Assembly: GCF_013409505.1 (NCBI RefSeq)
Contig: NZ_JACCBN010000001.1
Span: forward strand, 1,240,001 to 1,304,000
Direction: 5' to 3'
DNA: 64,000 nucleotides
Origin: Actinomycetospora corticicola
Lineage (GTDB): Bacteria; Actinomycetota; Actinomycetes; Mycobacteriales; Pseudonocardiaceae
In this document: positions 1-64,000 of the stretch, piece after piece
Layout: each line of letters begins with the position of its first letter
Position numbering within the stretch: the first letter of the stretch is position 1
Translations under genes and position numbers: made by a program
Notes under the pieces: model-generated
The model's database searches: none
Told to the model about the DNA's origin: nothing
The model's input: only the letters and a program-made list of their open reading frames with translations

Positions 1-762
1 GCCGGCGGGTTCGGGGACCCGGGTGGCCCGGCGCAGGTCGGCACGAGCGACCTCGCGAGCGAGTGCCGCACGGGCGCGGACGCGAACTCCAAGCTCGACT
101 GCGCGATCGTCGCGGACATCAACTCGATCCAGGGCTACTGGGCCGGCGGTGGCTACGCCCGGGCGGCCTCGGCGGTGCGGGGCGCGCAGCCGACCTACGA
201 GCGGGTCGACACGGTGTTCTTCACCGGCGGGGTGCGGACGGCCTGCGGGTCGGCCGACTCGAGCGCCGGGCCGTTCTACTGCCCGGGCGACAACCTCGTG
301 TACATCGACCTGAGCTTCTACGACCAGCTCCAGCAGCAGTTCGGGGCGCAGGGCGGGCCGCTGGTGAACGCCTACGTGCTCGCCCACGAGTACGGCCACC
401 ACGTGCAGGCCCAGCTCGGCACCGAGGCGAAGGTCCGCTCCCGGCAGGGGGCGACCTCCGACTCGGTCCGCCTCGAGCTGCAGGCCGACTGCTACGCCGG
501 GGTGTGGATGAACCACGCGAGCCAGCCGTCGAACGGTCGGCCCGCGCTCATCGAGGACATCACTCCGGCGGACCTGAGCTCCGCGGTCGACGCCGCGCAG
601 CGGATCGGCGACGACTACATCCAGGGCAAGCTCGGCGGCGGGACGGTCAACCCCGACACCTTCACCCACGGGTCGTCCGACCAGCGCAAGCGCTGGCTCA
701 CCACCGGCTACACCGGCGGCGACCCGACCCGCTGCGACACCTTCGCCACGAACAGTCTCTGA
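1..762 (+). CDS. Neutral zinc metallopeptidase, YpfJ family (5' end outside window)
   Basis: The reading frame is already open at base 1, so the N-terminus is missing; about 253 residues remain. The C-terminal domain carries the zincin motif HEYGHHVQ near visible residue 130, with two zinc-ligand His and the catalytic Glu, and downstream ELQADCYAGVW, whose Glu is the expected third ligand. Conserved FYCPGDNLVYID precedes the zincin helix. This is the pattern of the YpfJ/putative neutral zinc metallopeptidase family, which is usually membrane-anchored or secreted with a variable N-terminus. The physiological substrate is not known. It stops 75 bp before a convergent transporter gene. Confidence 0.85.
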   Translation, partial: AGGFGDPGGPAQVGTSDLASECRTGADANSKLDCAIVADINSIQGYWAGGGYARAASAVRGAQPTYERVDTVFFTGGVRTACGSADSSAGPFYCPGDNLVYIDLSFYDQLQQQFGAQGGPLVNAYVLAHEYGHHVQAQLGTEAKVRSRQGATSDSVRLELQADCYAGVWMNHASQPSNGRPALIEDITPADLSSAVDAAQRIGDDYIQGKLGGGTVNPDTFTHGSSDQRKRWLTTGYTGGDPTRCDTFATNSL

Positions 763-836
763 CGCGCTCCGCGAGGGTCACGTGACGCAGGTTCCGGGGC
801 GCCCGGACCTGCCCCACGTGCACCTCTCGACGGAGG

Positions 837-2372
837 TCAGCGCACCCCACGCATCGCCCGCCGCACCCACGGCGCGAGGGCGAGCAGCACTCCACCGAGC
901 ACCAGGGCCGCGATCCCGATGACGGAGAAGTAGGTGCCCTCCGTCGACGGGTCGTAGAAGCCCGCCATGGTGCCCGCGAGTGTCGAGCCGAGCGACACCG
1001 ACAGGTAGAACAGCGCGACCGACTGCGAGCGGAACGCGTCCGGCCCGATGCGGGTGGACAGCGACAGCCCGACCGGCGACAGGTTCATCTCCGCCAGTGC
1101 GAACACCAGCATGATCAGCACGATCGCGAGCACGGGGGTCGTGTTGCCGGTGCCGCCGGCCCAGGGCAGGAAGAGCAGGAACGCCACGCCCATGCCGCCC
1201 GCGCCGATCGCGAACTTCACCGGCGTCGACGGGCCGCGCTCCCCGAGCCGGGTCCACAGGATCGCGAACAGGGGCGCCAGGACGATCACGAAGAACGGCT
1301 CGAGCGAGTTCACCCACGCGATCGGCATCTCCCAACCGCCGAGCATCCGGTCGAGGCGCTCGTCGGTGTAGAGCGTGACCACCGTGAACTGCTGCTGGAA
1401 CAGCGACCAGAACACGACGCTCGCGAGCCACATCGGGATGTAGGCGCGGGTGCGCGACCGCTCGTCCGCCGACACCTTCGGGCTGCGCAGCAGGAGCGTG
1501 AACAGCGCGATCGCGATCAGAGCCACGACGATCGCCACGGCCGTCGAGAGGTTCTCGGCGGTCAGCACACCGAACACGAACAGCAGGGCGATCACGACGA
1601 CGGCGCCCACGACGATCCCCACCGGACGCTGCCAGGCACCCGGCGTCAGGGGGGTGGGGACCACGTTCGCGGAGGCCGGGAGGTTCTTGCGACCCGTGAC
1701 GTAGATGCCGAGGCCGAGCGCCATCCCGATCGCGGCGAGGCCGAAGGCCCAGTGGAAGCCGATCGTGGTCTGCGCGAGCCCCGTGAGCAGCGGCCCGACC
1801 AGGGCACCGATGTTCACGCCCATGTAGAAGATCGAGAACCCGGCGTCGGCCCGCGGGTCGTCGCGCCGGTAGAGGGAGCCGACGACGGAGGTGGCCGCCG
1901 TCTTCACGCCGCCGGAGCCGAGCGCCACGAGGACGAGGCCGACCACGACGCCGGCGAGCCCCGGGATCAGGGCGAGCGCGATGTGGCCGAGCATGACGGT
2001 GCACGCGGCGAAGAACAGCGTGCGCTCGGCGCCGAGGACGCGGTCGGCGATCCAGGCGCCGCCCACGCACGCGAGGTACACCATCCCGCCGTAGGCGCCG
2101 ATGATGCTGGTCGCGGCCTCCTTGGGCAGGCCCAGCCCGCCCTCGGCCAGCGAGTAGTAGAGGTAGTAGGCCATGACGGCCTGCATGCCGTAGAAGCTGA
2201 ACCGCTCCCACAGCTCCACGGAGAACAGGTTGGCGAGCGCGAGCGGATGGCCGAAGAAGCGGCGGTCCGCCGAGACGTCCTGGCCGGGGTCAGGGGTGTC
2301 GGCCGTCGTCACGCCACCGTCGGCGGGATCGACCGCCTTCGGGTCGTCGGGGTTACCAGGGGTGATGGTCAC
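837..2372 (-). CDS. POT/PTR2-family proton-coupled peptide transporter
   Basis: About 511 residues with many hydrophobic segments. The N-terminal ELWERFSFYGMQA is the PTR2-family signature in the first transmembrane segment, where ExxERFxY residues take part in proton coupling. The family imports di- and tripeptides across the cytoplasmic membrane. I chose the GTG giving VTITPGNPDD; an ATG 105 bp further upstream would run into the promoter region of the divergent lactate permease gene and add a non-hydrophobic, unconserved leader. The roughly 35 polar residues before the first membrane segment are typical. Divergent from lctP, leaving 134 bp for two promoters. Confidence 0.88.
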   Translation of the reverse strand: MTITPGNPDDPKAVDPADGGVTTADTPDPGQDVSADRRFFGHPLALANLFSVELWERFSFYGMQAVMAYYLYYSLAEGGLGLPKEAATSIIGAYGGMVYLACVGGAWIADRVLGAERTLFFAACTVMLGHIALALIPGLAGVVVGLVLVALGSGGVKTAATSVVGSLYRRDDPRADAGFSIFYMGVNIGALVGPLLTGLAQTTIGFHWAFGLAAIGMALGLGIYVTGRKNLPASANVVPTPLTPGAWQRPVGIVVGAVVVIALLFVFGVLTAENLSTAVAIVVALIAIALFTLLLRSPKVSADERSRTRAYIPMWLASVVFWSLFQQQFTVVTLYTDERLDRMLGGWEMPIAWVNSLEPFFVIVLAPLFAILWTRLGERGPSTPVKFAIGAGGMGVAFLLFLPWAGGTGNTTPVLAIVLIMLVFALAEMNLSPVGLSLSTRIGPDAFRSQSVALFYLSVSLGSTLAGTMAGFYDPSTEGTYFSVIGIAALVLGGVLLALAPWVRRAMRGVR

Positions 2373-2451
2373 GGCCCAAGACTGTGACGCACCTGAGAGG
2401 TCCGCACCAGTAGGGCGTCCGAATTCCGTCAGGTGAGTTTCAGGTGGCTCG

Positions 2452-2469
2452 TACCCCTCTGTCGGGGTA
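2452..2469 (+). promoter_or_regulatory. Dyad TACCCC-N6-GGGGTA upstream of lactate permease
   Basis: A perfect 6-bp inverted repeat with 6-nt spacer lies 37 bp upstream of the chosen ATG of the lactate permease gene. The right arm runs into TATGAC, which could serve as a -10 element. It is a candidate operator for regulation of lctP or of the divergent peptide transporter. No regulator gene is adjacent, so the cognate factor is unknown. Confidence 0.35.
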
Positions 2470-2506
2470 TGACCCACGCCACGCTCGCCGACGAGGAGTC
2501 ACCACC

Positions 2507-4183
2507 ATGTACATCCAGCAGTACGCCCCCGTGCTCGGGTCCCTGGCCTGGAGCTCCCTGGTCGCGGCGCTCCCGCTCCTCGTGCTCTTCGTCCTGCTGG
2601 GCGGCCTGCGCGTCCGTGCCTGGCTCGCCTCGATCATCGCCCTGGTCGTCTCGCTGCTGGTCGCGGTCCTGGTGTACGCGATGCCGGTCGGTCAGGCGCT
2701 CCTCGCCGGGACCGAGGGCGCGGTGTTCGGCTTCTTCCCGATCCTCTGGATCGTCATCAACGCCCTCTGGATCTACCGGATGACGGTGCGCACCGGGCAC
2801 TTCGACGTCCTGCGCCGCTCCTTCAGCTCGGTCTCGGACGACCAGCGGGTGCAGGCGATCATCATCGCGTTCGCCTTCGGCGCGCTGCTCGAGGCGCTGG
2901 CGGGCTTCGGCGCCCCGGTGGCCATCTGCACCGTGATGCTCATGGCCGTCAACTTCCCGCCGCTCAAGGCCGCCGTGGTCGCACTCGTGGCCAACACCGC
3001 GCCCGTCGCCTTCGGGGCGATCGCCGTGCCGATCACCACCCTCGCCCAGGTCACGGGGCTGCCCGAGGACATGCTGGGCGCGGTCGTCGGCCGGCAGACC
3101 CCGGTCCTCGCGGTCTTCGTGCCGTTCGTGCTGGTGATGCTCGTGGACGGGGTCCGCGGTCTGCGTGAGACCTGGGGCGTCGCACTGGTCGGCGGGCTGG
3201 TCTTCGCGGTCGCCCAGTTCCTCACGTCGAACTTCCTGTCGGTCCCGCTCACCGACATCGTCGCCTCGCTCCTCTGCGCGGGCGCCGTGGTGCTGGTCGT
3301 GCGCTCCCGGAGCGGCTCCTCGGCGCGGGTCCCGGTCGCGGCGGGCGGCGGGGACCTTCCCGACGACGGGCCGGGTCCGGACGCCGGGCCGGGTCCCGAC
3401 TCCGGGCGCGACGCCGGGTCGGACGCGGCCGCGCGGCACGACTCCACCCGCGACACCGTCCTGGCCTACCTGCCCTACGTGATCATCATCGCGCTCTTCT
3501 CGATCCAGCAGATCCCGGCGGTGAAGTCCGCGCTCGACGCCACCACGGCGAAGTTCCGCTGGCCGGGACTGGACGTGCGCTCGCCGTCGGGAAGCCAGGT
3601 GTCCTCGACCAGCTTCACGTTCAACTGGCTGGCCTCGGCCGGCTCGATCCTGCTCATCGCCGGCCTGATCACGATGCTGGTGCTCCGCGTCGCCCCGCGG
3701 ACGGCCGTGAGTTCCTACGGCCAGACGCTCTCGGAGCTCCGCACGGCGATCGTGACGGTCATGGCCGTCCTCGCGCTGGCCTACGTCATGAACCTCTCGG
3801 GGCAGACGATCACCATCGGGCAGTGGCTCGCGGCCACCGGGGGATTCTTCGCGGTGCTGTCGCCGGTCCTGGGCTGGCTCGGGGTGGCGGTCACCGGGTC
3901 CGACACGTCGTCGAACTCGCTGTTCGGCGCCCTGCAGGTCGCGGCCGCGGAGCGCAGTGGTCTCGACCCGATCCTGCTCGCCGCCGCCAACACCTCCGGC
4001 GGGGTGCTCGGCAAGATGATCTCGCCGCAGAACCTCGCGATCGCCGCCTCCGCCGTGGGCATGGCCGGGCGGGAGGGCGAGATCTTCCGGAAGGTCCTGC
4101 CGTGGAGCCTGCTCTTCCTCGTCGGGATGGCGGTGCTGGTCTACCTGCAGTCGACCCCGGTGCTCGGCTGGATGCTTCCTTAG
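2507..4183 (+). CDS. lctP: L-lactate permease, LctP family
   Basis: 558 residues, the usual family length, with about 13 hydrophobic segments. Family hallmarks are GALLEALAGFGAPVAI near residue 130 and, near the C-terminus, GSDTSSNSLFGALQ and NTSGGVLGKMISPQN. The protein takes up L-lactate (and often glycolate) with protons. The start is ATG 2507, preceded by GAGGAG at 2493-2498. A hydrophilic stretch near residues 283-310, rich in Pro, Asp and Gly, interrupts the core as a likely cytoplasmic loop; it contains one copy of the CCCGACGACGGG motif. No lactate dehydrogenase gene is adjacent, so the permease stands alone here. Confidence 0.92.
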   Translation: MYIQQYAPVLGSLAWSSLVAALPLLVLFVLLGGLRVRAWLASIIALVVSLLVAVLVYAMPVGQALLAGTEGAVFGFFPILWIVINALWIYRMTVRTGHFDVLRRSFSSVSDDQRVQAIIIAFAFGALLEALAGFGAPVAICTVMLMAVNFPPLKAAVVALVANTAPVAFGAIAVPITTLAQVTGLPEDMLGAVVGRQTPVLAVFVPFVLVMLVDGVRGLRETWGVALVGGLVFAVAQFLTSNFLSVPLTDIVASLLCAGAVVLVVRSRSGSSARVPVAAGGGDLPDDGPGPDAGPGPDSGRDAGSDAAARHDSTRDTVLAYLPYVIIIALFSIQQIPAVKSALDATTAKFRWPGLDVRSPSGSQVSSTSFTFNWLASAGSILLIAGLITMLVLRVAPRTAVSSYGQTLSELRTAIVTVMAVLALAYVMNLSGQTITIGQWLAATGGFFAVLSPVLGWLGVAVTGSDTSSNSLFGALQVAAAERSGLDPILLAAANTSGGVLGKMISPQNLAIAASAVGMAGREGEIFRKVLPWSLLFLVGMAVLVYLQSTPVLGWMLP

Positions 4184-4200
4184 GTGGCCTTCGGCCAGGA

Positions 4201-4236
4201 GAGCAGAAAGTGGGGTCATAGGCCCACTTTCTGCTC
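4201..4236. terminator. Bidirectional hairpin terminator between lctP and the convergent gene
   Basis: A 14-bp perfect stem GAGCAGAAAGTGGG / CCCACTTTCTGCTC with an 8-nt loop sits between two convergent genes and includes the stop codon of the minus-strand gene. There is no long T-run, which is common for actinobacterial terminators. It belongs to a family of GAGCA-type hairpins also seen at 25594, 29490 and 32188. Confidence 0.75.
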
Positions 4237-5080
4237 ACCTGCTCCGCACCTGGTGCAGGGCCAGCACCCCGTCCGCCGCGCCCGTCTGTTCCCAGGTCCC
4301 GGACGCCGCCGTCCACGTCCGCCCGTCGTAGCTGACCCGGTCCAGCGCCAGGCGCGTCGAGTGCCCCACCAGCCAGGACGCGATCGCCCAGCCGTTCTCC
4401 GCGTTCTGCGGGCCCGAGAGCCGGGCGTTGCCGAGCTCGGCCCGCGCGAGACCGGCGACGGTGTCCGCGGGCGGCTGCGACAGGTCGAGGTCGGTGCAGG
4501 TCAGCCCGCCCGGGTTCTGGCCGAGGAAGGCGACGGCGAGGGTGCGGGCCTCGGGCTCGTGGTCGGCGTAGGCCTCGGGGAAGCCGCTGCGCTGGACGCG
4601 CTGCGCCGCCTCCGTGACGTCCATGCCGGCCCATCCCGGCGTCGCGAGCAGGGCGTCGTAGAACTTCGTCGACGAGGTCACGGTGTCGAGCAGCTCGGAC
4701 ACGGTGCCCCAGCCCTGTGAGGGCCGCTGCTGGAAGAGGCCGACCGAGTCCCGGTCGCCGCCGCGGAGGTTCGCGAGCGTGGACTCCTGGATGGCCGTGG
4801 CCAGGGCGATCGTGATCGCCCGGTCCGGCGCGCCGAGCTTGCGACCGACCGCCGCGATCGTCGCCGCGTTGTCCATCTGCTCCGGCGACCCGCTCCAGCT
4901 CGACCGCAGGCCCGGGGAGTTCGGGGGAGCGGTGACCGTGCAGGTGGGCCGGGCGAGGGGACCGCTTCCCGAGACCACGACGACCAGCACCACCAGCGCG
5001 AGGAGGACCACGGCGCCCAACGTCGCCGGGAGCAGCCAGCGCGGGCGCGTCCGCGGAAGCTCCGTCACACCGGTCAGCAT
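4235..5080 (-). CDS. Membrane-anchored protein with lysozyme-like/SLT-type region, function unknown
   Basis: 281 residues. One N-terminal transmembrane helix (residues 12-35, a Leu/Val-rich run after RPRW) anchors an extracytoplasmic domain. The segment ITIALATAIQESTLANL followed by DSVGLFQQRPSQGWG resembles the catalytic-Glu helix and following region of lysozyme/transglycosylase-like proteins common in actinobacteria, often annotated only as hypothetical. This suggests a role at the cell wall, but activity is not established. ATG 5080 is used; an in-frame GTG at 5068 is an alternative. It diverges from the TspO-like gene with 24 bp between starts. Confidence 0.7.
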   Translation of the reverse strand: MLTGVTELPRTRPRWLLPATLGAVVLLALVVLVVVVSGSGPLARPTCTVTAPPNSPGLRSSWSGSPEQMDNAATIAAVGRKLGAPDRAITIALATAIQESTLANLRGGDRDSVGLFQQRPSQGWGTVSELLDTVTSSTKFYDALLATPGWAGMDVTEAAQRVQRSGFPEAYADHEPEARTLAVAFLGQNPGGLTCTDLDLSQPPADTVAGLARAELGNARLSGPQNAENGWAIASWLVGHSTRLALDRVSYDGRTWTAASGTWEQTGAADGVLALHQVRSR

Positions 5081-5104
5081 CCCATCCGGGTCGGTTTCGT
5101 CCGG

Positions 5105-5914
5105 GTGACGCCCGGGAATGATGTCTTGGTGACCAAGACATCGGACTCCGTCCGCGCCATCGCGGTGCTGGTGACGGCCGTCGCGCAGTTCATCGTCGGG
5201 TCGATCGGGGGCTCGGGTGCCCTCGGACGGCCGATAGGAGAGGTGTCCGCCTCCCTCGAGACCCCGATCGTCCCCGCGGGCGGGGCCTTCGCCATCTGGG
5301 GCCTCATCTACCTCGGGGTGCTCGTCCTCGCGATCCGCCAGGTGCTGCCCTCGCAGTGGGACCGCCCCGTGCACCGCGCCACCGGCTGGTGGCTGGTCGG
5401 CGCCGCGATCGCCAACATGGCTTGGATCGTGCTCTTCTCCCAGCCCCTGCCCGGCTTCGCCGAGATCGTGATCGTCGCCCTGCTCGTCTGCCTGGCCGTG
5501 GTCCTCGCCCGCCTCGCCACCTTCCCGACGACGGGGGCCGACTTCTGGCTCCTCGCGGTCCCGGTCGCGTTCTACGCGGGCTGGGTGAGCGTCGCGACCG
5601 TCGTCGGCACCGCGGCCACGGGTGTCTGGGCCGGCCTGCCCGGGACCGGCGGCGTCGCGATCCTGCTCGGTGTCGTGATGCTCGTCGTGACCGGTCTGAT
5701 CGCGGCCGTCGTGACGTCCGCCGGTCCGGCCCCGGTCGCGTACGCGCTGTCGGTGCTGTGGGCGCTCGGCGGGATCGTCGTGGCGGGCCGCCCGGTGCTC
5801 GTCGTCATCGCGGCCCTCGTCGCGGCGGCGATCGTGATCGCGGCCGTGGTCCGTCGCCTCCTGGTCGACGGCACCGTCAGGACCCGCACGAAGCAGCCCT
5901 CCCGGGTCGCCTGA
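5105..5914 (+). CDS. TspO/MBR-like (tryptophan-rich sensory protein type) membrane protein
   Basis: 269 residues with about eight hydrophobic helices. The regions PAGGAFAIWGLIYLGVL and TGWWLVGAAIANMAWIVLFSQ match the long actinobacterial TspO-like proteins rather than the classical 160-residue TspO. A membrane role in tetrapyrrole or stress sensing is known for classical TspO; for this longer form the role is inferred. The start is uncertain: GTG 5105 or GTG 5129, the latter lying inside a 23-bp palindrome (5120-5142). A strong hairpin at 5954-5994 probably ends the transcript. Confidence 0.7.
   Translation: MTPGNDVLVTKTSDSVRAIAVLVTAVAQFIVGSIGGSGALGRPIGEVSASLETPIVPAGGAFAIWGLIYLGVLVLAIRQVLPSQWDRPVHRATGWWLVGAAIANMAWIVLFSQPLPGFAEIVIVALLVCLAVVLARLATFPTTGADFWLLAVPVAFYAGWVSVATVVGTAATGVWAGLPGTGGVAILLGVVMLVVTGLIAAVVTSAGPAPVAYALSVLWALGGIVVAGRPVLVVIAALVAAAIVIAAVVRRLLVDGTVRTRTKQPSRVA
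5120..5142. promoter_or_regulatory. Perfect 23-bp palindrome over the TspO-like gene start
   Basis: GATGTCTTGGT and ACCAAGACATC form perfect 11-bp arms around a single G. The size and symmetry fit a dimeric MarR/TetR-type operator. It covers the alternative start GTG 5129 of the TspO-like gene and begins 40 bp from the divergent start at 5080, so a bound repressor could affect both genes. No regulator gene is adjacent. Confidence 0.6.
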
Positions 5915-5953
5915 CCGGCCGCCGCGGCAGGGAGTCATCGCATGATCATCAGG

Positions 5954-5994
5954 CCCTCATCGGTCCGGTCCGGGCCCGACCACACCGATGAGGG
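5954..5994 (+). terminator. Hairpin terminator after the TspO-like gene
   Basis: CCCTCATCGGT and ACCGATGAGGG form an 11-bp perfect stem with a 19-nt loop; with flanking bases the arms extend to about 21 bp with three mismatches (5944-6004). It lies 40 bp after the TspO-like stop and upstream of the next same-strand gene, so it probably separates the two units. The remaining gap to 6150 shows no gene. Confidence 0.7.
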
Positions 5995-6150
5995 TCTGTT
6001 GATCACGCCCCGGGGGGGCGGGAGGATCGCGCCCCGTCGACCGGTCGTCGCGGGCACCTCACAGCGCACGGACACCACCCGGCGGGCGCACAGGGAGCGC
6101 ACAGCAACGGCACACCCGACGGTGAGGGACCGGGGTGATCGTCTGCGCTC

Positions 6151-8049
6151 GTGACCGCCACCCTCACCCGCCCGGCCGCGCCCGCCGGTCGTCGGGAACG
6201 CGCCTGGTTCGGGCCGGCCCTCGCCGGCCTCCTCGCCGTCACGGCGCTGATCGACCTGTGGGACCTCGGTGCCCAGGGCGACGCCAACCCCTTCTACGCG
6301 GCGGCCGTGCAGGCCTCGACGCGCAACCCCGTGGCCTGGCTGTTCGCCGCGGTGGACGCCCCCGGGCTCATCACGGTCGACAAGCCGCCGGCCGACAACT
6401 GGTGGATGGGCCTGTGGGCGAACCTGTTCGGCTTCTCGCCCTGGTCGATGCTCATCCCGCAGGCGCTGCTGGGGATCGGGTCGGTGGCGCTGCTGGTCCT
6501 CGCGGTGCGCCGCTGGAGCGGGGACGTGGCCGCGATCGGGGCGGGCGCGGTGCTCGCGCTGACGCCGGTCGTGGTGATCATGTCGCGGTTCGACGACCCC
6601 GACCCCATGCTCACGTTCCTGCTGGTCGCGGCCGCGTACACGCTCGTCCGCGCGGTGGACGCGGTGACCACCCGGGCCGGGACGGCGTGGTTGGCCGCGA
6701 CCGGCCTGCTCATCGGGCTGGGGTTCCTGGCGAAGATGGGCGTGGCCCTGCTGGTGCTGCCGGCGTTCGCGGTGACCTTCCTCGTGGCGGCCCGGGGCAC
6801 CTGGGGGCGACGGCTGGGCCAGCTCGTCGTCGGGGGCCTCGGGATCGTCGTGGGGGCCGGGTGGTTCCTCGCGCTGGTGTCGCTCTGGCCGGCCTCGGAG
6901 CGTCCGTGGATCGGCGGGTCGGACGACGACTCGCTGCTCCAGCTCGCCGTCGGCTACAACGGGCTCTCCCGCCTGCAGGGCCGTGGCGGCGGGGGACGGC
7001 CCGGCGGCTTCGGTGGCGAGACGCCGGGGCTGGAGCGGCTGTTCACCGGGCAGTTCGCGGGCCAGATCGCGTGGTTGCTGCCGGCGGCCCTGCTCGCCCT
7101 CGTGGCCCTGCTCTGGGTGACCCGCCGGGCCCCGCGCACCGACCGGGTGCGGGCTGCGGCCCTGCTCTGGGGCGGATGGCTGCTGGTCAGCGGCGCGGTG
7201 TTCTCGTTCATGGCCGGGACCGTGCACTCGTACTACACGATCGTCATGGCCCCGGCGGTCGCGGCGCTCGTGGCCGTCGGCGCACGCGAGGCGTGGCAGC
7301 GGCGGGAATCGTTGGGCGCCCGGGTGCTCCTCGCCGTCGGGATCCTCGTCAGCGCCGCGTGGGGATTCGCCCTCCTGGACCGCGCCCCGACCTTCGTGCC
7401 GTGGGTCCGCTGGCTGGTGCTGGTCGCGGGGATCGTCGCGGTGGTCGTGGTGCTCCTCCCGGCGGGCCTCGCACGCCGCGGCGGGGTGATCGCGGCCGTG
7501 GCACTCGGCCTGGTCGGCGCGCTTGGCGGGACCACGGCCTGGGCGGTCGACACGGTGGTCAAGCCGCACACCAGCGCCGACTCCCCGGGGCCGACCGTCC
7601 ACGACGCCCGCTCCACCCACGGCCCGGGCGCGGGGCGCGGGGGACCCCCGGGAGGCTTCGCCGGCTTCGGCGGCCGCACCGACCCGCAGGTCGTGGCGCT
7701 CCTGCGGACCACGACCGACCAGTGGTCGGCGGCCACCCCCACCACGATGGCCGCCGCGAGCCTCGAACTCGCCAGCGGCACCTCGGTGATGGGCCTCGGC
7801 GGGTTCTCGGGCAGCGACCCCGCGCCCACGCTCGCCGCCTTCCAGGCCGACGTCGCCCAGGGGCTCGTCCGCTACTACGTCGTCCCGACGACGACGGGCG
7901 GTTCCGCGGACGCCCGGTACGCCCAGGTCTCCGGGCACTCCGGACGGGGCCGGGCGATCCTGCCGATCCAGGACTGGGTGGCCGCGCACTACCGCGGGAC
8001 CCGGGTGGGTGCGGACACCGTCTACGACCTCGTGGCGCCGCGAGCCTGA
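6151..8049 (+). CDS. Polytopic glycosyltransferase, ArnT/PMT (GT39/GT83)-like
   Basis: 632 residues. After the first transmembrane segment comes LIDLWDLGAQGDANPFYAAAV, and then GLITVDKPP, the usual catalytic-loop signature of actinobacterial and Bacillus YkcB-like membrane mannosyl/arabinosyltransferases, which take sugars from polyprenyl-phosphate donors and act outside the membrane. MSRFDDPDPMLTFL in the next loop also fits. About 12 membrane segments are followed by a soluble C-terminal domain of about 180 residues. Two Gly-rich stretches occur near residues 274-290 and 495-510. The start is GTG 6151. The acceptor cannot be read from sequence. Confidence 0.8.
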   Translation: MTATLTRPAAPAGRRERAWFGPALAGLLAVTALIDLWDLGAQGDANPFYAAAVQASTRNPVAWLFAAVDAPGLITVDKPPADNWWMGLWANLFGFSPWSMLIPQALLGIGSVALLVLAVRRWSGDVAAIGAGAVLALTPVVVIMSRFDDPDPMLTFLLVAAAYTLVRAVDAVTTRAGTAWLAATGLLIGLGFLAKMGVALLVLPAFAVTFLVAARGTWGRRLGQLVVGGLGIVVGAGWFLALVSLWPASERPWIGGSDDDSLLQLAVGYNGLSRLQGRGGGGRPGGFGGETPGLERLFTGQFAGQIAWLLPAALLALVALLWVTRRAPRTDRVRAAALLWGGWLLVSGAVFSFMAGTVHSYYTIVMAPAVAALVAVGAREAWQRRESLGARVLLAVGILVSAAWGFALLDRAPTFVPWVRWLVLVAGIVAVVVVLLPAGLARRGGVIAAVALGLVGALGGTTAWAVDTVVKPHTSADSPGPTVHDARSTHGPGAGRGGPPGGFAGFGGRTDPQVVALLRTTTDQWSAATPTTMAAASLELASGTSVMGLGGFSGSDPAPTLAAFQADVAQGLVRYYVVPTTTGGSADARYAQVSGHSGRGRAILPIQDWVAAHYRGTRVGADTVYDLVAPRA

Positions 8050-8089
8050 TCACCCGCACCGGAGGGCGCGCCTCGACGAAGATCGGGGC

Positions 8090-9247
8090 GTGACCCTCCT
8101 GGCCCTCGCACGGGCGGCGCTCGGGATCGTCGGCGTGCTCGGCACCGTGGCCCTCGCGGTGATCGTGCTCGGCACCTTCCTGCCGCGGGTGCCGGTGATC
8201 GGGTTCCTGGGGTCGTTCGTGTCCGGGCAGTACCCCCTGCACGCGGCACTCGGGGCCCTCGTCGGGCTCGCGGCCGGGGTCGGGCTGCTCGCCCTCGGGG
8301 TCCCGCGCCTCGGCGGGGTGGTGACGACGGTGGGTGCGCTCGCCGTGGTCGGCACCCTCGTCGCGCTCGGGACGCAGGCCGCGGCGGCCCGGGCCGCCGG
8401 GGTGCGGGTGGACTGGGGTCTGGCCCTCACGGCGGTCGACCAGCGGGGCGCCCCGCCGGACCTCGTCGTGGAGTACCAGCCCGGGCTGGAGCTGGCCGTG
8501 CACCTGCCCTCGGGGCCGGGGCCGCACCCGGTGCTGGTGTGGGTGCACGGCGGCAGCTGGGTCCGCGGGACCACGGCGGACCGCGCGCGGGCCAACCGCT
8601 GGTACGCCGACCGGGGGCTCGCCGTGGTGGCGGTGCAGTACCGGCTGCCCGGCGACCCGCCGCTGCCCGGCGCGACCCTCGGCGAGGCGCAGCGCCACGA
8701 CGTCGCCTGCGCGCTCGCGTGGGTCGGCGGACCGGGGGCCGCCCACGGGCTCGACGCGGGCGCGGTGGTCCTCGGGGGCCAGTCCGCCGGGGCGACGCTG
8801 GCGCTCTCGACGACGGCGGCGCTGGTCGGCGTGCCCCGGGCGTCGTTGCCCGCGGGGTGCCCGGCGCCGGCGCCGCGCGCGACCGTCGCGTTCTACCCCG
8901 TCGTCGACATGACGCAGATCGCGCTCGGGCTGCAGGACGCGGTGTTCGGCGGTCCCACCTCCGCGCACCCGGCCCTGACCCGCGCCGCCTCGCCGGGCGA
9001 CCTCGTCGATCCCCGCCTGCCCCCGACGCTGCTGGTGCTCGGGAAAGCCGACAACTTCATCCGGGCCGACCTCGTCCGCGACCTCGACGCCGAGCTCCGC
9101 GCCGCGGGCGTGCCGGGCCGACTGGTCCAGGTGCCCTATGCCGATCACGTCTTCGATCACCCGTACGGCTCACCGGGCGCACAGATCGCCCGGCCCGCCG
9201 TCCTCGCGTTCGTCCGGGAGCGGATCTCGGACCCGTCCGGCCGCTGA
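8090..9247 (+). CDS. Membrane-anchored alpha/beta hydrolase (carboxylesterase type)
   Basis: 385 residues. Three hydrophobic helices occupy about residues 1-105, then an alpha/beta-hydrolase domain: the oxyanion motif HGGSW at about residue 150, nucleophile elbow GGQSAGA near 227, a probable acid in the LVLGKAD region, and His in YADHVFDH near the C-terminus. This order fits the BD-FAE/HSL esterases. The extracytoplasmic or cytoplasmic side of the domain is not determined. The start GTG 8090 puts the first membrane helix directly at the N-terminus; it follows the glycosyltransferase by 40 bp and may share its transcript. Confidence 0.8.
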   Translation: MTLLALARAALGIVGVLGTVALAVIVLGTFLPRVPVIGFLGSFVSGQYPLHAALGALVGLAAGVGLLALGVPRLGGVVTTVGALAVVGTLVALGTQAAAARAAGVRVDWGLALTAVDQRGAPPDLVVEYQPGLELAVHLPSGPGPHPVLVWVHGGSWVRGTTADRARANRWYADRGLAVVAVQYRLPGDPPLPGATLGEAQRHDVACALAWVGGPGAAHGLDAGAVVLGGQSAGATLALSTTAALVGVPRASLPAGCPAPAPRATVAFYPVVDMTQIALGLQDAVFGGPTSAHPALTRAASPGDLVDPRLPPTLLVLGKADNFIRADLVRDLDAELRAAGVPGRLVQVPYADHVFDHPYGSPGAQIARPAVLAFVRERISDPSGR

Positions 9248-9270
9248 CGACGGGCCCCGCGTCGCGTTGC

Positions 9271-10074
9271 ATGGTCGACGTGACGGAGCGTGGAGCGGAC
9301 ATCCACCGGGTGTTCCACGACGTGGAGCGGGCCGCGTCGGCCGGCCCCGCCGTGGAGTTCCTCCGGGCGGTCGAGGCGGCGCCGTCGGTGCTGGCCTACC
9401 GCACCCGGCTCGAGGAACACCTCGCCCCGGTCGCGGGGGAGACCGTGCTCGACGTCGGGTGCGGCGCCGGGCACCACGCGGCCGCGATCGCGGCGGCGCG
9501 GGCGGCGGCGGACGCGCCCGGACCCGTCGTCGGGATGGACCGACCGCGGATGCTCGAGGAGGCGGCGGACCGGTACGGGGACGCGGTGCGGTGGCTGCCC
9601 GGGGCGGCCGAGGCGATGCCGCTCGAGGACGACAGCGTCGACGCCGTCTACGCCGAGCGGGTGCTGATGTACGTGGACGACGCGGTGGACGTGGTCGCCG
9701 AGATGGCCCGGGTCCGCCGCCCCGGCGGGCGGGTGGCGCTGTTCGAGCTGGACTACGCGTCGATGGTGCTCGGCGGGGACCCGAAGACGGCCGACGAGGT
9801 GCTCGGGGTGGTGTGCGGGACGGTGGCCTGCGACCGGATGGGCCGCGCGCTCGGACGGCTGCTCACCGACGCGGGCGTGCTGGTCGTTGAGCAGGCGCCG
9901 TTCGCCATGCCGATCCCGCCGCCGGTGTGGGCCTCGGCGGTGCGCGCGCCGGTCGAGGAGGCGGTCGCCGACGGGCGGCTCGACGCCGGCCGCGTGGCCG
10001 CGTGGTTCGACGCGGTCGAGGCCCCCGGCGCCTACCCGGGGTCGGTGACGGGGGTCCTGGCCTGCGGGCGGTGA
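9271..10074 (+). CDS. SAM-dependent methyltransferase, class I
   Basis: 267 residues. Motif I, VLDVGCGAGHHA, occurs near residue 60, an acidic ribose-binding residue in VVGMDRPRML follows, and the post-motif segment DSVDAVYAERVLMYV leads to RPGGRVALFELDY. This is the Methyltransf_11/25 fold of small-molecule methyltransferases. The substrate cannot be inferred. ATG 9271 lies 23 bp after the hydrolase stop, so the two may be cotranscribed. A copy of the CCCGTCGTCGGG motif at 9523 encodes PVVG inside the cofactor-binding domain. Confidence 0.82.
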   Translation: MVDVTERGADIHRVFHDVERAASAGPAVEFLRAVEAAPSVLAYRTRLEEHLAPVAGETVLDVGCGAGHHAAAIAAARAAADAPGPVVGMDRPRMLEEAADRYGDAVRWLPGAAEAMPLEDDSVDAVYAERVLMYVDDAVDVVAEMARVRRPGGRVALFELDYASMVLGGDPKTADEVLGVVCGTVACDRMGRALGRLLTDAGVLVVEQAPFAMPIPPPVWASAVRAPVEEAVADGRLDAGRVAAWFDAVEAPGAYPGSVTGVLACGR

Positions 10075-10104
10075 TCGTCCTGGCGTGACTGGGACGATGA
10101 TCGG

Positions 10105-11106
10105 GTGCGCCGATCCCTGCCCGCCGTGCTCGGCGCCCTCGTGGGCCTCGTGGTCGCCCTCGCGGTGCTCCTCCCCGGCTACGTCGGGCTGGACCGCGTC
10201 ACCCCGTTCGTCCAGCTCGCCGCCCTGACCCCGCTGCTGCTCGTGGTGGTGATGGTCTCGGCGTTCGTCGGCCGGTTCGCCGGGGTGCTCGTCCGGCGGA
10301 AGGGACCGCCGCTCGACGAGCGCCGACCCCGTCTGTTCGCGGCCGGGTTCGCGGCGATGGTCGCGGCCGCCCTGGTGGCGCTGACCGCCGCGGGCATCGT
10401 CGGGAGCCGGCTGCTCGCCGACGACGCTCCCGTCGGGTCCCGCGGCCCCACCGTGCTCACCGTGAACACCGACCGGGGCCGCGCCGACGTCGACGCCCTG
10501 GCCGCGCTGGTACGCGAACGGGCCGCCGACGTCGTGGTCCTGCCGGAGGCCGGGAACCTGTTCCGGGCGCGACTCACCGCCCTGCTGCCCGACTACCGCG
10601 GATGGACCGCGGACGCCTCCTCGCCCGACGACGTCGCCTCGACGTCCCTGCTGCTCGGCCCGCGGGTGCCGGCCCCGCAGATCCGGTCGGTCCCCGGGCG
10701 GCTCTTCGGCACGCTCGACGCCACGGTCTCCGGGGTGCGGGTCGTCGCCGTCCACGTGGCGGCGCCCTATCCGCCCAGCCAGGTCGGCCTCTGGCGCGAC
10801 GACCTGGCGCGGCTCGTCGCGCCCGCGTGCGGGACGCCGCCGGCCGGCCCGACGATCGTCGTCGGCGACCTCAACGCCACCGCCGACCACAGCGTCCTCC
10901 GGGCCGCGACGGCCGGCTGCACCGATGCCCTGCCGGCCGCGGGGTCGGGCACGGTGGCGACCTGGCCGACCGCCCTCCCACGGTGGTTCGGCCTCCAGGT
11001 CGACCACGTGCTCGTCGGGGGCGGGCTGGGCGTCGCCGACGCGGAGGTGCTCGACGTCCCCGGCACCGACCACCGGGCGGTGCTGGCCCGGCTCGTGGTG
11101 GGCTGA
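10105..11106 (+). CDS. Endonuclease/exonuclease/phosphatase-family membrane protein
   Basis: 333 residues. Three N-terminal hydrophobic helices (about residues 5-110) precede an EEP domain: VLTVNTDRGR, the metal-ligand strand VVVLPEAG, VVGDLNAT with the Asp-x-Asn pair, QVDHVLVG, and terminal TDHRAVLA with the catalytic Asp-His. Such proteins are predicted metal-dependent phosphodiesterases or phosphatases facing the outside. The start is GTG 10105, 30 bp after the methyltransferase, in the same direction. Confidence 0.82.
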   Translation: MRRSLPAVLGALVGLVVALAVLLPGYVGLDRVTPFVQLAALTPLLLVVVMVSAFVGRFAGVLVRRKGPPLDERRPRLFAAGFAAMVAAALVALTAAGIVGSRLLADDAPVGSRGPTVLTVNTDRGRADVDALAALVRERAADVVVLPEAGNLFRARLTALLPDYRGWTADASSPDDVASTSLLLGPRVPAPQIRSVPGRLFGTLDATVSGVRVVAVHVAAPYPPSQVGLWRDDLARLVAPACGTPPAGPTIVVGDLNATADHSVLRAATAGCTDALPAAGSGTVATWPTALPRWFGLQVDHVLVGGGLGVADAEVLDVPGTDHRAVLARLVVG

Positions 11107-11131
11107 AGCGGCGCGGAGCAGAGTGGACCCC

Positions 11132-11956
11132 ATGACCGTCCTCGTCACCGGCGCCCGTGGCGCCGTCGGATCCGCCGTCCGCTCCGGCCTGCTCGCCGCC
11201 GGTGTCGACGTCCGCGCCGCCGGGCGCGACCCGTCGGTCCTTCCCGACGACGGGTCCGCGCGGGTCGCGCTCGACCTCGACGACCCGTCGTCGTACGGAC
11301 CGGCGCTCGACGGCGTGGACCGGGTGTTCGTCTACGTCGCCGAGGACCTGCGACCGTTCGCGCGGGCGATGGCCGACGCCGGGGTCCGGCACGCCGTCCT
11401 GCTGTCCTCCGAGTCGGTGCTGACCGAGCCGGAGCCCGAGCCCGGGGGGATCGCCGCGCACCACGCCGACGCGGAGACGGCCCTGCGCGGGGCCGGCATC
11501 ACGACGACGGCGCTGCGTCCCGGGGCGTTCGCGGGCAACACCGGGCAGTGGTCGCGGGGGATCGCGGCCGGGTTCGTCGAGCTGCCGTTCCCGCGGTCCG
11601 CCACCACCCCGATCGACGAGCGCGACATCGGTGACGTCGCGGTCGCCGCCCTGCTCGCCGACCCGGTCGACGAGTCGGTGCACGTGACCGGGCCGGAGTC
11701 GCTGACGATGGCCGAGCAGGTGGCGCAGGTCGCCGAGCGGCTGGGGCGGCCGATCGAGGTCCGCGCCGTCGACCCCGACGTCGCGCGGGAGCAGATGGCC
11801 CGGTTCGTCCCGTCCGCGGTCGTCGACTCGCTGTTCCGCTACTGGCGGGACACCGACGGGGTGCCCGCCCCGGTCACCGACGAGGTCGCCCGCCGCACCG
11901 GTCACCCCGCGCGGACCTACCGGCAGTGGCTCACCGAGGTCTTCACGGGAGCGTGA
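11132..11956 (+). CDS. NmrA-like NAD(P)-binding protein / atypical SDR
   Basis: 274 residues. The N-terminus MTVLVTGARGAVGSAV gives the GxxGxxG dinucleotide motif; ARDP-type residues follow and there is no Tyr-x3-Lys catalytic pair, as in NmrA-like and TMR-type atypical SDRs. Related proteins act as NAD(P)H-quinone reductases or redox sensors; the specific role here is unknown. LPDDGS near residue 40 is encoded by a CCCGACGACGGG motif copy. The 3' end overlaps the convergent aldoxime dehydratase gene by 14 bp. Confidence 0.75.
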   Translation: MTVLVTGARGAVGSAVRSGLLAAGVDVRAAGRDPSVLPDDGSARVALDLDDPSSYGPALDGVDRVFVYVAEDLRPFARAMADAGVRHAVLLSSESVLTEPEPEPGGIAAHHADAETALRGAGITTTALRPGAFAGNTGQWSRGIAAGFVELPFPRSATTPIDERDIGDVAVAALLADPVDESVHVTGPESLTMAEQVAQVAERLGRPIEVRAVDPDVAREQMARFVPSAVVDSLFRYWRDTDGVPAPVTDEVARRTGHPARTYRQWLTEVFTGA

Positions 11957-12992
11957 GCAGCGTCGGGGCGAACGGGAGCAGCCCCGTCGTCGGGACGCAG
12001 TTGACGTACTCGAAGCGGGCGCTGCGGGGGAGCACCACCACCTCGTGCCAGGTGACGACCGAGCGGGCGTCGCCCCAGTGCCGCTTGGCCTCGATGGCGT
12101 GCTCGTAGATCGCGAGGTGCGTGTGGTGGCTCGCGGCCCACTCCTCGAGCTCGCCGAGGGCGTGGAAGTACCCGAGCACCGACGTCTCGCGGCGCGGGGC
12201 GAGGGAGGCCGGGTCGAGGGAGGTGAGGATGCGCAGCGAGAGCGTGCCGGTGTCGGTGGGGTGCTCGCGCAGGTGGTCCATCCCGGTGAGCAGCTTCGAC
12301 TGCAGGTTGTGCTCGTAGTCGACGAGCTGCTCGCCCTCGGCGGGCTCCCAGAACTGCCCGGAGCGGATGACGGCCGTGTCGTGCGAGCACTCGACGCGCA
12401 GCCGTCGCCCGCGGGACGGCACGTCGGTGCGGCGGACCTGCTTCCCGACCGCCTCCAGCGGGTCGATGGCCGACACCGGGAAGCGGTCGCGGGCGGCGCC
12501 GAAGTAGCCGTTGGTGGTCATCGGCTCGCGGCTCGTCCCGCGGCACCCGGCGAAGCCGAAGGGCCACCGCGGGTCGGAGTAGATCGTCTCGAAGCGGTCG
12601 GGGTGGACCTGGAGCACCTCGTGCCAGGCGCCGATCGTCGCGGTCGCCGGGTCGAGCCGGTCGAACCACGTCGGCAGCGGCGCGTCGTGCAGCCAGCGCT
12701 CGTGGGCGGTCGGGTCCTTCCAGTACGCGAGGTGGACGAGCTCGACGGTGCCCTCCGGCCCGGTCGCGACCAGCAGCTCGGTCGACTCCGGACCGTCCGC
12801 GCTCGCTCGCGCCAGGGCCAGGAACTCCTCCTCGGCCGGGCCGCCGCGCTCCGGCAGCTGCACGGCGAGGTAGTCCGCGGTGAGCAGCGAGGTCGGCGCG
12901 TCGAGGACGAGGGTCCAGCGGGGGGCGCGCGGCTCGTGGCCGGGCGGACGGCGCTCGGGCAGGACGCGGGGGTACGACACCGTCCAACTCAC
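11943..12992 (-). CDS. oxd: Haem-containing aldoxime dehydratase (phenylacetaldoxime dehydratase family)
   Basis: 349 residues, matching the roughly 350-residue Oxd enzymes, which dehydrate aldoximes to nitriles. Family features include RWPFGFAGCRGTSREPMTTNGYFG in the middle, SHHTHLAIYEHAI whose His lies where the proximal haem ligand is found, and VVTWHEVVVLP with the His that acts as the acid/base residue on the distal side; the terminal FEYVNCVPTTGLLP is also typical. The GTG at 12992 was chosen because it places SYPRVLPERRPPG at the expected N-terminus. In other actinomycetes this gene adjoins nitrile hydratase or nitrilase genes; here the nearest is the split nitrile hydratase at 61 kb. 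Confidence 0.88.
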   Translation of the reverse strand: MSWTVSYPRVLPERRPPGHEPRAPRWTLVLDAPTSLLTADYLAVQLPERGGPAEEEFLALARASADGPESTELLVATGPEGTVELVHLAYWKDPTAHERWLHDAPLPTWFDRLDPATATIGAWHEVLQVHPDRFETIYSDPRWPFGFAGCRGTSREPMTTNGYFGAARDRFPVSAIDPLEAVGKQVRRTDVPSRGRRLRVECSHDTAVIRSGQFWEPAEGEQLVDYEHNLQSKLLTGMDHLREHPTDTGTLSLRILTSLDPASLAPRRETSVLGYFHALGELEEWAASHHTHLAIYEHAIEAKRHWGDARSVVTWHEVVVLPRSARFEYVNCVPTTGLLPFAPTLLTLP

Positions 12993-13191
12993 CCGACGAC
13001 CCTCGCAAGTGCAGGACCACCCGACAAGGTGCTGCTCGATCGGTCCCGACACGGGTCGTCCGCCGCTCCCGGGGGTCCGACACGTCTGCCGACGGGGTGT
13101 CGGCACCCGATGCGGTGTCGAGCAGGAGGAACGTGCGTGTGGGTGACCCACGGGGCGTGAACGCCGCCCGAACGGCGGGCGAACGACGGCG

Positions 13192-13219
13192 TTGACACCG
13201 GCCGGGCACGGAGTACCGT
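13192..13219 (+). promoter_or_regulatory. Strong sigma-70-type promoter with no CDS downstream
   Basis: TTGACA (13192-13197), a 16-nt spacer, then TACCGT (13214-13219; fits TAnnnT). This is the best consensus-like promoter I see in the window. It points right into a 290-bp stretch without a plus-strand gene and ending in a strong hairpin, suggesting a non-coding transcript. Confidence 0.5.
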
Positions 13220-13225
13220 CGGCGT

Positions 13226-13544
13226 CGTCGATGTGGTCCCGATCACAGGGTACAAGTCCACGACCGAAGCACCCGTGGATCGACTCACAGCGGCACGACC
13301 GACGTCCCCTCGTGGAAGCTGGTGATCGTTTGATCGCAGGGAGCATCCCGCACCGGACCGGCTCGTGCCGCTCAGAGGACATCGGCCGCCCGTAGCCCCC
13401 GAGGCACGGCGCGGCGACGCCGAGAGAGCGCAGACCCACGAGCGGTGAGCCGCGGCCAGGACGTCAGTCCGAGGCGGGTCCCGAATCCGAACCCCTCCGA
13501 AGCCCACGGCGGCGCCACTCCCTCACGCGGGGGTGGCGCCGCCG
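13226..13544 (+). ncRNA. Candidate non-coding RNA of about 320 nt
   Basis: The interval runs from the predicted start site of the 13192 promoter to the end of the hairpin at 13507-13544. I find no convincing ORF with a ribosome binding site in it. Complementary segments such as CTCGTGG (about 13312) and CCACGAG (about 13436) could close an internal domain. I do not recognise 6S, tmRNA, RNase P, SRP RNA or a known riboswitch. The length resembles abundant actinobacterial RNAs such as mycobacterial Ms1, but I cannot show homology. Confidence 0.35.
13507..13544. terminator. Strong hairpin between candidate ncRNA and SDR gene
   Basis: CGGCGGCGCCAC and GTGGCGCCGCCG pair perfectly over 12 bp around a 14-nt loop. 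The hairpin ends 26 bp beyond the stop of the minus-strand SDR gene and can also end plus-strand transcription from 13192. Confidence 0.7.
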
Positions 13545-13570
13545 CGGCACGTCCGGCCCTCCCCGGGCAC

Positions 13571-14359
13571 TCAGTAGTGCACGACCCCCGGCTGCCCGCC
13601 GCCGGCGCCCAGCGAGTCGCCCGTGACCGCCACCGCGCGGGGCGAGGCCAGGAACGTGACCACGTCCGCCACCTCGGCCGCCGTGATGATCCGCCGCAGG
13701 CTCGTCGTCGCCTCGAGCCCCTCGCGCGCCTCGTCCTCGGAGATCCCGCGCTTCCCGGCGATGTCCGCGAGCATGCCCGGGGTCCGCTCCGTGTCGGTGA
13801 TCCCCGGGTGCACGCAGGTCACGTTGATGCCCTGCGGTCCGAGCTCGTCGGCGAGGTTCGCCGTCAGCGCCGCCACCGCGACGTTCCGGATCGTCCCCGC
13901 GATCGACCCCGTCTTCCGCGCGTTCAGGCCGCTGATGTTCACGATGCGCCCGGCACCCTGCGCGATCATCGCCGGCGCCACCGCGCGTGCCGTCCGCAGG
14001 TAGCCCATGACCTTCGTGTCGAACTCGACCTGCACCGCGTCGTCGGTCAGGTCGGTCAGCTTCGGGATCGGCGCCCCGCCCGCGGGCCGTGCCGCCGCGT
14101 TGACCAGCACGTCCACCCCGCCCCACGCCTCCACGACCCGGTCCACCGCCGCCCGCACCGCCGCGTCGTCGGTCGTGTCGGCCGTGAGCTGGAGGGTCTC
14201 GCCGTTCACCTGCTGCGCCGCCGCGTCCAGGTCCACCGCCGTCCGCGCCACGAGCGCGACCCGCGCGCCCTCCGCCGCCAGTGCCTGCGCGCACGCCAGT
14301 CCGATGCCACGCGACGCCCCGGTGACGATCGCGCGCGCTCCACCCAGTCCGAGGTCCAT
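13571..14359 (-). CDS. SDR-family protein lacking the canonical Tyr-Lys catalytic pair
   Basis: 262 residues. The Rossmann motif TGASRGIG near residue 12, VNAAARPAG and the NISG strand are present, as is the C-terminal CVHPGITDTERTPG region. At the position of the usual YxxxK the sequence reads GTIRNVAVAALT, so both catalytic Tyr and Lys are replaced. Similar 'RN-type' SDRs exist in actinobacteria, so this looks like a divergent subfamily rather than decay. The ATG at 14359 (MDLGLGGA) is preceded by a purine-rich GGGGAAGG. Two TetR-type palindromes lie upstream (14437-14484). Confidence 0.75.
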   Translation of the reverse strand: MDLGLGGARAIVTGASRGIGLACAQALAAEGARVALVARTAVDLDAAAQQVNGETLQLTADTTDDAAVRAAVDRVVEAWGGVDVLVNAAARPAGGAPIPKLTDLTDDAVQVEFDTKVMGYLRTARAVAPAMIAQGAGRIVNISGLNARKTGSIAGTIRNVAVAALTANLADELGPQGINVTCVHPGITDTERTPGMLADIAGKRGISEDEAREGLEATTSLRRIITAAEVADVVTFLASPRAVAVTGDSLGAGGGQPGVVHY

Positions 14360-14436
14360 GGGCGCTGCCTTCCCCGTCCGCGTCGGCTCCACCCCTTCGG
14401 AGACGACGGGTGCACCGCCGCCCCCATCGAATCGGA

Positions 14437-14484
14437 ACGAACGAGTCGTTCGTGCACCTAGAGGCCACGAACGGCCCGTTCGTG
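14437..14484. promoter_or_regulatory. Tandem TetR-type palindromic operators upstream of the SDR gene
   Basis: ACGAACGA-G-TCGTTCGT (14437-14453) and CACGAACGG-C-CCGTTCGTG (14466-14484) are two perfect dyads sharing the core CGAACGnnnCGTTCG, centred 30 bp apart, about 80-125 bp upstream of the SDR start. Two matching dyads about three helical turns apart suggest binding by two dimers of one repressor. No TetR gene is adjacent. Confidence 0.65.
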
Positions 14485-14528
14485 CCGAACGGCTCGGGTT
14501 CGACGGCCCGCGATCACGAGCTCGCCGC

Positions 14529-14577
14529 CGTGAGGGGAGGATCCGAGCGCTCTTGTGGCACGAGGGTTCCCCTCACG
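14529..14577. repeat. 49-nt palindromic repeat, family B copy 1
   Basis: CGTGAGGGGA and TCCCCTCACG form 10-bp arms around a conserved centre (GATCCGAGCGCTCTTGTGG...). Near-identical copies occur at 42711-42758 and 60952-61000. Here it lies just after the histidine kinase stop and could act as its terminator. Confidence 0.8.
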
Positions 14578-14584
14578 CGGAGGA

Positions 14585-15868
14585 TCAGTCCGAGGCGGCC
14601 GGGAGCAGCAGGGTGATCGTCGTCGGGGCGGCCGAACGCAGGCGGAGCCGGCCGCCCTGGTCCTCGGCGAGCCGGCGAGCGAGGGCGAGACCGATGCCGT
14701 GGCCCTCGGTGGGGGAGCGGGTCGCGAACAGCGCCGATTCGTCGACCGTCAACGCCCCGGAGTCCGCCACGTCGAGCGCCACCGCCGGGCCGGCATCCCG
14801 CACGGTCACGGTCACCGGAGCCTCCCCGTGGACCCGCGCGTTCTCCAGCAGGACGGTCAGCACCTGGCGGACCGCCGCCTCCGAGCCCGAGATGCACGCC
14901 CCGTCGTCGGGAAGGACGAGGTCGACGGCCATCCCGTCGGCGCCCACCTCCTCGACGACCCGCCGGCTCAGCGCCACGACGTCCACCCGCGAGCGGCGCT
15001 CGCCGGCGGGTTCGCGGGCGAGGGCGAGGAGTTCGGTGACCGTGCGGTCGAGGCGGTCGGCGGATTCGAGCGAGCCCTCGATCGCCTCGGCGACCCCGGG
15101 CGAGCCCGGCGGCAGCGTCGCCGCCTCCTCGAGGCGCAGCCGGAGCCCGGCGAGCGGGGTGCGCAACTGGTGGGACGCCTCGGCGGAGAACGCGCGCTCG
15201 CGGGCGAGGAGGTCGGCGAGGCGGGTCGCGGTGAGCGAGAGCGAGCGCTGGACGGCGGCGACCTCGGGGACGGCGGCGTCCGCGGCGTCGGCCGAGACGG
15301 TGAAGTCGCCCTCGCCGAGGCGGCGCGCGTCGTCGGCGAGGACCTCCAGCGGCGCGGCGAGACGGGTCGCGAGCCGCCGGGCGACGAGCCGGGTGCCCGC
15401 GACGGCGGCGACCCCGAGCACGAGCATCACCACCCACGTGACGGCGGTCCGCTCCACGGCCTCGCCCTGCGACCGCTCCGCGCGCAGCACCCCGACGCGA
15501 CGGTCACCGTCCAGCACCGGCACCGCGACCAGGAAGGTCCCCGCGGAGCTGCGTCGCTCGACCCGCCCGGTCAGCGCCCCGGTCAACGACGCGTCGAGCC
15601 GGTCCGGCCCGTCGCCGGTGACCCGCCGGCCGTCCAGCGCGTAGACCGCGCCGGGGCTCTCGGCGGAGATGGGCGAGACGGCGGTCGGGACCTGCCCGGC
15701 CGCGAGCACCGGCCCGATCGCGTCCGCGGCGACCTGCGCGTCCCCCTCGAGGTCCGTCTGCTCGTCGACCACGTAGTACCGCGCTGCGCCCACCGCCAGC
15801 GGCAGCCCGAACACGGTGATCGCCACCATCGACACGATCACCGCGAACCGCACGATCCGGGCGCGCAT
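14585..15868 (-). CDS. Sensor histidine kinase
   Basis: 427 residues. An N-terminal membrane helix (about 5-25), an extracytoplasmic segment of about 130 residues and a second helix (about 150-172) are followed by a HAMP region (LAAPLEVLADDARRLGEGDF), the H-box SAEASHQLRTPLAGLRL, an N-box-like LLENARVHGE and a G-box GHGIGLALARRL. It autophosphorylates on the H-box His and passes phosphate to the partner regulator encoded upstream. The ATG overlaps the regulator stop by one base (TGATG), so translation is coupled. The N-box has LENA instead of DNA. The signal is unknown. Confidence 0.9.
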   Translation of the reverse strand: MRARIVRFAVIVSMVAITVFGLPLAVGAARYYVVDEQTDLEGDAQVAADAIGPVLAAGQVPTAVSPISAESPGAVYALDGRRVTGDGPDRLDASLTGALTGRVERRSSAGTFLVAVPVLDGDRRVGVLRAERSQGEAVERTAVTWVVMLVLGVAAVAGTRLVARRLATRLAAPLEVLADDARRLGEGDFTVSADAADAAVPEVAAVQRSLSLTATRLADLLARERAFSAEASHQLRTPLAGLRLRLEEAATLPPGSPGVAEAIEGSLESADRLDRTVTELLALAREPAGERRSRVDVVALSRRVVEEVGADGMAVDLVLPDDGACISGSEAAVRQVLTVLLENARVHGEAPVTVTVRDAGPAVALDVADSGALTVDESALFATRSPTEGHGIGLALARRLAEDQGGRLRLRSAAPTTITLLLPAASD

Positions 15869-16542
15869 CAGACCTTCTCGAGGCGGTAGCCGTGGCCGCG
15901 CACGGTCGCGATCACGGGCTCCGGGCCGAGCTTGCGGCGCAGGGCGGCGATGTGGACGTCGAGGGTCTTCGTCGACCCCGACCAGTGCTCGTCCCACACG
16001 TCGCTCATCAGCGCCTCGCGCGAGACCAGCACCCCCGGCTCGGCCGCGAGCCGCGCCAGCAGGTCGAACTCCTTGGCCCGCAGCCCGAGCTCCTCGCCCT
16101 CGCGCGTCACCCTCCGGGCCGCGAGGTCGATCGCCAGGTTCCCGACGACGAGCCGTGACCCGCGGTCCTCGGGCAGCGCGGCACCCGCGCGGCGCAGGTG
16201 CGCCCGCACCCGCGCGGCGAGCTCGGTGAAGCGCACCGGCTTGGTGAGGTAGTCGTCCGCGCCGGCCTCGAGCGCGACCACCACGTCCATCTCGTCGTCG
16301 CGCGCGGTGACCACCACGAGCACGGCGTCCGGGAACGTGACCCGCAGCCGCCGGCACACCTCGGTGCCCTCGAGGTCGGGCAGCCCGAGGTCGAGCAGCA
16401 CCAGGTCGGGCGCGGGGAGCGACCGGACCAGCGCCGACCCGCCGTCGGGAAGGGCCGTCACCTGATGGCCCTCCGCCTGCAGACGGGAGCTCAGCACCCC
16501 CCGGATCGTGTCGTCGTCCTCGACGACCCACAGCTGCGCCAC
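15868..16542 (-). CDS. OmpR-family two-component response regulator
   Basis: 224 residues. The receiver domain (1-115) has acidic VVEDDD near the N-terminus, phospho-acceptor Asp in DLVLLDLGLPDLEG (about 51), Thr in VVVVTARDD and Lys in YLTKPVRF. The C-terminal winged helix ends LGPEPVIATVRGHGYRLEKV, the OmpR/PhoB pattern. It forms a translationally coupled pair with the downstream kinase. The 89-bp gap to the divergent murT gene must hold both promoters. Confidence 0.92.
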   Translation of the reverse strand: MAQLWVVEDDDTIRGVLSSRLQAEGHQVTALPDGGSALVRSLPAPDLVLLDLGLPDLEGTEVCRRLRVTFPDAVLVVVTARDDEMDVVVALEAGADDYLTKPVRFTELAARVRAHLRRAGAALPEDRGSRLVVGNLAIDLAARRVTREGEELGLRAKEFDLLARLAAEPGVLVSREALMSDVWDEHWSGSTKTLDVHIAALRRKLGPEPVIATVRGHGYRLEKV

Positions 16543-16631
16543 AGCCGATCACCGTACGGTCCGCGTCGCCGCCTTTGCGCCTGCGCGTCGTCTTGCCGAC
16601 CGTTAACCCGTCCGCGCGCACGATCACCGCT

Positions 16632-17867
16632 GTGACCCCGAGGCTGCCGACGCGTGCCCGACTGGCCGTCGCTGCTGCACGCAGCGTGAGCGGGGTGGCG
16701 CGCCGGACGGGGCGGAACGGTTCCGTGATCGGGGGCCGGGTCGCGACCGTGCTCGACGGTCGGGTGCTCGCCCGGCTCGCCGTGGGCCGGACGGTCGTGC
16801 TGGTCACCGGGACCAACGGCAAGACCACGACCACCTCGATGATCGCCCGGGCCCTCGGCGGCGACGGCGAGGTGGCCACCAACCACCTCGGCGCCAACAT
16901 GCCCGACGGGATCACCACCGCCCTGCTCGACGCCCCCGGCAAGCGCCTCGCCGTCATGGAGGTCGACGAGTCCTACCTCGGCGAGGTCGCCGCGGCCACG
17001 GACCCGGCCGTGATCGTCCTGCTCAACTTCAGCCGCGACCAGCTCGACCGGGTCGGCGAGGTCCGCACCGTCGCCCGTCGGGTCGGCGACGCCGTGGCGG
17101 CGCACCCGCGGGCCCGGGTGGTCGCCTTCGCCGACGACGTCCTCTGCGCCGGCGCCGGCCTGCGCTCGGCGGCGCCGCTGTGGGTGTCCTCGCCGTCGTC
17201 CTGGACCGGGGACGCCGGGGTGTGCCCCCGCTGCGACGGGCCGGTCACGCACGCGGGGCTGCGGTGGACGTGCGGGTCGTGCGGGCTCACGCGCCCGCCG
17301 GGGAACTGGGCGATCGTCGACGACGACGGGTGGTGCGCCCGCGGTCCCGACGGTGTGGACGTGCCGCTCGAGCTCGCCCTGCCCGGCCACGCGAACCGGT
17401 TGAACGCGACGTTCGCGATCGCGGTCGCGGCGGAACTCGGGGTCGAACCCGCCGTCGCGGCGGCCCGGCTGCGCGGCCTCGAACAGGTCGGGGGCCGGTA
17501 CCGGACGGTGACGCGGCCGGGCGGCACCACGCGCCTGCTGCTCGCCAAGAACCCCGCCGGCTGGGCGCAGGTGCTGGACCTGCTCGACGAGGGGCCGGGG
17601 CGGCCCGTCGTCGTCGCGGTGAACTCCCGTGAGGCCGACGGCCGCGACGTGTCCTGGCTCTGGGACGTGCCCTTCGAACGGCTCGCCGGGCACCCGGTGG
17701 TGGTCGCGGGGGAGCGGTCGGCGGAGCTCTCCGTGCGGCTGGCCTACGCCGGGCTCCCGCACCGGCTGGCCGACGACGCGGTCCGGGCGACCCGGGACAC
17801 GGTCGGCGCCGTCGACCTCGTCGGCAACTACACCGCCTTCCACGACGCGGCGCGGGTGCTCACGTGA
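16632..17867 (+). CDS. murT: Lipid II isoglutaminyl synthase, MurT subunit
   Basis: 411 residues. The Mur-ligase ATP site is TGTNGKTTTTSMIA (about residue 60), followed by LNFSRDQLDRVGE in the central domain. A zinc ribbon inserted in the central domain has CPRC near 197 and CGSC near 214, the hallmark of MurT, and a DUF1727 C-terminal domain follows. With GatD it amidates the alpha-carboxyl of D-Glu in lipid II using glutamine and ATP. GTG 16632 is chosen as start. The gatD start overlaps the stop by 4 bp (GTGA), fitting a two-subunit complex. Confidence 0.93.
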   Translation: MTPRLPTRARLAVAAARSVSGVARRTGRNGSVIGGRVATVLDGRVLARLAVGRTVVLVTGTNGKTTTTSMIARALGGDGEVATNHLGANMPDGITTALLDAPGKRLAVMEVDESYLGEVAAATDPAVIVLLNFSRDQLDRVGEVRTVARRVGDAVAAHPRARVVAFADDVLCAGAGLRSAAPLWVSSPSSWTGDAGVCPRCDGPVTHAGLRWTCGSCGLTRPPGNWAIVDDDGWCARGPDGVDVPLELALPGHANRLNATFAIAVAAELGVEPAVAAARLRGLEQVGGRYRTVTRPGGTTRLLLAKNPAGWAQVLDLLDEGPGRPVVVAVNSREADGRDVSWLWDVPFERLAGHPVVVAGERSAELSVRLAYAGLPHRLADDAVRATRDTVGAVDLVGNYTAFHDAARVLT

Positions 17868-18616
17868 GCGCCACGATCGTCCTGCTCCTGCCCGAGGTCC
17901 TCGGGACCTACGGCGACGCCGGGAACGCGGCCGTCCTCGCGATGCGTCTGCGCTGGCGCGGCCTGGACGCGGACGTCCACACCGTGGGCTGGGACGACCC
18001 GGTCCCCGCGGGCGGGGACGTCTACGTGCTCGGCGGCGGGGAGGACGCGGCGCAGATGCTCGCCGTCGAGCGCCTGCGGGACTCGGCCGGGCTCCGGCGG
18101 GCGCTCGACCGCGGCGCGCCGACCCTCGCCGTGTGCGCCGGGCTGCAGATCCTGGGTCGGGCGTTCACGGTCGCCGACGGCACCCGGGTGCCCGGGCTGG
18201 GGCTGCTCGACGTCGAGACCGTGCCCGGCCGGGGGCCCCGCCGGATCGGCGACGTGACCGCCGACGCCCTGCTCGACGGGCTCGACGACCCGCTCGTCGG
18301 CTTCGAGAACCACGGGGGCATCACCACGTTGGGCCCCGGCGCCACGCCGTTGGCCCGGGTGCGGGGTGGTGCGTCGGGGAACGGCACGGGCGACCGGGCC
18401 GAGGGGGCCGTGGGCGGCTCCGTCGTCGGGACCTACCTGCACGGACCGGTCCTCGCGCGGAACCCCGCCCTCGCCGACCTCCTGCTGACCCGCGCCCTGG
18501 GCGACCTGCCGCCGCTCGACCTGCCGGAGGGCCTGCCGTCGTCGACCGCGGGTCGCCTCGGTGCTCGATTTCGGGGACCGTTCAGCTCAGCCGCTGCGCG
18601 ACGTGCGGGGGCATGA
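17864..18616 (+). CDS. gatD: Lipid II isoglutaminyl synthase, GatD glutaminase subunit
   Basis: 250 residues. Class I glutamine-amidotransferase of the CobB/CobQ type: LGGGEDAAQ, nucleophile Cys in TLAVCAGLQILG (about residue 88) and catalytic His in VGTYLHGPVLARNP near 190. GFENHGG is also typical. It releases ammonia from glutamine for MurT. Start GTG 17864 is coupled to murT. The last 12 or so codons (FRGPFSSAAARRAGA) overlap the convergent LysR gene by 35 bp, and this tail does not look conserved. Confidence 0.93.
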   Translation: MSATIVLLLPEVLGTYGDAGNAAVLAMRLRWRGLDADVHTVGWDDPVPAGGDVYVLGGGEDAAQMLAVERLRDSAGLRRALDRGAPTLAVCAGLQILGRAFTVADGTRVPGLGLLDVETVPGRGPRRIGDVTADALLDGLDDPLVGFENHGGITTLGPGATPLARVRGGASGNGTGDRAEGAVGGSVVGTYLHGPVLARNPALADLLLTRALGDLPPLDLPEGLPSSTAGRLGARFRGPFSSAAARRAGA

Positions 18617-19487
18617 GGACGGCTCGGCGGGCCAGTAGCGCGACGAAGCGTGAGGTCAGGGCGTCGGGGTCCGGCCCCGTCGTCGCCGCCAGCTCGCGGG
18701 TGATCGCGGGGACGGGTCGGGCGATCCGGCCCGCGAACGACGTCGGGACGATCCCGGCCGGGACGAGGGCCGGTCCGAGGCCGGCCTCCACGAGCAGCGG
18801 GGCCATCGCGGTCTGCTCGGTGCGGACGGCGGCCCGGGGCCGGAAGCCCGCCTCGCGCGCCGCCCGGTCCAGTTCCTCGGCGAGCCCGTGGCTGGGGGAG
18901 TACTGCACCCACGCCGCGTCGGCGAGGCGCTCGAGCGCGATCTCGTGGTGCCGGACGTCGGGCGGGCCCTCGGCGGGGAGCAGCACCACCAGCTCCTCCG
19001 TCCCGAGCACCCGCACCCGGCCACGCCACCCGGGGGCCGTCGGACCGACCGCGACGTCGGCCTGCCCGGCCTGCATCGCCGTCGTCATGGTCTCGGTGGT
19101 GCGGTGCTCGAGCAGTCGCACCGTCACGTCCGGATGCTCCGCGCGCCACCGCGTGAGCACGGGCGGGAGCACCCCCAGCCCCGTCGAGTAGACGGTCGCG
19201 ATCCGCAGCTCCCCGGCGTCGGTCCCGACGACGGCCCGGGCCGCGGTGGTGCCCCGGGCGGCGGCATCGACGGCCGCGCGGGCGTGGGGGAGGAGCGCCC
19301 GGCCGGTGGGCGTGAGCGTGACCGAGCGGGGCAGCCGGCTGAACAGCGTGGTGCCCAGCTCCGACTCCAGCGCGGCGATCTGCTGGGACAACCCGGGCTG
19401 CGACACCCCCAGAATCCCGGCCGCACGTGTGAACGAGCCCTCGTCGACAACCGTGAGGAACGACTCCAGCTGGCGCAGCGTCGGCAC
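18582..19487 (-). CDS. LysR-family transcriptional regulator
   Basis: 301 residues. An N-terminal winged helix-turn-helix (residues 1-60: LRQLESFLTVVDEGSFTRAA, SQPGLSQQIAALESELG) is followed by a periplasmic-binding-protein-like effector domain. Start GTG 19487. It is divergent from an MFS efflux gene with 120 bp between, which includes a palindrome at 19499-19517; by the usual LysR arrangement it probably regulates that gene and itself. The effector is unknown. Confidence 0.9.
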   Translation of the reverse strand: MPTLRQLESFLTVVDEGSFTRAAGILGVSQPGLSQQIAALESELGTTLFSRLPRSVTLTPTGRALLPHARAAVDAAARGTTAARAVVGTDAGELRIATVYSTGLGVLPPVLTRWRAEHPDVTVRLLEHRTTETMTTAMQAGQADVAVGPTAPGWRGRVRVLGTEELVVLLPAEGPPDVRHHEIALERLADAAWVQYSPSHGLAEELDRAAREAGFRPRAAVRTEQTAMAPLLVEAGLGPALVPAGIVPTSFAGRIARPVPAITRELAATTGPDPDALTSRFVALLARRAVLMPPHVAQRLS

Positions 19488-19498
19488 GTGACCAGGAT

Positions 19499-19517
19499 AG
19501 ACAAGCTGAGCTTATCG
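19499..19517. promoter_or_regulatory. Palindromic operator in the LysR/MFS intergenic region
   Basis: GACAAGCT-G-AGCTTATC has 5-bp perfect inner arms (AAGCT/AGCTT) and 8-bp arms with one mismatch. It lies 12 bp from the LysR start and about 90 bp from the MFS start, consistent with a LysR autoregulatory site. Confidence 0.5.
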
Positions 19518-19607
19518 ACCTCTGCGTGTCGGTTCTTCGACTTATGGGCGCGGCGTGCCGACCCTGGATCGCGTCGTTGCTGGATCGATCCCGTTGGAGA
19601 AGCCGCC

Positions 19608-20819
19608 GTGATCCGTCGTCCTTCCGCAGGGCTCGCGTTGTTCGCCCTCGCCGTCGGCACCTTCGGCATCGGGACCACCGAGTTCGTCATCATGGGCCTG
19701 CTGCCCGAGGTCGCCGCCGGGCTCGGGGTGTCCGTGTCCGAGGCCGGGCACCTCATCTCGGCCTACGCCCTCGGCGTCGTCGTCGGGGCCCCGCTGCTCG
19801 CCGGGGCGGGGGTGAGCTTCTCCCGACGACAGGTGCTGATCGCGCTGATGGGCACCTTCGCCGTCGGGAACCTCCTCTCGGCCCTCGCGCCGGAGATGGG
19901 CTCGCTGCTCGTCATCCGGTTCCTCACCGGACTGCCGCACGGCGCGTTCTTCGGTGCCGCGTCGGTGACCGCCGCGTCGATGGTCGCCCGGGACCGCCGC
20001 GCCACCGCCGTCGCCCGCGTCTTCCTCGGCCTGACCATCGCGAACGTCGCCGGCGTCCCGCTCGGCACCCTGCTCGGGCAGGCCCTCGGCTGGCGCGCGA
20101 CGTTCGCCGCGGTCGGCCTGATCGGCGTCCTCGCCGTCGTCGCGGTGTGGGCGTTCGTCCCCGAGGCCGCCCCCACCGGCGGGGGTCGGGCGGCGTTGAA
20201 GACCGAGGTGTCCGCGCTGCGCCACCCGCAGGTCCTGCTCTCGCTCGGTGCCGTGGTGTTCGGCTTCGGCGCGATGTTCGCCTGCTACTCCTACGTCACC
20301 CCGATGCTCACCGACGTCGGCGGGTTCGCCCCCACCACCGTGACCCTGCTGCTCGCCGTGGTCGGCCTCGGCATGACGGCGGGCTCGATCGTCGGTGGCC
20401 GCCTCGCCGACCGCGCGCCGCTTAAGACCCTGTGCGGCTGCCTCGTCGCCCTGGCCGTCGTACTCGCGACCTTCCCGCTGACCGTCGGCACCCCGCTGCT
20501 CGCCGTGCTCTCGCTCTTTGGAGCAGGCATGTTCTCGCTGGCCCTGGGCCCGGCGATCCAGACCCGGATCATGGACATCGTCGGCGACGCCCCCACCATG
20601 GCGTCGGCCGCGATCCAGTCCGCCTCGAACGTCGCGAACTCCCTCGGCGCCTGGCTCGGCGGGATCGTCATCGCCGCCGGCTTCGGCCTGCTCGCCCCGG
20701 CCCTGGTCGGCGCGGTCCTCGCGATCGCCGGCCTGGCGGTGCTGCTGGTCAGCGGCGGACTGCAGGTGCAGGCCCGCCGGGAGGCCCGTCGCGACGAGGC
20801 GACGCTGGTCCCGGCCTGA
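19608..20819 (+). CDS. MFS transporter, AraJ/Cmr-like drug:H+ antiporter family (DHA1)
   Basis: 403 residues, about 12 helices. The start of the first helix, GTFGIGTTEFVIMGLLPEVA, is the signature of the AraJ/Cmr/YdhP group of sugar or drug efflux proteins; RFLTGLPHGAFFGAASV and a DRRATAV loop also match. GTG 19608 is the start. Substrates may be antibiotics or sugars; not determinable here. Divergent LysR regulation is likely. A 15-bp-stem hairpin ends the unit. Confidence 0.87.
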   Translation: MIRRPSAGLALFALAVGTFGIGTTEFVIMGLLPEVAAGLGVSVSEAGHLISAYALGVVVGAPLLAGAGVSFSRRQVLIALMGTFAVGNLLSALAPEMGSLLVIRFLTGLPHGAFFGAASVTAASMVARDRRATAVARVFLGLTIANVAGVPLGTLLGQALGWRATFAAVGLIGVLAVVAVWAFVPEAAPTGGGRAALKTEVSALRHPQVLLSLGAVVFGFGAMFACYSYVTPMLTDVGGFAPTTVTLLLAVVGLGMTAGSIVGGRLADRAPLKTLCGCLVALAVVLATFPLTVGTPLLAVLSLFGAGMFSLALGPAIQTRIMDIVGDAPTMASAAIQSASNVANSLGAWLGGIVIAAGFGLLAPALVGAVLAIAGLAVLLVSGGLQVQARREARRDEATLVPA

Positions 20820-20830
20820 GTCCCGAGTTC

Positions 20831-20883
20831 CGAGCGAAGGGCACCCCCGGTCGATCTACTCGTCCGGAGGTGCCCTTCGCTCG
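20831..20883 (+). terminator. Strong hairpin terminator after the MFS gene
   Basis: CGAGCGAAGGGCACC and GGTGCCCTTCGCTCG form a 15-bp perfect stem with a 23-nt loop, starting 12 bp after the MFS stop. Confidence 0.8.
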
Positions 20884-21431
20884 TTCTGCACGTCGGCGCG
20901 ACGACCCGTTGCGGGTCGCACACGGTCGGCGCGGCTCGTCCTCGCGAGGGGCCGCGTTGTGGGCCGCACCCGATCGCTCCATCGGGGCCCTGGGGCAGCG
21001 ATGAAGACGCTGGTCGCGAGCAAGATCCAGATCAGCCGAGCGAAGTGATCGCCCAGCGACCACTTCGCGCGGCGGAACCGGATCTTGCCGTGGGCCGGCC
21101 CGTCGGCGGGCCGCGCACACGTCGATCCGGCGCTCGTGTATCGCTCGTCGCGACGCGGGCGCCCTCCGACCCGGCACCACATGATCATGACCTCGTGCGC
21201 GACACGCCCAACCGCAGCTGCAACACGCTCACGAGGTCCTGGTCGGGCTGCCGACCTCACCGTGTGCGTGCCGCAACGCGCGCGGGCTGTGGAGGCCGCC
21301 CCGTCCCGCCGTGTGCGTTCCACGCAACGAAGACCCCGCGCGAGCGACGATGTGGCTTTCCTGCTGCTGGACGACAGCACGACGCTTCGCTGCCACAGGG
21401 GCCACGGGGGGAAGGGGGAGAGGACCCGCCG
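20884..21431. other. Gene-free stretch, possible decayed region
   Basis: About 550 bp without a convincing gene. The composition is less GC-rich and less codon-periodic than the neighbours. On the minus strand a short piece (about 21000-21090) reads FRRAKWSLGDHFARLIWILLA, which looks like a membrane segment, but no good start or ribosome site precedes it and the frame continues into low-complexity sequence. It may be a gene remnant. No terminator-like hairpin was seen beyond 20883. Confidence 0.4.
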
Positions 21432-21845
21432 TCAGGAAGCCGACCACCCGGACCACCCGGTCACCGCGACCTCGATGACCGGCCCCTGCGGAGGGTCCGC
21501 CGCGTGCTGCGGGTACCGCGCGGCCAGAGCGTCGCGGGCCTCGTCGAGCACGTCGTCCCGCACGGAGGCCTCGCCGTCCGCGCGGACCCACCAGAGCGTG
21601 GACCAGTCGTCGGAGTACGCGTCGGCGAGCAGGGACACCGCCGGGTTGGCCTCGATGTTGCGCAGGCGCTTCAGGTCGCGCGTGCATTTCGGCTTCTGGT
21701 CGATCGCGATCAGCACCCGCGCACCGACCACCGCGAACACCACCGGCACCAGGTGCGGTCGGCCGGACCCGGACACCGTCCCGAGCCGGGCGACGCGCGC
21801 GGCGGCGAACCGTGCGCGCGCGTCGTCCGGACCGAGCGTCGGCAT
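21432..21845 (-). CDS. PPOX-class F420-binding oxidoreductase, TIGR03668-like
   Basis: 137 residues. Split-barrel flavin/deazaflavin fold: ARLGTVSGSGRPHLVPVVF near residue 20, then IAIDQKPK and LKRLRNIEANPAVSLLADAY, and STLWWVRADGEASV. These are typical of small F420-binding PPOX proteins of actinobacteria, which reduce substrates with F420H2 or carry the cofactor. The ATG overlaps the stop of the upstream LLM-class gene by one base, so the two F420-type enzymes are made from one mRNA. Confidence 0.85.
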   Translation of the reverse strand: MPTLGPDDARARFAAARVARLGTVSGSGRPHLVPVVFAVVGARVLIAIDQKPKCTRDLKRLRNIEANPAVSLLADAYSDDWSTLWWVRADGEASVRDDVLDEARDALAARYPQHAADPPQGPVIEVAVTGWSGWSAS

Positions 21846-22690
21846 CAGTGCTGCGACACCAGCGGGGCCAGCTCGTCGAGCTCCTTCAGCACGGTGTCGC
21901 GGTCGGCGCTGGAGACGCCGTAGATGACGCGGTCGAGCCCGGCGCGGTGGTAGCCGTCGAGGGCCTCCTGCGAGGTCTCGGCCCCGAACAGCGACATCGG
22001 GATCCGGCCGCGCCCGGCGTCGGCGGCCCGCTGCTGGAGCTTCTCGGCGCGCTCGATGAACTCGTCGACGTTGTCCGGGCCGACGCGCTGCGGCAGCCAC
22101 TCGTCGCCGAACTCGAGGATGCGGTCCTCGACGGTCGGGCCCATGCCTCCGACGATCACCGGCGGGTGCGGGGAGGTCACCGGCTTCGGGTAGGCCCAGC
22201 TCGTCTCGAAGCGCACGAACTCGCCGTCGTAGGAGGCCTCCTCCTGCGTCCACAGCGCCTTCATCGCCTCGACCTGCTCACCGAGGCGGCGCATGCGGGT
22301 CTTCGGGTTCGTGCCGTGGTCGGCCATCTCCTCGCGGTTCCAGCCGCCGCCGATCCCGAACAGGAACCGTCCGCCGGACAGGCGGTCGAGCGAGGCGACC
22401 TCCTTCGCGGTGTGGATCGGGTCCCGCTGGATCAGCAGGCAGATGCCGGTGGCGACCTTCAGCGTCGTCGTCGCGGCCGCCGCCCAGGAGAGCGCGACGA
22501 ACGGGTCGTAGGTGTGGACGTACATCCGGGGCAGGTCGCCGCCGCCCGGGTAGGGCGACTGCCGGGACACCGGGATGTGGGAGTGCTCGGGGAACCAGAG
22601 CGAGTCGAACCCGCGGTCCTCGACCTCCTTTGCCAGGGTCGCGGGGTCGATCGCGTAGTCCGTCGGGAACATCATGATGCCGTGCTGCAC
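21845..22690 (-). CDS. LLM-class F420-dependent oxidoreductase (TIGR03619-like)
   Basis: 281 residues. Luciferase-like TIM barrel: FDSLWFPEHSHIPVSR near 30, VATGICLLIQRDPIHTAKEVASLDRLSGGRFLFGIGGGWN around 80-120, and RRLGEQVEAMKALWTQ. The family uses F420 rather than FMN, most often in actinobacterial xenobiotic or lipid redox chemistry. Start ATG 22690. Its divergent neighbour glsA starts only 30 bp away, so promoters must overlap one or the other coding region. Confidence 0.88.
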   Translation of the reverse strand: MQHGIMMFPTDYAIDPATLAKEVEDRGFDSLWFPEHSHIPVSRQSPYPGGGDLPRMYVHTYDPFVALSWAAAATTTLKVATGICLLIQRDPIHTAKEVASLDRLSGGRFLFGIGGGWNREEMADHGTNPKTRMRRLGEQVEAMKALWTQEEASYDGEFVRFETSWAYPKPVTSPHPPVIVGGMGPTVEDRILEFGDEWLPQRVGPDNVDEFIERAEKLQQRAADAGRGRIPMSLFGAETSQEALDGYHRAGLDRVIYGVSSADRDTVLKELDELAPLVSQH

Positions 22691-22720
22691 ACCAGGGGCT
22701 TCCCCCCGTGACGATCAGCC

Positions 22721-23848
22721 ATGCGGCACGTCATCATGCGCGTCGTGTCGTGGGAAGAAACGCTCACCGAGCAGGAGAAGCGCCGGGCCCGGGAGCAGCT
22801 CGAGCAGCTGCTGGAACGGCAGGCCCGCATGGGCCACGCCGACGTCGTCACCTACTACCCGCCCGAGGCGATCGCCCAGCGCGACCTGTTCGCCCTGGCC
22901 GGCACGCACGTCGACGGCACGCAGTGGGCGGTCGGCGACTGCGACCACCGCTTCCCGCTGCAGTCGATCTCCAAGGTGTTCACCTATGCGCTCGCGCTGG
23001 AGGACAACGGCCGGGAGACCACCCTGACGCGGGTCGGGGTGGAGCCGAGCGGTGACCCGTTCAACGCGCTGGAGTTCGACTGGAACATGCGGCGCCCGCA
23101 CAACCCGATGGTCAACGCCGGCGCCCTGGTCGCCGCGGACATCCTGGGCGGCTCGGACGTCGAGGAGAAGATCGGCCGCCTGCTCGAGCGGATGCGGATC
23201 TACGCCGGCAACCCCGACCTCGACGTCGACGAGGAACTGCTCGACTCGATGATGGCCGAGGCCGACCGCAACCTCGGCATCAGCTACTACATGCGCTCCC
23301 TCGGCATGCTGGTCGGCGAGGTCGACGAGATCCTCCGCGTGTACCTCGCCGCCTGCTCCGTGCACGTCAGCACCGCCGAGCTCTCCGAGATGGGCGCCAC
23401 CCTCGCCAACGGCGGGGTCAACCCGCGGACCGGCGAGCGCGCCATGCCGCGCACCTACGTCCGCGACGTCATCGGCGTCATGTTCACCTGCGGCATGTAC
23501 GACGCCGCCGGGCAGTGGGCCAACGACGTCGGCATCCCGGCGAAGAGCGGGGTCTCCGGCGGGATCATGGCCGCGATCCCCAACCAGGTCGGCCTGTCGG
23601 TGTTCTCGCCCGGCCTGGACATGCACGGCAACTCGGTGCGCGGCATCAACGTGTTCCGCGAGCTCTCCGACCGCTTCGGCCTGCACATCTTCGCCGACCC
23701 GGAGGAGACGCAGCTGGGCCGGCTCGGCGGGCGGGTCTGGCCCGAGCCGGCACCCGAGCCCGAGCCGGGGGCGCTCGACCCGGAGCCCCGGGAGGATCTT
23801 CCCGACGCCGGGTCGCCGCCGCCCGCGCTGGAGAGCTCGCAGGCCTGA
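22721..23848 (+). CDS. glsA: Glutaminase A with a proline/acid-rich C-terminal extension
   Basis: 375 residues against about 310 for the typical enzyme. The serine-dependent glutaminase core shows LQSISKVFTYALAL with the catalytic Ser-x-x-Lys, EPSGDPFN, NPMVNAGAL, and SGVSGGIMA. It hydrolyses glutamine to glutamate and ammonia. About 45 residues after FADPEETQ are repetitive Pro-Glu-rich (PAPEPEPGALDPEPRE), probably disordered. ATG 22721 is used; ATG 22736 is also possible and would leave more room for the divergent promoter. Confidence 0.92.
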   Translation: MRHVIMRVVSWEETLTEQEKRRAREQLEQLLERQARMGHADVVTYYPPEAIAQRDLFALAGTHVDGTQWAVGDCDHRFPLQSISKVFTYALALEDNGRETTLTRVGVEPSGDPFNALEFDWNMRRPHNPMVNAGALVAADILGGSDVEEKIGRLLERMRIYAGNPDLDVDEELLDSMMAEADRNLGISYYMRSLGMLVGEVDEILRVYLAACSVHVSTAELSEMGATLANGGVNPRTGERAMPRTYVRDVIGVMFTCGMYDAAGQWANDVGIPAKSGVSGGIMAAIPNQVGLSVFSPGLDMHGNSVRGINVFRELSDRFGLHIFADPEETQLGRLGGRVWPEPAPEPEPGALDPEPREDLPDAGSPPPALESSQA

Positions 23849-23872
23849 CGTCCGCGGCGGGAACTGGCTACG

Positions 23873-24643
23873 GTGCCCGCCGTGGGCATCCTCGATCGTT
23901 TCCGTCTCGACGACCGCGTCGCCGTGGTGACCGGCGCCTCCTCCGGCCTCGGGGCGGTGTTCGCCCGGACCCTCGCGGAGGCGGGGGCCGACGTGGTGCT
24001 CGGCGCGCGGCGCACCGACAAGCTCGACGACACCCGGACCGCCGTCGAGAAGGCCGGGCGGCGGGCGATCGCGGTGCGGACCGACGTGGCGTCCCCGGAG
24101 GACTGTCAGGCGCTGGTGGACGCGGCGATGAGCGAGTTCGGCCGGGTCGACGTCCTGGTGAACAACGCCGGCGTCGGCACGGCCGTCCCGGCGACCAAGG
24201 AGACCCCGGAGCAGTTCCGGCAGGTCATCGACGTCAACCTCAACGGCTGCTACTGGATGGCCCAGGCCGCCGCGACGGTGATGGGGGAGGGCAGCTCCAT
24301 CGTCAACATCTCGTCGGTCCTCGGGATGACGACGGCGGGCCTGCCGCAGGCCGCGTACTCCGCCTCGAAGGCCGGGCTGATCGGCCTGACCCGCGACCTC
24401 GCCCAGCAGTGGACCCCGCGCAAGGGCATCCGCGTGAACGCCCTCGCCCCCGGGTTCTTCACCTCCGAGATGACCGACTCCTACCAGGACGGCTACCTCG
24501 AGTCGCAGCTCCCGCGCATCCTGGCCCGCCGCATCGGCGACCCGGAGGAGCTCGCGGCCGCGCTGGTCTTCCTCGTCTCCGACGCCGGGTCCTACTGCAC
24601 GGGGATCACGCTGCCGGTCGAGGGCGGGCTGCTCACCAGCTGA
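23873..24643 (+). CDS. Short-chain dehydrogenase/reductase
   Basis: 256 residues. Classical SDR: TGASSGLG (about 21), NNAGVG, SSV strand with catalytic Ser, YSASK (Tyr and Lys about 165/169) and APGFF. It is an NAD(P)-dependent oxidoreductase of unknown substrate. GTG 23873 or the in-frame GTG 23882 may be the start; the second gives the common GILDRFRLDDRVAVVTG N-terminus. It follows glsA by 24 bp and may be cotranscribed. Confidence 0.88.
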   Translation: MPAVGILDRFRLDDRVAVVTGASSGLGAVFARTLAEAGADVVLGARRTDKLDDTRTAVEKAGRRAIAVRTDVASPEDCQALVDAAMSEFGRVDVLVNNAGVGTAVPATKETPEQFRQVIDVNLNGCYWMAQAAATVMGEGSSIVNISSVLGMTTAGLPQAAYSASKAGLIGLTRDLAQQWTPRKGIRVNALAPGFFTSEMTDSYQDGYLESQLPRILARRIGDPEELAAALVFLVSDAGSYCTGITLPVEGGLLTS

Positions 24644-24668
24644 GCCCTCGACGCGACCGGGCCCCGCG

Positions 24669-25616
24669 GTGTGGGATCGGCCGGTGAGCTGGGACCCCGA
24701 CCTGGCCGCGGCACTGCCCGCGCTGCCCGACCTGCACATCGCCGACCTCGCCGTCGCCCGTGCGCGCATGCAGGAGGTGGCGGCGCGGACCCCGCCCCCA
24801 CCGCCGGGGGCGGTCGTCGAGGAGTCGGCGCCGGGACCCGACGGTCCGGTCCGGGTGCTCCTCGCCCGCCCGCCGGTCCCGACGACGGGTGCCGCGCCCG
24901 GCGTGCTCGTGCTGCACGGCGGCGGCTTCGTCATGGGGTCCGCGGACATGTCCGCGACGCTCGCGGCCGGCCTGGCCGACGCGCTCGGCGCCGTCGTCGC
25001 GGTCCCCGACTACCGGCTCGCGCCCGAGCACCCCTACCCGGCCGCCCTCGACGACTGCGCCGCCGCGCTGGACTGGCTGGCGGCGCGACCCGACGTCGAC
25101 CCCGCCCGGGTCGCCCTGCACGGCATGAGCGCCGGGGGCGGGCTCGCGGCGGCGCTGACGCTCCGAGCGCGCGATGAGGGCGGGCCGGCCGTGTGCTTCC
25201 AGGTCCTCGACGCCCCCGAGGTCGACGACCGGCTGGACACCCCGTCGATGCGGGCCTTCGTCGACACCCCGCTGTGGAGCCGGCCGGACGCCGAGCGGAG
25301 CTGGCAGCACTATCTCCGTGGGCTTGACGGAGGCGAGGTCCCGGTGCACGCCGCCCCTGCCCGGGCGACCGACCTCACCGGTCTGCCCCCGGCCTACGTC
25401 GTGGTCTACGAGAACGACCCCCTGCGCGACGAGGGCCTCGCCTACGCGTCCGGGCTGCTCGCCGCCGGGGTGAGCGTGGAGCTGCACCTGTTCCCCGGCA
25501 CCTTCCACCGCTCGGTGATCCTCGCCGGGGCAGCGGTGTCGCAGCGCCAGGCCGCGGAGACGGTGGCGGCGCTGCGAGGTGGCCTGCGGCCAGGTGAGCA
25601 GAAAAGGTCGCTATGA
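24669..25616 (+). CDS. Alpha/beta hydrolase, hormone-sensitive lipase (HSL) family
   Basis: 315 residues. Oxyanion HGGGF near 79, PDYRLAPEHPYPAA, nucleophile GMSAGGG near 156, Asp in YENDPLRDEG and His in GTFHRS near 281: the complete HSL-family order, indicating a carboxylesterase on short acyl esters. GTG 24669 or GTG 24684 can start it. The final residues GEQKRSL are encoded by the left arm and loop of a hairpin shared with the convergent gene; only the tail is affected. A CCCGACGACGGG copy encodes PTTG. Confidence 0.88.
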   Translation: MWDRPVSWDPDLAAALPALPDLHIADLAVARARMQEVAARTPPPPPGAVVEESAPGPDGPVRVLLARPPVPTTGAAPGVLVLHGGGFVMGSADMSATLAAGLADALGAVVAVPDYRLAPEHPYPAALDDCAAALDWLAARPDVDPARVALHGMSAGGGLAAALTLRARDEGGPAVCFQVLDAPEVDDRLDTPSMRAFVDTPLWSRPDAERSWQHYLRGLDGGEVPVHAAPARATDLTGLPPAYVVVYENDPLRDEGLAYASGLLAAGVSVELHLFPGTFHRSVILAGAAVSQRQAAETVAALRGGLRPGEQKRSL

Positions 25617-25633
25617 CGACCCTTACTGCTCAC
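25594..25633. terminator. Bidirectional hairpin, GTGAGCA family
   Basis: GTGAGCAG and CTGCTCAC pair perfectly; the 17-nt arms extend with two mismatches. The stop codons of both convergent genes lie inside it (TGA about 25614, TAA on the minus strand at 25623-25625), so both proteins end with residues encoded by this element (GEQ..., REQ). Confidence 0.7.
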
Positions 25634-26420
25634 GTGCGCGGAGCGCACCCGGCAGCGTCACCGCCGCCTCCAATAGGCTCGGGCCGTACCAGGTGAGCAG
25701 GCGCCCGCTGACCAGCCGGGCCGGGGCGGCGAAGGCCTCCGGTCCGTCGTCGGCGGTGAAGAGGTAGGGCTCGTCGGGCAGGACGACGAGGTCGTGCGCC
25801 GGCAGGTCCGCCGGGTCGAAGCGCGGGTAGCGCTCCGCGGTCGGCCCGCCGTCGGCGAGGACGTTGTCGACGCCGAGCCGGTCGAGCAGGGCGCCCGCGA
25901 ACGTGTCGCACCCGACCGCCATCCACGGCCTGCGCCAGATCGGGATGACCGCGGTGCGGCGCTCGTCGTCGGGAACGCGCCCGATCTCGCCCCACGCCTT
26001 CTCCGCGCCCTCCAGCCAGGCCGGCCGCTCCAGCCCGCACGCGGCGAGCATCCCGTCGAGGCTGGAGAACGCGCCGTCGACGGTGCGCACGTCGGTGACG
26101 TAGACGGCGAGCCCGCGGTCGCGCAGCGCGGCGATGTGCTCCGGCTTGTTCTCCTCCTCGTTCGCGACGACGAGGTCGGGCTCGAGGGCGACGATCGCGT
26201 CCAGGTCGGGGTTCTTCGTGCCGCGGATGCGGGCGGGCGGCGTGACGACCTGCTCGTCGAGGTCGACGGGGTGGGTGCACCAGTCGGTGACGCCCACGAG
26301 CAGGTGCGGGTCGGAGACCCCGATCGCCTCGGTGAGGGACGGGACGAGGCTGACCACGCGGCGCACCTTGTCGGGCACCTGCACGGTCGTCCCCTGGTCG
26401 TCGATCGGCACGGCGCTCAT
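25623..26420 (-). CDS. Helical-backbone metal-receptor domain protein (BtuF/FhuD type) without signal peptide
   Basis: 265 residues. The sequence RRVVSLVPSLTEAIGVSDPHLLVGVTDWCTHP, then DAIVALEPDLVVANEEEN, matches the substrate-binding proteins of cobalamin/iron-chelate ABC transporters. Oddly, with ATG 26420 the N-terminus is MSAVPIDDQGTTVQVPDK, with no signal peptide or lipobox, and upstream in-frame codons do not supply one. No permease or ATPase genes adjoin. A cytosolic chelate-binding role is therefore inferred, not transport. WRRPWMAVGCDTFAGALLDRLG is the conserved inter-lobe region. Confidence 0.75.
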   Translation of the reverse strand: MSAVPIDDQGTTVQVPDKVRRVVSLVPSLTEAIGVSDPHLLVGVTDWCTHPVDLDEQVVTPPARIRGTKNPDLDAIVALEPDLVVANEEENKPEHIAALRDRGLAVYVTDVRTVDGAFSSLDGMLAACGLERPAWLEGAEKAWGEIGRVPDDERRTAVIPIWRRPWMAVGCDTFAGALLDRLGVDNVLADGGPTAERYPRFDPADLPAHDLVVLPDEPYLFTADDGPEAFAAPARLVSGRLLTWYGPSLLEAAVTLPGALRAREQ

Positions 26421-26502
26421 GGTCACCAGTCTGCCGGGTGCCTGCGCGCGGTGGTCCCGCTCACCCGGTACCGTCCGTACCTCACACTTGCGGAGGGGTG
26501 CG

Positions 26503-27855
26503 ATGGACCGCTGGGCGTCCGGGATCGACACGGCGTGGTTGCAGCTCGAGCAGGAGACCAACCGCATGGTCGTGCACGGGCTGCTGTTCTGCGACGGGCC
26601 CGTCGACGTCGAGGAGCTGCGCGGCCGGATCCGCGAGCGGTGGGTCGACGTCTACCCCGGGTTCCGGCAGCGGCCGACCTGGCCGACCGGCCCGATCGGG
26701 CCCGCCCGCTGGGTCGACGCGCCGCCGGACCTCACCGTCCACGTCACGACGATGGCGCTCCCGCAGCCCGGGGACGACCACGCGTTGGCCCGGCGGATCG
26801 GCGAGCTGATGTCGACGCCGCTGCCGGCCGACCGGCCGTGGTGGCGGGTCGAGGCGATCACCGGCTACGCCGGCACCGCCGTGCACGTCGCGATCCACCA
26901 CGGCCTCGCCGACGGGGTCGCCCTCAACCACCTGTTCCACGCGCTCGCCGACCCGGTCTCCGACCCCCGCACCCCGGCCGCGTACGTCGACCCGCCCCGG
27001 CAGGCCCAGCCGGTCCACGACGTCCGGCTCTTCCGCCGCGAGGTGCGGGACCGGGCCTCCGCCCTGTGGGCGACGGTGAAGCGGTCGCGGACGCCCGAGG
27101 GCGCGGCGGAGCTCGGCGCGACCGGCCGGGCGATCAAGAACTCGGCGTGGCTGCTCGCGGCCCCGCCGCGGGAGAAGCCGTCCCCCCTGCAGGGCCGGCC
27201 CGGCGTCGCGAAGGGCGCCCGGTGGACCCGCGACGTGGAGCTCGACGTCGTGAAGGCCGCCGGGAAGGCCGCAGGCGGCAGCGTCAACGACGTGCTCTGC
27301 GCGGCCATCGCGGGGGCACTGCGCTCCGTGCTCGGTGCGGACGTGCCCCGCCTGCGCGCCGTGATGCCGACCAACCTGCGGCCGCTGGACCGGCCGATCT
27401 CGGACGACCTGGGCAACGAGTTCGGGCTCGTGCTCCCGCCGCTGCCCACCGACGAGCCCGACCGCACGCGGCGGATCGAGCGGATGCAGCGGTCGATGGC
27501 GACGATCAAGCGGACCAACCAGGCGCTCGCGAGCTTCACCGGGATCGCGGCGGCCGGGCTGGGCACGGCACGGCACACGCAGGCGCTGGTCGCCCGCTAC
27601 GCCCGCGCCGGCTCGCTGATCATCTCCAACGTCCCGGGGCCGCTCGAGGAGCTGACGATCGGCCCGGTGCGGGTCCGCGACGTCATGTTCTGGGTCCCGT
27701 GCTCCGCCCGGCTCGGGCTCGGCGTGTCGGTCCTGTCCTACGCCGGGCGCGTCCGCCTGGGTATCGACGCCGACCTCGGGCTGATCGGCGGCCAGGAGGG
27801 CCTCGACCGGTTCACCGAGGCGCTGGACGACGAGTTGGCCGCACTTCGGAGGTAG
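26503..27855 (+). CDS. Wax ester synthase/diacylglycerol acyltransferase (WS/DGAT) family
   Basis: 450 residues. The catalytic HHxxxDG motif reads HHGLADG near residue 132. The N-terminal half is condensation-domain-like and a C-terminal DUF1298 region contains GSLIISNVPGPLEELTIGP. Such enzymes make storage wax esters or triacylglycerol from acyl-CoA in actinobacteria. ATG 26503 has GGAGG at 26492-26496. Divergent from the metal-receptor gene, 82 bp apart. Confidence 0.9.
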   Translation: MDRWASGIDTAWLQLEQETNRMVVHGLLFCDGPVDVEELRGRIRERWVDVYPGFRQRPTWPTGPIGPARWVDAPPDLTVHVTTMALPQPGDDHALARRIGELMSTPLPADRPWWRVEAITGYAGTAVHVAIHHGLADGVALNHLFHALADPVSDPRTPAAYVDPPRQAQPVHDVRLFRREVRDRASALWATVKRSRTPEGAAELGATGRAIKNSAWLLAAPPREKPSPLQGRPGVAKGARWTRDVELDVVKAAGKAAGGSVNDVLCAAIAGALRSVLGADVPRLRAVMPTNLRPLDRPISDDLGNEFGLVLPPLPTDEPDRTRRIERMQRSMATIKRTNQALASFTGIAAAGLGTARHTQALVARYARAGSLIISNVPGPLEELTIGPVRVRDVMFWVPCSARLGLGVSVLSYAGRVRLGIDADLGLIGGQEGLDRFTEALDDELAALRR

Positions 27856-27944
27856 ACCACCCGATCGTGGACAACTTTCGCTAAGCTGGCGGGCGCTGCC
27901 AGCCATGCTGCTGGTCGCACTCTTGCGAGAGAGGAGCGATCTCC

Positions 27945-29486
27945 GTGTCCCGGGCCGCGCAGAGCCGCCCGTCCACCGGCGTCCGCGGTGCCCCGTGCCC
28001 GCTGCTGCCGGGTGTCGTCCCAACCGAGCTCGTGCCCGCCCGCCCCGCGTGGGCCGCCGAGGCGCTCGCCGTCGCTCCCGACGGTCGGCTGTGGGCCGCG
28101 CATCCTCTCGCCGGCACCGTCTCGGTGCTCGACCCCGCGACCGGGGACGTCGAGGTCGTCCTCGGCCCCGAGGGTCCGCTCACCGCGCCCGTCGCGCTGG
28201 CCCTCGCCGCCGACGGCGCCTGCTTCGTCGTCGACGGGCCGCCCGGTCTCGTCTGGCGCTGCAGCCCCGGCGGGACCACCTGCCTGGTCGCCGACGGGCT
28301 CCTCGCCCCCGGCGGGATCGCGGTGCTCGGCGGCCGTCTCGTCGTCGGCGAGACCGGGCCGCACGGGCGGCTGCTGGAGGTGCTTCCCGACGGCGGGTCG
28401 CGGGAGATCGCGGCCGGGCTCGACGTCGGCGGCACCCTGGGCGTGAGCCCCGACGGGCGGGTGCTGGTCCCGGGCCCCGCCGGCGCGGTCCGGGCGGTCG
28501 ATCCCGACGGCAGGGCCGAGCGGCTGTGCGACGGCCTCGAGGACCCCGTGGCGGCCCGGGTCGACCCGGCCGGTCGGACGCTGGTGCTCACCGGCGACGG
28601 TGCCGTCCACGTCGACGGGGAGGTGGTGCCGACCGGGCTGACCGGCGCGGACGACCTCGCGATCGGCCCCGACGGCACCTGGTACGTCTCCGGCCGGGGC
28701 ACCGGTGAGCTGGTGGCGCTCGCCCCCGACCGGTCGCGACGGCAGGTCCTCCCGCCCGGGCTCTCCGGCCCCGGCGGGTTGGCCGTGCTCGGCGGACGCC
28801 TGTACGCCGTGGACCACCAGACGCTCGTCGAGGTGGTCGACGGCGGCTTCCGGCTGCTCGGGGTCGGCGCGTCGACGTGGCGGGGGCTCGCGGCGGTCGG
28901 GGACGAGCTCCTGGCGACGACGGTGGACGGGGAGCTGCACGCCATGACCCCCGGGGTGACCAGCCGTCGCCTCGTGGCCGGGCTGGAGCGGCCGGCCGGG
29001 CTGGTGGCGGTCGCGGGGGAGGTGCTGGTCGCCGAGTCGGGGGCCGACCGGGTCGTGCGGGCGGGCCGCGCCGGCGAGGTCGACCCCGTCGCCTCGGGGT
29101 TCGGGCGCCCGACGGACCTCACCACCGCCGACGGCGAGGTCTGGGTGACCGATGCCGAGCGCGGCCAGGTCGTCCGGCTCTCCGACGGGCTCGTGGTCGC
29201 CGCGGGGCTGGCGCGGCCCGAGGGGCTGGTCGCCCACGGGGCGGCCCTCTACGTGGTCGAGGCGGCGGCCGGCCGCCTGACGCGCGTGGACCCGCGCACC
29301 CGGACCGCCACGCCCGTCGTCGGGAACCTGCCGCTGGCGTCGCTGCCGCCGCACGTCCCGGAGCGGGGGTACGCGGTGGGCCCGCAGCGCCCCGCGCCGT
29401 ACGCGGCCCTGGCCGTGCACGACGGCGGGCTGGTGGTCGGTCTGACCGGGACCGGGAGCGTGCTGAGGTGCGCCCTGCGCCGGTAA
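27945..29486 (+). CDS. NHL/SMP-30-like beta-propeller protein
   Basis: 513 residues made of repeated strands of the type LAVAPDGRLWAAHP, LALAADGACFVVD, LGVSPDGRVLVPG, LAIGPDGTWYVSGRG and LAVLGGRLYAVD, spaced about 40-45 residues. This suggests a beta-propeller of the NHL/gluconolactonase type. There is no signal peptide, so it is probably cytoplasmic. Known relatives include lactonases and protein-binding scaffolds; I see no decisive catalytic residues. GTG 27945 has a purine-rich GAGAGGAG site at about 27929. It is followed by a hairpin. Confidence 0.7.
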   Translation: MSRAAQSRPSTGVRGAPCPLLPGVVPTELVPARPAWAAEALAVAPDGRLWAAHPLAGTVSVLDPATGDVEVVLGPEGPLTAPVALALAADGACFVVDGPPGLVWRCSPGGTTCLVADGLLAPGGIAVLGGRLVVGETGPHGRLLEVLPDGGSREIAAGLDVGGTLGVSPDGRVLVPGPAGAVRAVDPDGRAERLCDGLEDPVAARVDPAGRTLVLTGDGAVHVDGEVVPTGLTGADDLAIGPDGTWYVSGRGTGELVALAPDRSRRQVLPPGLSGPGGLAVLGGRLYAVDHQTLVEVVDGGFRLLGVGASTWRGLAAVGDELLATTVDGELHAMTPGVTSRRLVAGLERPAGLVAVAGEVLVAESGADRVVRAGRAGEVDPVASGFGRPTDLTTADGEVWVTDAERGQVVRLSDGLVVAAGLARPEGLVAHGAALYVVEAAAGRLTRVDPRTRTATPVVGNLPLASLPPHVPERGYAVGPQRPAPYAALAVHDGGLVVGLTGTGSVLRCALRR

Positions 29487-29489
29487 GTG

Positions 29490-29509
29490 CTCCGTGCCCC
29501 GACACGGAG
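29490..29509. terminator. Short hairpin between convergent genes
   Basis: CTCCGTG and CACGGAG form a 7-bp stem around six bases. Flanking sequence on the minus strand, GGTGGCCTCCGACCTGG then TGAGCA, matches that beside the hairpins at 4201 and 25594, placing it in the same family. Confidence 0.55.
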
Positions 29510-29531
29510 TGCTCACCAGGTCGGAGGCCAC

Positions 29532-30347
29532 CTAGAACTCGGTGACCCCCGCGTCCGGGGCGAGCTCGTGCGCGGTGATGTACCGCGACTCGTCGGAGGC
29601 GAGGAACAGCACGGTGTCCGCGACGTCCGCGGGCATCGTGACGTTCACGGGCAGCAGGTTGGTGAACATGCCGGCGGGCCGCGGGTTCTCCGCCATGGCC
29701 TCGCCGAGGGCGGACTGCATCGCCTCGCCGGTCATCCCGGTGGCCACGCCCGTGGGGTGGACGCTGTTCACGCGGATCGAGTGCTGCGCGAGCTCCGCGG
29801 CGAAGGCCTTCGCCATGCCGCGCACCGCCCACTTGCTCGCCGTGTAGGGAACCATGAACGGCTGGACCTTCATGCCGGCCGCCGAACTGATGACGATGAC
29901 CGACCCGCCGCCCGCCGCGACCAGGTGCGGCGCGCCGACCATGATCGTGTTCCAGGTGCCGGTCACGTTGACGTCGAGGGTGTCGCGGAAGATCTCCGGG
30001 GTCACGCGGTGCCAGGTCCGCGGGATGCAGATGCCCGCGTTGGCCACGACGACGTCGAGGCGCCCGAGCTGCGCGACCCCGTCGTCCACCACCGTGCGCA
30101 GCCCGTCGAGGTCCCGGATGTCCACCTGCCCGGCGGCCACCCGCCGCCCGGTCTTCTCCACCAGCGCGGCCGTCTCGTCCAGCTCGGCCGGCGTGGCCGA
30201 CGCGTAGTCGACCCCCGGCAGCGGCCCGCAGACGTCGACCACGATGACGTCGGCGCCCTCCTCCGCGAGCCGCACTGCGTCCGCCCGCCCCTGTCCGCGC
30301 GCCGCGCCGGTGACCAGCGCGACCTTCCCCTCGACCCGTCCGGCCAT
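29532..30347 (-). CDS. Mycofactocin-coupled SDR-family oxidoreductase
   Basis: 271 residues. The N-terminus VALVTGAARGQGRADAVRLAEEGADVIVVDVC and the short insertion after it (GPLPGVDYASATPAELDETAALV) are typical of SDRs with non-exchangeable NAD that pass electrons to mycofactocin. Catalytic Ser in ISSAAG, and Tyr-Lys in PYTASKWAV. They oxidise alcohols in actinobacteria. No mycofactocin biosynthetic genes are in the window. ATG 30347 is the start. Confidence 0.85.
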   Translation of the reverse strand: MAGRVEGKVALVTGAARGQGRADAVRLAEEGADVIVVDVCGPLPGVDYASATPAELDETAALVEKTGRRVAAGQVDIRDLDGLRTVVDDGVAQLGRLDVVVANAGICIPRTWHRVTPEIFRDTLDVNVTGTWNTIMVGAPHLVAAGGGSVIVISSAAGMKVQPFMVPYTASKWAVRGMAKAFAAELAQHSIRVNSVHPTGVATGMTGEAMQSALGEAMAENPRPAGMFTNLLPVNVTMPADVADTVLFLASDESRYITAHELAPDAGVTEF

Positions 30348-30456
30348 GTGCCACTCCCGCAGATAGGTGTCCGATCGCGCAGTTGATGGCGCTCAGTGCC
30401 AGCAAAGATACGCTCGGAGCGAACCCATTCCAGGGGCGATCGGCGGGCCTCGGCTG

Positions 30457-30922
30457 CTAGTCCTGGGCGAGACGCGCCGGGAAGCCGCCCGTCGCGATCG
30501 GGCCCCAGCGCTCGACGGCGAGGCGGACCAGGGTCTTGTCCTCCTTCGCCATCGCCTCCTTGTACTCCTCCCAGTCGGGGTGGCTCGCCCGAGATGGAGC
30601 GGAAGTACTCGATGAGCGGGTCGAGGGCGTCGGGCATGTCGAGGACCTCGGCGGTGCCCTCGACGTGGACCCAGGGGCCCTCGAAGTCGTCGGAGAGCAT
30701 GCACATGGCGACGCGGGGGTCCCGGCGGATGTTCTTGACCTTGGCCCGCTCGGGGTAGGTCGAGACCAGCAGGCGGCCCTGCTCGTCGATCCCGACCGTC
30801 ACCGGGCTGGTCTGGTCCCCGCCGTCGCTGCGCTTGGTCACGATCACGGCGTGGTGCCGGGTCCGGAGGAAGTCGACCAGCTCGTCGCGGTCGACCTTGT
30901 CGTTGGTCGCGATGTTCGCCAC
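30457..30922 (-). pseudogene. PPOX-class F420-dependent oxidoreductase, disrupted by a 1-base frameshift
   Basis: From ATG 30922 the product reads as a complete F420-type PPOX protein (TKRSDGGDQTSPVTVGID, NIRRDPRVAMCML, EYFRSISGE). At 30581 one extra base shifts the frame; reading on in the other frame gives HPDWEEYKEAMAKEDKTLVRLAVERWGPIATGGFPARLAQD and a stop at 30457-30459, exactly the expected C-terminus. If intact, it would be 154 residues. The extra base could be a sequencing or assembly error, or a recent inactivating mutation. Otherwise codon use looks normal. Confidence 0.8.
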
Positions 30923-30963
30923 TCGTTGATCTTAGGCGGCGGCGTGGCCTTCGGCGGAGCGAC

Positions 30964-31461
30964 TCAGGGAGACGGGGTCTCCGTGCAGCCGTCCTGCAGG
31001 TCCTGGGCGACCTGGCAGGCGGACGGCTGGTCCGGGTCGGCCGTCGCGAGGCGCGCGAGCAGGTCGCGGAGCGTGGCGCGCTCGTCGGGTCCGAGCGGGG
31101 CGAGCATGTGGTCCTCGGCGTCGCGCAGCTTGCGTTCGAGCTCGCACAGCCGGGCCCGCCCGGCCTCGGTCAGCTCGACGCGCCGCGCGCGGCGGTCGGC
31201 GGGATCGGGCCGGCGCTCGACGAGCCCCTCGGCCTGGATCTCGTCGAGCAGGTAGGTCATGACCGTCCGGTCGACCCCGAGCTTGCGGGCGAGGGCGAGC
31301 TGCGTGCTCGGTTCGCCGCGGGCGACCGCGGCCAGCACCTGGTAGCCGCGGGGACCACCCGGGAGGCCGACCAGCACCGTCTGGGCGGTCTTCAGGTGGG
31401 CGCGCGCGACACGCCCCAGGGCCCAGCCCAGGTCGGACTCCACCTGCTGCGGCGTGCTCAC
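30964..31461 (-). CDS. MarR-family transcriptional regulator
   Basis: 165 residues. Winged helix-turn-helix with STQLALARKLGVDRTVMTYLLDEIQAEGLVERRPDPADRRARRVELTEAG, the classic MarR recognition helix and wing with DRR. Start GTG 31461. It diverges from an azoreductase gene, 91 bp apart; paired MarR/azoreductase genes usually mean repression relieved by quinones or other electrophiles. The C-terminus has one Cys in SACQVAQ and one in DGCTETP; whether they sense oxidants is unknown. Confidence 0.9.
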   Translation of the reverse strand: MSTPQQVESDLGWALGRVARAHLKTAQTVLVGLPGGPRGYQVLAAVARGEPSTQLALARKLGVDRTVMTYLLDEIQAEGLVERRPDPADRRARRVELTEAGRARLCELERKLRDAEDHMLAPLGPDERATLRDLLARLATADPDQPSACQVAQDLQDGCTETPSP

Positions 31462-31478
31462 GGCCTCAATCTACGCGG

Positions 31479-31507
31479 TTGCGCAGGAAATCTTCTCGGT
31501 AGATAGT
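31479..31507 (+). promoter_or_regulatory. Azoreductase promoter with overlapping MarR-site candidate
   Basis: TTGCGC (31479-31484) and GATAGT (31502-31507), spaced 17 nt, form a plausible promoter for the azoreductase gene. The imperfect dyad ATCTtCtcGgtAGAT (31489-31503) lies in the spacer, where a bound MarR dimer would block RNA polymerase. Confidence 0.4.
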
Positions 31508-31552
31508 CTGTTGAGCAGAACATCTCGGCACACGCACACTCGGGAGATCGAC

Positions 31553-32191
31553 ATGAGCCTGCTCCGTATCGACAGCAGCATCCGCACCCAGGGCTCGGTG
31601 AGCCGCGAGGTGCTGGACAGCCTCGAGCGCTCCTACCTCGAGTCCGATCCCGGCGCGCAGGTCGTCCGCCGCGACCTCGGGCTCGACCCGATCGCGCCCA
31701 CCACCTGGGCGGCGGCCGTCGCCGCGGGCATGACGCCGGAGGACGAGCGCACCGCCGAGCAGCGCGAGGCCGTGGCCACCGCGGCCGCGCTGGCCGACGA
31801 GCTCGCCGCCGCCACGGCGGTGGTGATCGGCTCGCCGCTCTACAACTTCGGGATCGCGGCCCACCTCAAGAGCTGGGTCGACCTGCTCATCACCGACGCG
31901 CGCTTCGCCCCCGGCAGCACGCCCCTGGCCGGCACCCCCGTCGTCCTCGTCGTCTCCCGCGGCGGCGGGTACGGGCCGGGCACGCCGCGCGAGGGCTGGG
32001 ACCACGCCACCGGCTGGATCACCCGCATCCTGCGCGACGTCTGGGGCGCCGACGTCACCGTCGTCGAGGCCGAGCTGACCCTCGCCGAGGTCGTCCCGGC
32101 GATGGCCGAGCTCCGCCCGCTCGCCGCCCAGAAGCGGGCCGAGGCCCACGAGGCGGCGGCGAAGCTGGGTGTGGCGCTCCGCGCCTCGTGA
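31553..32191 (+). CDS. azoR: FMN-dependent NADH-azoreductase (AcpD/AzoR family)
   Basis: 212 residues. Flavodoxin-like fold: LLRIDSSIRTQGSVSREV at the N-terminus (phosphate loop), IGSPLYNFGIAAHLKSWVDLLI near 95 and VSRGGGYGPGTPREGWDHATGWI near 140, both FMN-contacting regions. Reduces azo dyes and quinones by two-electron transfer. ATG 31553 with GGGAGA at 31542-31547. Divergent MarR gene suggests inducible control. Confidence 0.92.
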   Translation: MSLLRIDSSIRTQGSVSREVLDSLERSYLESDPGAQVVRRDLGLDPIAPTTWAAAVAAGMTPEDERTAEQREAVATAAALADELAAATAVVIGSPLYNFGIAAHLKSWVDLLITDARFAPGSTPLAGTPVVLVVSRGGGYGPGTPREGWDHATGWITRILRDVWGADVTVVEAELTLAEVVPAMAELRPLAAQKRAEAHEAAAKLGVALRAS

Positions 32192-32227
32192 GCACTAAGT
32201 GGGGCTATAGCCCCACTTAGTGCTCAC
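32188..32227. terminator. 40-bp perfect palindrome between azoR and icmF
   Basis: Two perfect 20-bp arms (GTGAGCACTAAGTGGGGCTA and its complement) abut with no spacer. It starts in the azoR stop codon and lies 12 bp from the icmF stop, so it can terminate both convergent genes. It belongs to the GTGAGCA hairpin family. Confidence 0.8.
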
Positions 32228-32238
32228 TTGAGCGAAGC

Positions 32239-35200
32239 TCACATACTGCGCCGGTACTGCCCGCCCACCTCGAAGAACGCGTCGGTGAGCTGACCGAGCG
32301 AGCACACCCGGGCGGCCTTCATCAGCTCGGTGAACACGTTCTCCCCGGCCGTCGCGGCGGCCTGCAGCCGGGCGATCGCCTCGGCGGACTCGCTCTGGTG
32401 GCGGGCCTGGAAGTCGTCGAGGCGCTGCAGCTGCGAGCTCTTCTCCTCCTCGGTGGCGCGGGAGAGCTCGATCTCCTTCGGCTCCTCGCCGTCGGCGTCG
32501 GCCGGGGGCAGGAACGTGTTCACGCCGATGATCGGCAGCGAGCCGTCGTGCTTGCGGCCCTCGTAGAGCATCGACTCGTCCTGGATCTTGCCGCGCTGGT
32601 AACCGGTCTCCATGGCGCCCAGCACGCCGCCGCGCTCGGCGATCCGGTCGAACTCGGCGAGCACGGCCTCCTCGACGAGGTCGGTGAGCTCCTCGATCAC
32701 GAACGACCCCTGCAGCGGGTTCTCGTTGAGTGAGAGGCCCCACTCGCGGTTGATGATCATCTGGATCGCGAGCGCCCGGCGCACCGACTCCTGCGACGGG
32801 GTCGTCACGGCCTCGTCGTAGGCGTTGGTGTGCAGCGAGTTGGCGTTGTCGTAGAGCGCGCACAGCGCCTGGAGCGTCGTCCGGATGTCGTTGAACTGCA
32901 TCTCCTGCGCGTGCAGGGACCGGCCCGACGTCTGGACGTGGTACTTGAGCTTCTGCGAGCGCTCGTTGGCGCCGTAGCGCTCGCGCATCGCCACGGCCCA
33001 GATGCGGCGGGCCACCCGGCCGATCACCGAGTACTCCGCGTCCATGCCGTTGGAGAAGAAGAACGACAGGTTGGGCGCGAAGTCGTCGACGTCCATCCCG
33101 CGCGCGAGATAGGACTCGACGTAGGTGAAGCCGTTCGACAGCGTGAACGCCAGCTGCGAGATGGGGTTCGCCCCGGCCTCGGCGATGTGGTAGCCGGAGA
33201 TCGAGACCGAGTAGAAGTTCCGCACCTTGTGGTCGATGAACCACTCCTGGATGTCGGCCATCATCCGGAGCGAGAACTCGGTGGAGAAGATGCAGGTGTT
33301 CTGGCCCTGGTCCTCCTTGAGGATGTCGGCCTGCACCGTGCCGCGGACGTTCGAGACCGCGTGGGCGACGAGCTCCTCGCGCTTCTCGGGCGACGGGTCC
33401 TCGCCGTGCTCCTCGCGGTAGGTGTCGACGACCTGGTCGATCGCGGTGTTGAGGAAGAACGCCAGCATCGTCGGCGCCGGGCCGTTGATCGTCATCGACA
33501 CCGAGGTGGTCGGCGAGGTCAGGTCGAACCCGCCGTAGAGCACCTTCATGTCGTCGAGCGTCGCGATCGAGACCCCGGAGGTCCCGACCTTGCCGTAGAC
33601 GTCCGGGGGAGTGGCCGGGTCGCGGCCGTAGAGGGTCACCGAGTCGAAGGCCGTCGACAGGCGCTTGGCCGGCGAGTCCTCGGAGAGGTAGTGGAACCGG
33701 CGGTTGGTGCGGAACGGGTCGCCCTCGCCGGCGAACATGCGGGCGGGGTCCTCGCCGTCGCGCTTGAAGGCGAAGACGCCCGCGGTGAACGGGAAGTACC
33801 CGGGGAGGTTCTCGCGGCGCAGGAACCGCACGACCTCCTCGTCGGCGGTGAACGACGGCAGCGAGACGCGGTTGACCTTCGACCCGGAGAGCGTCTCCTT
33901 GGTCAGCTGGATCCGGTTCTCCTTGTCGCGGACCTTGTAGACGAACTCGTCGCCCGCGTAGTCCTCCTTCGTCTGCACCCAGCCGTCGAGCAGCTCGCCC
34001 GCCTCCCGCGGCAGGTCGCGCTCGGCCTGCTCGAGCACGGCCGGCAGGTCACCCGCGTCGCGGTCGCCGAGCAGCTCCGCCGCCTGCTGCAGCGCGGACC
34101 GCTTCCGGGTCGCGACGACCATCGCCTCGGTGTCCTCGTGGTACCGGCGCACCGTGGCGGCGATGTCGGCGAGGTAGCGCTCGCGCTCGGCCGGGATCGC
34201 CGACCCGGCGAAGGTGGAGACGCTGGTGTCGGGGATCTCGAGGTGGCCGGCGCCCTCGGCCAGGCCCTTCTCGCCGAGCAGCGAGACGAGCTTGCCGTAG
34301 AGCGCGGTGACGCCCTCGTCGTGGAAGGTCGCGGCGCTGGTGCCGTAGACCGGCATCTCCTCCCAGCTCGCGCCCCACGCGTCGCGGTTGCGCACCAGCT
34401 GGCGGGCCACGTCGCGGCGGGCGTCGTCGCCGCCGCGGCGCTCGAACTTGTTGATCGCGACGACGTCCGCGAAGTCCAGCATGTCGATCTTCTCGAGCTG
34501 CGAGGCCGCCCCGAACTCCGGCGTCATGACGTAGAGCGAGACGTCGGCGAACTCGACGATGCCCGCGTCGCCCTGCCCGATGCCGGGCGTCTCGACGATC
34601 ACCAGGTCCGCCCCGGAGGCGCGCAGCACGGCGATGACGTCGCCCAGGCGCTCGGGGAGCGCCGTGCCCGACCCGCGGTTGGCCATCGACCGGAAGGCGA
34701 CGGGACCGCCGAGGGCGTTCATGCGGATGCGGTCGCCGAGCAGGGCCCCACCACCCCGACGACGGGTCGGGTCGACCGCGAGGACCGCCACCTTCAGCTT
34801 GTCCTCGCGGTCCATACGGGTGCGGCGGACCAGCTCGTCGGTGAGCGAGGACTTTCCCGACCCGCCGGTACCGGTGATGCCGAGGACCGGGACGTGCCGC
34901 TCGGAGTTCGCGGCGTCGACGCGCTCGCGGACGTCGTCGGGCAGGACACCCGACTCGGCCATCGTCACCGCGCGCGCGACGACCGCGCGCTCGCCGGTGA
35001 ACAGCCCGTCCCACGACGACGGGGCCTGCGCCGACAGGTCCTCGTCGCACTCGCGGATGATCATGTTGATCATGCCGGGCAGGCCGAGCTGCTGGCCGTC
35101 CTGCGGCGAGAAGATGCGCGCCACCCCGTGCGCGTGGAGCTGGTCGATCTCGCGCTGGACGATGACGCCCCCGCCGCCGCCGTACACGCGGACGTGCCCG

Positions 35201-35475
35201 GCACCGCGCTCGCGCAGCAGGTCGACCAGGTAGGTGAAGTACTCGACGTGCCCGCCCTGGTAGGAGCTGATCGCGACGGCGTGGGCGTCCTCCTCGACCG
35301 CGGCCGACACGACGTCGTCGACCGAGCGGTCGTGTCCGAGGTGGATCACCTCGGCGCCCTGGCGCTGCAGGATGCGCCGCATGATGTTGATCGCGGCGTC
35401 GTGTCCGTCGAACAGGCTGGCGGCGGTCACCACCCGGATCGGGTTGCTCGGCACGTGCAGCTCGGATTCGGCCAT
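32239..35475 (-). CDS. icmF: Fused isobutyryl-CoA mutase with G-protein chaperone (IcmF)
   Basis: 1078 residues, normal for IcmF. Order: B12-binding domain (about 10-140, with FDGHDAAINIMRRIL holding the Asp-x-His cobalt-ligand region), a MeaB-like GTPase (P-loop GTGGSGKSSLTDEL near 203; ETPGIGQGDAGI; NKFERRG), then the substrate-binding TIM barrel (GTSGVSIATLDDMKVLYGGFDLTSPTTSVSMTING; NTFLPP near the end). It interconverts isobutyryl-CoA and n-butyryl-CoA using adenosylcobalamin, with a built-in chaperone for cofactor loading. ATG 35475 is preferred because the upstream ATG 35526 lies in a palindrome that looks like an operator. Confidence 0.95.
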   Translation of the reverse strand: MAESELHVPSNPIRVVTAASLFDGHDAAINIMRRILQRQGAEVIHLGHDRSVDDVVSAAVEEDAHAVAISSYQGGHVEYFTYLVDLLRERGAGHVRVYGGGGGVIVQREIDQLHAHGVARIFSPQDGQQLGLPGMINMIIRECDEDLSAQAPSSWDGLFTGERAVVARAVTMAESGVLPDDVRERVDAANSERHVPVLGITGTGGSGKSSLTDELVRRTRMDREDKLKVAVLAVDPTRRRGGGALLGDRIRMNALGGPVAFRSMANRGSGTALPERLGDVIAVLRASGADLVIVETPGIGQGDAGIVEFADVSLYVMTPEFGAASQLEKIDMLDFADVVAINKFERRGGDDARRDVARQLVRNRDAWGASWEEMPVYGTSAATFHDEGVTALYGKLVSLLGEKGLAEGAGHLEIPDTSVSTFAGSAIPAERERYLADIAATVRRYHEDTEAMVVATRKRSALQQAAELLGDRDAGDLPAVLEQAERDLPREAGELLDGWVQTKEDYAGDEFVYKVRDKENRIQLTKETLSGSKVNRVSLPSFTADEEVVRFLRRENLPGYFPFTAGVFAFKRDGEDPARMFAGEGDPFRTNRRFHYLSEDSPAKRLSTAFDSVTLYGRDPATPPDVYGKVGTSGVSIATLDDMKVLYGGFDLTSPTTSVSMTINGPAPTMLAFFLNTAIDQVVDTYREEHGEDPSPEKREELVAHAVSNVRGTVQADILKEDQGQNTCIFSTEFSLRMMADIQEWFIDHKVRNFYSVSISGYHIAEAGANPISQLAFTLSNGFTYVESYLARGMDVDDFAPNLSFFFSNGMDAEYSVIGRVARRIWAVAMRERYGANERSQKLKYHVQTSGRSLHAQEMQFNDIRTTLQALCALYDNANSLHTNAYDEAVTTPSQESVRRALAIQMIINREWGLSLNENPLQGSFVIEELTDLVEEAVLAEFDRIAERGGVLGAMETGYQRGKIQDESMLYEGRKHDGSLPIIGVNTFLPPADADGEEPKEIELSRATEEEKSSQLQRLDDFQARHQSESAEAIARLQAAATAGENVFTELMKAARVCSLGQLTDAFFEVGGQYRRSM

Positions 35476-35525
35476 GGTCGGTTCGCCCTCGGTCGCCGGG
35501 TGGGAAGCGGAGTACCCGGCCGACA

Positions 35526-35545
35526 TTAGTAGGACGTCCTAGTAA
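35526..35545. promoter_or_regulatory. Palindromic operator upstream of icmF
   Basis: TTAGTAGGAC and GTCCTAGTAA are 10-bp arms with one mismatch and no spacer, containing the perfect core TAGGACGTCCTA. It lies 51-70 bp upstream of the icmF start. Palindromes of this form serve TetR-family repressors of acyl-CoA metabolism genes; the regulator is not in this window. Confidence 0.55.
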
Positions 35546-35607
35546 TTGCGAGAACCGCGGGCGCCGTCGCCGAGTGAGGTATCCGACCCGACCCGCCCGA
35601 CCCGCCG

Positions 35608-36177
35608 TCAGGAACGCTCGGCGACGTACTGGAGGAGCCCGACCAGCGTGCCGGAGCCGAGCAGCTCACCGGCCGCGGCGAGGCGCACCACGTCGGCGAC
35701 CGGGAGCCACTGCGCCTGGCCCGGCTCGTGGCGGTCCAGCGGCGCGTCGCTGCGCTCGGCGTCGGTCCAGAGATGGACGTGCACGGTCGAGACGACCCCG
35801 CCGGGCAGCGGCTGGAAGGTGATGAGCGGACGCCCCGGACCGACCGGCGCCCACCCGGTCTCCTCCGCGGTCTCCCGGGCCGCCGCGACCGCCGGGTCCT
35901 CGCCCGGGTCGACCCCGCCGCCGGGCAGTTCCCACCCGTAGCGGCCCACGGGGTAGCGGTAGGTCCGCAGCGCGAGGACCTCCTCGTCGCGGACGACGAC
36001 GGCGACCGCCACCGACGGCAGGTGCACCACCGGGTAGTCGAACCGGTCGCCCTCGGGGGCGGTCACGTCGTGCAGGTCGACGCGGATGGAGGAGTCGTCG
36101 TCGTCCGTGGTCACGGACAGGGGCGCGCCCCAGACGGTGGTCACCTCATGGGTGGCCCAGGCATCCGCGGGAGTCAC
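35608..36177 (-). CDS. Nudix hydrolase, ADP-ribose pyrophosphatase-like
   Basis: 189 residues. Nudix box GGGVDPGEDPAVAAARETAEETGW near 95-118 (GX5EX7REXXEEXG intact). Preceding VVVRDEEVLALRTYRYPVGRYGWELPGG resembles the ADP-ribose/NudF group. Cleaves nucleoside diphosphates linked to another group; the exact substrate is not readable. GTG 36177. The 132 bp to icmF hold the icmF operator. Confidence 0.88.
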   Translation of the reverse strand: MTPADAWATHEVTTVWGAPLSVTTDDDDSSIRVDLHDVTAPEGDRFDYPVVHLPSVAVAVVVRDEEVLALRTYRYPVGRYGWELPGGGVDPGEDPAVAAARETAEETGWAPVGPGRPLITFQPLPGGVVSTVHVHLWTDAERSDAPLDRHEPGQAQWLPVADVVRLAAAGELLGSGTLVGLLQYVAERS

Positions 36178-36255
36178 ATCAATCCCCTCTGTCTCAACAT
36201 GCGACGAACGGTCAGATCCGGGGTCACTCGGCGGGGTGATATGTGGACCATGTGT

Positions 36256-36279
36256 GTGTTCCTCGTGACGCTCGGGTAC
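36256..36279 (+). promoter_or_regulatory. Candidate stress-sigma (SigB/SigF-type) promoter
   Basis: GTGT (36256-36259), 14 nt, GGGTAC (36274-36279) fits the actinobacterial GNNT-N14-16-GGGTAY pattern. It lies 46 bp upstream of the ATG of a 51-residue membrane protein whose family is often stress-induced. Confidence 0.4.
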
Positions 36280-36324
36280 TTCGCAGACCCCGGCCGCCGG
36301 CCGGTTCGAACGCGAGGGAGCGTC

Positions 36325-36480
36325 ATGATCATCCTGGGCATCATCCTGCTGGTCGTCGGATACATCGTCGGGATCTCCGTACTGACCTACATCGGGTGGA
36401 TCCTGGTCGTCGTCGGCCTGATCCTCACCATCCTCGGCGCCGTCGGCCGCGGTGTGGGCGGGCGCAAGACCTTCTTCTAG
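36325..36480 (+). CDS. Small two-helix membrane protein, DUF6131-like
   Basis: 51 residues beginning MIILGIILLVVGYIVGIS, with two transmembrane helices joined by a short turn (about 2-20 and 23-41) and a basic tail GVGGRKTFF. It resembles the small DUF6131 proteins common in actinobacteria; function unknown. ATG 36325 has GAGGGAG at 36313-36319. A stress-type promoter candidate is upstream. Confidence 0.75.
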   Translation: MIILGIILLVVGYIVGISVLTYIGWILVVVGLILTILGAVGRGVGGRKTFF

Positions 36481-36638
36481 GTCCCACCGTCCTGGGAAGC
36501 GGGGGCTACCCGGGGCTGCTGTCGCGAACGCCCGTTCCCGGCGAGGGGGACGGGCGAGCGCGTCACCGTCAGTGATGAACCATGGCGATTTTCGCCAGTT
36601 CTCTTCTCTCGTGCTACACAGAGCGTCACGATCGCTCC

Positions 36639-37148
36639 ATGACCCTTCCTGCGTACTCCGGCCGTCACGCGACCTTCGACGCCACCACGGTCCTACCCGT
36701 GGTCCCGCCCGCCGGTGCGCCGCCGGGCCCGCCCGCGACGGTGACGACCGCCGTGGTCGTCCTCGCGGTCCAGGGCGGGTTCGGAGTGCTGGGCCTCGGG
36801 TTCTTCGGCCTCATGGCGGTCGCCTTCGGCCTCGGCACCGGCGACTACCCGGGGCTGGTCGCCTGCCTGCTCCTCGTGGGGGCGGGCCTGGCCTTCCTCA
36901 CCGGTTGGTTCCTGCTCGCGCTGCGCATCCGGACCGGCAGCCGGGGCGCCCGCGTCGTGGTCGCCCTCGTCAGCGCGATCGGTCTCGCGGGCGCCGCGAC
37001 GAGCGCCGCGCTCGTGTGGCCGTCCCTGATCACCATCGGTTCGGCGGCGCTCCAGGCGTCGGTCCTCGTCCTGCTCTTCGTCCCGTCGTCGAACGCGTGG
37101 TTCCGGGCGGTCAGCCCAGCGCCCGGTCCAGGTTCACCGCGGCGCTGA
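36639..37148 (+). CDS. Four-helix membrane protein of unknown function
   Basis: 169 residues. A Pro-rich N-terminus of about 50 residues (TTVLPVVPPAGAPPGPPA) is followed by four hydrophobic helices, near 52-77, 85-110, 120-140 and 145-158. No family is recognised. ATG 36639 is chosen because earlier in-frame codons are not preceded by a ribosome site. Its last 38 bp overlap the convergent GH15 gene. Confidence 0.6.
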   Translation: MTLPAYSGRHATFDATTVLPVVPPAGAPPGPPATVTTAVVVLAVQGGFGVLGLGFFGLMAVAFGLGTGDYPGLVACLLLVGAGLAFLTGWFLLALRIRTGSRGARVVVALVSAIGLAGAATSAALVWPSLITIGSAALQASVLVLLFVPSSNAWFRAVSPAPGPGSPRR

Positions 37149-38985
37149 TCAGCCCGAGGTGCGTGAGGGCCTGGGGGAAGTTCCCCAGCTGCTCACCCGA
37201 GGCGGAGAGCTCCTCGGCGAACAGGCCGACGTGGTTGGCGTAGGTGAACGCCTTCTCCAGCACGTTGCGGGCCTCCTCGAGCCGCCCCGCCCGGGTGAGC
37301 GCCTCCACGTACCAGAACGAGCACAGGTTGAAGGTGCCCTCCTCGCCGTCGAGCCCGTCGGAGCCGTCCGGCGGGTACCGCTGCACCAGCGAGTCGACGA
37401 CGAGGTCGTCCTCGATGCGCCCGAGGGTGGAGAGGAAGCGCGGGTCGGTGGGTCCGGAGAACTTCACCAGCGGCAGGATCAGCAGCCCGGCCTCGACCTG
37501 GTCGGTGCCGGGGAACTGCGTGTAGCTGCCGAGGTCGCCGTCCCAGCAGTCCCGCTGCACCTCCTCGTAGGCCTCCGCCGCGGCCTTCTCCCACGCCTCG
37601 ACCGGGGCCGGGAGCCCCCGTTGGCGGGCCAGCCGCAGCGCCCGCTCGAACGCCACCCACACCATCACCCGCGAGTAGGTGTGGAACTGCGGCTCGCCGC
37701 GGGACTCCCACAGTCCCTGGTCGGGGAGGTGCCGGTTGCGGTCGAGCCAGTCCAGCGAGCTGCGGACCCGCGTCCACAGGTCGTAGGAGATCGGGGTCTC
37801 CTTGTTCGCGATGTAGATCGAGTCCATCACCTCGCCGTAGGTGTCGAGCTGGCGCTGCGACCCGGCCGCGTTCCCGATCCGGACCGGGCGGGACCCCCGG
37901 TAGCCGGACAGGTGGGTCAGCTCGACCTCCTCGGGCGGCGGCGCGCCGTGCACGGTGTAGACCGGCAGCAGCCCCGACTCGTCGTCCGCCTCCGCCATCC
38001 GCTGCTCGAGCCACGACAGGAACGCCCGGCCCTCCTCGACGAACCCGAGCCGCATCAGCGCGTAGGAGGTGAACGCGGCGTCGCGGAGCCAGGCGAAGCG
38101 GTAGTCCCAGTTGCGCTCCCCGCCGATCTCCTCGGGCAGCCCGGCGGTCGGCGCCGCGATGAGCGCCCCGGTCGGCCGGTGCACCATGAGCTTCAGCAGC
38201 AGGGCCGAGCGGTGCACCATCTCCCGCCAGCGCCCCGAGTAGTTCGACCGTGCGAGCCAGTCCTGCCAGTAGGTGAGCACCGTGTCGCGGCGGCGATCCG
38301 CCTCGTGCTCGCCGAGGACGTCCACGTCGTTGCGGTGCGGCGCCTCGTCGTGCCAGGTGAGGAGGAAGTCGGCCGCCTCCCCGGCGCCGAGGTCGATCTC
38401 GGCGACGACGGCGGGGCCGGTCGCCTCGGGATCGTCGGCCACCCGGAGCCCGGCCGAGGTCCGGAGCACCAACGCGCCCGACCCGTCGTCGGGACGGAAG
38501 ACCGCCCCGACCCCGTCGAGCAGTTCGACGGAGTGCCGCACCCGGGCCCAGTCGAAGGCCGGCGCGCAGCGCACGGTGAACCGCTGGCGGCCGCGGACCA
38601 CGCGCACCGTGCGCACCAGTGGACGCGTCCCGTCGTCCTCGGGGTCCATGAGGTCGACGACCTCGGCCACCGAGGTCGCGTCGAGGAAGCGGGTCATCAG
38701 GACGTTGGAGTCGGGCAGGTAGAGCTGCTTGGTGCGCGTGCACGAGCCCGGTCGGACGGTGAACGTGCTCCGTTCGGCGGCCGCGCCCTCCTCGGTGAGC
38801 AGGGCCGAGAAGACGGCGGGGGAGTCGAAGTCGGGCAGGCAGGCGAAGTCGATGCTGCCGTCCGTGCCCACCAGGGCGACCGTCCGCAGGTCGCCGATCA
38901 CGCCGTGGTCCTCGATGGCCAGCATGATCGGGTGGTACCCCGTGAGGGCGGTCCCGAGCGGATCCGCCCCCACGGAGTCCGTCAC
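37111..38985 (-). CDS. Glycoside hydrolase family 15 (trehalase/glucoamylase-like)
   Basis: 624 residues. An N-terminal super-sandwich domain (IEDHGVIGDLRTVALVGTDGSIDFACLPDFDSPAVF) precedes the (alpha/alpha)6 barrel with GGERNWDYRFAWLRDAAFTSYALMRLG and, near the C-terminus, EEGTFNLCSFWYVEALTRAGR with a catalytic Glu. Closely similar actinobacterial enzymes are trehalases or alpha-glucosidases; activity cannot be fixed by eye. There is no signal peptide, so it is cytoplasmic. Its GTG start overlaps the stop of the coiled-coil gene upstream by 4 bp. Confidence 0.9.
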   Translation of the reverse strand: MTDSVGADPLGTALTGYHPIMLAIEDHGVIGDLRTVALVGTDGSIDFACLPDFDSPAVFSALLTEEGAAAERSTFTVRPGSCTRTKQLYLPDSNVLMTRFLDATSVAEVVDLMDPEDDGTRPLVRTVRVVRGRQRFTVRCAPAFDWARVRHSVELLDGVGAVFRPDDGSGALVLRTSAGLRVADDPEATGPAVVAEIDLGAGEAADFLLTWHDEAPHRNDVDVLGEHEADRRRDTVLTYWQDWLARSNYSGRWREMVHRSALLLKLMVHRPTGALIAAPTAGLPEEIGGERNWDYRFAWLRDAAFTSYALMRLGFVEEGRAFLSWLEQRMAEADDESGLLPVYTVHGAPPPEEVELTHLSGYRGSRPVRIGNAAGSQRQLDTYGEVMDSIYIANKETPISYDLWTRVRSSLDWLDRNRHLPDQGLWESRGEPQFHTYSRVMVWVAFERALRLARQRGLPAPVEAWEKAAAEAYEEVQRDCWDGDLGSYTQFPGTDQVEAGLLILPLVKFSGPTDPRFLSTLGRIEDDLVVDSLVQRYPPDGSDGLDGEEGTFNLCSFWYVEALTRAGRLEEARNVLEKAFTYANHVGLFAEELSASGEQLGNFPQALTHLGLISAAVNLDRALG

Positions 38986-39602
38986 TGCTTGCGGGCGTCC
39001 TTCGCCTTCTCCTTGGCGTTCGCGACGTCGAGCGCCTCGGCCTTGGCCGCGGCCGCCGCCCGCTCGGCCTCGACGGCCTCGGACTCCGCCTCGACACGCG
39101 TGCGCCGCGCCTCGTGGGCGTGCTCGTCGGCGATCTCCTGCTTCCGCTGCTCCTCGCGCTGCGCGGCCTGCTTGCGCTCCTGCTCGCGCTCCTTCTCCTG
39201 CTGCTGACGCTGCTGCTTCTCGCGCTCGAGCCGCTGGTGCTGCTCCTGCTCGGCCTTCCGGGCCTGCTGCCGGGCCTCCTGGTCGCGCTCACGGCGCTGC
39301 GCGAGGCGGTCGTCGGCGACCTCGCGGCGGGCCTGCGCCGCCCGGTCCCGCTCGGAGGCCTCGGTCCGCTGCTGCACCCGGGCGTCGGTGACGTCGCCCT
39401 GGGCCGCCAGGCCCGGGTCGCCCAGCAGCGACCCGAGGAGCTGCCGCACGCCGCCCTCGACCGCGTCGACCGCCAGCGACGGCCCCCACTCCTTGTTGCC
39501 GCCGTTGCCGGTGACCTGGGCCAGCAGCCCCACCGGCAACCGCACCACGCCGAAGCCCAGCGAGATCACGGGCCCCGCCACCGCCGACACCGGGTTGCTC
39601 AT
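38982..39602 (-). CDS. Coiled-coil protein (Arg/Gln/Glu-rich), function unknown
   Basis: 206 residues. A short hydrophobic N-terminal part (AVAGPVISLGFGVVRLPVGLLAQ) is followed by a long highly charged coiled coil rich in Arg, Gln, Glu and Ala (about 75-206). Similar proteins are sometimes misnamed IF-2-like because of composition only. The ATG 39602 overlaps the preceding gene (ATGA) and the stop overlaps the GH15 start: three genes are translationally coupled. Confidence 0.65.
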   Translation of the reverse strand: MSNPVSAVAGPVISLGFGVVRLPVGLLAQVTGNGGNKEWGPSLAVDAVEGGVRQLLGSLLGDPGLAAQGDVTDARVQQRTEASERDRAAQARREVADDRLAQRRERDQEARQQARKAEQEQHQRLEREKQQRQQQEKEREQERKQAAQREEQRKQEIADEHAHEARRTRVEAESEAVEAERAAAAAKAEALDVANAKEKAKDARKQ

Positions 39603-40120
39603 CGGTCCTCCTCCTCGACCTGCTCGAGCGTGCGCGCCGTGCGGCGGGCCTCCTCGGCCCGCTGCTCCTCGTCGCGCACGCGGCTCTCCGCCTCGCCCCG
39701 CTCCTGCACGGCGGCGGCCTCGTCGCGCCGCGCGGCCTGCTCCCGGGCGCGGGCCGTCTGCGAGACCGCCTGCTCGCGCTGCGCGGTCTCGGCCTCGATC
39801 CGCTGCTCGCGGGCGCGGCGCTCGGCCTCGGCCCGGTCCTCCCGCTCGCTGCGGGCGTCCTCGGCCGCGAGGCGCTCGCGCTCGACGCGCAGCTCCTCGG
39901 CGCGTGCCTCGGCCTCGGCCTCCTCGCGCTTCTGCCGGGCCTCGGCCTCGGCGCGCTGCGCGTCCTTCTCGGCGTCCGCGCGCTCGCCCTGCAGCTCGCC
40001 CTCGGCGCGCAGCGTGTCGTTGCCCGTGACCGCTCCGGCCGCCTTCTTCACGGCTCCCGCGAGCCGCTGGCCCGCGCGCTGGGTCGTACTGGTGTCGGTG
40101 GGTTCGGCACCGTCGGACAT
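39599..40120 (-). CDS. CsbD-like domain with long charged coiled coil
   Basis: 173 residues. Residues 16-50 (AGQRLAGAVKKAAGAVTGNDTLRAEGELQG) resemble the CsbD stress-protein repeat. The remainder is a Glu/Arg/Ala-rich coiled coil. CsbD proteins are general-stress proteins of unknown mechanism. It is the first gene of a coupled three-gene operon ending in GH15, suggesting a joint stress/trehalose theme, which is inference. Confidence 0.65.
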   Translation of the reverse strand: MSDGAEPTDTSTTQRAGQRLAGAVKKAAGAVTGNDTLRAEGELQGERADAEKDAQRAEAEARQKREEAEAEARAEELRVERERLAAEDARSEREDRAEAERRAREQRIEAETAQREQAVSQTARAREQAARRDEAAAVQERGEAESRVRDEEQRAEEARRTARTLEQVEEEDR

Positions 40121-40178
40121 GGTCCACTCCTCCCGTTCGGCGGGCCGAGGTACCCGAACGAGCGCGGAAGGATGCGTC

Positions 40179-41195
40179 CTATCGGACCAGGCCCTGCACC
40201 ACCTCGGCGGCGGGCCCGGTGGCTGCGCGGCGGAAGTGCACCCCGGCCCAGAGGTGCAGCCGGGTGGTGTCCCCGGCCTTCGCCGCGGCGACGCGGACCG
40301 GGCGGGTCAGGTGGTGGAGCTCGGGATACGCCGCGGGGGCCGCCGGGCCGTGCTCGACGGCGAAGCGGTTGGTCAGGGCCCGCGCGGGCCGACCGGTGAA
40401 CGCCCGGGTCACCGTCGTGCCGGAGAACCCGGGATCGGCGAGCGCGTCGCGGTGCGTCGTGGACGTGCCCGCCTCGTCGGTACGCAGGAACGCCGTGCCG
40501 AGCTGGACCTGCTCCGCCCCGGCGTCGAGGGCCCGCCGCACCCCGGCGGCGTCGGCGACCCCGCCCGCGGCCACCAGCGGCAGCGCCGTGACCGGCCGGA
40601 TCGCCCGGAGCAGGTCGAGGGTGTCGATCTCGTCGGGCGCGGTCGTGACGGCGTGCGTCCCCCGGTGTCCGCCGGCGTCGGTGCCCTGGACGACCAGTCC
40701 GTCGACCCCGGCCGCGGCGGCCGCGCGGGCCTCCTCGACGCTGGTCACGGTGGCCACGAGGCGCGCCCCGGTCGCCCGGAGCGCCGCGAGCCGCTCGCCG
40801 TCGGGCAGGGCGAAGGTGACGCTGATGGTCTGCGGCGGGTCGGCCGCCAGGACCCGGATCTTCGCGTCGAGGCCGGGCCCGGTGTCCGGGTCGGACGCGG
40901 GGTGCGGGTCGCCGAGGTCGACGTGCACGGCACGGGCCTCGCCCGCGATGCGCGTCGCGTAGGCGGCCACCGCGCGATCCCGACGACGGGTGGGTGGCGT
41001 CGGGTCGGGCAGGAAGAGGTTCACCCCGAACGGCCGGTCGGAGCGTTGACGCAGCTCCGCGAGCTGGGCGGCGAGGGCGTCGGCGGTGAGGTAGCCGGCG
41101 GCGAGGTAGCCGAAGCCGCCCGCCCCGGCGACGGCGGCCACCAGGGCCGGGGTGGAGGGCCCGCCCGCCATCGGCGCGGCGACGACCGGGTTCAC
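40179..41195 (-). CDS. Nitronate monooxygenase (2-nitropropane dioxygenase) family
   Basis: 338 residues. FMN TIM barrel with NPVVAAPMAGGPSTPALVAAVAGAGGFGYLAAGY at the N-terminus, GVDGLVVQGTDAGGHRGT (catalytic-His region) around 180, LVAAGGVADAAGVRRALDAGAEQVQLGTAFL near 230. The family oxidises alkyl nitronates. Start GTG 41195 fits the family's usual short N-terminus before the first beta strand. Two CCCGACGACGGG-type features occur nearby, one inside at 40979 encoding Arg-Arg-Arg. Confidence 0.88.
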   Translation of the reverse strand: MNPVVAAPMAGGPSTPALVAAVAGAGGFGYLAAGYLTADALAAQLAELRQRSDRPFGVNLFLPDPTPPTRRRDRAVAAYATRIAGEARAVHVDLGDPHPASDPDTGPGLDAKIRVLAADPPQTISVTFALPDGERLAALRATGARLVATVTSVEEARAAAAAGVDGLVVQGTDAGGHRGTHAVTTAPDEIDTLDLLRAIRPVTALPLVAAGGVADAAGVRRALDAGAEQVQLGTAFLRTDEAGTSTTHRDALADPGFSGTTVTRAFTGRPARALTNRFAVEHGPAAPAAYPELHHLTRPVRVAAAKAGDTTRLHLWAGVHFRRAATGPAAEVVQGLVR

Positions 41196-41235
41196 CTCGT
41201 GCCCCCGCCGTCGAGCCCGTTCGTGCTGGTCCGGA

Positions 41236-41745
41236 CTAGTCCGACCGCCCGAACCGAAAGTCCCCCGCCGCTTCCCACGGGCCGCCACGGTAGTGCCAGA
41301 GGGCGAGGGCATCGACGGCGGTGTCGTACGGGACGTGCGTTTCCCGGACGGTCTCGAGCGTCCGCCGGGCCTCGTCGGGGGTCACCTTGTTCTGGATCGT
41401 CACGTGCGGGCGCCAGCGGCGGGCGTCCTGGTCGGTGAGGTCGGCGTCGAAGCGCTTCGCGATCGCGCCGCGGATGCCCTCGAGCTCGGAGGACTGCAGG
41501 CGCAGGCCCACCCCGCGGCCGAGCTTGAACGGGTCGCCCACGTGGATGGCCGGCCGCTCGCCCTGCGTGAGCCGGGTGAGCTGGGTCCGGACGTCGTCGA
41601 TGAGATCCCCGGGCAGGGCGTGGAACAGCGTGATGTGCGCGCCCACGTGCAGGCGGTCCGCCGGGAACCAGCGGCGGCGCTGCGCGTCGAGATCGGCCTG
41701 GGCGTCGGGGACGAGGACGGCGGAGATGATCAGCGGGTCGGGCAC
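41236..41745 (-). CDS. 2H phosphoesterase, 2'-5' RNA ligase-like (LigT/ThpR type)
   Basis: 169 residues. Two HxT motifs, HITLFH near residue 48 and HVTIQN near 120, define the 2H phosphoesterase fold. Family members are cyclic phosphodiesterases or act on 2'-5' links; substrate unknown. The GTG at 41745 overlaps the preceding pseudouridine synthase by 16 bp, suggesting an RNA-related pair. Confidence 0.85.
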   Translation of the reverse strand: MPDPLIISAVLVPDAQADLDAQRRRWFPADRLHVGAHITLFHALPGDLIDDVRTQLTRLTQGERPAIHVGDPFKLGRGVGLRLQSSELEGIRGAIAKRFDADLTDQDARRWRPHVTIQNKVTPDEARRTLETVRETHVPYDTAVDALALWHYRGGPWEAAGDFRFGRSD

Positions 41746-42701
41746 CGTCGGGAGGTACCCGCTGGCCCCGCGAGCCAGCCCGCCGGGTCGTCCCACGCCT
41801 GCAGGGTCCGCCGCGAGTGCACCGTGACCGCTTCTCCGGACGCCGGGTCCGGCCAGCTCAACGTCCGGGCCAGCAGCTGGAGGGGCGTGCGGAGGTCGTC
41901 GAGCGGGACGTCGCGCAGGTCGGGGTAGAACGGGTCGCCCAGGATCGGGATGCCGAGCGAGCACAGGTGCAGCCGGAGCTGGTGCGTACGGCCGGTCCGC
42001 GGGGTGAGCCGGTATCGCGCGACCGGCCCGACCAGCGGGTCGTCGCGGTGGTCGACCAGCTCCACGAGCGTCTCGGCGTTGGGTTCGCCGTCGACCTCGC
42101 GGGCGGTGACGATCCCGCGCTCCTTCACGATCCGGGACCGGACGACCTGCTCGCGCGGCAGCGTCGGGTCGTAACGGGTGATCGCCTCGTAGGTCTTGGA
42201 CACCCGACGGTCGCGGAACAGGTTCTGGAACGTCCCGCGGTCCTCCCGGTGGATCACGAACAGCACGAGCCCGGCCGTCACCCGGTCCAGCCGGTGAGCG
42301 GGGGAGAGGTCGGGCAGGCCGTGCTCGTCGCGCAGCCGTACGAGGGCGGTCTCCCGGACGTGCCGCCCGCGCGGGATGGTCGCCAGGAAGTGGGGCTTGT
42401 CCGCCACCAGCACCCGGTCGTCCCGGCAGGCGACGTCGATGCCGAACGGGACCGGTGCCTCGTCGGGAAGGTCCCGGTGGAACCACACCGACCCGCCGCT
42501 GACGTACGGCGCGTCGATGGGCAGCGGACCCTCGGCGTCGTGGAAGCGCCCGGCGTCGAACATGGCGTCGACCTGAGCGGCCGGGAGGGGCACCCGGGTC
42601 ACGAGGTGGTCGCGGATCGTCGCCCACTCCTGCGACACCGGGAGCCGCATTCGTGCGGGGTCGAGCCCGAAGCGGGGCGGGATCGACGGGGGCGGGCGCA
42701 C
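41730..42701 (-). CDS. RluA-family pseudouridine synthase
   Basis: 323 residues. The catalytic motif HRLDRVTAGLVLF contains the Asp nucleophile (near residue 151); RTGRTHQLRLHL and LGDPFY follow as in RluA/RluC enzymes, which isomerise uridine in rRNA or tRNA. GTG 42701 is chosen; an ATG 63 bp upstream lies within the family B palindrome, an unlikely start. The C-terminus overlaps the 2H phosphoesterase gene. Confidence 0.9.
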   Translation of the reverse strand: MRPPPSIPPRFGLDPARMRLPVSQEWATIRDHLVTRVPLPAAQVDAMFDAGRFHDAEGPLPIDAPYVSGGSVWFHRDLPDEAPVPFGIDVACRDDRVLVADKPHFLATIPRGRHVRETALVRLRDEHGLPDLSPAHRLDRVTAGLVLFVIHREDRGTFQNLFRDRRVSKTYEAITRYDPTLPREQVVRSRIVKERGIVTAREVDGEPNAETLVELVDHRDDPLVGPVARYRLTPRTGRTHQLRLHLCSLGIPILGDPFYPDLRDVPLDDLRTPLQLLARTLSWPDPASGEAVTVHSRRTLQAWDDPAGWLAGPAGTSRRCPTR

Positions 42702-42710
42702 CAGCCCATT

Positions 42711-42758
42711 GTGAGGGGAGGATCCGAGCGCTCTCGTGGCACCAGGGTTCCCCTCACG
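42711..42758. repeat. 48-nt palindromic repeat, family B copy 2
   Basis: GTGAGGGGA and TCCCCTCAC arms with centre GATCCGAGCGCTCTCGTGGC. It differs from the 14529 copy by a few bases. It lies between the acyl-CoA dehydrogenase stop and the next minus-strand gene start. Confidence 0.8.
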
Positions 42759-42767
42759 CGGCACGGC

Positions 42768-43961
42768 TCAGAGCAGCGCGTCCGACACGATCTTGCGCTG
42801 GATCTCCGACGTCCCCTCGAAGATCGTGGTGAGCCGGGCGTCGCGCCAGTACCGCTCGGCCGAGTACTCCGTGGTGTAGCCGTTGCCGCCGAAGATCTGC
42901 AGGGCGCGCGAGGTCACGCGCTCCGCCGTCTCCGACGCGACGAGCTTCGCCTGCGAGGTCTCGACGTCGGCCGCGACACCGCTGTCCACCAGCCACGCTG
43001 CGTGCAGGTAGAGCTGCCGCGCCGCCTCGACCTGCGCCGACATGTCCGCGATCGCGTGCCGGATCACCTGCTGGTCGCCGATCGGGTGCCCGAACTGGAC
43101 CCGCTGCTTCACGTAGGCGATGGCGTCCTCGACCGCCCCGCGTGCCAGCCCGACCGCCCGCGCCGCCGTCTGCACCCGCGCCGGACCGAGCCAGCGCAAC
43201 GACTCCTTGAACCCCTGACCCTCGTCCTGCCCCGTGTCCTGCAGCGCGTCGGCCGGGAGTCGCAGCCCGTCGATCTGCAGCTCCCACGTGGTCAGGCCGT
43301 AGTAGCCGATCTTGTCGATGGGGGTGCCGGTGACGCCGGCCGGGAACTCGCCACGCGCCTTCTCCACCAGGAACAGCTCCAGCCCGTCGGACCGACCGTG
43401 CCCCTCGCGCGGGTCGCGGGTGCGGGCGAGCAGGTGCAGGAAGTCGGCCCGCTTCGCGTGCCCGACCCACCGCTTCGTGCCCGTGATCACCCACCCGTCC
43501 CCGTCGCGCTCGGCGTGGCACCCGACGTTCGCGAGGTCCGAGCCCGCCGAGGGCTCCGAGAACGCGATCCCGCCGATCCACTCACCCCGTGCGGAGCGCT
43601 CCAGCAGGTCGGGGCGGCCGGCGCACCCGGTGCCGTTGCCGCGGGCAATGATGCTCGCGACGCTCATCCACGCCCGCGCGAGCTCCTCGCAGATCAGGGC
43701 GTACTCGAGGACGCCGAGCCCGAGCCCGCCGTGCTCGCGGTCGATCATCACGCCGAAGTAGCCGAGCTCGGCGAGCCGCGCCATCAGCTCGTCGGGGATC
43801 TCGCCGCGCTGCGGGTCGAGCTCGTCGGCGACCGGCAGCACCTCCTCCATCGCGAACGTCCGTGCCGTCCGCTGCAGCTCCAGCCGCTCCGGGGTGAGGT
43901 ACACGCTCGCCGCGGGCGCGAGCGTCTCGACGCCCTCGAGGTTCTTCCGGCTCCAGCTCAT
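42768..43961 (-). CDS. Acyl-CoA dehydrogenase
   Basis: 397 residues. FAD-binding ACAD fold: GYFGVMIDREHGGLGLG near 70, AFSEPSAGSDLANVGC near 140, the substrate/FAD region GTKRWVGHA, and the C-terminal IFGGNGYTTEYSAERYWRDARLTTIFEGTSEIQRKIV, where Glu in FEGTSEIQ is the usual base position. Oxidises acyl-CoA to enoyl-CoA with electron transfer to ETF. ATG 43961. A TTCCCGACGACGGG motif lies just upstream of the start. Confidence 0.93.
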   Translation of the reverse strand: MSWSRKNLEGVETLAPAASVYLTPERLELQRTARTFAMEEVLPVADELDPQRGEIPDELMARLAELGYFGVMIDREHGGLGLGVLEYALICEELARAWMSVASIIARGNGTGCAGRPDLLERSARGEWIGGIAFSEPSAGSDLANVGCHAERDGDGWVITGTKRWVGHAKRADFLHLLARTRDPREGHGRSDGLELFLVEKARGEFPAGVTGTPIDKIGYYGLTTWELQIDGLRLPADALQDTGQDEGQGFKESLRWLGPARVQTAARAVGLARGAVEDAIAYVKQRVQFGHPIGDQQVIRHAIADMSAQVEAARQLYLHAAWLVDSGVAADVETSQAKLVASETAERVTSRALQIFGGNGYTTEYSAERYWRDARLTTIFEGTSEIQRKIVSDALL

Positions 43962-44011
43962 AGGGCGTGCATTCCCGACGACGGGTCCTCCCGCACCTGC
44001 GCGGGCGGAGG

Positions 44012-45094
44012 TCACGTCCGGACGTGCGGGACGATGCGGTCGGCGGCGAGCCGGTCGAAGACGGACGCGAACGCGTCGAGGGTGCGGACGTACCCGGTGA
44101 ACCCGGCGAGCCGCGAGCGCGTCATGTCGGTGACGCACTCGATGTCGCGGCCGAGGTCGCCGTCGGTGTGCCAGAACGAGGCGACGCGGTCCAGGTCGGA
44201 CTCCACGAGGTGCTCGCGCTCCGCGATCCGCGCCCAGACGTCCTCCATGCCCTGGGTCTGCTCCTCGAGCGGGCGCACGGTGCCGTCGAACCCCTCGGCC
44301 TCCACCCCGAGCAGCTCGGCGAGGCGCGGCCACATCCAGCGCCAGCGGAAGACGTCGCCGTTGACCACGTTCAGCGCCTGGTCGTGGGCCGACGGCGATC
44401 CGGTCGCCCAGATCATCTGCTCGGCGGCCTGGCCGGCGTCGGTCATGTCGGTGAGCCCGTCCCACTGCTGCTGCGAGCCGGGGAAGGTGAACGGCCGCCC
44501 GGTCTCGCGGCACAGCGCGGCGTAGGCGGCGAGCGTCGAAGCGATGTTCATGGCGTTGCCGACGGCGTAGCCCACCACCGTGTGCGCCCGGTGCACGCTC
44601 CAGGAGAACTTGTGCTCCGCCGCGGCGGCGAACAGCTCGTCCTCCTGCGCGTAGTAGAAGTTCGGGTGGTCCAGGCGCGGTTCGGTCTCGACGAACGGGG
44701 TCTCGGGCATGTCGCCCTGCCCGTAGGCCTCGAACGGTCCGAGGTAGTGCTTGAGCCCGGTCATCAGCGCGACGTGCTGCACTGTGCCCTCGGCGCCGGC
44801 CGCGGCGAGGACGTCGCGCACCATCCCGCCGTTGACCCGGATGTTCTCCTCCTCGGTGTCCTGGCGCGCCCAGGCGGTGAGGAAGATCGAGGTCGGGCGC
44901 GTGCCGGCGATCGTCGAGCGCAGTGCCTCGGCGTCGGTGAGGTCGGCGTGCAGGCCCTCGACCTCCCGCACCGTCGACGACGAGCGCCGCGACAGCCCGA
45001 GGACGTGCCCGCCGCGGAGGGTGAGCCGCTCGGCGAGGGCGTGGCCGACGATGCCGGTGACGCCGACGATCAGGGGACGGGAGAGCGCGTGCAT
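44012..45094 (-). CDS. PRISE-type SDR (progesterone 5-beta-reductase/iridoid synthase-like)
   Basis: 360 residues. Extended SDR with VGVTGIVGHALAERL and LSRRSSS at the N-terminus; GLKHYLGPFEAYG, PNFYYAQEDELF with the Tyr of the YxxxK-like site altered as in PRISE enzymes, and WSVHRAHTVVGYA are hallmarks of this enone 1,4-reductase group. Best known from plants, it also occurs in actinobacteria. Substrate is probably an alpha,beta-unsaturated carbonyl. ATG 45094 is preferred over codons nearer the divergent gene. Confidence 0.8.
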   Translation of the reverse strand: MHALSRPLIVGVTGIVGHALAERLTLRGGHVLGLSRRSSSTVREVEGLHADLTDAEALRSTIAGTRPTSIFLTAWARQDTEEENIRVNGGMVRDVLAAAGAEGTVQHVALMTGLKHYLGPFEAYGQGDMPETPFVETEPRLDHPNFYYAQEDELFAAAAEHKFSWSVHRAHTVVGYAVGNAMNIASTLAAYAALCRETGRPFTFPGSQQQWDGLTDMTDAGQAAEQMIWATGSPSAHDQALNVVNGDVFRWRWMWPRLAELLGVEAEGFDGTVRPLEEQTQGMEDVWARIAEREHLVESDLDRVASFWHTDGDLGRDIECVTDMTRSRLAGFTGYVRTLDAFASVFDRLAADRIVPHVRT

Positions 45095-45155
45095 GCGGGG
45101 CGGGTGCCCCACGGCGCGCACGGTTGAACCCTTGACCATTGCGGTAGAAGGAGGC

Positions 45156-46187
45156 GTGTTCGTCTACACCGCGCAGCCCGCCCGCGTCGTCTTCGGCGCC
45201 GGGAGCCTCGACCGGTTGGCGGAGGAGGTCGAGCGCCTCGGCCGGTCCCGGGTCCTCGTACTCGCCGGCCGGCGCCACGTCGAGCGGGTCGAGGCGGTGC
45301 TGGGGGAGCTCGCCGTCGGGCGGTTCGAGGGCGCCGCGATGCACACGCCCGTCAAGGTCACCGAGCGGGCGCTCGCCGTGCTGCGGGAGGCCGACGCCGA
45401 CTGCGTCGTCGCCGTCGGCGGCGGCTCCACCACCGGGCTCGCGAAGGCGCTGGCCGTCCGCACGGGTGCCGACCAGGTGATCGTGCCGACCACCTACTCC
45501 GGCTCGGAGGTCACGCCCGTCCTCGGCGAGACCGAGAACGGGATCAAGAAGACGCGGACCTCCCCGGACATCCTCCCGGAGACGGTGATCTACGACGTCG
45601 AGCTCACCCGCTCGCTGCCCCACGATGTCACCGTGACCAGCGCCGTCAACGCCCTCGCGCACGCCGTCGAGGCGCTGTACTCGCCGCAGGCGAACCCGGT
45701 CGTCGACCTGCTCGCCCTCGACGCCGTCCGCCGCCTGAGCACCGGCCTGCGCGGGCTCGACGTCGGGAACGACGCCCGGGACGACCTGCTGGCCGGAGCG
45801 TGGCTGGCGGGGACGTGCCTCGGGTCGGTCGGGATGGCGCTGCACCACAAGCTCTGCCACACCCTCGGCGGGTCGTTCGACCTTCCGCACGCCCCGACCC
45901 ACACCGTCGTCCTGCCGCACGCGATGGCCTACAACGCCGCGGCTGCGCCGGACGCGATGCGCCGGATCGCCGACGCGCTCGGGGTCGACGACGCCCCGCG
46001 CGGGGTCTTCGACCTGGTCGCGACGGCGGGTGGCCCCACCTCCCTGCGCGAGCTCGGGATGGCCGAGGCCGACCTCGACCGCGCGACCGAGCTCGCCGTC
46101 GGGACCCCGTATCCCAACCCCGCCGAGCTGACCCGCGACGGGCTGCGAGCCCTGCTCGGCCGGGCGTGGGCGGGGGAGCGCCCCTAG
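45156..46187 (+). CDS. Maleylacetate reductase-like iron-type alcohol dehydrogenase
   Basis: 343 residues. FVYTAQPARVVFGAGS at the N-terminus is typical of maleylacetate reductases, with GGGSTTGLAKALA, PTTYSGSEVTPVLGETENGIKKT and metal-site His residues in NALAHAVEALYSP and HHKLCHTLGG. It would reduce maleylacetate to 3-oxoadipate with NAD(P)H in aromatic degradation. No ring-cleavage genes adjoin. The start is odd: AAGGAGG lies only about two bases before GTG 45156, so TTG 45132 or a neighbouring codon may be used. The 3' end overlaps the convergent gene by 4 bp. Confidence 0.85.
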   Translation: MFVYTAQPARVVFGAGSLDRLAEEVERLGRSRVLVLAGRRHVERVEAVLGELAVGRFEGAAMHTPVKVTERALAVLREADADCVVAVGGGSTTGLAKALAVRTGADQVIVPTTYSGSEVTPVLGETENGIKKTRTSPDILPETVIYDVELTRSLPHDVTVTSAVNALAHAVEALYSPQANPVVDLLALDAVRRLSTGLRGLDVGNDARDDLLAGAWLAGTCLGSVGMALHHKLCHTLGGSFDLPHAPTHTVVLPHAMAYNAAAAPDAMRRIADALGVDDAPRGVFDLVATAGGPTSLRELGMAEADLDRATELAVGTPYPNPAELTRDGLRALLGRAWAGERP

Positions 46188-47329
46188 ACCAGTTCCGCGC
46201 CCGCACGCAGCGCGCGGAACTTCTCCCACACGACCGTCGGGTGCACCTCGGGCTGGTAGCTCGCGCGGGAGGAGAACCCGCAGTCGGCGCCGGCGATGAC
46301 CTGCTCGCGCCCGACGGCGTCCACGTAGTGCCGGAGCATCTCGGCGATCAGCTCGGGGTGCTCGACGTAGTTCTGCGCGTGCCCGAGCAGGCCGGGGATC
46401 AGGATCGCGTCGCCGAGCTGCTGCTTCAGGGCCGCGTCGTCCCAGATCGTCCACTCGTGCATGTGCCGCGGGTTCGCGACCTCGAACGAGTACGCCCCCG
46501 CCCGGATCGCCAGCATCGGGCCCGCGACCTCGGCCATCGTGATGTCGTGGATCCGCGGCCCGTGGTTGAGGCCGTAGCAGGTGTGGAGGCGGATCCGCTC
46601 GGTCGGGATGTCGCGCAGGGCGTGGTTGACGATCTCGGCGTGCTCGGCGGCGGTCCGCTGCCGCTCGTCGGGGGAGAGCTCGGGGTCGGAGAGGATCTCG
46701 ATCAGCCACGGGTCGTCGATCTGCAGCAGGAACCCGGCATCGACGATGGCCAGGTACTCCTCGCGCAGCGCCTCGGCGACCGCGGTGTAGTACTCGGTGT
46801 CGGTCGCGTAGAACTCGTTGCGCCCGAACCCGCGGGGCGAGGTCGACGGCATGAACGCCTCGGTGGCGTCGACCCCGACGAGCGCCGCCTTCAGGTTGTC
46901 GATGTCGGTCCGCAGCTGCTCGTGCCCGGAGTAGGACACGGGTCCGACGCAGGCGACGGTCACCATCGGCGCGACCGTCTTCGTGTACTTCCCCATGTAC
47001 TGCTCGTAGTACGCGGGGAACGCGTCGAGCTCGAGCTTCCACGACGGCGGGAGCAGCTTCTCCCCGCTGCTGGGGGAGAAGCCCTCGAGGCGGTCCTGGA
47101 TGTAGGTCGCGAAGCTGACCTTCCCCATCTCGCCGTCGGTCACGACGTCGAGGCCCACCTCGGCCTGCTTCGCGACGACGTCGCGCACCGCCTCGGTCAC
47201 CTGCTTGGCGAAGCCCGCCTCGTCGTACGGGCGGCCGTGCTCCTTCTCCCGCATGGTGTCGAGCAGCGCCTCCGGGCGGGCGAGGCTGCCGACGTGGGTG
47301 GTGAGGATTCGGTCTCCGCTGCGCTGCAT
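46184..47329 (-). CDS. MetE C-terminal-like (cobalamin-independent methionine synthase II family) protein
   Basis: 381 residues. TTHVGSLARPEALLD at the N-terminus, VTDGEMGKVSF, LQIDDPWLIE near 200, RLHTCYGLNHG (zinc His-x-Cys) and a second Cys in GADCGFSS. The zinc-site arrangement is that of the MetE catalytic domain, but such short proteins usually do not act as methionine synthase and instead transfer or remove small-molecule groups. No partner gene identifies the substrate. ATG 47329. Confidence 0.83.
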   Translation of the reverse strand: MQRSGDRILTTHVGSLARPEALLDTMREKEHGRPYDEAGFAKQVTEAVRDVVAKQAEVGLDVVTDGEMGKVSFATYIQDRLEGFSPSSGEKLLPPSWKLELDAFPAYYEQYMGKYTKTVAPMVTVACVGPVSYSGHEQLRTDIDNLKAALVGVDATEAFMPSTSPRGFGRNEFYATDTEYYTAVAEALREEYLAIVDAGFLLQIDDPWLIEILSDPELSPDERQRTAAEHAEIVNHALRDIPTERIRLHTCYGLNHGPRIHDITMAEVAGPMLAIRAGAYSFEVANPRHMHEWTIWDDAALKQQLGDAILIPGLLGHAQNYVEHPELIAEMLRHYVDAVGREQVIAGADCGFSSRASYQPEVHPTVVWEKFRALRAGAELV

Positions 47330-47339
47330 GGCCCCGACG

Positions 47340-47786
47340 TTAGGAACGGTTCTCCGCGGGAGACACCGTGCCGTTCGCGTGCGCGGGACGGGGCACGTGG
47401 TGGAAACCGACCTGTGCGGGCAGCGGGACGAAGCGGCACAGGTAGACCAGACCGCGGTCGTCGCCCTCGCCCTCGACGGTGTACTGCCACCGGTCCCGCG
47501 TCTCTGTGGTGCTCGCGCGGACGAGGACGGTGTGCCGCGGGGCGCCCTCTGCGGTGGGGCGGTGGTGGACGGCGATCCGGGCCCCGACCGCGATGCCGGT
47601 CAGGCCCGTCTCCTCGAGCACCTCCCGGTGGGCCGCCGCCTCGAGCGACTCGCTGGGGTCGACGCCGCCACCCGGGAGCTGTGTGCCGGCCTCGGGGTGG
47701 TCCCGGTGGTCGAACACGAGCACCTCGGGGCCGTGGTCGGTCTCGCGGGTCAGGGCGACGGCGACGCGGAGCCGGATGGTGGGCAC
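47340..47786 (-). CDS. Nudix hydrolase
   Basis: 148 residues. Nudix box GGGVDPSESLEAAAHREVLEETGL near 37-60, with REVLEETG intact. The substrate is unknown. GTG 47786 fits the first beta strand (TIRLRVAVALTRE). Upstream, 225 bp to the cupin gene contain no other gene but do contain an inverted repeat. Confidence 0.85.
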   Translation of the reverse strand: MPTIRLRVAVALTRETDHGPEVLVFDHRDHPEAGTQLPGGGVDPSESLEAAAHREVLEETGLTGIAVGARIAVHHRPTAEGAPRHTVLVRASTTETRDRWQYTVEGEGDDRGLVYLCRFVPLPAQVGFHHVPRPAHANGTVSPAENRS

Positions 47787-47982
47787 CGGTCGAGTCTGCC
47801 TGCGCGCGACGCACACACTCGCGACACCGGATGAAGAGTGCGGGTCACTCCTGCGCGGGATACACACGGACCGACTGGCTCGCGCCGGATATCCGTGATC
47901 GACGTGGCCGGGTTCGAAGCGAGAGCGAACGTGGCAGCGGTGCCAGGTCGGTGGACCCGCCACCGAGTCCGCACTAGGCAGT

Positions 47983-48014
47983 CATGCCGCGATAACGGGG
48001 CATATCACGGCATG
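47983..48014. promoter_or_regulatory. Inverted repeat over the start of the truncated cupin gene
   Basis: CATGCCGCGAT and ATCACGGCATG are 11-bp arms with one mismatch and a 10-nt spacer. The right arm covers the ATG of the short cupin gene at 48012, consistent with an operator or a remnant recombination site. Confidence 0.45.
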
Positions 48015-48317
48015 AAGGGCATTCGCACGGCTCGAAGATCAACGAGCGGTCCAGCCTCCGTCGACGGGGGACTGGGCCAGCTCCTGGTCTGCACCGAGGG
48101 CTTCGGGTTCGTCGGCACCCGCGACGGCACCGCGATCCGGTTGCGCGCGGGCGAGTCGGTGTGGACCCCGCCGGGCGAGGAGCACTGGCACGACGCCACC
48201 GAGGGCACGATGATGTGCCACCACGCGCTGCTCGAGGTCCCCGACGACGGGACCGAGGCCACCACCTGGCTGGAGCCGGTCACCGACGAGCAGTACGAAC
48301 AGGCTCAACCCGCCTAG
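48012..48317 (+). pseudogene. Truncated cupin-domain protein (N-terminal half missing)
   Basis: 101 residues. From residue 16 the sequence reads VDGGLGQLLVCTEGFGFVGTRDGTAIRLRAGESVWTPPGEEHWHDAT, the second half of a cupin barrel (PPGEEHWH, metal-ligand type). The first half with its usual HxH motif is absent; upstream bases do not encode it in any frame I checked. Either a broken gene or a mini-cupin. The CCCGACGACGGG motif at 48240 encodes PDDG. Confidence 0.6.
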
Positions 48318-48429
48318 ACCTATGCGGCCGCCGACCCGAGTCGCCCCCCTCGCGGCTCGGGTCGCCGCCGCAGGCCCGGGCGGGCGGCCTGAGCAACCGA
48401 GGACCGCTCTGAGTCTCGCGGCTGGGCGG

Positions 48430-48927
48430 TCAGGCCAGGCCGCGGGCGTCGTAGGTGACCTCAGGCCAGGGGCGGCGCATCCGCTCGAGCCCACGGGCGA
48501 CCCACCCGGTGATCGTGTCCGCCTCCTCGGACAGGCCAGCGGCGTCCGCATGCACCTGCGGGTCGAGCTCGACGCCGCGCAACAAGATCTCCGGGGCGTG
48601 GAGCCGGGCCTCGACCCAGGCCACGGGGTCGACCGTGAGGTCGGCATCGGTGCTGCGGGCGCCCGGTTCACCGTCGACCATCCCGGGGTGCCAGTGCATC
48701 CGATCGGCGGCGCCAGGTCGGCTCTCGAGCAGGTCGATCCGGCAGAACGCCGGCGCCAGGTCCCAGCGGAGCGAGGCATAGATGCTGCCCGCGTGGACCT
48801 GTCGCATTTCCCGGAGTTCGACCCGCACGCCTCGCTCCCGGACGTATGGGCCGGACTCTGCGGGGTCGTGGAAGTCGACGAGTTCGGCGGTGACCGCCAA
48901 TCGCCCGACAGTCCACATCGTGGCCAC
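48430..48927 (-). CDS. Unknown protein, third gene of the tmpAB-like operon
   Basis: 165 residues, mostly soluble, no recognised domain. Notable pieces are YASLRWDLAPAFCRIDLLESRPG, RMHWHPGMVDGEP and TGWVARGLERM. His-x-His in MHWHPGM could bind a metal. GTG 48927 (or ATG 48918) starts 12 bp after the tmpB-like stop, same strand, so it is probably cotranscribed with it. It could modify or recognise the same substrate; this is inference from position only. Confidence 0.6.
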   Translation of the reverse strand: MATMWTVGRLAVTAELVDFHDPAESGPYVRERGVRVELREMRQVHAGSIYASLRWDLAPAFCRIDLLESRPGAADRMHWHPGMVDGEPGARSTDADLTVDPVAWVEARLHAPEILLRGVELDPQVHADAAGLSEEADTITGWVARGLERMRRPWPEVTYDARGLA

Positions 48928-48938
48928 GGCGTCCGACC

Positions 48939-49541
48939 TCAGCTCAGGTCCGGGGCGCGGACGCGGTCCGGGGCGAACACGCGGCGCACCATCGGCTCGA
49001 AGAACTCCAGCGGCTCGATGTCGTAGTCGGGGTCGAACGAGTTCTGGTCGTAGTTCGCGCAGAAGTCGACGCAGTCCTGATACCAGGGGTGGTCGGCGTA
49101 CCGGTCGCGGGCGTTCGGGTCGGCGCCGACGTGGTGGAACCAGTAGACGCCCTGGAACACCCCGTGGTGGCGCATGATCCAGTAGTTGCGTTCCGAGACG
49201 TAGGGGCGCACGACGGCGGCGGCGACCTCGGAGTGGTTCGCGGGGGCGAGCATGTCGCCGACGTCGTGGACCAGGGCGCAGATCACGGTCTGCTCGTCCT
49301 CCCCGGCGCGGTGCGCGCGGGTGGCGGCCTGCAGGCTGTGCTGCAGGCGGGTCACCTGGTAGCCGGTGTGGTCGTCCATGGCCCGCAGCCAGCCCAAGAC
49401 GCGGTCGGGGAATCGGGCCAGCTCAGCGTGCTCGTAGGGCTCGAGCAGGGCGTAGTCGGCGGCGGTGCCGTCGGCCATGGCGGTGAACCCGACGGTGGGT
49501 CCGGCCGCGGTGTTCGCGGCGGTCGGTCGGGTCGCGGTCAT
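48939..49541 (-). CDS. tmpB: HD-domain mixed-valent diiron oxygenase, TmpB/PhnZ-like
   Basis: 200 residues. The first metal His is in RLQHSLQ (68), the HD pair in ALVHDVGD (92-93), further His at 103 and in MRHHGVF (125-126), and Asp in FCANYDQNSFD; this matches TmpB and PhnZ. TmpB cleaves (R)-1-hydroxy-2-(trimethylammonio)ethylphosphonate to glycine betaine and phosphate. ATG 49541 overlaps the stop of the dioxygenase gene (ATGA), a strong sign of a paired pathway. The substrate assignment rests on the partner enzyme and homology; PhnZ itself acts on 1-hydroxy-2-aminoethylphosphonate. Confidence 0.72.
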   Translation of the reverse strand: MTATRPTAANTAAGPTVGFTAMADGTAADYALLEPYEHAELARFPDRVLGWLRAMDDHTGYQVTRLQHSLQAATRAHRAGEDEQTVICALVHDVGDMLAPANHSEVAAAVVRPYVSERNYWIMRHHGVFQGVYWFHHVGADPNARDRYADHPWYQDCVDFCANYDQNSFDPDYDIEPLEFFEPMVRRVFAPDRVRAPDLS

Positions 49542-50755
49542 CGGGTCTCCTGCGGTTGGGCGGGCAGCGGCTGGTGCTCGCCGCGCAGGACCCGGCGGCG
49601 GGCGGTGAAGTCGTCGAACTCCATGTAGACGTCCTGGAGGTGGCGGGCGCCGCTGGCGGGGTCGTAGGGCATCCGGCCGTGCAGCACGCGGTGGGAGTGC
49701 ACGGTGAGCAGGTCCCCGTCCGAGGACTTGAAGGTGGCGCGGTAGCGGCCGGAGTCGATGATGCGGGCGAGGTGGCGGTAGGCGGCGTAGAACACCTCGA
49801 CCTCCTCGAAGGGCGCGGCAAGCGGCTGGGCGAGCTGGTTGGAGAACCGGAACAGTCGCACCTGCCCGTCGGTGTCGAGCTGGATCATGGGGTTCTCGGC
49901 CCAGGTGTCCTCGTCGTCGCTGAACAACTGGTAGGGCACCGGTACCCGGACCAGGGTGTCGAAGTGTTCGGGGGCGTCGCGGCGCAGCTCGGCCACTGCG
50001 GCCCAGCCGTCCACGAGTGTGGACTCGCCGCCGGTGGCCTGGTTGGTCAGGAAGTGCAGCAGCTGGATCGACGGCGGCCAGTTGTAGCTGGGCATGTCGG
50101 TGTGGGGCTTGAGCTCGCCCGGGGTGTGGGCGACGTTGTAGCCGGCGGGGTCGTGGCGCACGTTGTGGACCCGCTCGAAGGCCACCTCGCGGACGTGCCC
50201 GATGCGCTCGGCGAACCGCTCGACCTCGTGGTGCTCGCAGGGGACCCCGGTCACGATCGCGGCGCCGTGCTCGCGGACGGCGTCGAGGTAGGCCAGCTGT
50301 CCCTCGGCGCTGCCCAGCACCTCGTCGTGCGGGAATCGCGGCGGCTCGCCCGCGGCCGCCGACCACAGCGTGACCGGGGAGCGGCGGGCAGCCCGGGCGG
50401 CCGGGGAGTAGTCATAGCGACGCAGCCACGCCGGGGAGTAGGTCGCGGCCCGACCGTCGTTCCAGAGAATTTCCAGCCCGGCGTTCGGGTCGTAGGAGGC
50501 GCTGGTCGGGGCGATGCCGTCGGCGATGGAGGCGGTGAACAGCTTGCGTTCTCCGCTCTGGGCGACCCGGTCCTCGCCGGCCCAGCTGTTGTCGCGCAGC
50601 CAGACGTAATGGAACCGGCGAGCGCGGCCGTCGATCACGACGGCCAGGGCACGCGGCCCCAGGACGAGGGCGCCCTCGGGGCCGACGACGGAGCCCAGGT
50701 CGGTGTCCCGGTCGACGGTCGTGGGCTGGGGGGTGTCGTGGCCGACGAGGCTCAC
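49538..50755 (-). CDS. tmpA: Fe(II)/2-oxoglutarate dioxygenase, TmpA-like (gamma-butyrobetaine hydroxylase fold)
   Basis: 405 residues. An N-terminal GBBH-type domain (VIDGRARRFHYVWLRDN near 40-55) precedes a TauD-like domain with the iron triad HTD (H218, D220) and His359 in VLHGR with the 2-oxoglutarate Arg. TmpA hydroxylates 2-(trimethylammonio)ethylphosphonate at C1. In most relatives LRDN is followed by zinc-binding Cys residues; here it reads SWAGED, so that zinc site is missing. GTG 50755 chosen. Divergent from a LysR gene. Confidence 0.75.
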   Translation of the reverse strand: MSLVGHDTPQPTTVDRDTDLGSVVGPEGALVLGPRALAVVIDGRARRFHYVWLRDNSWAGEDRVAQSGERKLFTASIADGIAPTSASYDPNAGLEILWNDGRAATYSPAWLRRYDYSPAARAARRSPVTLWSAAAGEPPRFPHDEVLGSAEGQLAYLDAVREHGAAIVTGVPCEHHEVERFAERIGHVREVAFERVHNVRHDPAGYNVAHTPGELKPHTDMPSYNWPPSIQLLHFLTNQATGGESTLVDGWAAVAELRRDAPEHFDTLVRVPVPYQLFSDDEDTWAENPMIQLDTDGQVRLFRFSNQLAQPLAAPFEEVEVFYAAYRHLARIIDSGRYRATFKSSDGDLLTVHSHRVLHGRMPYDPASGARHLQDVYMEFDDFTARRRVLRGEHQPLPAQPQETR

Positions 50756-50827
50756 GGGCTCTCCTGACGAGTGGTGGTGCGGTCGAGTTCCACCGTCCCG
50801 TCCGAACGTCCCGGTATCAAACGAGCG

Positions 50828-50841
50828 CTCAGGCCCCTGAG
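50828..50841. promoter_or_regulatory. Palindrome in the tmpA/LysR intergenic region
   Basis: CTCAGG-CC-CCTGAG is a perfect 6-bp dyad in the 133-bp gap between the divergent tmpA-like and LysR genes, 47 bp from the LysR start. It is a plausible LysR binding site. Confidence 0.4.
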
Positions 50842-50888
50842 ACCGCAGAAAAGTAGGCCTCTCCGGGTTGCGTCGGTACGTTCGGCCG

Positions 50889-51800
50889 GTGCGTGTGCCG
50901 CTGCCGCCGTTGCCCGGGGTGCAGGCCTTCGAGGCGGCCGCTCGGCTCGGGAGCTTCGCCGCGGCGGCCGAGGAGCTGCACCTGTCCGCAGCGACGGTCA
51001 GCCAGCGCATCCGGTCCCTCGAGACCCACCTCGGGGTCCCGTTGTTCGAGCGGCATGCCCGCAGCGTGGAGCTGACCGAGCTCGGCCGGGCCTATCTGCC
51101 CGCGGTCCGGGAGAGCCTCGACGATCTCGCCGCTGCGACCGGCGGCCTGTTCGCCCCCGCCCGCCGAGAGCAGCTCACGGTGCGCACCCAGGTGTCCTAC
51201 GCGACCACCTGGCTCGCGCCGCACCTGCACCTGTTCCAGGCCGAGCACCCCGACATCGATCTCCGCGTGGTGTCCGCGGTCTGGTCCGAAGCACTGACCC
51301 TCGGCGAGGTCGACCTCGACATCCACCAGGGCCGCGGCGCCTGGCCGAACGCCCACGCCGAGCTCCTGCACCACGACAGTGCGGTCGTCGTGCACGGACC
51401 CGGACACCTCGACCGCTGGGGGCCGGTCACCGAGGTCGCCGACCTGTTCGCCCGACCGCGCATCCAGGTCCTCGGCTTCGACGACGTGTGGCAGCGCATG
51501 AGTCACGACGGCGGGCCCGTGGGTCCCGGCGGTCGCGCGGGACCCGCGATCACCGTCGACACCACCGTGACCGCCCTCGAACTCGCCGCCGGCGGGGACG
51601 CCAGCGCGGTCGTCCCGGAGCGCTTCGCCCGCACGGCCGTGCGGGCCGGCCGGGTGAGCCTCGCGCTCCCGCAGGCCTTTCCGATGCGTCAGGCCCACTA
51701 CCTGCTCCGGCCCCTCGAGGCCCCCCGTTCCTCGCCCCGCGCCCGCGTGTTCCTCGAGTGGCTCACCCACCTCGACGAGCACCAGCCCGCCCTCGGCTGA
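50889..51800 (+). CDS. LysR-family regulator, GcvA-like
   Basis: 303 residues. Helix-turn-helix LPPLPGVQAFEAAARLGSFAAAAEELHLSAATVSQRIRSLETHLGVPLFER is the GcvA/AmpR subtype. A ligand-binding domain follows. It probably senses the phosphonate or a product and controls the divergent tmpA/tmpB-like operon. GTG 50889 is preferred to TTG 50868. It ends close to a hairpin at 51947-51983. Confidence 0.9.
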   Translation: MRVPLPPLPGVQAFEAAARLGSFAAAAEELHLSAATVSQRIRSLETHLGVPLFERHARSVELTELGRAYLPAVRESLDDLAAATGGLFAPARREQLTVRTQVSYATTWLAPHLHLFQAEHPDIDLRVVSAVWSEALTLGEVDLDIHQGRGAWPNAHAELLHHDSAVVVHGPGHLDRWGPVTEVADLFARPRIQVLGFDDVWQRMSHDGGPVGPGGRAGPAITVDTTVTALELAAGGDASAVVPERFARTAVRAGRVSLALPQAFPMRQAHYLLRPLEAPRSSPRARVFLEWLTHLDEHQPALG

Positions 51801-51946
51801 ACACCCAGCCGTGCACAGCGTTGCTGGTGATTGCCATCGGCAGAGACGGTTCCTTGCCATTGCTGCCCGGCAGAATCCGTCGCGCCGCACGCCTCACCAT
51901 CGAGGGCGACGAAAGGCTCGCATTGTTCCGACCTGCATCGATGCCG

Positions 51947-51983
51947 CTCAACTTCCGGAAAGCTCCGCTTCTCGGAAGTTGAG
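51947..51983. repeat. 37-nt palindromic repeat, family C copy 1
   Basis: CTCAACTTCCG and CGGAAGTTGAG are perfect 11-bp arms. The second copy at 57956-57991 keeps both arms and most of the loop (GGA...CTTCT). The pair brackets the sulfur gene cluster. This copy may also end the LysR gene and the convergent rhodanese gene. Confidence 0.8.
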
Positions 51984-51994
51984 CTTCGGCGGTT

Positions 51995-52321
51995 CTACGA
52001 GGTGCTCCTGCCGGCTTGGACAGGACGGCCGGAGTCGATCCAGGCCCGGGTTCCGCCGGCCACGGAGACGGCCGGGATGCCCTGTCCGGTGAGGTACTCG
52101 ACGGCGCGGGCGCTGCGGTTCCCGGACTGGCACACCATCTGCAGCCCGTGGGCGTCGCGCAGCTCGGGGAGGTGGTCGGCGATCTGGGGCAGGGGGATGA
52201 GCCGGGCGCCGGGGATGTGTCCGGCGGCGTACTCGTCGGGGTCGCGGACGTCGATCAGGGTGGTCGTGTCGGTTCCGTGGGTGGTGGCGACGTCGTCGAC
52301 GGTGATCTCGGGGACGGTCAT
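51995..52321 (-). CDS. Single-domain rhodanese (sulfurtransferase)
   Basis: 108 residues. DVRDPDEYAAGHIPGARLIP is the conserved N-terminal rhodanese motif and VCQSGNRSA the active-site loop (catalytic Cys near 65). It transfers sulfane sulfur to thiol acceptors. Last gene of a minus-strand set with TauE/SafE and a rhodanese-DUF2892 protein, all probably regulated with sulfide stress. Confidence 0.9.
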   Translation of the reverse strand: MTVPEITVDDVATTHGTDTTTLIDVRDPDEYAAGHIPGARLIPLPQIADHLPELRDAHGLQMVCQSGNRSARAVEYLTGQGIPAVSVAGGTRAWIDSGRPVQAGRSTS

Positions 52322-52345
52322 GGCGAGTGTCCTTCGTGTGGTGGG

Positions 52346-53131
52346 TTAGGTGGCGAGGGCGGTGACGGCCTGGAAGGTGACACCGGCGGCGACGAGCAGG
52401 ACGAGTACGGCGAAGCCGCGTCGCAGCACGGCGGCGGGGATGCGTCGGGCGAGGCGCCCGGCGGGCAGTGAGACGGCGATGGCGGCGAGGGCGAAGACGG
52501 CGATGACCGGCCAGTTCATGGTGCCGGTGCCGTGCGCTGCCGCCAGGTAGGGCGTCAGGCCGGCGATCGAGTTGACGACGATGATCACCAGCGAGGTCGC
52601 GACGGCGTTCGGGGTACGCAGCCCGAGGGCGATGACGAGGGCGGGAACGAGCAGGAAGCCACCGCCGACGCCGAGCAGTCCGGTGAGGAACCCGACGGCG
52701 AGGCCGGTGAGGATCGCGCGGGGCAGGCAGCGTCGCCAGGCGACCCCGCCGCCCGGGAGGTCGCAGACGCCGCCGGTCTCGGTGGTGGAGCGCAGCATGC
52801 GGACCGCGGCGGCCACCATGATCGCGGCGAAGACCAGCAGGAGCACCTGTGGGTCGAGGTGGTGGTTGACGAGGCCGCCGAGCAGGGCGGTGGGGATGCC
52901 GGCGGCGCCGACGATCCCGGCGATGCGCCAGTTCACCTCGCGTCGGGCGCGGGGGGCGACGGCGACGGCCGAGGCGGATCCGACGACCACGAGGGAGGCG
53001 GGGACCGCGGCGGCCACGGGGAGTCCGAGGCCGTAGACCAGAGCGGGGACGGCGAGGATGCCGCCTCCGCCGCCGACGAGGCCGAGCAGGGCGCCGATGA
53101 CGGCGCCGAACAGGGCGGCGAGGGCGAGCAC
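52346..53131 (-). CDS. TauE/SafE-family sulfite/thiosulfate exporter
   Basis: 261 residues, eight hydrophobic helices. The repeated motif GAVIGALLGLVGGGGGILAVPALVYGLG and GFLTGLLGVGGGFLLVPALVIALGL is diagnostic. The family exports sulfite or thiosulfate or sulfonates. It lies between two rhodanese genes, fitting disposal of oxidised sulfur products. GTG 53131 is four bases before the preceding stop. Confidence 0.92.
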   Translation of the reverse strand: MLALAALFGAVIGALLGLVGGGGGILAVPALVYGLGLPVAAAVPASLVVVGSASAVAVAPRARREVNWRIAGIVGAAGIPTALLGGLVNHHLDPQVLLLVFAAIMVAAAVRMLRSTTETGGVCDLPGGGVAWRRCLPRAILTGLAVGFLTGLLGVGGGFLLVPALVIALGLRTPNAVATSLVIIVVNSIAGLTPYLAAAHGTGTMNWPVIAVFALAAIAVSLPAGRLARRIPAAVLRRGFAVLVLLVAAGVTFQAVTALAT

Positions 53132-53134
53132 GGC

Positions 53135-53731
53135 TCACGCGGCCCGGGTGCGTCGGGCGAGTCGGTCGAGGGTGTCCGTGGGCTCGGGGTCGGTGTGGTC
53201 GCGGTTCCAGGGCATCCGGGCCAGGGCTGCGCCCATGGCGCAGGTGTCGGTGAGGGCGGAGACGGTCAGGCCGGTGCCGATCGCGGCGGCGAGCAGCCGG
53301 GCTCGGGGGGAGACGAACCGGCCGGCGGCGAGTCCGGTGACCACGAGGCTCCCGGCGGTGAGGCGGACCTGGCGTTCGAGGGCCCAGGCGCGGCGGCCGC
53401 GGACGACGTCGCCGCCGGCCTGTTCGTAGGCGGCGACGCCGCCGTCGAGGACCTGGGCGTGCTCGAGGCCGACGGCGGCGAGGTGGCGGCGGCCCTGTTC
53501 GGCGCGCACGCCGGACTGGCAGACGAGCACGACGCGGTCGTCGTGGGCGAGGTGGTCGGCGAGCTCGCGGGTGTGTTCGCCGAGGGTCGGCAGGGGGACG
53601 TGGTAGGCGCCGCGGACGTGGACGGCGTCGAACTCGGCGGCGCTGCGGACGTCGATGACCAGCGGCGCGGCCTCCGACGTGGACTGCCAGGCGAGGAGTT
53701 GAGCGGCGGACACGGTGGACGGTGAGGTCAC
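53135..53731 (-). CDS. Rhodanese fused to DUF2892 membrane domain
   Basis: 198 residues. An N-terminal rhodanese (1-110) has VIDVRSAAEFDAVHVRGAYHVP and the active-site loop VCQSGVRAEQ; a C-terminal region of about 60 residues with hydrophobic helices (SLVVTGLAAGRF, LLAAAIGTGLTVSALTDTCAMG) matches the DUF2892 pattern, which is often fused to rhodanese in bacteria handling persulfide. A GTG starts at 53731. Confidence 0.88.
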   Translation of the reverse strand: MTSPSTVSAAQLLAWQSTSEAAPLVIDVRSAAEFDAVHVRGAYHVPLPTLGEHTRELADHLAHDDRVVLVCQSGVRAEQGRRHLAAVGLEHAQVLDGGVAAYEQAGGDVVRGRRAWALERQVRLTAGSLVVTGLAAGRFVSPRARLLAAAIGTGLTVSALTDTCAMGAALARMPWNRDHTDPEPTDTLDRLARRTRAA

Positions 53732-53773
53732 GGGTTTCTCCGGGGTCGGGGAGGCGGGGTCGGGGAGGTGGAG

Positions 53774-53810
53774 GGGGTGGCCCGGTGCAGGCGCGCGGCC
53801 GGGCCACCCC
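53774..53810 (-). terminator. GC-rich hairpin between CstB-like and rhodanese-DUF2892 genes
   Basis: GGGGTGGCCCGG and CCGGGCCACCCC form a 12-bp perfect stem with a 13-nt loop in the 147-bp gap after the CstB-like gene. Transcription may end here, making the three downstream genes partly independent. No other feature was seen in this gap. Confidence 0.6.
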
Positions 53811-53878
53811 GGGTGCGCGGTCCCGTCGGGGGAGGTCGGGACTGCGCCGTTCAGGTGGCGCTGCTCGGTCGGCGCTGC

Positions 53879-55285
53879 TCAGGCGGCGCGGCGGTCGTCG
53901 TCCCGGACGACGGCGAGCCCGGCCTGGGCGGCGTGGGGCCAGTCGTCGTTGACGACGACGAGGTCGCGGTGGCGTCCGGGCTGGGCGGCGAGCAGGGAGG
54001 CGGCGACCGAGGCGCGGTAGCCGGAGCCGCAGTAGATCCAGACCTCGCCGTCGGGAATCTCGTCGCGGCGGGCGAGGAGCTCGTGCAGCGGGAGGTGGAG
54101 CGAGCCGGCGACGCCGCCGCCGGCGCGCTCGTTCTCGGTGCGGGCGTCGACGACGACCACCCGGGCCGGGTCGCGGTCGGCCAGGCCGGCGAAGTCCGAG
54201 ACCCGGTAGGACGCCAGGTCGGTGCCGCCGGCGAGGTCGTCGATCGGGCCGGTCGTGGCGCCGGCGAGCCGGTCGATGCCGATGCGGACGAGTTCGCGGC
54301 GGGCGTCGGCGACCTGTTGCTCGGTCTCGCCGATCAGGGTGAGGTCGGCGTCGTCGGGCAGCAGCCAGCCGAGGTAGGTGACGAAGGGCTGGGCGAGCTG
54401 GAAGGACAGCGATCCGGCGAGGTGACCGCCGGCGAAGGCGGTGCGTTCGCGCAGGTCGACGACCCACTGGCCGGCCGCGAGGCCCTTCTCCAGTCGGCCA
54501 CGCAGCTCGTCGGGGGAGACCGGTTCGGGCAGCGACAGGTCGACCGGCTCCGGCCCGGCGGAGTTCGTGGGCGCCATGCGGGCGTAGTAGGCGGGGTAGG
54601 CGCCGAGCCCGGCGACCAGGGTGTCGACGAAGTCCTGTTCGTCGGAGGTGAGCGCGGGGTTGGTGCTGCGCTGCTCGCCGACGGTGGAGGCTTCGCCCGA
54701 GGGCGGGGTGGCCGAGCAGAAGCTGCCGAACCCGTGGGTGGGGAAGACGGTCGCGTCGGCGGGCAGCTCGTCGACCAGGCGTCGCACCGAGTGGTACTGG
54801 GCGTGGGTGAGCTCGACGGTGTCGTCGGGGGAGACCAGGTCGGTGCGCCCGGTGGTGCCGTAGAGCATCGAGCCGCCGGTGAACACCGCCTCCACCTGAC
54901 CGGACTCGTCGACCGTCGCGTCTGACAGCGCGTAGGACAGGTGGTGGTGGGTGTGGCCGGGGGTGGCGATCGGGCGCAGTCGCATGCTGCCGATCGCGAT
55001 GTCGTGTCCCTCGCGGGCGGGGGTGCGGTCGAAGGCGACGTGGTCGCGGGCGTCGACGAGGTAGACGGCGTCGAGGCGGCGGGCGAGTTCGAGGCCGCCG
55101 GTGACGTAGTCGTTGTGGATGTGGGTCTCGGCGACGTGGGTGATGCGCACGCCGAGTTCGTCGGCCAGGGCGAGGACCCGGTCGATGTCGCGCTGCGGGT
55201 CGATCACGAGGGCGACCTCGCCGTCGTGGGCGAGGTAGCTGCGGTCGCCGAGGCTGGAGGTGGCGATCGTGCGGACGTCGATCAT
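53879..55285 (-). CDS. cstB: Persulfide dioxygenase-rhodanese fusion (CstB-like)
   Basis: 468 residues. The metallo-beta-lactamase domain (1-250) carries HIHNDYVTGG and GHTHHHLSY, the persulfide dioxygenase pattern. A first rhodanese domain (about 255-350) reads LTLIGETEQ at the Cys position, so it is inactive; the second (360-468) has WIYCGSGYRAS with a catalytic Cys. The same three-part layout is known for CstB, which converts low-molecular persulfides to thiosulfate. Preceded by a palindrome (55293-55307) suited to CsoR/CstR binding. Confidence 0.9.
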   Translation of the reverse strand: MIDVRTIATSSLGDRSYLAHDGEVALVIDPQRDIDRVLALADELGVRITHVAETHIHNDYVTGGLELARRLDAVYLVDARDHVAFDRTPAREGHDIAIGSMRLRPIATPGHTHHHLSYALSDATVDESGQVEAVFTGGSMLYGTTGRTDLVSPDDTVELTHAQYHSVRRLVDELPADATVFPTHGFGSFCSATPPSGEASTVGEQRSTNPALTSDEQDFVDTLVAGLGAYPAYYARMAPTNSAGPEPVDLSLPEPVSPDELRGRLEKGLAAGQWVVDLRERTAFAGGHLAGSLSFQLAQPFVTYLGWLLPDDADLTLIGETEQQVADARRELVRIGIDRLAGATTGPIDDLAGGTDLASYRVSDFAGLADRDPARVVVVDARTENERAGGGVAGSLHLPLHELLARRDEIPDGEVWIYCGSGYRASVAASLLAAQPGRHRDLVVVNDDWPHAAQAGLAVVRDDDRRAA

Positions 55286-55292
55286 GTTGGTT

Positions 55293-55307
55293 CCCTACCC
55301 GGTAGGG
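55293..55307. promoter_or_regulatory. CstR/CsoR-type operator upstream of cstB-like gene
   Basis: CCCTACC-C-GGTAGGG is a perfect 7-bp dyad, 8 bp upstream of the cstB-like start. G/C tracts flanked by TA are the operator pattern for CsoR/CstR repressors. Confidence 0.6.
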
Positions 55308-55325
55308 TATCTACCGTCGAGACGG

Positions 55326-55345
55326 GAACCCGCGGCAGCGGGTTC
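55326..55345 (-). terminator. Hairpin after the CstR-like gene
   Basis: GAACCCGC-GGCA-GCGGGTTC is an 8-bp stem with a 4-nt loop, 31 bp beyond the CstR-like stop and before the cstB-like promoter region. Confidence 0.55.
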
Positions 55346-55376
55346 GGGAATGGTGGGCCGATCAGCCCGGGGACAG

Positions 55377-56181
<805 letters not shown>

Positions 56182-56201
56182 CCGTGCCCGGCGGGGCCAC
56201 C

Positions 56202-57266
56202 ATGACCGGTGTCGTCCTGACGGCGTTCGGGGGACCGGAGGTGCTGGTCGTCCGGCGCGATCTTCCGGTCCCGTCCCCGGGTCGGGCGCAGGTCCGGCTC
56301 CGGGTGCACGCCGCGGCGCTGAACAACACCGACATCTGGACCCGCGAGGGCGCCTACGGGACCGCGGAGGACCCCGCCGCCCGCGCAGGGTGGCTCGGGC
56401 CGATCGCGTTCCCCCGCATCCAGGGCGGCGACGTCGCCGGGGTCGTCGACGCCGTCGGGGAGGGCGTGACTCCGGGGCTCGTCGGGCGTCGTGTGCTGGT
56501 CGATCCCGCTCGCTACGCCCACGACGGGCCCGACGCGCCGGTCGCGGCGGTGCTGGGCAGCGAGTTCGACGGCGGGTTCGCCGAGTACACCGTCGTTGAC
56601 GCCGCCCGCGTGCACGACGTCACCGGCTCACCGTTGACCGACGAGCAGCTCGCCTGCCTGCCCATCGCCTCCGGCACCGCCATGGGCATGCTGGAACGCG
56701 GCGGCGTCCGGGCCGGCGAGACGGTGGTGGTGACCGGTGCATCCGGAGGGGTCGGGTTGGCCGCGGTCGGGCTCGCCGCCGCGCGCGGCGCCCGGGTCAC
56801 CGCGATCACCGAGAGGTCCAAGGCCGGCCTGGTGCAGAGCGCGGGCGCGGCGGAGACCGTCGACCGCTCCGGGGCCGACGGAGATGTCGTCGCCGCGGTC
56901 CGCGCCGCCCACCCGGACGGGGTCGACGCGGTGATCGACGTCGTGGGCGGCGACCAGCTCGCACGCCTCATCGATGTCCTTCGACGGGGTGGGCGGGCCG
57001 TCGTGGCGGGGGCGGTGGCCGGGGCGGTACCGGCGATCGACCTGCGCCGGCTCTACCTGCACAACCGGCAGCTCATCGGCTCGACGATGCACACCGCCGC
57101 GTACTTCGCGAAGCTGGTGGAGCACGCCCGGGCCGGTGATGTCCGGCCTCGGGTCGCCGCCCGGCACGCCCTCGCTGCGATCGGCGAGGCCCAGGCGGAG
57201 TTCCTGCGCCGCGAACACGTCGGCAAGATCGTCGTAGTGCCGCCGGGCGCGAGCTCAGGAGGATGA
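56202..57266 (+). CDS. Medium-chain NADPH:quinone oxidoreductase-like protein
   Basis: 354 residues. The GroES-like domain reads LRVHAAALNNTDIWTREGAYG and the Rossmann motif VVTGASGGVGLAAVGLA near 175; no catalytic-zinc cysteines. It belongs to the quinone oxidoreductase/zeta-crystallin group, reducing quinones or enones. In the cstR cluster it might relate to sulfide:quinone redox, which is inference. ATG 56202, 20 bp after the DUF302 gene, likely in one operon. Confidence 0.85.
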   Translation: MTGVVLTAFGGPEVLVVRRDLPVPSPGRAQVRLRVHAAALNNTDIWTREGAYGTAEDPAARAGWLGPIAFPRIQGGDVAGVVDAVGEGVTPGLVGRRVLVDPARYAHDGPDAPVAAVLGSEFDGGFAEYTVVDAARVHDVTGSPLTDEQLACLPIASGTAMGMLERGGVRAGETVVVTGASGGVGLAAVGLAAARGARVTAITERSKAGLVQSAGAAETVDRSGADGDVVAAVRAAHPDGVDAVIDVVGGDQLARLIDVLRRGGRAVVAGAVAGAVPAIDLRRLYLHNRQLIGSTMHTAAYFAKLVEHARAGDVRPRVAARHALAAIGEAQAEFLRREHVGKIVVVPPGASSGG

Positions 57267-57320
57267 TTCGTCCTGGCCAACACCCCGGATGACGGCTCCA
57301 CCTCTCGCTAAGGTTCCGAT

Positions 57321-57689
57321 GTGCCGGGACGCCAGGACGCTCGTTGGACATTGGTCGCCGCGATTGCGTCGGCCGTCGGTCTCGGGGCTCTGGTCGCACC
57401 GTCGCGTGCACTGCGGGCACTCGGTTCGCCCCCGGCGATGGACGGTCGTGGAGACCTCGGCTGGCGGCTGTTCGGAGCGCGCAACCTGGCTGTCGTCGCC
57501 GGGCTGCTGCGCGCCGACCGGTCGGCGCAGGTGACGGCCGTGGCGCTGCAGGTGCCAGACCAGGTCGCGTTCGTCGCCGCCTACCGCTCGGGCGACCTCG
57601 AGCGCCGCACCTTCGTCCTCGCGATGGTCCTCTCGACCGCCATCATTGGCCTCGGCGGCTCAGCTCTGGCGAGTCCGCCCCAGAGGTGA
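57321..57689 (+). CDS. Small membrane protein, DUF4267-like
   Basis: 122 residues. Three hydrophobic stretches (WTLVAAIASAVGLGALVAP near 10-26, NLAVVAGLLRA, VLAMVLSTAIIGLGG near 102-116). RALGSPPAMDGRGDLGWRLFGARN is the conserved middle. It resembles DUF4267-type proteins; role unknown. GTG 57321, 55 bp after the oxidoreductase; the last gene before the gene-poor boundary. Confidence 0.6.
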   Translation: MPGRQDARWTLVAAIASAVGLGALVAPSRALRALGSPPAMDGRGDLGWRLFGARNLAVVAGLLRADRSAQVTAVALQVPDQVAFVAAYRSGDLERRTFVLAMVLSTAIIGLGGSALASPPQR

Positions 57690-58246
57690 TGCTCGCGCTC
57701 ATCGATCTTCGAGTCGCGGTCCAGCTGGCTGAAGAGCAAGCCCGATTCTCGCCCTCTGCGAACGCCTGTCGTCGGCTGTCCCACCTCGAGGCCTGCGCCG
57801 GCGGAAGCTCCACCGAGCTCGAACAGTTCAGGGTGGTTGCGGCCCCGCCCGCTCCGACGAAGCCACCAACCTTGCAGGCTCGTCCCATACGCCTGGTGCT
57901 ACTCGCCTGGGCGAGGGGTCGAATCTCGACAGTCCTCTGACCTGGGCTGATGCGGCTCAACTTCCGGAGACACCACTTCTCGGAAGTTGAGTGTCCGGAA
58001 GGTGACCGTCTCCGTGACCCGGCGCCGTGAGTGCTCGTCACGACCGGCCCAGTGCTCTGAACGGTGTGGGAGCGGGGCGCTGACTCCTGGTGCCGCGATA
58101 CGAGGGCTCATGGCAATTTCTCCATGAACTGGCCAGCGGTGATTGGTCTGCGGCTCCTGGTGGGCCTCGAGGTCTGCCCTGCATAGAGGTGTGCGGCACG
58201 CGCAGGCATCTCGGGTGAGCCCCGGCCCGGCCGCGCAGCGCGTTGA
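57690..58246. other. Gene-free boundary region
   Basis: About 557 bp with no convincing gene, less GC-rich than neighbours. It holds the family C palindrome at 57956-57991. The rest shows no strong promoter, RNA gene or recognisable remnant. Confidence 0.5.
57956..57991. repeat. 36-nt palindromic repeat, family C copy 2
   Basis: CTCAACTTCCG and CGGAAGTTGAG, with GGAgacaccaCTTCT in the loop; nearly identical to 51947-51983. The two flank the sulfur cluster at 52-57.7 kb. Confidence 0.8.
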
Positions 58247-59155
58247 TCAGCCCCGGCGCGCGTCCTCCACGGCCCGGCGGATGGCGATGACGGCGCGGTC
58301 GCGCTCGGCGACGAGCTCCGCGAAGGACCGGTCGGTCGCGGTCCCGTCCACCATGGCATCGCGAAGCTCCGGCGTGAGCGACGGCGCCCCGAGCCGCGTC
58401 CACGGCGCCTGCAGCGACGGGCCGAAGTGGTCGAGCATGTGCGCCATCCCGCCCTCACCGCCGGCGAGGTGGAAGGTCCGGCACGGCCCGTGGACCGGCC
58501 AGCGCAGGCCCGGGCCCTCGGTGATGGACGCGTCGATCTGTTCGACCGTCGCGTCCCCGTTCGCGACCATGTGCAGCGCCTCGCGCCAGAGCGCCTCCTG
58601 CAGCCGGTTCGCGACGAACCCCGGCACCTCGTGGTCCATCTCGATCACCGACTTGCCGATCGACCGGTAGAAATCCGCCGCCCCCTTCACGACGGCGGGT
58701 GCGGTCGCCTCACCGCCGACCACCTCCACCAGGGGGATCAGGTACGGCGGGTTGAACGGGTGCCCGACGACGAGGCGCGAGGCGTCGACCGCCCGCACGG
58801 CCATGTCGGTCATCGGGAAGCCGGAGGTCGACGACGCGACGATCGTGTCCGGCCCGGTCGCGGCGGCCAGGTCGGCGAGCAGGGACCGCTTCAGCTCGAG
58901 GTCCTCCGGCGCCGACTCCTGCACGAAGTCCGCGTCCTGCACGGCGGCGGCGAGCGAGCCGGCGACGGTGAGCGAGCCCCACCCGTCGTCGGGAAGGCCC
59001 AGGCTGTTGAGCGCGGGACGGGCGGCCTCGACGATCCGGCGCAGCCGGGCCTCGGCGTCGGGACCCGGGTCCCAGGCGACGACGTCGTGGCCCTGCGCGA
59101 GGAAGTACGCGGCCCAGCCGCCGCCGATGACTCCGGCGCCGATGCAGGCGATCAC
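58247..59155 (-). CDS. cdhA: L-carnitine dehydrogenase-like 3-hydroxyacyl-CoA dehydrogenase family protein
   Basis: 302 residues. Rossmann motif IACIGAGVIGGGWAAYF at the N-terminus and VVAWDPGPDA; QESAPEDLELKRSLLADLAA, SSTSGFPMTDMA and GHPFNPPYLIPLVEVVGG match L-carnitine dehydrogenase, which oxidises L-carnitine to 3-dehydrocarnitine with NAD. GTG 59155 overlaps the BKACE stop (GTGA). Its partner enzyme supports carnitine as substrate. Confidence 0.8.
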   Translation of the reverse strand: MIACIGAGVIGGGWAAYFLAQGHDVVAWDPGPDAEARLRRIVEAARPALNSLGLPDDGWGSLTVAGSLAAAVQDADFVQESAPEDLELKRSLLADLAAATGPDTIVASSTSGFPMTDMAVRAVDASRLVVGHPFNPPYLIPLVEVVGGEATAPAVVKGAADFYRSIGKSVIEMDHEVPGFVANRLQEALWREALHMVANGDATVEQIDASITEGPGLRWPVHGPCRTFHLAGGEGGMAHMLDHFGPSLQAPWTRLGAPSLTPELRDAMVDGTATDRSFAELVAERDRAVIAIRRAVEDARRG

Positions 59156-60042
59156 CGGTGCAGTCCGAAGATCTCGCGGGCCTCGTCCGGGGTGGCGACG
59201 GCCGACCCGAGGGACTCGATGATCGTGGCCGCCCGCTCCACGAGCTGGGCGTTCGTCGCCTTCACCCCACGCGCGAGGTAGAGGTTGTCCTCGAGCCCGA
59301 CGCGCGCGTGCCCGCCGAGCAGCACCGACTGCGCGACCCACGGGAGTTGGTCGCGGCCGAGCGCGAAGGAGGTGAACTCGGCGTCGTCCGGGAGCTGGTT
59401 GACCATGGCCATCAGCAGGCCCGGGTCGGCGGGCGCGCCGTAGGGCACGCCCATGCAGAGCTGGAAGAGCCCCGGCGTGTCGATGAGTCCCTCCTCGCGC
59501 AGGACCTTCGCGAACCACAGCTGGCCGGAGTCGAACACCTCGAGCTCCGGCTTCACACCGATCTCCTGGAACCGCTTCGCGCCCTCACGCAGCATGTCGG
59601 TGGTGGAGACGTAGAGGGCCTGGCCGTCACCGAAGTTGTAGGACCCGCAGTCGAGGGTCGCGATGTCGGGAAGGAGTTCCTCGACGTGCGGCATGCGGTC
59701 GTGCTGGCTGACGAGGTCGGTGCCGTCGACGGGCTTGAGCGGGTCCTCGGCGTCGACGACGAGGTCGCCGCCCATGCCCGCCGTCAGGTTGAGGACGACG
59801 TCGACGTCGCTCGCCCGGATCAGCCCGGCCGCCTCGCGGTAGAGCGCGACGTCGCGGGACCGGATGCCGGTCTCGGGGTGGCGCACGTGGACGTGCACGA
59901 CCGCCGCGCCCGCCCGCGCGGCGGCGATCGCGTCGTCGGCGATCTGCTGCGGGGTGACGGGGACGTGCGGGCTCTTGGCGGGGGAGTCGGCGGCGCCGGT
60001 GAGCGCGGCGGTGACGACGACGCGGCGGTTCCTGGGTCTCAC
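59152..60042 (-). CDS. cdhC: BKACE (DUF849) enzyme, probable 3-dehydrocarnitine cleavage
   Basis: 296 residues. TIM barrel with VVVTAALTGAADSPAKSPHVPVTPQQIADDA, the zinc His pair in VVHVHVRHPETG, and the C-terminal GLEDNLYLARGVKATNAQLVERA. BKACE enzymes join a beta-keto acid and acetyl-CoA; with carnitine dehydrogenase the product would be betainyl-CoA and acetoacetate. Its GTG overlaps the regulator's stop (GTGA). The thioesterase often in this set is not adjacent. Confidence 0.85.
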   Translation of the reverse strand: MRPRNRRVVVTAALTGAADSPAKSPHVPVTPQQIADDAIAAARAGAAVVHVHVRHPETGIRSRDVALYREAAGLIRASDVDVVLNLTAGMGGDLVVDAEDPLKPVDGTDLVSQHDRMPHVEELLPDIATLDCGSYNFGDGQALYVSTTDMLREGAKRFQEIGVKPELEVFDSGQLWFAKVLREEGLIDTPGLFQLCMGVPYGAPADPGLLMAMVNQLPDDAEFTSFALGRDQLPWVAQSVLLGGHARVGLEDNLYLARGVKATNAQLVERAATIIESLGSAVATPDEAREIFGLHR

Positions 60043-60881
60043 GGGTGGTCCTTCCGGACGATGGATGCGGTGAAGTCGTGCAGCGCGGCGCGCATCTGCG
60101 CCGGGGTCGACGCCCCGGTCATGACGCCGACGCCGAGGCCGTCGACGAGGGCGGTGAGCTGGCGGGCGCGCAGGGTCTGGTCGCCCTCGGTGAAGACGCC
60201 GGCGCGGGCGCCGCTCTCGAGGGTGAGCAGCACGGTGCGGAACCAGCGGTCCTGGCCGCGGGCGTAGAGGTCGCGGTGGCTGCCCGGACTCCACCGTTCG
60301 GTGACCGCCTCGACCCACACCTGCATCCAGATCGACCACTCCGGCTCCAGCACCGGGCCCTCGGGCATCTGCAGGTCGAGGAGCTTCTCCAGCCGGGCGA
60401 CCGGGTCGTCGATCGCGGTGAGGGCGGCCGACTGCCGGTCGTGGGCGAGCTCGACGTTGTGGCGCAGCGCCTCGTCGAGCAGGGCGTCCTTGTCGGCGAA
60501 GTGGTAGTGCACCGAGGCGCTGCTCGTGCCGGCGGCCTCGGCGACGTCGGCGATGCGCACGCGGTGGTAGCCGCGGGACGCGATGAGCGTCCAGGCGGCG
60601 TCGAGGATGCGCTTGCGGGCGTCGTCGGGGTCGCTGCGCGCACTGATGAGGTCAGACGTCGCCGTCACCGGGGGCGGGCCCTCGCCGCGGAGCAGCCAGG
60701 CCAGGTCGGTGCCGGTCGCCGCGGCGATCCGGTCCAGCTCGTCGGCGGTGAACCGGCGTCGCCCGGCGAGCGACTTCGACAGCTTCGTCTCGTCGAGCCC
60801 GACCGCCGCCGCCACCCGTCGTCGGGAACCCGCCGCGTCGATCGCCGCGCGGACCCGGTGGCGGAGCCCGTCGTCGTCCAT
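60039..60881 (-). CDS. XRE-TetR fusion transcriptional regulator
   Basis: 280 residues with two DNA-binding domains: an N-terminal XRE/Cro-type helix-turn-helix (1-65; RRRVAAAVGLDETKLSKSLAGRRRFTADELDRIAAATG) and a TetR-type domain (85-135; ILDAAWTLIASRGYHRVRIADVAEAAGTSSASVHYHFADKDAL) followed by a TetR effector domain. It is translationally coupled to the BKACE gene, so it probably regulates this operon. ATG 60881. CTGACT-N4-AGTCAG lies 40 bp upstream. Confidence 0.9.
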   Translation of the reverse strand: MDDDGLRHRVRAAIDAAGSRRRVAAAVGLDETKLSKSLAGRRRFTADELDRIAAATGTDLAWLLRGEGPPPVTATSDLISARSDPDDARKRILDAAWTLIASRGYHRVRIADVAEAAGTSSASVHYHFADKDALLDEALRHNVELAHDRQSAALTAIDDPVARLEKLLDLQMPEGPVLEPEWSIWMQVWVEAVTERWSPGSHRDLYARGQDRWFRTVLLTLESGARAGVFTEGDQTLRARQLTALVDGLGVGVMTGASTPAQMRAALHDFTASIVRKDHP

Positions 60882-60920
60882 GACCCGACCTTAGGGCGCG
60901 GCTTGCTCAGATCGCAAGGA

Positions 60921-60936
60921 CTGACTGGCTAGTCAG
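60921..60936. promoter_or_regulatory. Palindromic operator upstream of the carnitine operon
   Basis: CTGACT-GGCT-AGTCAG is a perfect 6-bp dyad 40-55 bp upstream of the regulator start, the position expected for autoregulation by the TetR domain. Confidence 0.55.
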
Positions 60937-60951
60937 CTCAGGTGTTGCGAT

Positions 60952-61000
60952 CGTGAGGGGAGATTCCGAGCGCTCTTGTGGTGCGAGGGTTCCCCTCACG
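60952..61000. repeat. 49-nt palindromic repeat, family B copy 3
   Basis: CGTGAGGGGA and TCCCCTCACG arms with a conserved centre. Unlike the other copies it lies between two divergent gene starts (60881 and 61013), where a terminator would have no upstream gene to end. This points to a mobile or structural repeat. Confidence 0.8.
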
Positions 61001-61012
61001 AGGATCGGGGGC

Positions 61013-61252
61013 GTGGCGTACGCGAACGACGTCGGCGGGATGCACGGTTTCGGCGAGCTGCCCGAGGAGGGGCACGGCTTCGAGTCGGTGTGGGAGGCGC
61101 AGGTCTTCGCGCTGAACCAGGCGTGCGTGGCGGCGGGCGTCTACACGCTCGACGAGTTCCGGCACACCATGGAGCAGATCCCGCCGGCGCAGTACTACGC
61201 GATGCCCTATTACGAGCGCTGGCTGTACGCGGTCGAACGGTTGCTGGCATGA
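61013..61252 (+). CDS. Nitrile hydratase beta subunit, N-terminal half (split)
   Basis: 79 residues. NDVGGMHGFGELPEE at the N-terminus and VFALNQACVAAGVYTLDEFRHTMEQIPPAQYYAMPYYERWLYAVE match only the first half of a standard beta subunit. The following gene encodes the second half, as in three-subunit enzymes such as toyocamycin nitrile hydratase or thiocyanate hydrolase. GTG 61013; its stop overlaps the next ATG (ATGA). Confidence 0.88.
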   Translation: MAYANDVGGMHGFGELPEEGHGFESVWEAQVFALNQACVAAGVYTLDEFRHTMEQIPPAQYYAMPYYERWLYAVERLLA

Positions 61253-61518
61253 GCCCCGGCGACCGGGTACGCGTGCGCATGCTGAACCCGCCGGGCCACA
61301 ACCGCGCGCCGGTGTACGTGCGCGGGCGGACCGGGACCGTCGTGCGGTCGGTGGGGGACGGGCGGTTCCCCGACGAGGCCGCGGCGGTGGGTGCCGACGC
61401 CCGCCGGGAGGAGATCGTCACCGTCGCCTTCGACGGCGCCGAGCTGTGGGGCCCCGACGGCGGCCCGCACGACCGCGTCCACGTCGACCTCTTCGTCAGC
61501 TATCTGGAGCGTGCATGA
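61249..61518 (+). CDS. Nitrile hydratase beta subunit, C-terminal half (split)
   Basis: 89 residues. GDRVRVRMLNPPGHNRAPVYVRGRTGTVVRSVG is the SH3-like domain of the beta subunit, ending VHVDLFVSYLE. Separate from the N-terminal half by an ATGA overlap; it is not a frameshift because each part has its own start and stop in frame and both are complete domains. Confidence 0.9.
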   Translation: MSPGDRVRVRMLNPPGHNRAPVYVRGRTGTVVRSVGDGRFPDEAAAVGADARREEIVTVAFDGAELWGPDGGPHDRVHVDLFVSYLERA

Positions 61519-62111
61519 GCGGGTCCGGCCACCATCGCAACGGCGAGCTGCAGGCGCGGGTGAACGTGCTGCTGGCGCTGGCCGAGGAGCGCGGCGTCGT
61601 GACGCGCACGCAGATCGACGAGCGGATCGAGGCGCTGGGGACGTCGGTGTCGCCGCTGAACGGCGCGCTCATGGTCGTCCGGGCCTGGAACGACGACGGG
61701 TACCGCGAGCGGCTGCTCGCCGACGCCGGGGCGGCCGCGGCGGAGGTCGGGATCGCCGGCGGCGGCTACTCCTCGGACATCCGGCTGCACGCGGTGGCGA
61801 ACACCCCGGAGGTGCACAACGTCGTCGTCTGCACCCTGTGCTCCTGCTACCCGCTGGCATGGCTCGGCCCGCCGCCGGCCTGGTACAAGTCCGAGGCCTA
61901 CCGGTCGCGGGTGGTGCGCGACCCGCGCGGGGTGCTGGCGGAGTTCGGGACGGTGTTGCCGGACGACGTCGAGGTCCGGGTGTGGGACGCGAGCGCCGAG
62001 GCCCGGTACCTGGTCGTGCCGATGGCGCCGGACGGGGCCGGCGCGCTGTCCGAGGACGACCAGCTCGACCTCGTCACCCGGGACTGCCTGATCGGCGTCG
62101 CCGTTCCCTGA
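61515..62111 (+). CDS. Nitrile hydratase alpha subunit, cobalt type
   Basis: 198 residues. The metal site CTLCSC (Cys106, 109, 111) with Thr is the cobalt-type sequence; the first two active-site Cys are normally oxidised. PPAWYKSEAYRSRVVRDPRGVLAEFG and RYLVVPM follow as in the family. It hydrates nitriles to amides, or thiocyanate to COS if the complex is a thiocyanate hydrolase; the sequence alone does not decide. No activator (P47K-type) gene follows. Confidence 0.92.
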   Translation: MSGSGHHRNGELQARVNVLLALAEERGVVTRTQIDERIEALGTSVSPLNGALMVVRAWNDDGYRERLLADAGAAAAEVGIAGGGYSSDIRLHAVANTPEVHNVVVCTLCSCYPLAWLGPPPAWYKSEAYRSRVVRDPRGVLAEFGTVLPDDVEVRVWDASAEARYLVVPMAPDGAGALSEDDQLDLVTRDCLIGVAVP

Positions 62112-62116
62112 CCTGA

Positions 62117-62171
62117 TGGCAGGAAAGCGTCGTTGCTGTCACTGGGCGCCAGCAACGACGCTTTCCTGCCA
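62117..62171. terminator. Very strong hairpin terminator after the nitrile hydratase operon
   Basis: Two 22-bp arms, beginning TGGCAGGAAAGCGTCG and ending CGACGCTTTCCTGCCA, pair perfectly around 11 nt. It is between two convergent units (62111 and 62182) and can serve both. Confidence 0.85.
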
Positions 62172-62181
62172 GGGGGGTTCC

Positions 62182-62988
62182 CTACGACGACGCGCGCTCC
62201 AGGGCGACGCTGATCCGCTCGGCGGCACGGCGGACCCCCTGCACGAGCGCAGGCTTGCGCGGCCCGAGCACACGGGAGGTCGACCCCACCACCGACACGG
62301 CGGCCACGGCCCGACGACGACCGGCCGCGCCGGTGAGGATGGGCGCTGCGATCGACGACCAGCCCTGGTCGTACTCGTCGCGGCACGTGGCGTAGCCCTG
62401 CTCCCGCGTCTGCACGAGCGTCCGCCGCCAGCGGAGCGGGTCGACCACGGTGAACGGGGTCCGGCGCTCCAGGCCGCGTTCCAGGATGGCCACGACCAAC
62501 GACGGGTCGGACGCGGCGAGCACCCGGCCGATCGACGACGAGTGCGCCGGGTTCCGGTGGTAGTCGGTACGGAACCGGAGGCCCGCGCCCGGCGTCTCCA
62601 GCCGCTCGAGGTAGAGCACGTCGGTGCCCACCGCGACGCCGAGCTGCACGGTCTCGCGGACGGTCTCCCGCAGCTCGCCGAGCACCGGCATGGCCACCTC
62701 GCGGAGCAGCAGTCGATCGACGGCCAGCTGCCCGTACTCGAACAGCCGCAGGCCGAGCCGGTAGCGCCCCGAGCCGGCCTTCTCCAGCAGCCCGCCCGCG
62801 GCGAGGGCCGCGAGCATCCGGCACGCCGTCGACTTCGCGATCCCGAGCCGCGCCGCCACCTTCGTCGCACCGAGCTCGGCCTCGGAGGCGAAGCAGTCGA
62901 GGACGGCGACCGCGGTCGAGACCGACCGCAGCGGGGTGTCCTCCAACCCGTCGTCGGCCACCGGCGGCGAGAAGGGCAGCACCGTCAT
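62182..62988 (-). CDS. IclR-family transcriptional regulator
   Basis: 268 residues. Winged helix (about 20-80): RSVSTAVAVLDCFASEAELGATKVAARLGIAKSTACRMLAALAAGGLLE. The effector domain has VAVGTDVLYLERLE and RDEYDQGWSSIAAPI, the usual ligand-pocket segments. ATG 62988, or GTG 62994 overlapping the upstream stop by 4 bp (GTGA), which would indicate coupling. Target genes are not clear; the coupled phosphatase-domain gene is one candidate. Confidence 0.9.
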   Translation of the reverse strand: MTVLPFSPPVADDGLEDTPLRSVSTAVAVLDCFASEAELGATKVAARLGIAKSTACRMLAALAAGGLLEKAGSGRYRLGLRLFEYGQLAVDRLLLREVAMPVLGELRETVRETVQLGVAVGTDVLYLERLETPGAGLRFRTDYHRNPAHSSSIGRVLAASDPSLVVAILERGLERRTPFTVVDPLRWRRTLVQTREQGYATCRDEYDQGWSSIAAPILTGAAGRRRAVAAVSVVGSTSRVLGPRKPALVQGVRRAAERISVALERASS

Positions 62989-62990
62989 GG

Positions 62991-64000
62991 TCACGCCTCC
63001 CAGTTCGGGAACTCGTCGGGCGGAGGCACGTTCACCTCGGTCACCCGATTCCGGTAGGAGACGAACGCGGTGCGCCCGCCCTCGCGCATCTTGACCCGGA
63101 TCTCCTCGGTGTTGAGGGGTTCGCCGGGGTCGTAGCCGTGGGCCCAGGTGGCGAAGGCGCGCATCGGGCCGGAGTGCGTCGCGGCGAGGATCCGCTGGTG
63201 CCCGGGCTGTTCGGACATCAGCCGGTGGAAGCCCCGCCAGAACCGCCGCACGCACATCGCCGGCGGCTCGAAGTACATCATCGGGATCGTCAGCCACTCC
63301 TGGATCGGGTCCGCCCCGCCCAGCTGGGTCCGGTAGAACCGGTCGATCTCGACGAGCCACCGCGGCCGGTCCCCGACGGCGAGCCGCTCCAGCGTCTCGT
63401 TCGTCGCCTGGTACTGGCGGAACGCCGAGGTCACGTCGCGCAGCCCGTCGGGGGTCCACACCCCGAAGTTGCGCAGCTCCGGGATCGGCTCCTTGTCGGT
63501 GATCTCGGCGTCGATGCCCCACATCGACAGGCCGTCCTTGGCGCCGCGGAAGAGCTGGTCGGCGGTCTGACGGGCCCGGTTGGTGTCGGCGCAGACGAGC
63601 AGGACGCGGTCACCGTCGGAGAAGCGCCGCGCGAGCTCGTGCCCGCGGCGGTGCGCCTGCCAGGCGCCCATCGGGGTCAGCCCGGCGTCGGTGGAGTACC
63701 CCTGGGTGATGCCGTGCCGGATGATCGAGATCTCGCAGGTGATCTTCTCGGTGGCCTTCCGCTCCACCGGCGCGGCGATCTCCTTGCCGCGGCTGGCCTC
63801 CGCGAGGGCCGGGGTGAAGCGCTCGCCCTCGTAGGAGACCGACGTCTCGCTGCCCGACGACTCCGTGGTCCGTTCGCGGAAGCGGCGCAGGTAGAGCGGG
63901 ACGCCGTCCTCCGCGGGGGCGTCGCCGCCGGCACCGACCTGCCGTCGGGACCGGTACTTCGAGAGGTAGTCCGGCGTCTCGTAACGGTCGACGGACCGGG
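62991..64000 (-). CDS. Histidine-phosphatase domain protein (5' part beyond the window)
   Basis: About 336 visible codons; the frame is open to the window edge. The C-terminal phosphoglycerate-mutase-like domain has IIRHGITQGYS (RHG phosphohistidine motif) and ATHSGPMRA with the second His. A polar segment of about 75 residues precedes it (for example RERTTESSGSETS and PALAEASRGKE), so the domain is not the whole protein. No GTG/ATG in the visible part needs to be the start; GTG 63767 would give a single-domain phosphatase. Substrate unknown. Confidence 0.75.
   Translation of the reverse strand, partial: RSVDRYETPDYLSKYRSRRQVGAGGDAPAEDGVPLYLRRFRERTTESSGSETSVSYEGERFTPALAEASRGKEIAAPVERKATEKITCEISIIRHGITQGYSTDAGLTPMGAWQAHRRGHELARRFSDGDRVLLVCADTNRARQTADQLFRGAKDGLSMWGIDAEITDKEPIPELRNFGVWTPDGLRDVTSAFRQYQATNETLERLAVGDRPRWLVEIDRFYRTQLGGADPIQEWLTIPMMYFEPPAMCVRRFWRGFHRLMSEQPGHQRILAATHSGPMRAFATWAHGYDPGEPLNTEEIRVKMREGGRTAFVSYRNRVTEVNVPPPDEFPNWEA

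Follow-up and report, generated by a model that had tools for sequence, protein, structure and literature searches.

The TmpA/TmpB pair of Leisingera caerulea, which degrades 2-(trimethylammonio)ethylphosphonate, is encoded by a tandem of a 2-oxoglutarate (2OG) dioxygenase gene and an HD oxygenase gene. A two-gene tandem of the same kind lies within the 64,000 nucleotides of Actinomycetospora corticicola DNA analysed here (the window), and an earlier note had read it as a TmpA/TmpB-like pair for betaine phosphonates, cotranscribed with a third gene. Does this tandem belong with TmpA/TmpB, and is the third gene its partner? The features of the locus are listed in Table 1.

Table 1. Features of the dioxygenase-HD locus, in window coordinates
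Feature	Position	Strand	Remarks
2OG/Fe(II) dioxygenase, GBBH/TmpA type	49538..50755	-	405 aa; TauD domain and GBBH-like N-terminal domain
HD-domain protein, diiron-oxygenase type	48939..49541	-	200 aa; HDVGD motif, without YxxE lid
Stop/start overlap ATGA, four bases, coupling the dioxygenase and HD genes	49538..49541	-	
LysR-type regulator, divergent from the pair	50868..51800	+	Best NCBIfam model GcvA
Candidate promoter/operator common to LysR and the pair	50816..50844	.	Conserved block ATCAAACGA ... CCCCTGAGACC
Orphan gene, 165 codons	48430..48927	-	Stand-alone family; lineage-specific neighbour

Conservation of the gene pair and its divergent regulator

The four-base overlap of the dioxygenase and HD genes and the LysR gene divergent from them, both described in the earlier note, were confirmed. 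The overlap was present in 12/12 pairs of this type (the window's included), and since these pairs come from several families of the phylum, the pairing of the two genes goes beyond chance. A divergent LysR match was found at 9/12 of the pair loci; the conserved unit is the LysR gene together with the dioxygenase-HD pair. The regulator scored above the Pfam cut-off for both the HTH_1 (77.3 bits) and the LysR_substrate (79.3 bits) domain, and reached 208 bits for its top NCBIfam model, GcvA, the cut-off of which is 288. The intergenic block that we list as a candidate operator could be recognised by eye, with some changes, in 8/9 aligned regions, the exception being L088.

Substrate and zinc residues of the dioxygenase

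The dioxygenase contains the two domains of GBBH-type 2OG dioxygenases, PF02668 (142.3 bits) and PF06155 (34.4 bits), both over the cut-off, an architecture that it shares with gamma-butyrobetaine dioxygenase (BBOX). TmpA was both its best NCBIfam model (NF049936, 276.3 bits, under the equivalog cut-off of 400) and its best solved-structure match (1.4e-51), and the BBOX model TIGR02409 gave 259.2 bits where the cut-off is 414.75. The reading as a 2OG dioxygenase in the earlier note is supported, and the catalytic residues are kept: the alignment placed the Fe(II) facial triad at H218, D220 and H359, and also retained R371, presumably the Arg that binds 2OG; TmpA has these positions in common with the window protein.

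At the columns of the aromatic cage, the window protein has F193, H197 and H210, one aromatic of three, whereas TmpA has Y/F/Y. The F/H/H combination, which also distinguishes it from BBOX, was found in 11/11 aligned P0001-type dioxygenases (these rows include L054, a second copy in genome G002 with no HD match at its locus, while L116 and L117 are outside them). We take these columns to correspond to residues 177, 181 and 194 of human BBOX, and to Phe184, Phe188 and Tyr201 of psBBOX. The latter three form the psBBOX cage according to its description (PMC4736438), and TmpA is reported to contact phosphonate through N187, N287 and R288 (PMC9296572). The column of TmpA Arg288 holds Q307 in the window protein and Gln in 11/11 of the P0001-type dioxygenases. 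N207 and N306, the acid-binding Asn residues shared with BBOX, are kept, and the two Asn columns are conserved in 10/11 and 11/11 of the rows. By this alignment, the residues for recognition of trimethylammonium and of phosphonate are replaced in the dioxygenase; because these recognition parts are gone, quaternary ammonium compounds and phosphonates are both improbable as the substrate of the pair. One absent Arg leaves room for a phosphonate that is bound differently.

The lack of the zinc Cys in the N-terminal domain, also remarked on earlier, extends to all four ligand columns, which are replaced by S57, A59, D62 and R102 (presumably aligned with C38, C40, C43 and H82 of BBOX). TmpA likewise has no zinc cysteines in the aligned stretch. 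The ligands are gone in the window's dioxygenase lineage (L054 has gaps at the first two columns) and are retained by more distant homologues; homologues of the L086 type have the zinc site. The branch that lacks all four amounts to a small natural experiment on the purpose of the N-terminal zinc site.

Metal ligands and lid of the HD protein

The HD protein exceeded the PF01966 gathering score (26.6 against 22 bits), and its putative diiron ligands (H68, H92, D93, H103, H126 and D165) were invariant in an alignment of 40 members, in keeping with the diiron-oxygenase type assigned to it before. These 40 were drawn from 78 HD sequences, the HDxGK clade and a TmpA-TmpB fusion (L053) being among those left out; an earlier HD alignment was without L048, L052, L095, L110 and L081, and L118, L095 and L110 were set aside in another step because of stops. 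In a wider alignment of 39 rows, four ligand columns were invariant and one was conserved in 38/39. TmpB and PhnZ share the metal-ligand positions. Myo-inositol oxygenase (MIOX), a C-C cleaving HD oxygenase, is described in a 2020 review as having the ligand pattern H...HD...H...H...D and no YxxE lid (PMC8177086), and the window protein resembles it in both respects. It scored 15.1 bits with the Pfam MIOX family PF05153, short of the gathering score of 25, and no MIOX chain was among the PDB matches of the HD family profile at E<=1.

The models for TmpB (NF049941) and PhnZ (TIGR03276) gave 32.1 bits (cut-off 300) and 35.7 bits (cut-off 214.6), respectively, each over residues 54-105 only. PhnZ, of the PhnY/PhnZ pathway for 2-aminoethylphosphonate, is the nearest solved relative of the family, whose profile retrieved PhnZ at 3.5e-12 and TmpB at 1.3e-9, in alignments that span the N-terminal half only; no other solved structure was significant, the next matches standing at E 0.42 or worse (0.64 for a dGTPase-like protein). 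A single-sequence structure prediction of the HD protein had a pLDDT of 42 and was left out of the analysis.

The YxxE loop, given as a TmpB/PhnZ feature in the review (PMC8177086), reads HTGY in the window protein. Among the 40 aligned members, the Glu position was occupied by Y in 30, F in 9, C in 1 and Glu in none, and the family has HDxGD and xxG[YF] where PhnZ has HDxGH and YxxE. The AAKR and QGGPM stretches that are common to PhnZ, TmpB and the fusion L053, and for which we infer a role in phosphonate binding, were absent from all 40. In the wider alignment the lid Glu appeared in two rows, L053 and L082. L106, of a 2OG-HD pair encoded among choline genes, kept the aromatic cage as F/F/Y and lacked the lid Glu; since this loss is family-wide, L106 included, it counts against TmpB membership and not against an ammonium substrate.

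Judged from the sequences, then, "TmpA/TmpB" describes a likeness and not membership, and the betaine-phosphonate reading could not be upheld: both proteins fall far under the equivalog cut-offs, and the pair has no aromatic cage, phosphonate Arg, lid or AAKR/QGGPM. The fusion L053, from a related genome, reached 405.3 bits for the TmpA model, above the cut-off, and retains the substrate-recognition residues compared, with the lid Glu, AAKR and QGGPM in its TmpB-like half; its TmpB and PhnZ scores (195.1 and 213.2) were also under the respective cut-offs. Where a 2OG dioxygenase is encoded together with an HD protein, an annotation as phosphonate degradation calls for a prior check of the aromatic cage, the phosphonate Arg and the lid motif YxxE.

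The HD family and its gene neighbours

The window HD protein is a member of a broad uncharacterised family. At E<=1e-25, relatives occurred in 96 of the 247 genomes sampled from a single class of the phylum (with the HDxGK sister clade counted, and the ligands checked in aligned members only) and on 15 proteobacterial plasmid records, in part adjoining hydroxylases; none was found in one scan of viral contigs. A literature search, with most subscription journals outside its reach and the absence thus unproven, returned no paper recognisable as dealing with this family, and the HD oxygenases named in the 2020 review are MIOX, PhnZ and TmpB only (PMC8177086).

Related HD genes directly adjoin genes for P450 (as in the P450-HD pair of L091 and L126), PhyH and fatty-acid hydroxylase, and further 2OG genes. 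Hydroxylases made up 9/59 of the immediate same-strand neighbours (TauD 3, P450 3, fatty-acid hydroxylase 2, PhyH 1), as compared with at least 3/117 of the genes three or more positions away at the same loci (TauD 2 and P450 1, among the matches listed). This excess (Fisher p 0.003, with loci that are not independent, L091 and L126 being of the same genus) is suggestive of hydroxylase enrichment beside the HD family. The 59 remained from 70 neighbours after subtraction of 8 from P0001-type loci, which were left out of both sets, and of 3 shorter than 100 aa; the P450 match at L127 comes from an ORF that was called too long and overlaps the HD gene, and the dioxygenase at L132, missed by the gene caller, is outside the 9. 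On the HD tree, where partner labels were assigned by hand, 48/78 rows carried no partner label, and a dioxygenase label was lacking in 9/22 of those closest to the window, so that the HD protein may also work without a dioxygenase.

The third gene

The 165-codon gene is present downstream of the pair as the earlier note had stated, although its spacing from the HD stop is 11 bases and not 12; translation could plausibly begin instead at an in-frame ATG at 48918. Its product was rightly described as being of unknown family: neither Pfam nor NCBIfam gave a match at E<=1, and there was nothing better than E 0.77 among PDB sequences. An AlphaFold2 model built from 16 sequences (mean pLDDT 88.4) contains five strands and, at the C-terminus, a long helix; Foldseek found no PDB match for it at E<=0.001, and VIA-align retrieved unrelated proteins, the best at Z 5.2. 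A DUF402 enzyme works in phosphonate biosynthesis; a likeness of the third protein to DUF402 (chain at Z 3.8) was rejected, being tied with noise.

The proposed partnership with the pair failed in a search for co-occurrence. Among 220 genomes of the family, the gene (E<=1e-20) was found in 10, a close pair in 6 and both in 2, side by side in the window only; in the second genome they are on different contigs. No dioxygenase, HD or LysR match was found near relatives of the third gene at 16 loci (up to 6 kb on each side, less in some). Because it adjoins the pair at 1/12 pair loci, it was rejected as a pathway partner; it is a bystander, an incidental neighbour.

A proposed two-enzyme module and its alternatives

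We consider it on balance probable that the locus is a LysR-controlled two-enzyme "hydroxylate, then cleave" module for a putative non-phosphonate carboxylate, with the third gene incidental. The dioxygenase would first hydroxylate an unactivated carbon in a small substrate that carries a carboxylate, and the translationally coupled HD diiron oxygenase, using O2, would then cut the bond next to the new hydroxyl, a C-C and not a C-P bond, by four-electron chemistry of the MIOX/PhnZ/TmpB type; the LysR regulator would control both. More tentatively, the HD family (HDxGD, xxG[YF]) could be an interchangeable "cutter" that works with unrelated hydroxylases and cleaves C-C bonds beside a fresh hydroxyl, the window pair being the version with a 2OG hydroxylase, for a carboxylate without ammonium group. 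The hydroxylase partners would be of the GBBH-type 2OG, PhyH, P450, fatty-acid hydroxylase and perhaps xanthine-dehydrogenase types. If the HD relatives are oxygenases, they would open up a range of new C-X cleavage reactions, and if the family is indeed such a cutter, HD mixed-valent diiron chemistry would reach well past inositol and phosphonates.

The window's own genome (one contig) had no match to PhnJ or to TIGR01098, presumably of the PhnD type, and none of 20 neighbour proteins scanned at 8 pair loci belonged to a phosphonate family. PhnD is not the sole importer. These absences, together with the Gln at the phosphonate Arg column, the missing AAKR/QGGPM and the low HD score, make it unlikely that we see a diverged phosphonate pair, in which a phosphonate without ammonium group would be hydroxylated alpha to phosphorus by the dioxygenase and lose phosphate through the HD protein; in favour of such a pair are the rank of TmpA as best model and best solved match of the dioxygenase, the position of PhnZ and TmpB as nearest solved HD relatives, and the 2OG-plus-HD tandems described in two reviews, all of them C-P bond cutters (PMC10574752, PMC8177086). 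Against the module, most known HD proteins are phosphohydrolases according to one of these (PMC8177086), and the alignments to PhnZ and TmpB take in the N-terminal half only. That the HD protein is a hydrolase (a phosphatase or similar), coupled to the dioxygenase for regulation only, has in its favour this prevalence of phosphohydrolases, one relative annotated "phosphohydrolase", and a sister HD clade that adjoins LytB (an assignment confirmed for L103), at three loci also with a glycosyltransferase, rather than hydroxylases. It seems less likely still, given that PhnZ and TmpB, both oxygenases, come far ahead of the dGTPase-like protein in the search with the family profile, and that the 2OG gene is coupled by four bases in 12/12 pairs. 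Very improbable is a three-gene operon serving one pathway, with the 165-residue protein as an accessory or third enzyme: the shared strand, the short spacing, and H78 and H80 of its conserved ADRMHxHP motif, which could bind metal, speak for it, but the gene is absent beside 11/12 pairs, and the 16 loci of its relatives and the only other genome with both argue against it.

Around the homologues of the favoured two-enzyme module, neighbour families in common (luciferase-like and FAD-oxidase type) were confined, among the 20 proteins scanned, to L085 and L087, which belong to the same genus; L087 additionally has an Fe-S CCG protein, and L085 an aldehyde dehydrogenase. All these genes lie on the downstream side of the pair and are encoded on the other strand. 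The FAD-oxidase and Fe-S genes, which from their Pfam domains we read as "glycolate-oxidase type", are convergent to the pair near two homologues and say little about its product. EamA/DMT transporters were found near L051, L117, L113-L115 and L105.

Gene organization and the conserved unit

The four-base overlap of the dioxygenase and HD protein genes and the divergent LysR gene beside them, described in an earlier note, are borne out by the window coordinates. The third gene does lie behind the HD gene as that note had it, but its start is 11 bases past the HD stop rather than 12 bp.

Location of the genes discussed, in the window and in related loci
Feature	Location	Strand	Remark
2-oxoglutarate (2OG) dioxygenase, 405 residues	window 49538-50755	-	first in transcription order
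HD protein, 200 residues	window 48939-49541	-	
Third gene, 165-codon ORF	window 48430-48927	-	
LysR gene	window 50868-51800	+	
Cupin-like ORF	window 47838-48317	+	convergent to third gene
Rhodanese / membrane exporter / rhodanese / metallo-beta-lactamase-rhodanese cluster	window 51995-55285	-	translations read only
Natural TmpA-TmpB fusion (L053)	G036:C4:193001-213000, 9099-10646	+	about 515 residues, with zinc cysteines
Second dioxygenase copy in genome G002 (L054)	G002:C18:26001-46000, 9778-10904		matched in two frames
Cluster of 2OG-HD pair with divergent LysR, CoA transferase and choline-related genes	L106, 1088-10820		plasmid pF045_1
Cytochrome P450 immediately upstream of same-family HD gene	L091, 5483-7674		
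Cytochrome P450 immediately upstream of same-family HD gene	L126, 1559-3532		

We compared 12 loci carrying dioxygenases of the window's kind (P0001-type) with HD genes: the window itself, four further loci of its genus, one of a second genus in the family and six from elsewhere in the phylum, in other families. The overlap recurs in all 12, and a divergent LysR match adjoins the pair in nine; the remaining three are L087, where the contig ends at the place in question, and L116 and L117, where none was seen beside the pair. The short intergenic block between LysR and the pair can be made out, though altered in places, in 8 of the 9 regions aligned. Together these results are strong evidence that the two oxygenases form one functional unit, usually with a LysR gene. 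No HD gene match was found in the L054 locus.

The third gene is a bystander outside this unit. It adjoins the pair in the window only (1/12 P0001-type loci), and genome G006 has a distant paralogue (34% identical) about 5 kb from its pair. Across 220 genomes of the family, the third gene (E<=1e-20) occurs in 10, the close pair (dioxygenase E<1e-200, HD E<1e-100) in 6, and both in only two, the window's and G522, the latter with the two on different contigs. Relatives were collected at 16 loci from named records, isolates and MAGs (15 at 45-54% identity, one at 77% over 30 residues only), and no dioxygenase, HD or LysR match was found around them within at most 6 kb each side. An RxDxLES...ADRMHxHP core is invariant across the aligned family; the predicted fold is confident, with no solved relative recognisable by sequence or structure comparison. 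The neighbouring cupin-like ORF scores 86 bits against a cut-off of 140 with the (R)-mandelonitrile lyase model, and the rhodanese cluster, judging by its translations, probably serves sulfur or persulfide handling.

Substrate-recognition residues differ from those of TmpA and TmpB

The pair had been called TmpA/TmpB-like, a likeness that does not amount to membership: catalytic residues are kept, recognition parts are replaced, and both proteins miss the NCBIfam cut-offs. The dioxygenase (276 bits against a TmpA cut-off of 400) aligns with catalytic H218, D220, H359 and R371 in place. At human BBOX (gamma-butyrobetaine dioxygenase) columns 177, 181 and 194, which we take to number the aromatic cage, it has F193, H197 and H210, and the same F/H/H is found in all 10 other P0001-type dioxygenases aligned. 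In psBBOX, trimethylammonium is bound in a cage of Phe184, Phe188 and Tyr201 (PMC4736438). TmpA binds the phosphonate through N187, N287 and R288, and in BBOX two Asn hold the acid group (PMC9296572); the corresponding residues in the window are N207, N306 and Q307. The dioxygenase is therefore like TmpA in its catalytic parts, whereas the trimethylammonium cage and the phosphonate Arg are replaced.

The HD protein (32 bits against a TmpB cut-off of 300) likewise matches PhnZ and TmpB in its metal-ligand positions (H68, H92, D93, H103, H126 and D165), which are invariant in 40 relatives aligned. However, HTGY stands in place of the YxxE loop of PhnZ and TmpB, in which the Glu contacts the substrate amine and the Tyr shields the second iron (PMC8177086). 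None of the 40 has the AAKR or QGGPM stretches that those two enzymes share. The lid Glu is missing family-wide, including in L106, a locus with choline-gene neighbours and a dioxygenase cage of F/F/Y; its loss thus speaks against TmpB membership but not against an ammonium substrate, the case against which rests on the dioxygenase cage.

The control TmpA-TmpB fusion of genome G036 has YxxE, QGGPM and the phosphonate Arg; it reached 405 bits against the TmpA cut-off of 400, falling just short of the phosphonate HD model (213 vs 214.6 bits) and well short of the TmpB model (195 vs 300 bits). PhnJ and TIGR01098 (presumably the PhnD-type binding protein) had no match in the window's own genome (one contig, 99% completeness). 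Rather than "TmpAB plus unknown", the locus is better annotated as a coupled oxygenase pair of a broad HD oxygenase-like family that is still uncharacterised, with a substrate that is probably not a phosphonate.

The reported lack of zinc Cys in the N-terminal domain of the dioxygenase was confirmed, with all four positions of the BBOX zinc ligands (which we take to be C38, C40, C43 and H82) replaced. Since all four are also replaced in five close relatives (L048-L052; L116 and L117 lie outside the alignment) and present in four homologues (L085-L088) and the fusion, the zinc site has probably disappeared in its entirety within this group of dioxygenases. The zinc cysteines are likewise missing from Leisingera TmpA in the alignment, which makes their absence unremarkable on its own.

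Beyond what is observed directly (gene organisation, conservation, catalytic residues and the replacement of recognition residues), known families suggest that the dioxygenase would carry out 2OG-dependent C-H hydroxylation, and that the HD protein would then perform mixed-valent diiron cleavage beside the new hydroxyl. Our guess is that the two conserved Asn might hold a carboxylate at one end of the substrate, and the two His in the former cage a polar or anionic group at its other end; that a C-C rather than a C-P bond is cut is likewise a guess.

The wider HD family and its partners

With the 40-member HD profile, the only significant solved relatives were PhnZ (3.5e-12) and TmpB (1.3e-9), with alignments that span the N-terminal half. 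The TmpB-like row has a very long branch in the 78-row tree. There the window falls within a supported set of 22 rows (98/97), made up of every one of the 12 P0001-type pairs, a single further 2OG pair and nine rows without a dioxygenase label.

Immediate partners of HD genes elsewhere include other 2OG enzymes (L106, L125, L131, L132), PhyH (L130), P450s (L091, L126), fatty-acid hydroxylases (L108, L097) and xanthine-dehydrogenase-like proteins (L093, L098); the majority of family rows have none of these. Hydroxylases account for 9/59 immediate same-strand neighbours of HD genes vs 3/117 genes at least three positions off in the same loci (p 0.003), an enrichment that is suggestive only, as the loci are not independent and the background count is a lower bound. 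On plasmid pF045_1 (L106), genes for a choline-binding protein, a choline dehydrogenase and an aldehyde dehydrogenase come after the pair with its divergent LysR; the cluster, which also has a CoA transferase, possibly serves betaine/carnitine-type oxidative cleavage. A gene for a beta-keto acid cleavage enzyme lies behind the pair in L131. These arrangements fit a "hydroxylate, then cleave" scheme on varied substrates, perhaps betaines in L106 and another in the window. A sister clade of HD proteins with an HDxGK motif, which probably has another function, adjoins a LytB/IspH gene (L101, L102, L103, L104, L079), and in three of these loci (L101, L102, L104) a family 2 glycosyltransferase is also beside the HDxGK gene.
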